The notes below the pieces were generated by a model. That model had not been told where the DNA came from and did not search any database. It saw only the letters and a list, made by a program, of their open reading frames with translations. From positions 1 to 17,458 of the forward strand of contig JAAZNR010000304.1 of NCBI GenBank assembly GCA_012798155.1: a stretch of DNA of 17,458 nucleotides, read 5' to 3'. The position numbers and the translations under genes are program-made. Source of the DNA: Thermogutta sp. GTDB taxonomy: Bacteria > Planctomycetota > Planctomycetia > Pirellulales > Thermoguttaceae. Of this stretch, positions 1 through 17,458 are shown piece by piece; the stretch's first letter is position 1; the number at the start of each line of letters is the position of its first letter.

Positions 1-1056
1 ACGGCGGCCTTTTGCGGGGCCGTCAAATTGGGCGGAGACGTGGCCTGGGCGGCCGCCTTGGATGCCCTCGCCGCCGCCGCCGTATGCCTTGCCTGGGACC
101 TGCCCAACGCGAAACGGCTGCTCCACGGCCTGCGGCGGGAAAAAGGCTCTCCCCAAGCCGCCGGCGAATCGCCCGATGCCGCGCCCCCGCAGCGAATCTC
201 CGGAACCGCGGATGCCGCCGAGGACCGCGCCTGCGATCCTACCCGATGTGCCTGCGATCCTACCCGATCTGGCCGAGATGACCTCGCACAGATATCCGAG
301 CACGTTTCCTTGGTGCGACCTGCCCCCCTTTGGGGGTCCCTGATCCGCCACAGCATCCCCCTGGCAATCGTGGCCTGCGAGATCAACCTCATTACCAACG
401 TGCCGCGCTACGTCGTGGAAAGCGTGTTGGGGCCGGCATCCCTGGCGATCTTCGCCTCCCTCATGCAACTGGCGGGAATGGGGATGATTTTCGTCATAGC
501 CATGGGTCAGGCCATGAGCCCGCGCTTGGCACGCTACTATCGCCAAGGCAATCCGCGCGAATTCCTGCGCCTCTTGGGCGGCGTGACGGCCGTCAGTGCC
601 TTACTGGGGGTCATCCCCTGGTTGACCGTGATGTCCGACTGGGGACCGCTCGTTCTGCAATGGCTGTTCCGCGAGGATATGGGCCGGCATCACGATATGG
701 CGATTTGGATCACGGGTTCAGCGGTGATCCTGTACCTGACGGGCCCGCTGGGCCGCGCCCTGGACACCCTTTTAAGGTTCAAGACGCACGTGGCGATACG
801 GACGGCGGCCCTGCTGCTGGTGCTGCTGTTGGTGCCGCCGATGACGCGACTGCACGGTTTGTGGGGGGCGGCCGTGGGATTCACCCTTTCCCAGGCGGTT
901 CTCCTGCCCCTCTATTTGTTCGCCATCGCCTATGCCTGGAGGCATCGCGATCGCACGCCGAGCCTCCGCCGCAAGGGCGTTGGCCGGCGAATTGCCGAAG
1001 AGAATGTTGCCGAAACGATCAGCGGCGGCATGTCGGAGACTCGCCGCGCCGCCTGA
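1..1056 (+). CDS. Polysaccharide/lipid-linked oligosaccharide flippase (Wzx/MATE-like), 5' end cut by window
   Basis: The frame is open from the first base, so the gene starts upstream; 351 residues are visible. Alternating hydrophobic segments and the stretch with NVPRYVVES, LGPASLAIFASL and SPRLARYY match polysaccharide-biosynthesis flippases, which move undecaprenyl- or lipid-linked sugars across the inner membrane. In that family an N-P-R-Y-type motif follows the central cytoplasmic loop, as here. The loop (visible residues about 45-109) is long, Ala/Pro/Asp-rich and poorly conserved in appearance, and contains a 21-bp tandem duplication. At least six membrane helices follow or flank it. 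A TTG at 28 could be read as a start, but it lies inside a hydrophobic helix and is not credible. The C-terminal 40 residues are basic and probably cytoplasmic. Substrate cannot be told from sequence. The gene converges on the TM2 gene downstream. Confidence 0.72.
   Translation, partial: TAAFCGAVKLGGDVAWAAALDALAAAAVCLAWDLPNAKRLLHGLRREKGSPQAAGESPDAAPPQRISGTADAAEDRACDPTRCACDPTRSGRDDLAQISEHVSLVRPAPLWGSLIRHSIPLAIVACEINLITNVPRYVVESVLGPASLAIFASLMQLAGMGMIFVIAMGQAMSPRLARYYRQGNPREFLRLLGGVTAVSALLGVIPWLTVMSDWGPLVLQWLFREDMGRHHDMAIWITGSAVILYLTGPLGRALDTLLRFKTHVAIRTAALLLVLLLVPPMTRLHGLWGAAVGFTLSQAVLLPLYLFAIAYAWRHRDRTPSLRRKGVGRRIAEENVAETISGGMSETRRAA
229..268 (+). repeat. 21-bp tandem duplication inside the flippase gene
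   Basis: A 19-base unit (GCCTGCGATCCTACCCGAT) occurs exactly at 229-247 and 250-268, a period of 21 bp. The duplication is in frame and repeats the residues ACDPTR in the cytoplasmic loop, consistent with slippage in an unconstrained loop. Confidence 0.85.
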
Positions 1057-1162
1057 CGACGGCGTTCCCGGGACAATCGCGGCCTCGATCCGGAGAATGC
1101 GCGGCCCGGAAAACAACGAAGTTCACCGCTTTCCATTCGTTGCGGAAGAGCCTGCTGGGGCG

Positions 1163-1696
1163 TTACCGCCGACCGTACTTGGCGGCGAATGCCTCATCGG
1201 TGTAGCTGAGATAGAACAGACCCTCGATCAGCCCGACAATGGCGATAACCAAGGTCGAGATACCAAACGTGCACATCCCGAGAAACAGACCGATAATCAA
1301 GTAAACGACGCCTGAACCGCTTTGTCCCAAGTAGAACTTATGCGCGCCCAGCGAACCGAGGAAGATCGCCAGCAGGGAGGCGACGACACGGTTCGGCCCG
1401 GAGCTGCCGGGCACCGAGGTACCGGGTTGGCGTACGCCGCAGTGGGGACAAATCTCCGCCAAGATCGAGATCGCAGCCCCGCAGTGAAAGCAAAACTTGG
1501 TATTGCCGGGGGCCGGAACACGATCCGGCTCGATCTCGGCGAAGACATGATCGTTCAACGGAGGGGGCTGCGGTCCCGGAATCACGAGCGTCGCTCCGCA
1601 GGCCGGGCACGCCGCCTTTTTGCCCGCCGTGCCGGGAGCAACCTTGAGCTGCCTCCCGCAGGCCGTACAATTGAAGTAAATGGCATCGGCGGACAT
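1163..1696 (-). CDS. Zinc-ribbon and TM2-domain membrane protein
   Basis: This 177-residue protein has three visible parts. Residues 10-33 form a zinc ribbon with Cys pairs C10/C13 and C30/C33. Residues 69-86 form a second ribbon (C69/C72 and C83/C86, with CFHCG and CPHCG). Residues 103-166 form a TM2 domain, with two membrane helices and the family signature GSLGAHKFYLG at 114-124. TM2 proteins are small inner-membrane proteins of mostly unknown role; zinc ribbons on the cytoplasmic face often bind nucleic acid or protein. The ATG at 1694-1696 is preceded by GGGGAGAG about 4 bases upstream, which supports this start. A promoter candidate lies about 50 bases upstream. The gene stands alone, converging on the flippase gene and diverging from the large fusion gene. 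Molecular function is unknown. Confidence 0.82.
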   Translation of the reverse strand: MSADAIYFNCTACGRQLKVAPGTAGKKAACPACGATLVIPGPQPPPLNDHVFAEIEPDRVPAPGNTKFCFHCGAAISILAEICPHCGVRQPGTSVPGSSGPNRVVASLLAIFLGSLGAHKFYLGQSGSGVVYLIIGLFLGMCTFGISTLVIAIVGLIEGLFYLSYTDEAFAAKYGRR

Positions 1697-1746
1697 CGCC
1701 TCTCCCCTTTTTGTCGCGTTGCTGAGTCTTCGGGTTCCCGTTTTCG

Positions 1747-1775
1747 AGTCTATTCGCGTAGGCCCGGCCTTGCAA
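1747..1775 (-). promoter_or_regulatory. Sigma-70-like promoter candidate for the TM2 gene
   Basis: On the minus strand TTGCAA (1770-1775) is followed after exactly 17 bases by TAGACT (1747-1752). Each hexamer matches 4 of 6 consensus bases. Predicted transcription would start near 1740, giving a leader of about 45 bases before the ATG. Based on pattern only. Confidence 0.35.
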
Positions 1776-1925
1776 TATCGGCCTCATGGGCGGTGCCATT
1801 CCCTTGGCATTACGCAAAGCAGCGAGGGGATCGCACGATGACATTACTATCCTTCATGAATACTATTTATCAGCCTATCAGCGAATGGAGCTGAGCCGGG
1901 TAGCGGTAGGATAGCCGGGGGGATA

Positions 1926-2089
1926 GCCGGGCGGCCGGAGTCGCGGGGGCGCCACTGCCGGCTTGTCCGGCAGTGCGGGGTCGGGCTGGTCGCCGCCATC
2001 GAGAAAGTCGGCCGGGTGGCTGGGGTCGGAGCGGAGCGAAGCCTCCAGCCCCATGCACTCGGCCATGACGGGGCGCGGCCCTCCGTCGC
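1926..2089 (+). repeat. 164-bp direct repeat, copy 1
   Basis: This copy matches 2182-2345 at a constant offset of 256 bases with only scattered substitutions and no gaps. It contains a perfect 9-bp hairpin (CACTGCCGG, loop CTTGT, CCGGCAGTG; 1953-1975) and one copy of the 29-bp module (2020-2048). Confidence 0.9.
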
Positions 2090-2102
2090 GCTGTTTCCAC
2101 CA

Positions 2103-2144
2103 CCACCAGCTTACGCTGGTGGCTCGAGTTACGCTGGTGGCTCG
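2103..2144 (+). repeat. Tetraloop hairpin with partial 18-bp duplication
   Basis: CCACCAGC, loop TTAC, GCTGGTGG (2103-2122) is a perfect 8-bp stem. The stretch TTACGCTGGTGGCTCG at 2111-2126 is repeated exactly at 2129-2144. The hairpin belongs to the same family as those at 6506, 11441, 17282 and 17326. Confidence 0.85.
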
Positions 2145-2181
2145 TGTTTCCGTGCGATTCCACCCGCCGGCTTGCACAGAC

Positions 2182-2345
2182 GCCGGGCGGCCGGAGTCGC
2201 GGGGGTGCCACTGCCGGCTTGTCCGGCAGTGCGGGGTCGGGCCGGTCGCCGCCATCGAGAAAGTCGGCCGGGTGGCTGGGGTCGGAGCGAAGCGAAGCCC
2301 CCAGCCCTATGCACCGAGCCATGACGGGGCGCGGCCCTCCGTCGC
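2182..2345 (+). repeat. 164-bp direct repeat, copy 2
   Basis: This is the second copy of the unit at 1926-2089. The 9-bp stem hairpin is retained at 2209-2231 and the 29-bp module at 2276-2304. Differences from copy 1 are single-base changes. Confidence 0.9.
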
Positions 2346-2529
2346 AATGCCACGCCCTGGCGCCCTGGGCAATAGCCAACAGCCCCCTGGCGGACCTCCG
2401 CCAACCGCCTCCCCCTCTACCAGCCCGCAGATGCCCCTCTACCAGCCGACGCCTCCCCCTCTCATAGGCGACAGGCGAATCCCCTCGAAGACCCCGGCAA
2501 GCCGGGACCGACGCCAACAAGCTGGAACT

Positions 2530-2558
2530 TTGAATCAAAAAGGCATTCTAGGGATAAT
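2530..2558 (+). promoter_or_regulatory. Sigma-70-like promoter candidate for the fusion gene
   Basis: TTGAAT (2530-2535) and GATAAT (2553-2558) are 17 bases apart, in the most AT-rich part of the spacer. The -10 matches 5 of 6 and the -35 matches 4 of 6 consensus bases. It would give a leader of about 290 bases before the start at 2857. Confidence 0.4.
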
Positions 2559-2836
2559 AGCCCATTTGCATAATAGAGAGATGGGTTGTCAGCCCACGCA
2601 AAAGGTCGTACTCTGAACGGTTGATTCTTCCGAATCGAAATTAAGAGGAGTTTCCGTCGTAGAACCCGTGCCGAGGCTGCGTTCGCGACGGGAAAACCGT
2701 TTCCCCCCAACAAAACGTCGGGATTTTGCGCGGATGGAACCGCAGTGCTTCCCCTCCGCCGGCTTTGCAAACCGTCTCATGTCGCGGTTGCGATACGGGG
2801 GAGGTGAACGCCGGGTCACGATCCATCCGCTCTGAC

Positions 2837-2860
2837 GAGAAGGTCTAAATGTACCCATGA
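2837..2860 (+). promoter_or_regulatory. Ribosome binding site with three-codon mini-ORF overlapping the fusion start
   Basis: GAGAAGG (2837-2843) lies 5 bases before an ATG at 2849 but 13 bases before the main ATG at 2857. The first ATG opens ATG TAC CCA TGA (Met-Tyr-Pro-stop), and its stop codon overlaps the main start as ATGA. The better-spaced site therefore serves the mini-ORF, so main-gene initiation could be coupled to it. Confidence 0.4.
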
Positions 2861-5800
2861 GTTGTTCCATCGGCAGATTTTTCGTCCCCCCCACCTTTGT
2901 GGACTTGCTCCGCCACCGTGCCGAACATCAACCGGACGACACGGCCTTCATCTATTTGGCCGACGGCGAGAACGAAGAGATTCGTATCACCTACCGAGAG
3001 CTGGACCGTCGCGTTCGGGCGATCGCGGCTTGGCTTGAGTCGCACGGGCTGTGCGGGGAAAGGGTCTTGCTGCTCTATCCGCCGGGGCTGGATTTCATCG
3101 CCGCGTTTTTCGGCTGTTTGTATGCGGGCGCGGTGGCCGTGCCGGTCTATCCGCCCCGCCGCAATCGTTCGCTGGAACGCATCCAGGCGATCTCCGACAA
3201 TGCCCAGGCCAAGGCGGCCCTGACCACGGCCGCGGTTCGGGAGCGTGTGGACGGCGTGATCCATGACACGCCCGACCTCTTGAAACTGAACTGGCTGACC
3301 ACCAGCGAGCAAGAGCCGGCGCCGCCGGATGACTGGAGGCGGCCGGACATCTCAGGCGAGACCCTGGCCTTCTTGCAGTACACCTCCGGATCGACCGGCA
3401 CGCCCAAGGGGGTCATGCTGTCGCACTCCAATTTGATGCACAATTCGGCCCTGATCTGCCATGCCTTCGAGCATCGGCGGTCGGGAACCGGCGTCTATTG
3501 GTTGCCCAGCTATCACGATATGGGCCTCATCGGCGGGATTTTGCAGCCGGTGTTCGTGGGTCGGCCGAACGTCATGATGTCGCCCATGGCCTTCCTGCAA
3601 AAACCCTATCGCTGGCCGGCCGCGATCTCGAAGTATCGCGGCACGACCAGCGGCGGTCCGAACTTCGCCTTCGACCTGTGCGTCCGTTCCATCACCCCGG
3701 AGCAGCGGGAAGGTTTGGATTTGAGTTGCTGGGAAGTAGCCTTCAACGGGGCGGAGCCGGTTCGGGCCGAGACCATCGAGCGTTTCAGCGAGTATTTCGC
3801 CCCTTGCGGCTTCCGGCGCGAGGCGTTCTACCCCTGCTACGGCCTGGCCGAGGCGACCTTGATCGTGACCGGCGGGTTCGTGCGCCAGGCTCCGGTTCTG
3901 CGGCGATTCGAGGCCGAATCCGTGGCCCGGGGCACGCCGCGGCTCACGGAGGACGGCGGTCATCGCGTGCAGACCCTGGTGGGTTGCGGTACGCCCCTGC
4001 CCGACGTGGAAGTGGCCATCGTCGATCCCCAGACCCGTCGCCGGCTGGGCGAGGGCGAAGTCGGCGAGATCTGGGTCCGCGGCCCGAGCGTCGCCCAGGG
4101 CTATTGGAAGAACCCCGACGCCACGGAAGAGACCTTCGGCGGCATCCTCAGCGACTCCGGCGAGGGGCCGTTCATGCGGACGGGCGACCTGGGGTTCCTG
4201 CTGGACGGCGAGTTGTTCGTCACCGGCCGGATCAAGGATATGATCATCGTCCGCGGCGTCAACGTCTATCCGCACGACGTGGAGCGGACGGCCCAGCGGG
4301 CCGACGATCGCCTGCGTCCCAATGCGGGCGCCTGCTTCACCGTCGAGGAGGACGGCCGGGAAAGGCTCGTCTTGATCCAAGAGGTCGAGCGGCACGTCAA
4401 ACAGGGATTCGACGAGATATTTTCAGCCGTGCGCCGCGCCGTTTCCCTCGAACACGAACTCCCCCTGGACGCCGTCGTGCTGATCAAACCGGGGAGCATC
4501 CCGCGGACTTCGAGCAACAAGATTCAGCGGTTCGCCTGCCGCAGAGCCTACTTGGAGGGCACGCTCTCGGTGGTGGCGGAGTGGCGGGCGGGAGCGGCCG
4601 CTCCGGCCGAGGCAACCCCGCCCGGCGGCGCGACGAGCTTGGATTCCCCCGCATCGCTCGCGGCCGCGGAATCGGCCGGGACGGGCGGCAACGGCTCCGT
4701 ACGCGGCGGCATGGAATCGGCCCCCGGCGACGCAACGGGCGGTTTGCAACGGCTCCGGGAACACTTGGCAGCGGCCACGGACGACGCCTGGCAGGCCGCG
4801 GGCGGAGGACATCCCCGCGAGTCAGCCGGGGTCGCGGCCGATACAAGAACCCCCGTCGCGGCCGCCGATCGGCGGCAGATCATCGAGGCCGTGCTGGAAG
4901 AGGTCCGCCGCGTGGGAAAGGATCGCGCCGCCGGGATTACCCTGGATAGCTCCATCGCCGAGTTGGGATTGGATTCCCTGGAACGCATGGAGATTCTGGC
5001 CTCGCTGGAAGAGCGCTTCGGCGGGCGATTCCCCGAGGAGGTCCTCCCCGATTTGGAAACCGCTCGGCAGGTGGTCGAGGCCGTGGAGCGCTACCTGGGC
5101 GGGGGCGGCGTGGAAATCCGCAACCGCACCGCCTTCTTCCAACCCGGCCAGGAAATCCCGCCCGAGTGCTGGGACGTCGAACGCTTTCCCGAATATACGG
5201 CCCTGAAGGAACGCCTTCGCATCTTGGAGGAGGCCGGGCTGGGAAACCCCTTCTTTATGGTGCACGAAGGGATCACCAACGACCGCACCGTCATCGGCGG
5301 GCGAGAGTACATCAACTATTCGAGCTACAACTACCTGGGCATGTCGGGCGATCCCGTGGTGATCCGTGCGGTCCGGGAGGCCGTGGAACGCTACGGGACC
5401 AGCGTCTCCGCCAGCCGCCCGGTCTCCGGCGAAAAGGTCCTGCACGGCGAATTGGAGCGCGGGCTGGCGGAGTTCCTGGGCACCGAGGCCGCCGTGGTCT
5501 TCGTGGGCGGGCACGCCACGAACGAGACCGTGATCGGCCACCTCCTCAAGCCCGGCGACCTGATCCTGCACGACGCCCTGTCCCACAACAGCATCCTTCA
5601 GGGAGCGATCCTCTCGGGCGCGCGGCGCCGCCCCTTCCCGCACAACGACTGGCAGACCGCCGACCGCTTGCTGGAGCGGTTTCGGCACGAGTACCGCCGC
5701 GTGCTGATCGTCGTGGAAGGCGTCTACAGCATGGACGGCGACATCCCCGATCTGCCGCGATTCGTGGAGGTGAAAAAGCGGCACAAGGCCCTGCTGATGG

Positions 5801-6408
5801 TGGACGAGGCCCATTCCATGGGCACGATCGGCGAGACCGGCCGCGGCATCGGCGAGTATCACGCCGTGAATCGCGCCGACGTGGATGTCTGGATGGGGAC
5901 CCTGAGCAAGTCGTTCGGGAGCTGCGGCGGTTTTATCGCGGGCCGCCGGGCCTTGGTGGAGTATCTCAAGTACACCGCCCCCGGCTTCGTCTTCAGCGTC
6001 GGCCTGTCGCCGCCCAATGCGGCCGCGGCCTTGGCTTCGCTCCGCCTCATGCAAAGCGAGCCGCAACGCGTGCGACGCCTGCAGGAAAACGCGGCTTTGT
6101 TCCTGCAACTAGCGCGGCAACACGGGCTGGATACCGGACTGAGCCACGATTCCCCGGTGGTCCCCGTGATCCTGGGCAATTCGCTTCACAGCATGTTGCT
6201 GTCCCTGGCTCTCTTCCGGCGGGGGATCAACGTCCAGCCGATCGTTTACCCGGCCGTGCCGGAGAGTGCCGCGCGGCTGCGCTTCTTCCTCACCGCCAAG
6301 CACAGCGAACGGCAAATCCGCGACACCATCGACGTCTTGTGCGAGGAGATGGACCGCATCGATCCGGCCTATCGCAGTTCGCGGTTGCAGCATTCTTCGG
6401 TGGAGTGA
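2857..6408 (+). CDS. Trifunctional fusion: fatty acyl-AMP ligase, acyl carrier protein, alpha-oxoamine synthase (SPT-like)
   Basis: This 1183-residue protein has three domains. Residues 1-580 are an adenylate-forming ligase: P-loop YTSGSTGTPK at 175-184, FAAL-type WLPSYHDMGLIGG, RTGDLGF near 441, and the A10 lysine K555 in SSNKIQR. A Gly/Ala/Pro-rich linker follows. Residues 671-748 are an acyl carrier protein with phosphopantetheine serine S707 in LGLDSLERM. Residues about 790-1170 are a fold-type I PLP enzyme of the alpha-oxoamine synthase family: H910 stacking on PLP, D983 in DEAHSMG, and Schiff-base K1018 in GTLSKSFGSCGG. The expected reaction is ATP-dependent loading of an acyl chain onto its own carrier, then decarboxylative condensation with an amino acid. 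DEAHS, EGVYSMDGD and the KSFG context resemble serine palmitoyltransferase more than BioF, which usually has DDAHG. All catalytic residues appear intact. Substrate choice is inferred. The protein is probably cytosolic. Confidence 0.88.
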   Translation: MSCSIGRFFVPPTFVDLLRHRAEHQPDDTAFIYLADGENEEIRITYRELDRRVRAIAAWLESHGLCGERVLLLYPPGLDFIAAFFGCLYAGAVAVPVYPPRRNRSLERIQAISDNAQAKAALTTAAVRERVDGVIHDTPDLLKLNWLTTSEQEPAPPDDWRRPDISGETLAFLQYTSGSTGTPKGVMLSHSNLMHNSALICHAFEHRRSGTGVYWLPSYHDMGLIGGILQPVFVGRPNVMMSPMAFLQKPYRWPAAISKYRGTTSGGPNFAFDLCVRSITPEQREGLDLSCWEVAFNGAEPVRAETIERFSEYFAPCGFRREAFYPCYGLAEATLIVTGGFVRQAPVLRRFEAESVARGTPRLTEDGGHRVQTLVGCGTPLPDVEVAIVDPQTRRRLGEGEVGEIWVRGPSVAQGYWKNPDATEETFGGILSDSGEGPFMRTGDLGFLLDGELFVTGRIKDMIIVRGVNVYPHDVERTAQRADDRLRPNAGACFTVEEDGRERLVLIQEVERHVKQGFDEIFSAVRRAVSLEHELPLDAVVLIKPGSIPRTSSNKIQRFACRRAYLEGTLSVVAEWRAGAAAPAEATPPGGATSLDSPASLAAAESAGTGGNGSVRGGMESAPGDATGGLQRLREHLAAATDDAWQAAGGGHPRESAGVAADTRTPVAAADRRQIIEAVLEEVRRVGKDRAAGITLDSSIAELGLDSLERMEILASLEERFGGRFPEEVLPDLETARQVVEAVERYLGGGGVEIRNRTAFFQPGQEIPPECWDVERFPEYTALKERLRILEEAGLGNPFFMVHEGITNDRTVIGGREYINYSSYNYLGMSGDPVVIRAVREAVERYGTSVSASRPVSGEKVLHGELERGLAEFLGTEAAVVFVGGHATNETVIGHLLKPGDLILHDALSHNSILQGAILSGARRRPFPHNDWQTADRLLERFRHEYRRVLIVVEGVYSMDGDIPDLPRFVEVKKRHKALLMVDEAHSMGTIGETGRGIGEYHAVNRADVDVWMGTLSKSFGSCGGFIAGRRALVEYLKYTAPGFVFSVGLSPPNAAAALASLRLMQSEPQRVRRLQENAALFLQLARQHGLDTGLSHDSPVVPVILGNSLHSMLLSLALFRRGINVQPIVYPAVPESAARLRFFLTAKHSERQIRDTIDVLCEEMDRIDPAYRSSRLQHSSVE

Positions 6409-6410
6409 GC

Positions 6411-6607
6411 GACCGGCGTCTGGGGGCTGCGCTTCGCTCCGACCCCAGGCACCCGCTCCGACCCCAGGCACCCGCTTCAACCCCAGGCACCCGCGCAAAT
6501 TCGAGCCGCCGGCGCAAGCCGGCGGTGGATGCCGCGCGAAGACCGGCATCTGGGGGCTGCGCTTCGCTCCGACCCCAGGCACCCGCTTCAACCCCAGGCA
6601 CCCGCCG
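6411..6607 (-). repeat. Composite repeat: two 29-bp modules flanking a tetraloop hairpin, plus short tandem units
   Basis: A 47-base segment at 6411-6457 recurs at 6541-6587 (offset 130) with one mismatch. Each contains a minus-oriented 29-bp module (6420-6448 and 6550-6578) with CTGGGG and CCCCAG ends able to pair. Between them lies a perfect hairpin CCGCCGGC, loop GCAA, GCCGGCGG (6506-6525). The string CCCCAGGCACCCGC recurs five times in imperfect tandem, three times in 6443-6494 and twice in 6573-6604. The cluster may double as a transcript-end structure for the fusion gene. Confidence 0.8.
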
Positions 6608-6626
6608 TGAATCCATCACCGACCGC

Positions 6627-6655
6627 TTGAACGGCGGAGCCTCACTGGGTAAAAG
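6627..6655 (+). promoter_or_regulatory. Sigma-70-like promoter candidate for the secreted hydrolase gene
   Basis: TTGAAC (6627-6632) and TAAAAG (6650-6655) are 17 bases apart, each with 4 of 6 consensus matches. The site lies just beyond the repeat cluster. The leader to the ATG at 6819 would be about 155 bases. Confidence 0.3.
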
Positions 6656-6818
6656 TACGGCTACGCCGTCGAGGCCGCGGAGGATACCGCCTTATGTCGC
6701 GATGACCGGCGTGCCGACAACCACGGTATCTTGCCGGCCGCCCTCGATCGCACACGCTCCGCGGGAGCGCATCGCGCATTTTTCGGTACCGGCGGCGAAC
6801 ACTCGGGAGGGAATCGAC

Positions 6819-10711
<3,893 letters not shown>

Positions 10712-10804
10712 GGTACGTCCGGCTTACTTCGGCCACTCGGAGAGATAGGGGCGCCGCGCGGCCGAGCCGGGAATCGGCGCCGACGGCCGGCATCGCGGGC
10801 GAGG

Positions 10805-10810
10805 TATAAT
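10805..10810 (+). promoter_or_regulatory. Perfect TATAAT -10 element before the small membrane protein gene
   Basis: TATAAT at 10805-10810 is an exact -10 consensus in GC-rich surroundings, 72 bases before the ATG at 10883. No good -35 is seen at 16-18 bases upstream, so it is only a candidate. Confidence 0.3.
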
Positions 10811-10882
10811 GAAGAGGTAAAATGAAACGGGGCCTCGTCCTCTGCGGCCGTCTCCGCTCGAGCCTGACATGCGAATCGCGCC

Positions 10883-11356
10883 ATGAGTACCGCCGGCACC
10901 ATCACCCGACGCTACGAGCAGCTTCCCGATGACGATCCGCCCCTCTTGGAGTGGGATGATTGGCCGATCGTCCACGAGCCGTTCACGGCGGCGGTCTTCG
11001 TTTTGGCGCTGGCCGCGACTTCGCTGGGGGCCTGGACGGTGACCGCCCGGCTGCTATGGGTGTTCGTCGCCGACGCCCTGATCGTGCTATCATTTTTGCG
11101 GGCGCTCCTGCCCGCCACGTACCGCATGGGCCCGCAGGGCGTGGAACGCACGGTATTCGGGCGGCTGCACCGCATTCCCTGGCAAACGATCCGGGCCGTC
11201 CGCATCGGCGATCGCGGCGTCTTTCTGCTGGATACCAAGCGGTTCAGCCCGGTGGACGCCTTGCGGGCGGTTTTCGTCCCCTTCGGCCCGTACCGGGAGG
11301 CAGTCCTGGCGAGACTGGACTACTATCTGGCCCGCCGCGGCGAATCGCAATGGTAG
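10883..11356 (+). CDS. Small membrane protein with two helices and PH-like C-terminal region, function unknown
   Basis: This 157-residue protein begins with an acidic hydrophilic segment (1-30), followed by two probable membrane helices (about 34-53 and 57-76). A soluble part (80-157) includes YRMGPQGVERTVFGRLHRIPWQTIRAVRI and then hydrophobic strands. The pattern of two helices followed by a strand reading 'G-V-E-R...R-I-P-W..I..V' resembles bacterial PH-like membrane proteins (YdbT/bPH type), whose roles are mostly unknown. No clear Shine-Dalgarno sequence precedes the ATG. A separate 36-codon frame (10822-10932), with GAAGAGG upstream, overlaps the start. The gene converges on the permease gene. 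The assignment is structural only. Confidence 0.6.
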   Translation: MSTAGTITRRYEQLPDDDPPLLEWDDWPIVHEPFTAAVFVLALAATSLGAWTVTARLLWVFVADALIVLSFLRALLPATYRMGPQGVERTVFGRLHRIPWQTIRAVRIGDRGVFLLDTKRFSPVDALRAVFVPFGPYREAVLARLDYYLARRGESQW

Positions 11357-11440
11357 GGTCCCAGCGGCCGGTGCCTTTTCGCGATACGATTTTCACAGCG
11401 TGACGTGAGCCGGCGGCGGAAAGCGCACCATCAACGTGAG

Positions 11441-11528
11441 CCGCCGGCGTAAGCCGGCGGTGGAAGCACTGCGGATACCGGCGTCTGGGGGCGTCGCTCC
11501 GCTCCGACCCCGGCCACCCACTTTTTTT
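11441..11528. repeat. Composite repeat between convergent genes: hairpin, 29-bp module, T7 run
   Basis: A perfect hairpin CCGCCGGC, loop GTAA, GCCGGCGG (11441-11460) is followed by a minus-oriented 29-bp module (11485-11513) and seven T residues (11522-11528). The flanking bases ACCATCAACGTGAG (11427-11440), read on the minus strand, match the tail seen after the hairpin at 17326-17345 with one difference. Confidence 0.8.
11485..11528 (+). terminator. Possible terminator for the small membrane protein gene
   Basis: The CTGGGG...ACCCCGG stem of the 29-bp module is followed by TTTTTTT. The gap of eight bases between stem and T run is longer than in standard intrinsic terminators, so this is weak. 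Confidence 0.25.
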
Positions 11529-11553
11529 GCCCAGCCGGCCGGCCGGGGAGGAA

Positions 11554-12690
11554 TCACAGGTCCTTCAACCGCGGGTCGAGCGCGTCGCGGAGGCCGTCTC
11601 CGAGGAAATTCAGGGCGTACAGCGTGGCCGCCAGGGCCAGCCCGGGAAAGACCACCAACCACCAGTAGATGCGGATCGGCGTGATCATCTGCAAGCCTTC
11701 GTTGGCCAGCAGGCCCCAGGAAACGTCCGGCGGTTCCACCCCCAAACCGAGAAAGGACAGGAAGGCCTCGAAGAGCATCACGCGGGGGATCGTCAGCGTG
11801 AGATACACGATGACCACGCCGACGAGGTTGGGGACGATGTGGCGGAAGAGGATGCGGACGGGTCCGGCGCCCATGGCGCGGGCGGCTTCGACGTACAATT
11901 CCTGGCGGATGGAAAGCACCTGCCCGCGCACTACCCGCGCCATCGTCAGCCAATAGATGGCCCCCACCGCCAGAAAGAAGATCATGATCCGCGTGATGCC
12001 GAAACGGTCTTCCAGCGTATTCTTGACCGATTCGGCGCTCAAGATGGTGATGAGGAAGATCACGAGGAAGATGAAGGGGACGGAATAGAGGACATCCACG
12101 ATCCGCATCATCAAGTCGTCGATCCATCCGCCGGCGAAGCCCGCCACGGCCCCGTAGGTGACGCCGATGACGAGGGAAACCAGCGTGGCGACCAATCCCA
12201 CGGCCAAGGAGACGCGGGCCCCCCAGAAGATCCGCGACAGCAAATCCCGGCCCAGCCGATCCGTGCCGCAAATCGGGGCGAGGCACCATTCGCCAAAGAC
12301 GCCGATCCTCGCCCGGAGCAAGAAGCGACTGAAAGGCCCCAATCGACCGAAGCCCTCTTGCAGCTTGGCCTCGATCTCGTCGGCCGAGAGGGACCGCAGC
12401 CGCGGGGACGGGTTCGGGCCGGCATCGTAGCGCCCCAAAAGCATCCGCTCCATCAGAGGCCGTGCCCGAGGCGGCAGCAATTGCCGTTCGGTATCCACCA
12501 GCCTGGGCGGAGCGAGGGGGAAGAACGGGGTGAGGACGGCCGCCGCGGCCAAGATCGCCAGAAAGGCGAGGGAGCCGATCGCGGCACGGTTCCGCCGTAA
12601 CCGCCGCCAGGCCTCCGCGGCCGGAGAATGCCCGCCCGGCTTGGACCGGTCGGCAACGCTGGCGGTGTCCGTGGAATCCGTTTCGGTCAT
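11554..12690 (-). CDS. OppC/DppC-type ABC transporter permease
   Basis: From the ATG at 12690 the protein has 378 residues; a TTG at 12720 would add ten. An N-terminal cytoplasmic stretch leads to helix 1 (about 37-57). A long periplasmic segment follows, ending in the family motif GTDRLGRDLLSR (from 142), then about five more helices. The EAA loop EAARAMGAG at 268-276, which docks the ATPase, is intact. Members of this family form the inner-membrane channel for oligopeptides, nickel or similar solutes together with an OppB-type permease, ATPases and a binding protein. None of those partners is in the window: a repeat spacer lies downstream and an unrelated gene upstream. The segment between helix 1 and helix 2 (about 100 residues) is longer than in E. 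coli OppC/DppC as I recall them. The substrate cannot be inferred. Confidence 0.85.
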   Translation of the reverse strand: MTETDSTDTASVADRSKPGGHSPAAEAWRRLRRNRAAIGSLAFLAILAAAAVLTPFFPLAPPRLVDTERQLLPPRARPLMERMLLGRYDAGPNPSPRLRSLSADEIEAKLQEGFGRLGPFSRFLLRARIGVFGEWCLAPICGTDRLGRDLLSRIFWGARVSLAVGLVATLVSLVIGVTYGAVAGFAGGWIDDLMMRIVDVLYSVPFIFLVIFLITILSAESVKNTLEDRFGITRIMIFFLAVGAIYWLTMARVVRGQVLSIRQELYVEAARAMGAGPVRILFRHIVPNLVGVVIVYLTLTIPRVMLFEAFLSFLGLGVEPPDVSWGLLANEGLQMITPIRIYWWLVVFPGLALAATLYALNFLGDGLRDALDPRLKDL

Positions 12691-12749
12691 GTCTCGGCGA
12701 TGCCCGGCCGGAAGCGGCAATCGAGTCGCCGCATCGATCTCAAGCTACG

Positions 12750-12765
12750 GGGGAGGCGGCTCCCC
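12750..12765 (-). other. Short hairpin between the unknown-function gene and the permease gene
   Basis: GGGGAG, loop GCGG, CTCCCC forms a perfect 6-bp stem. A second weak stem, CCGGC...GCCGG, follows at about 12767-12782. There is no U tract. It may affect readthrough within the minus-strand gene group, but that is a guess. Confidence 0.25.
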
Positions 12766-12811
12766 GCCGGCGGATCTGCCGGATTGCGGGCCTCCGGCCG
12801 AGGATGTTCGC

Positions 12812-13303
12812 TCAAGCGGTCCGCGCGGCATAGGCCTCGGCGAACTCCACGACCCAGCGGTCGATGGTCTCGCGGAAGGTCTCGATGTCCACCTCGCCCA
12901 AGGGCTGGAAAAAATTGCGGTTGAACAGTTCCCGATCGCGGACCGTGGCCTTGGCCGCCAGATCGAGGACGGCATAAGGGCTTAAGGGGCGGATCAGCAA
13001 CTCCAAACGGCTGTACGGATTGGCCGAGGACGACCCGGGACGCGCGCGGAAGTCCTCGCGGCTGACCGCGGCCCCCCACCCCCGCTCCGAGAGAACGGTC
13101 TCGAATCGGAAGCCGGGCAGATGTCCCTGCAATTTCTGCAGGCACGATTCCAAGTAGTCGCACAGTTCCAGGCGATACTGGGTATGCAGGGCGCGAAGTT
13201 CGGCTTCGCTGAGGGCGGCCCGCGCCTCGGCCTCGGCACGCTGTCGCCCGATCCGCTTTCCGCGGTCGATCGCCTTTTGCAGTCGTTGTTCAAAATCGTT
13301 CAT
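12812..13303 (-). CDS. 163-residue protein of unknown function with N-terminal coiled coil
   Basis: I do not recognise the family. Residues 1-60 are strongly helical and charged (KAIDRGKRIGRQRAEAEARAAL and on), likely a coiled coil. Residues 60-163 look globular, with FRFETVLSERGWGAAVSRED, a beta-like YSRLELLIRPLSPYAVLDL and a helical C terminus. There is no signal peptide or membrane helix, so it is probably cytosolic. It begins 53 bases after the stop of tex and ends 121 bases before the permease start, all on the minus strand, so cotranscription with tex is plausible. The start ATG at 13303 lacks a strong Shine-Dalgarno sequence. Regular codon structure and the gene-like composition argue it is real. 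Confidence 0.68.
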   Translation of the reverse strand: MNDFEQRLQKAIDRGKRIGRQRAEAEARAALSEAELRALHTQYRLELCDYLESCLQKLQGHLPGFRFETVLSERGWGAAVSREDFRARPGSSSANPYSRLELLIRPLSPYAVLDLAAKATVRDRELFNRNFFQPLGEVDIETFRETIDRWVVEFAEAYAARTA

Positions 13304-13356
13304 GATGACGCGGAAAAAAGGCTCCGGGTTCCAAGTATCCGGGAATCGGGGCGGTG

Positions 13357-16300
13357 CTACACGGAGGAATCAGGCTCGTCGCCGCCGGAGGGCGGCGGCG
13401 CATCCTTCTCCGAACCCTCCAAAGTAACGGTAGCGGACGCATCCCCGGCGGACAAGGGCGGCTGGGCGGGAGGATTCGGGCTTTCCGGCGGCGTCCTCTT
13501 TTCCGCATCCGCGGACGCTTGCGGCTCTTCCGCGGGGGGACCGCCGGCGGCCTGCGGCTCCACGTTTTCGGCCGCCGCCCCCGCATGGCGTCCGTCCTGC
13601 TTGTCGTCGCGTGGGCGATCCTTTCCCCGCCCTTGGGGATGACCGCCGCCCTTTTCGGCCGGCGCCGGCCGGGCCCCGCCCTTGGCCGCGAAGTATTGCA
13701 TCAAATCCGAAAAGCTCCGCATCGGCTGCTTGCCTTCCAGGACTTCCTCGCTGATCGGGGCCGGCGGCGCCTTGGAGGACGAGAGACGCTGGGGCAAACG
13801 GACGGGCCGGGAAATCTCGGGGCCGTCGCTGCGGGATGCCCGCCGCTCGTCTCTCTCCGGCCGTTTCTCTTCCCGCGAGTCGGCCTGGCGCGGGGGTCTG
13901 CGCGGCGGACGCTGCCGGTCGCGCCGCTCCCCCGCACGATCTGCGGAACGATCTGCGGCACGATCCCCTGAACGCTCTCCGGAACGAGCTGTGGTACGAT
14001 CCCCGGCCGGCGCGGCCGGCGTTCCGCCGCCGCGGCGTTCCGCCGAACCAGCCTCCGGCCGTGTCCCGGTCCGCGCTCGCCGCGGCGCCGCTCGCCCCTC
14101 GGCGACGGGCGGCGCGCCCTCCGAACGTGCGGCGCGGCGCTCACCCCGCGGACGGCCGCCGCCCCGAGACGGAACCGGCGTGCCGGGCGGCACCATGCTC
14201 AACGACACCCGGCGGCGGGACTTGTCCACCTCCACCACCCACACCCGAACGATGTCGCCGGGCGCGACGACCTCGTGCGGATCGGAGACGAATCGGGCGG
14301 CCATCCGGCTGAGATGGACCAGCCCCGGCTGCTTGACCCCGACGTCCACGAAGGCCCCGAAGTCCACCACGTTCAGGACCATGCCGTTCAATTCCATGCC
14401 CGGCTCCAGGTCCTCCATCTTCAAAACGCCCTTCTTGAAGATGGGCGGGGGGAAGTCTTCGCGGGGGTCCCGTCCGGGGCGCTGCAACTGTTGCAGAATG
14501 TCTCGCAGCAAGAGCGGGCCGCAACCCAACTCCCGCGCCAGGGCCGGCACGTCCAGGGCCGCGATTTTCTCGCTCAGCGGTTGCAAGGTGTCGGGCTGCG
14601 TCAATTGCTCGGGCGAGATGCCCAGCTTCTCCATCACCCGCCGGGCAGGCTCGTAACTTTCGGGATGAATCCACGTGGCATCCAGGGGATTGTCCCCGCC
14701 GGTGATCTTCAAGAATCCGGCCGCCTGGACGAACGTGGCCTCCCCGATGCCGGGAACCTCCTTGAGCTGTTCGCGATTGCGAAACGGCCCATGCTCGCGG
14801 CGATACTCGTAAATCCTCCGCGCGGTGAGTTGGTTCAAACCGGAGACGTAGGTGAGAAGGGCCGGGCTGCCCGTGTTGACATCCACTCCCACAAAGCTCA
14901 CGCACGACTGCACGACCTGATCCAGCGACTGTTCCAGATGCTTTTGCTTGAGGTCGTGCTGGTACAGTCCCACACCCAAGGCGGCGGGTTCGATCTTCAC
15001 CAGTTCGCTGAGAGGATCGAGGAGCCGCCGGCCGATGCAGATCGCGCCGCGGGCGGCGGCGTCGTACTCGGGCAGTTCTTCGCGTCCGATCTGGCTCACG
15101 GAATAGACGCTGGCCCCGGCCTCGTTCACGATCACGTAGGCCGGCCCGCCCTCCTTCCATTCGTTCTCCATCAGCGGGGCCAGGAATTCCTCCGTCTCGC
15201 GGCAGCCCGTGCCGTTGCCCAACGCGATCAGCGTGACGCCGTGCTTCCGCACGATTTCGAGCACGCGCTGCTTGCCGCTCTCAATACGCTCGCTCGACCC
15301 GATGATCGAAAACACCCCGTGGTCCAGAACCTTCCCGTAGGGGTCCAAAACGGCGAACTTGCAACCCTGGCGCAGCCCCGGGTCGATCGCCAGCACCGTA
15401 TGACCGCGGACCGGCGGCTGGAGGAGCAATCGCCGGAGGTTGCGGGCGAAGACCTGAACCGCGTGCGTCTCGGCCTTTTCGTTCAGCTCGCGGCGGATCT
15501 CGCGCTCCAAGGCGGGCAGAATCAACCGCGTCAGGGCCGCCTTCACGCAACCGCGGAGGAACTCCGCATGGGGATGGTCGGGAGGAACGCAAATCTCTTC
15601 CGCGGCCTTTTGCAGGGCCTCCCAATCGGCCTCCAGCCTGACCCGCAAGACCCTTTCCCGCTCCCCGCGATTGATGGCCAGAACTCGATGCGGCGGGATG
15701 GTCCGCACGCTTTCGGAGAAATGGGCATAGTCGGTAAACAAGCGGAGGAACCGCTCCCGCTTCTTGCGCCGCTCTTCTTCCTTGGCCGAGCGGGCCGGCT
15801 TGAGCGGGACGGTGGGCGGTCCGGCGGCGGTGGGCGGTCCGGCGGGAGCGGCCGCGGGAGGGGCAGCGGCAGGTTCGGCCTGCGCGTTTTCCGCAGCAGC
15901 GCCAGGTTCGGCCTGCGCATTTTCCGCGGCCGCGGCAGGTTCGGCCAGGGCGTTTTCCGCCGCCGCCGCTTCGCCCGCCGCGCTTGCCGTCGGTGAAGAC
16001 TCCGGTTCCGGATGCGGGGACGATTCGACCGTCGGGGCGATGCCTTCAGGGGCGTCTGCCGTCGCCGCCTCCTCGGCGTGTTGGCCGCCCTCGGCGAGCA
16101 AGGTCGATCCCTCGGAGGCGGTGGGAGACGCCGCGTCGCCGGGGCCGGAAACGGCCTCGGTTTGCCGGGCCGTCTCCTCCGTCGAAGTCTCCGCCGCGGA
16201 AGGCGCCGCTTGTGGTGCGGCCGGTTCGCCCGCCGCGGGAGCAGACGCAGCCGGAGGAGGCGACAAGGACTTCGCCACCTCTTCCGTCAGCGAGGTGCTG

Positions 16301-16884
16301 ATCTTTCCCGTCTGCATCAGGATATCGCGAAGCCGCCGGCGGAGTTCGGCGTTTTCGCTGAACATCTCGGCCAAAATATGGCCCGCCCCCAGCAAGGCGT
16401 CCGCTCCCGAGGTCACCTGTTTATCGGGGTTGACGTAGTCGGCCGCCCGCCTGTCCAGATCCGCCGCGATGGGGTCCCGGTTGAGAATCTCTTCCGCCAG
16501 ATGATCGAGACCGCGTTCTCGGGCGACGGTCGCCAACGTCTGTTTCTTGGGCTTGAAGGGAAGATAGAGGTCTTCCAGCCGCTTGAGCGTCCGCGCGCCC
16601 AAGATTCGCATGGCCAAGGGGGGCGTCAGTTTGTTCTGCGACTCGATCGAGCGGAGGATGGTCTGCTTCCGCTCGGCCAGTTGCCGCTGCTTGACCAGCC
16701 GTTCGGCGATGGCCAAGACCTTCTCTTCGTCCAGCCCGCCCGTTTGATCCTTACGATAGCGCGTGATGAACGGGATCGTGTTTCCCGCATCGAGCAATTC
16801 CACGACCGCCTGGACCTGCTCGGCGGAGACCTTCAACCCCCAGCTCAATTGCCGCAACGAGATGGTGACTTCCGTGGTAGCCAT
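13357..16884 (-). CDS. tex: Tex-type S1 RNA-binding transcription accessory protein with long insertion and disordered tail
   Basis: Tex binds nucleic acid and RNA polymerase-associated complexes; its exact role is not settled. This 1175-residue version is far longer than the usual 720-790. Residues 1-208 are the helical Tex N-domain (TIPFITRYRKDQTGGLDE, LEDLYLPFKPKKQT). Residues 209-361 are an Ala/Pro/Glu-rich insertion. The N-domain resumes with IPPHRVLAINRGERE. The YqgF/RNase H-like domain starts near 495 (LAIDPGLRQGCKFAV, D501). Helix-hairpin-helix repeats cover about 645-740 (YVSGLNQLTARRIYEYR, EVPGIGEATF). The S1 domain covers about 826-895 (GMVLNVVDFGAFVDVG). Residues 898-1175 form a basic then acidic low-complexity tail. 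The start at 16884 fits the family N terminus, though no strong ribosome site is seen. Confidence 0.93.
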   Translation of the reverse strand: MATTEVTISLRQLSWGLKVSAEQVQAVVELLDAGNTIPFITRYRKDQTGGLDEEKVLAIAERLVKQRQLAERKQTILRSIESQNKLTPPLAMRILGARTLKRLEDLYLPFKPKKQTLATVARERGLDHLAEEILNRDPIAADLDRRAADYVNPDKQVTSGADALLGAGHILAEMFSENAELRRRLRDILMQTGKISTSLTEEVAKSLSPPPAASAPAAGEPAAPQAAPSAAETSTEETARQTEAVSGPGDAASPTASEGSTLLAEGGQHAEEAATADAPEGIAPTVESSPHPEPESSPTASAAGEAAAAENALAEPAAAAENAQAEPGAAAENAQAEPAAAPPAAAPAGPPTAAGPPTVPLKPARSAKEEERRKKRERFLRLFTDYAHFSESVRTIPPHRVLAINRGERERVLRVRLEADWEALQKAAEEICVPPDHPHAEFLRGCVKAALTRLILPALEREIRRELNEKAETHAVQVFARNLRRLLLQPPVRGHTVLAIDPGLRQGCKFAVLDPYGKVLDHGVFSIIGSSERIESGKQRVLEIVRKHGVTLIALGNGTGCRETEEFLAPLMENEWKEGGPAYVIVNEAGASVYSVSQIGREELPEYDAAARGAICIGRRLLDPLSELVKIEPAALGVGLYQHDLKQKHLEQSLDQVVQSCVSFVGVDVNTGSPALLTYVSGLNQLTARRIYEYRREHGPFRNREQLKEVPGIGEATFVQAAGFLKITGGDNPLDATWIHPESYEPARRVMEKLGISPEQLTQPDTLQPLSEKIAALDVPALARELGCGPLLLRDILQQLQRPGRDPREDFPPPIFKKGVLKMEDLEPGMELNGMVLNVVDFGAFVDVGVKQPGLVHLSRMAARFVSDPHEVVAPGDIVRVWVVEVDKSRRRVSLSMVPPGTPVPSRGGGRPRGERRAARSEGAPPVAEGRAAPRRARTGTRPEAGSAERRGGGTPAAPAGDRTTARSGERSGDRAADRSADRAGERRDRQRPPRRPPRQADSREEKRPERDERRASRSDGPEISRPVRLPQRLSSSKAPPAPISEEVLEGKQPMRSFSDLMQYFAAKGGARPAPAEKGGGHPQGRGKDRPRDDKQDGRHAGAAAENVEPQAAGGPPAEEPQASADAEKRTPPESPNPPAQPPLSAGDASATVTLEGSEKDAPPPSGGDEPDSSV
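13925..14008 (-). repeat. 12-bp tandem repeat, seven copies, in the tex tail
   Basis: Seven consecutive 12-base units run from 13925 to 14008, with forms such as CGATCTGCGGAA and CGATCTGCGGCA. They encode a four-residue period of the type D/E-R-x-x (for example DRAADRSADRAGER) at about residues 959-987. Units differ by substitution but keep the acidic-Arg pair. Confidence 0.85.
15871..15969 (-). repeat. 33-bp tandem repeat, three copies, in the tex insertion
   Basis: Units start at 15871, 15904 and 15937, each beginning AGGTTCGGCC, with a strict 33-bp period. They encode three 11-residue repeats of the form AAAENAxAEP(A/G) at about residues 306-338. Confidence 0.9.
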
Positions 16885-17109
16885 AGGAATTCGGGAAAGC
16901 CTCGAAAGGGAACCGGACGCGTCGGATCGGCTTGATAGGTTGGGACGCAGCCAGACCTCGGGCGGCAGGGCGATCTTTCGGCAAGGTGGTTGCGAACCGA
17001 CGGCCCAACTCGCACTCTACGAGAGTATAACCGAAACCGCCCGATTGTGGGTATCCGAGTGCGCGGAACCGGAGCCTTTTGCGTCGTACCGGCATCGCGC
17101 CGACGTGGC

Positions 17110-17161
17110 GAGTTCGGAAGGGGCCGGGAAAACGGGAGTTCGGAAGGGGGCAGAAAAACGG
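17110..17161 (+). repeat. 26-bp tandem repeat, two copies
   Basis: Two adjacent 26-base units (17110-17135 and 17136-17161), both starting GAGTTCGGAAGGGG and ending AAACGG, differ at about four positions. Confidence 0.85.
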
Positions 17162-17222
17162 GCGTCCGGGGGCTCCGCTCCGCGACACCCCGGCCACCTG
17201 GCCCAATCCCCGGCCACCGGCT

Positions 17223-17458
17223 GGGTGGCTGGGGACGAAGCGTAGCGAAGCCCCCAGACAGCCGTCTCCCCGTTGCAGCCACCGCCGGCTTACGCCGGCG
17301 GCTCACATTGGATTGCGCTATAACACCACCAGCTTACGCCGGTGGCTCACGTTGATAGTGCGTTTTCCACCCGCTGGGTGGCTGGGGTCCTCCGGGTGGC
17401 TGGGGACGCAGCGTAGCGCAGCCCCCAGACAGCCGTCTCCCCGTTGCACCCACCGCCA
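17223..17458 (+). repeat. 171-bp tandem array with 29-bp modules and tetraloop hairpins, truncated by window end
   Basis: The segment 17223-17286 recurs at 17394-17457 (offset 171) with a few differences and continues past the edge. Each starts GGGTGGCTGGGGACG and contains a plus-oriented 29-bp module (17229-17257; 17400-17428). Between them are two hairpins: CCGCCGGC-TTAC-GCCGGCGG (17282-17301) and CCACCAGC-TTAC-GCCGGTGG (17326-17345). The second is followed by GGCTCACGTTGATAGTGCG (17344-17362). Confidence 0.85.
17376..17405 (+). other. G-quadruplex-type motif
   Basis: Four runs of three or four G are separated by loops of 5, 6 and 5 bases (17376-17405). This fits the G3+N1-7 pattern. It arises where two GGGTGGCTGGGG module ends abut. 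Confidence 0.5.

Follow-up and report, generated by a model that had tools for sequence, protein, structure and literature searches.

Introduction

The closest described route was shown experimentally in Rhodobacteria, where an acyl-ACP synthetase, a special acyl carrier protein (ACP) and a serine palmitoyltransferase (SPT) act as three separate proteins, the AasR-AcpR-Spt genes being CC_1165/1163/1162 in Caulobacter and ECD_02851/02853/02854 in E. coli BL21 (available text of PMC9386255). In Planctomycetota, Spt-like genes were reported in 138 MAGs (available text of PMC11334938). In the literature examined, the case for planctomycete sphingolipid production has so far rested on such Spt-like genes in metagenomes, and no fused FAAL-ACP-AONS protein or fused SPT of Planctomycetota was found in titles and abstracts of the open-access literature, a set that leaves subscription papers mostly outside.

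Related synthase (AONS) domains are found in other contexts. The S. meliloti pSymB locus L209, which we take to be of the RkpA-RkpG-RkpH type (rkp names are absent from its record), contains separate proteins in a capsule gene context, and its acyl chain comes from a type I FAS/PKS and not from a fatty acyl-AMP ligase (FAAL). A Planktothrix plasmid (L208) encodes a PKS protein of the order KS-AT-DH-ER-KR-ACP-AONS without FAAL, the AONS being likewise fused behind an ACP. The eukaryotic LCB2 is membrane-bound, is the partner of LCB1 and uses acyl-CoA.

The DNA analysed here, called the window, is a stretch of 17,458 nucleotides from Thermogutta sp. (contig JAAZNR010000304.1) and was found to contain a FAAL, an ACP and an SPT-like AONS fused in one polypeptide (Table 1). 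With a probability of about 0.7, judged from sequence, the fusion is read as a single-polypeptide, SPT-like starting point of ceramide-type lipid synthesis that was assembled independently.

Domain architecture and conserved residues

Table 1. Position of the fusion gene, its domains and its key residues in the window
Feature	Position	Strand	Basis
CDS, FAAL-ACP-AONS fusion, 1183 aa	2857..6408	+	translation, Pfam, homolog alignment
Fatty acyl-AMP ligase (FAAL) domain, about aa 14-577	2896..4587	+	PF00501, PF23024, 7r7e match
K555, C-terminal lysine of ligase	4519..4521	+	sequence; alignment column
Ala/Gly-rich linker, about aa 588-670	4618..4866	+	sequence; low pLDDT
Acyl carrier protein domain, aa 678-743	4888..5085	+	PF00550
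S707, predicted phosphopantetheine attachment serine (GLDSL)	4975..4977	+	sequence; alignment column
AONS (SPT-like) domain, about aa 782-1170	5200..6366	+	PF00155, PDB matches, tree
K1018, PLP Schiff-base lysine	5908..5910	+	sequence; alignment columns

The gene was translated as a single open frame with 0 internal stops. The ligase was found to contain AMP-binding PF00501 at aa 18-417 (261 bits, cut-off 29.9) and PF23024 at aa 461-573 (39 bits, cut-off 27), followed by the presence of PP-binding PF00550 (38.8 bits, cut-off 20.8) and Aminotran_1_2 PF00155 at aa 817-1160 (161.6 bits, cut-off 19.7). PF00501, PF00550 and PF00155 occurred together in every one of the homologs listed (120/120, from 7,990 that were scored), which excludes an assembly artefact as the source of the fusion.

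K555, presumably the A10-type lysine of the ligase, was found in the context TSSNKIQRF, S707 in GLDSLER and K1018 in TLSKSFG. The preliminary description had named these three residues as intact, and they were found at the positions given there and were invariant in 22 aligned full-length sequences, the window's included. The residue at position 554 was N in the window's fusion as against G in the homolog consensus (SSGKIQR). The middle domain, with PF00550 and the Ser of GxDS, is an acyl carrier protein, and the last domain, with PF00155 and the PLP lysine, Asp and His, belongs to the alpha-oxoamine synthase superfamily; D983, H986, K1018 and R1142 fall in line with their counterparts in AOS enzymes of solved structure. 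Modelling of the full-length fusion with AlphaFold2 gave a poor result (mean pLDDT 68.7, pTM 0.46; pLDDT below 50 over aa 580-634 and 636-670 of the linker), and the model served the PDB fold search (Foldseek) only.

The ligase was found to be a FAAL, colinear with solved FAALs and matching 7r7e over aa 12-577 with 644 bits. The nearest solved structure was the FAAL of the Synechococcus olefin synthase (7r7e/f/g), with 51% identity (Foldseek), which belongs to a PKS and, unlike the fusion, has no link to an AONS. Identity to AasR-type ligases was only 34-36%, and the score on the AasR subfamily model NF006624 (PRK09192) was 379 against a cut-off of 600; the Roseomonas AasR-type ligase scored 807 on the same model. 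By these comparisons the FAAL is classed as PKS/olefin-synthase type and not as AasR-like.

Phylogenetic position of the synthase domain

The first AONS tree contained 89 rows, of which 30 were removed by hand (long branches, close relatives of retained rows and some others, including L175), and E. coli SPT was added to give a second tree of 60 rows. L175 is a divergent fusion AONS that was basal to the fusion clade in the first tree. In the second tree, the AONS of the fusion was found in a 28-row clade with the RkpG-like enzyme, the PKS-AONS and LCB2 (support 96/94), the sister grouping with LCB2 having a moderate support of 89/81. The first tree agreed with this, with an SH-aLRT of 86 for the LCB2 pairing. 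The AONS was found outside BioF, KBL, ALAS and SulA/CFAT (second tree, alignment and AU test) and in a clade separate from the characterised bacterial SPT.

A forced grouping with the known bacterial SPT gave an AU p of 0.027 when LCB2 was left out and was not rejected when LCB2 was included (p 0.164); the AU groups were picked after the first tree, the BioF and SPT alternatives having been named already in the preliminary description. The NCBIfam SPT models NF047599, NF047600 and NF047603 gave 284, 299 and 240 bits against cut-offs of 500, 640 and 670, none being reached. Tree and profiles together place the AONS outside the known bacterial SPT families.

The best PDB matches of the domain were LCB2a and serine palmitoyltransferase 2 (241 and 233 bits), the compared PDB chains being, as we assume, those of Arabidopsis, human, Thermus and S. 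wittichii. The EAHS motif and KSFGSCGG are present as in the LCB2a chain, whereas the AONS of the fusion, unlike LCB2, is tethered to an ACP. Identity was 58% to the Planktothrix PKS-terminal AONS, 48% to the S. meliloti RkpG-like AONS and 36% to E. coli SPT, which lies in another clade.

The fusion had been proposed to be the joined equivalent of AasR, AcpR and Spt. As a functional counterpart the comparison appears to stand, an acyl-AMP-forming ligase, a dedicated ACP and a PLP synthase following each other in the same logical order, whereas the type of FAAL and the clade of the AONS differ, and the fusion does not simply unite the three Rhodobacterial proteins in one chain. The expected separation from BioF and KBL was likewise recovered, but the AONS grouped with RkpG-like, PKS-linked and LCB2 enzymes and not with known bacterial SPT.

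Distribution of the fusion and of ceramide synthase

Among the matches listed, an AONS within an open frame of 1100 aa or more was counted by hand in at least 46 of the 57 genomes of the window's order, which named homologs suggest to be Pirellulales; the count includes G190 with a divergent AONS. BioF above the cut-off was found in 43 and bCerS/YghO homologs in 50 of the same 57 genomes, the best E per genome being 5e-44 to 4e-97. The window's own genome (G000) was found to contain two tandem bCerS copies on contig C416 (L235), unlinked to the fusion; along their length they share 33-36% identity with E. coli YghO and with the Roseomonas bCerS query. Such a homolog, taken here as the mark of a bacterial ceramide pathway, is a feature in common with the AasR-AcpR-Spt system.

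Across 196 genomes, AONS and bCerS were found together in 160, AONS only in 5, bCerS only in 13 and neither in 18 (Fisher p 3.8e-13, kinship ignored), followed by 139/1/8/10 in the same order in the 158 better genomes (p 2.3e-10, kinship likewise ignored). The thresholds were E<=1e-100 for AONS, meaning any match, fused or not, and E<=1e-25 for bCerS; the table was counted by hand, with 3/23 and 11/31 zero rows deduced by elimination. The 18 genomes with neither gene cover 9 genera and 5 families. Homologs of ceramide synthase genes, which the preliminary description had proposed to look for, are present in the genome itself and across the order, co-distributed with AONS.

Eight genomes (G151, G165, G168, G169, G182, G192, G197 and G202) contained one BioF and the fusion as the only AONS (E<=1e-20, matches listed), and bCerS was present in all eight. 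All seven bCerS-negative genomes of the 57 were found to lack the fusion and to contain BioF above the cut-off, among the matches listed. In another seven of the 57 (G149, G166, G171, G177, G183, G185 and G193) a second AONS lies beside bCerS by coordinates, so that bCerS may act independently of the fusion there. The fusion and bCerS were arranged tail to tail in G176, and no conserved bCerS neighbourhood was found over 24 loci.

Three of the 13 bCerS-only genomes (G190, G201 and G253) had an open frame 1236-1259 aa long whose FAAL was 59-64% identical, the AONS of the G201 and G190 frames being divergent (36% each), and in four (G175, G213, G241 and G321) the FAAL portion was seen within a shorter open frame. 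G149 is one of the genomes with another AONS beside bCerS, and G187, G212, G245, G278 and G324 fit none of these cases. G208 was counted as AONS-negative, yet a fusion fragment sits at a contig start.

No ketoreductase, for which a search had also been proposed earlier, could be assigned with confidence in the window's genome. CerR homologs at E<=1e-20 were found in 21 of the 57 order genomes, and none at this threshold was found in the window's genome. An NAD-epimerase ORF was found immediately upstream of bCerS in that genome (L235:5454-6404).

Proposed route

In the preferred reading, the FAAL domain would adenylate a free long-chain fatty acid, probably C16-C18 by similarity to the olefin-synthase FAAL, and the acyl group would be handed over to the tethered ACP, at the phosphopantetheine carried by S707. 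From this acyl-ACP and an amino acid, L-serine being the likeliest, the PLP-dependent AONS would form a 3-keto long-chain base with loss of CO2. The unlinked ceramide synthase of the bCerS/YghO family would then N-acylate this base, and the ketone would be reduced by a putative reductase.

Gene neighbourhood and alternative products

Neighbourhoods were compared over 62 loci, the window included, and 11 neighbour clusters (1-10 and 13) were annotated by one representative each. The conserved clusters were found to contain enolase (13 loci), riboflavin synthase (13), RsmA (16), a BBP7 porin (29) and a TIM-barrel protein (15), and the conserved genes annotated near the fusion were housekeeping or unrelated genes, none of which is shared by the window's own flanks. 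A reading of the fusion as part of a gene cluster was rejected on this ground. Of the 16 neighbour ORFs of at least 1000 aa, the seven annotated were GEVED/Calx-beta, WD40 (twice), FtsK, SecA, ABC-2 and LptD_N-like. The gene pssA (cluster 13) was found near the fusion in 6 of the 62 loci.

These surroundings bear on an unlikely alternative, the best of those considered, in which the product is a 3-keto-amino lipid but no ceramide precursor, for example an RkpG-type surface-polysaccharide anchor or a specialised aminolipid like those of PKS routes. Closest among bacterial AONS are the capsule-locus RkpG-like enzyme, found in the fusion AONS clade with support of 100/97, and the last domain of the Planktothrix PKS; an AONS of the fusion's type was found on a 2555-aa PKS in G121 of the window's order, and another in a 2586-aa frame of G179. 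However, no capsule or PKS gene was found among the 11 annotated neighbour clusters and the 7 of 16 long neighbour ORFs of the 62 loci, and the AONS is co-distributed with bCerS.

A less probable alternative keeps the same route with alanine or glycine in place of serine, giving 1-deoxy-type bases. The identity of the amino acid cannot be read from the sequence, and the available text of a Black Sea study states alanine use by Spt and hypothesises lysine (PMC11334938). EAHS and the overall class are those of LCB2 and E. coli SPT, which points to serine, although no compared residue separates serine from alanine. The motif DEAHSMG (aa 983-989) had been taken, along with EGVYSMDGD (aa 954-962), to favour SPT over BioF. 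DEAHS is indeed common to the fusion, LCB2, E. coli SPT and Roseomonas SPT, whereas EGVYSMDGD does not discriminate, E. coli BioF containing EGVFSMDGD.

The fusion is very improbable as the organism's BioF, activating pimelate and condensing it with alanine for biotin. The idea is tempting because BioD lies at 10031-10711 in the window, bioB is on C632 of the genome and the fusion is the single AONS match found there, but this genome is 88% complete and G164 of the same genus, whose own copy of the fusion is 75% identical, has a separate BioF of 438.7 bits, above the cut-off. The fusion itself scored 354 bits on the BioF model TIGR00858 (cut-off 426), a BioF grouping was rejected in the tree (AU p 0.007), and the seven bCerS-negative genomes have BioF in the absence of the fusion. 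On the separate BioF of G164 and the tree, the role of BioF substitute was rejected. A sulfonolipid base made from cysteate (SulA/CFAT-like) is just as improbable, for although the fold is the same and three family-mates contain a separate SulA-like AONS, the fusion lies outside the CFAT clade and has V1048 at the position of SulA Lys281, a residue with an active-site role according to the available text of PMC9304779.

Implications

A wider extension of the ceramide reading is tentative and rather doubtful. Most of a Planctomycetota order might start ceramide synthesis with one polypeptide in which the catalytic domain has a common origin with eukaryotic LCB2 and not with the bacterial SPTs known so far. 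The AONS clade might be a portable module placed on differing acyl suppliers (FAAL-ACP, PKS/FAS-ACP and NRPS-like A-PCP), and this clade, instead of the Rhodobacterial SPTs, might be the bacterial side of eukaryotic SPT.

Relatives of the fusion were found in most sampled genomes of the order, usually with a ceramide synthase gene, and the lipid prediction is therefore testable; the conserved single-gene entry and the co-distributed ceramide synthase make planctomycete sphingolipids accessible to such a test in a cultured relative. For in vitro work the fusion would provide, in one protein, the whole path from free fatty acid to 3-keto base, and it adds to the bacterial sequences that bear on how eukaryotic SPT originated. 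Lineages such as that of the fusion can be overlooked when genes are sought through SPT cut-offs or through gene clustering.

Domain architecture and gene surroundings

The fusion gene was found to be stop-free in translation (1183 aa) and to contain fatty acyl-AMP ligase (FAAL), acyl carrier protein (ACP) and alpha-oxoamine synthase (AONS) domains. K555, S707 and K1018 were located where the preliminary description had placed them and were invariant across 22 aligned sequences, including that of the window. A total of 7,990 homologs were scored, and all 120 listed contained the three domains, with 61-91% identity to the fusion over the aligned part.

Features of the window (blank cells, no entry)
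Feature	Signature	Position (strand)	Source
FAAL domain of fusion	PF00501 + PF23024	ORF 2857-6408 (+)	Pfam
ACP domain of fusion	PF00550	ORF 2857-6408 (+)	Pfam
AONS domain of fusion	PF00155	ORF 2857-6408 (+)	Pfam
BioD, dethiobiotin synthase		10031-10711	
S1-domain protein, 1175 aa		13357-16884 (-)	
Dispersed repeats		1926-2345, 6411-6605, 11432-11540, 17157-17457	

The conserved neighbours in 62 fusion loci were housekeeping or unrelated genes: one flank featured enolase, riboflavin synthase and RsmA, and the other flank a BBP7 porin and a TIM-barrel protein. None of these clusters was found in the window's own flanks, which included a MatE-like fragment, a malectin-domain protein and BioD. No PKS was found in the seven long neighbours scanned, out of 16 ORFs of at least 1000 aa near fusion loci. 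The function of the fusion is not explained by gene context. The window is contig 565 of a 4.29 Mb genome (G000, 88% complete), in which bioB was located on contig 632; no BioF was detected in G000, which is incomplete, although the same-genus G164 contained one. The dispersed repeats were largely intergenic and had the core CTGGGGGCTGCGCTTCGCTCCGACCCC; the matching segments were 35-164 nt long and occurred in either orientation. The S1-domain protein, which we take to be Tex-like, contained long Ala/Pro-rich and basic low-complexity stretches.

Identity of the AONS domain

Among the 25 of 119 NCBIfam models listed, no AONS model had its cut-off reached by the fusion; scores against cut-offs were 350/426 for BioF, 249/339 for ALAS, 237/493 and 299/460 for KBL, and 284/500, 299/640 and 240/670 for serine palmitoyltransferase (SPT). 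The top PDB matches of the domain were LCB2a (241 bits) and serine palmitoyltransferase 2 (233 bits), followed by a thermophilic BioF/KBL-type enzyme and Sphingobacterium SPT (230 bits each).

An AONS phylogeny, proposed earlier, was run with 60 rows (an earlier 89-row tree was concordant) and placed the domain outside the BioF and KBL clades; grouping forced with BioF was rejected (p 0.007). The domain was grouped with the RkpG-like enzyme of the S. meliloti capsule locus (support 100/97), in a clade also holding the PKS-terminal AONS of Planktothrix and adjoined by eukaryotic LCB2 (89/81). The resulting 28-row clade had support 96/94, and BioF, KBL, ALAS, CFAT/SulA and known bacterial SPT formed separate clades. 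Grouping forced with bacterial SPT was weakly rejected without LCB2 (p 0.027) and not rejected with it (p 0.164). The EAHS motif was common to the fusion, LCB2, E. coli SPT and Roseomonas SPT, and V1048 was found at the position of the SulA-type active-site lysine, whose role is treated in passages of PMC9304779.

Distribution, origin and related proteins

Near full-length homologs with a named source belonged to Planctomycetota (Thermogutta, Thermoguttaceae, Pirellulales, Planctomycetaceae); beyond these, one fusion was found in a Bacteroidetes MAG and one partial protein was labelled Actinomyce(...). Among the matches listed for 57 genomes of the window's order, 46 contained an AONS in a frame of at least 1100 aa (hand count) and 43 a BioF above cut-off. 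Across 21 genomes with both fetched, median pairwise identity was 69.5% for the fusion AONS against 59.3% for BioF, the former being higher in 175 of 210 genome pairs. Among the matches listed for 149 phylum-wide genomes, FAAL and AONS shared one frame at E < 1e-180 only in G000 and G121 (same order), and G097 contained a 60% identical AONS in its own separate frame. Family f28 lies outside the window's class; there the same-clade AONS was preceded by an NRPS-like adenylation-carrier unit (loci L017, L018, L020); its adenylation domain differed from FAAL (22% identity in L020, carrier motif GGDSL), and no FAAL match was found in L017 and L018.

The FAAL domain was 51% identical to that of the Synechococcus olefin synthase, mutants of which were solved with stearoyl- and palmitoyl-adenylate, and only 34-36% identical to the AasR-type ligases of E. 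coli and Roseomonas. The fusion seems to have been assembled independently from PKS-type parts, because its FAAL is closer to the olefin-synthase FAAL than to AasR. In Planktothrix and G121 the same-clade AONS follows a KS-AT-DH-ER-KR-ACP chain, and in S. meliloti it is a separate protein adjoining FAS/PKS. No description of a fused FAAL-ACP-AONS was found among the titles and abstracts listed from open-access literature.

In genus g127 (L175 in G190, G201:C33, G253:C4) the fusion FAAL was kept at 59-64% identity, and the AONS was only 36% identical in both copies inspected (G190, G201), by either domain exchange or rapid change. The Bacteroidetes MAG fusion (L080:8246-11875) contained an AONS sister to cysteate acyltransferase (SulA/CFAT) with the SulA-type lysine, and might be an independently fused one-protein start of sulfonolipid synthesis. 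Separate AONS proteins with this lysine, sister to the CFAT group, were found in family-mates of the window's organism (L188:1598-2998 in G164, L190:1738-2970 in G201, L191:1665-2945 in G190), and sulfonolipid synthesis in Planctomycetota is possible on this basis. The ACP-AONS paralogs L201, L202, L203 and L207 had Ala or Thr instead of the phosphopantetheine serine (GIDA, GIDT, DVDA), so that their carrier could not be loaded; the PLP lysine was retained in L201 and L202, the two inspected for it. These paralogs are perhaps partner subunits.

Link to ceramide synthase

The query for bacterial ceramide synthase (bCerS) was a GNAT-type protein encoded in the sphingolipid locus of Roseomonas (L224), which shares 46% identity with E. 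coli YghO. Passages of PMC9386255 pair YghO, as aca (N-acyltransferase), with Caulobacter CC_1154, which is needed for dihydroceramide formation according to passages of PMC11324152. This search, also suggested earlier, found homologs in 50 of the 57 order genomes; the window's own genome has two copies in tandem (G000:C416, L235; 33-36% identical to the query and YghO). The seven genomes without bCerS all lacked the fusion and all contained BioF above cut-off, among the matches listed. Related FAAL was found in six of eight bCerS-negative genomes examined, each within a frame of ~2,700 or ~5,100 aa.

Across 196 genomes, AONS (E<=1e-100, fused or not) and bCerS (E<=1e-25) occurred together in 160, AONS only in 5, bCerS only in 13 and neither in 18 (Fisher p 3.8e-13, kinship uncorrected); the 158 better genomes gave 139/1/8/10 (p 2.3e-10, kinship uncorrected). 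The 18 genomes with neither were spread over 9 genera and 5 families, four of which have other genera with both genes. Among the matches listed for the 57 genomes, BioF and the fusion were the only AONS at E<=1e-20 in eight bCerS-positive genomes, so the fusion is the only visible candidate supplier of long-chain base there.

The fusion and bCerS genes were tail to tail in G176, and by coordinates another AONS adjoined bCerS in seven of the 57 genomes (G149, G166, G171, G177, G183, G185, G193); the four of these AONS included in the 89-row tree (L192, L193, L195, L197) formed their own clade (support 100). At E<=1e-20, 21 of the 57 genomes contained genes like the pathway ketoreductase CerR; by coordinates these lay beside bCerS in nine genomes, and none was found in G000. 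In G185:C5, AONS, bCerS and a CerR-like gene were grouped. An NAD-epimerase family ORF (L235:5454-6404), a candidate reductase, was located immediately upstream of both bCerS copies in the window's genome, with no clustered counterpart in the other fetched bCerS loci.

Proposed route

Most likely, the FAAL domain would convert a free fatty acid to acyl-AMP, from which the acyl group would pass to S707 as acyl-S-ACP, followed by decarboxylative condensation with a PLP-bound amino acid in the AONS domain (K1018). The predicted 3-keto long-chain base would then be processed by bCerS and a reductase. Acyl-ACP dependence of SPT was demonstrated in Rhodobacteria, according to passages of PMC9386255. 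The preliminary description had proposed a fused equivalent of the three-protein AasR-AcpR-Spt system of some alphaproteobacteria; cut-offs and tree place the fusion outside the known bacterial SPT families, but it is probably a functional counterpart of that system in one chain.
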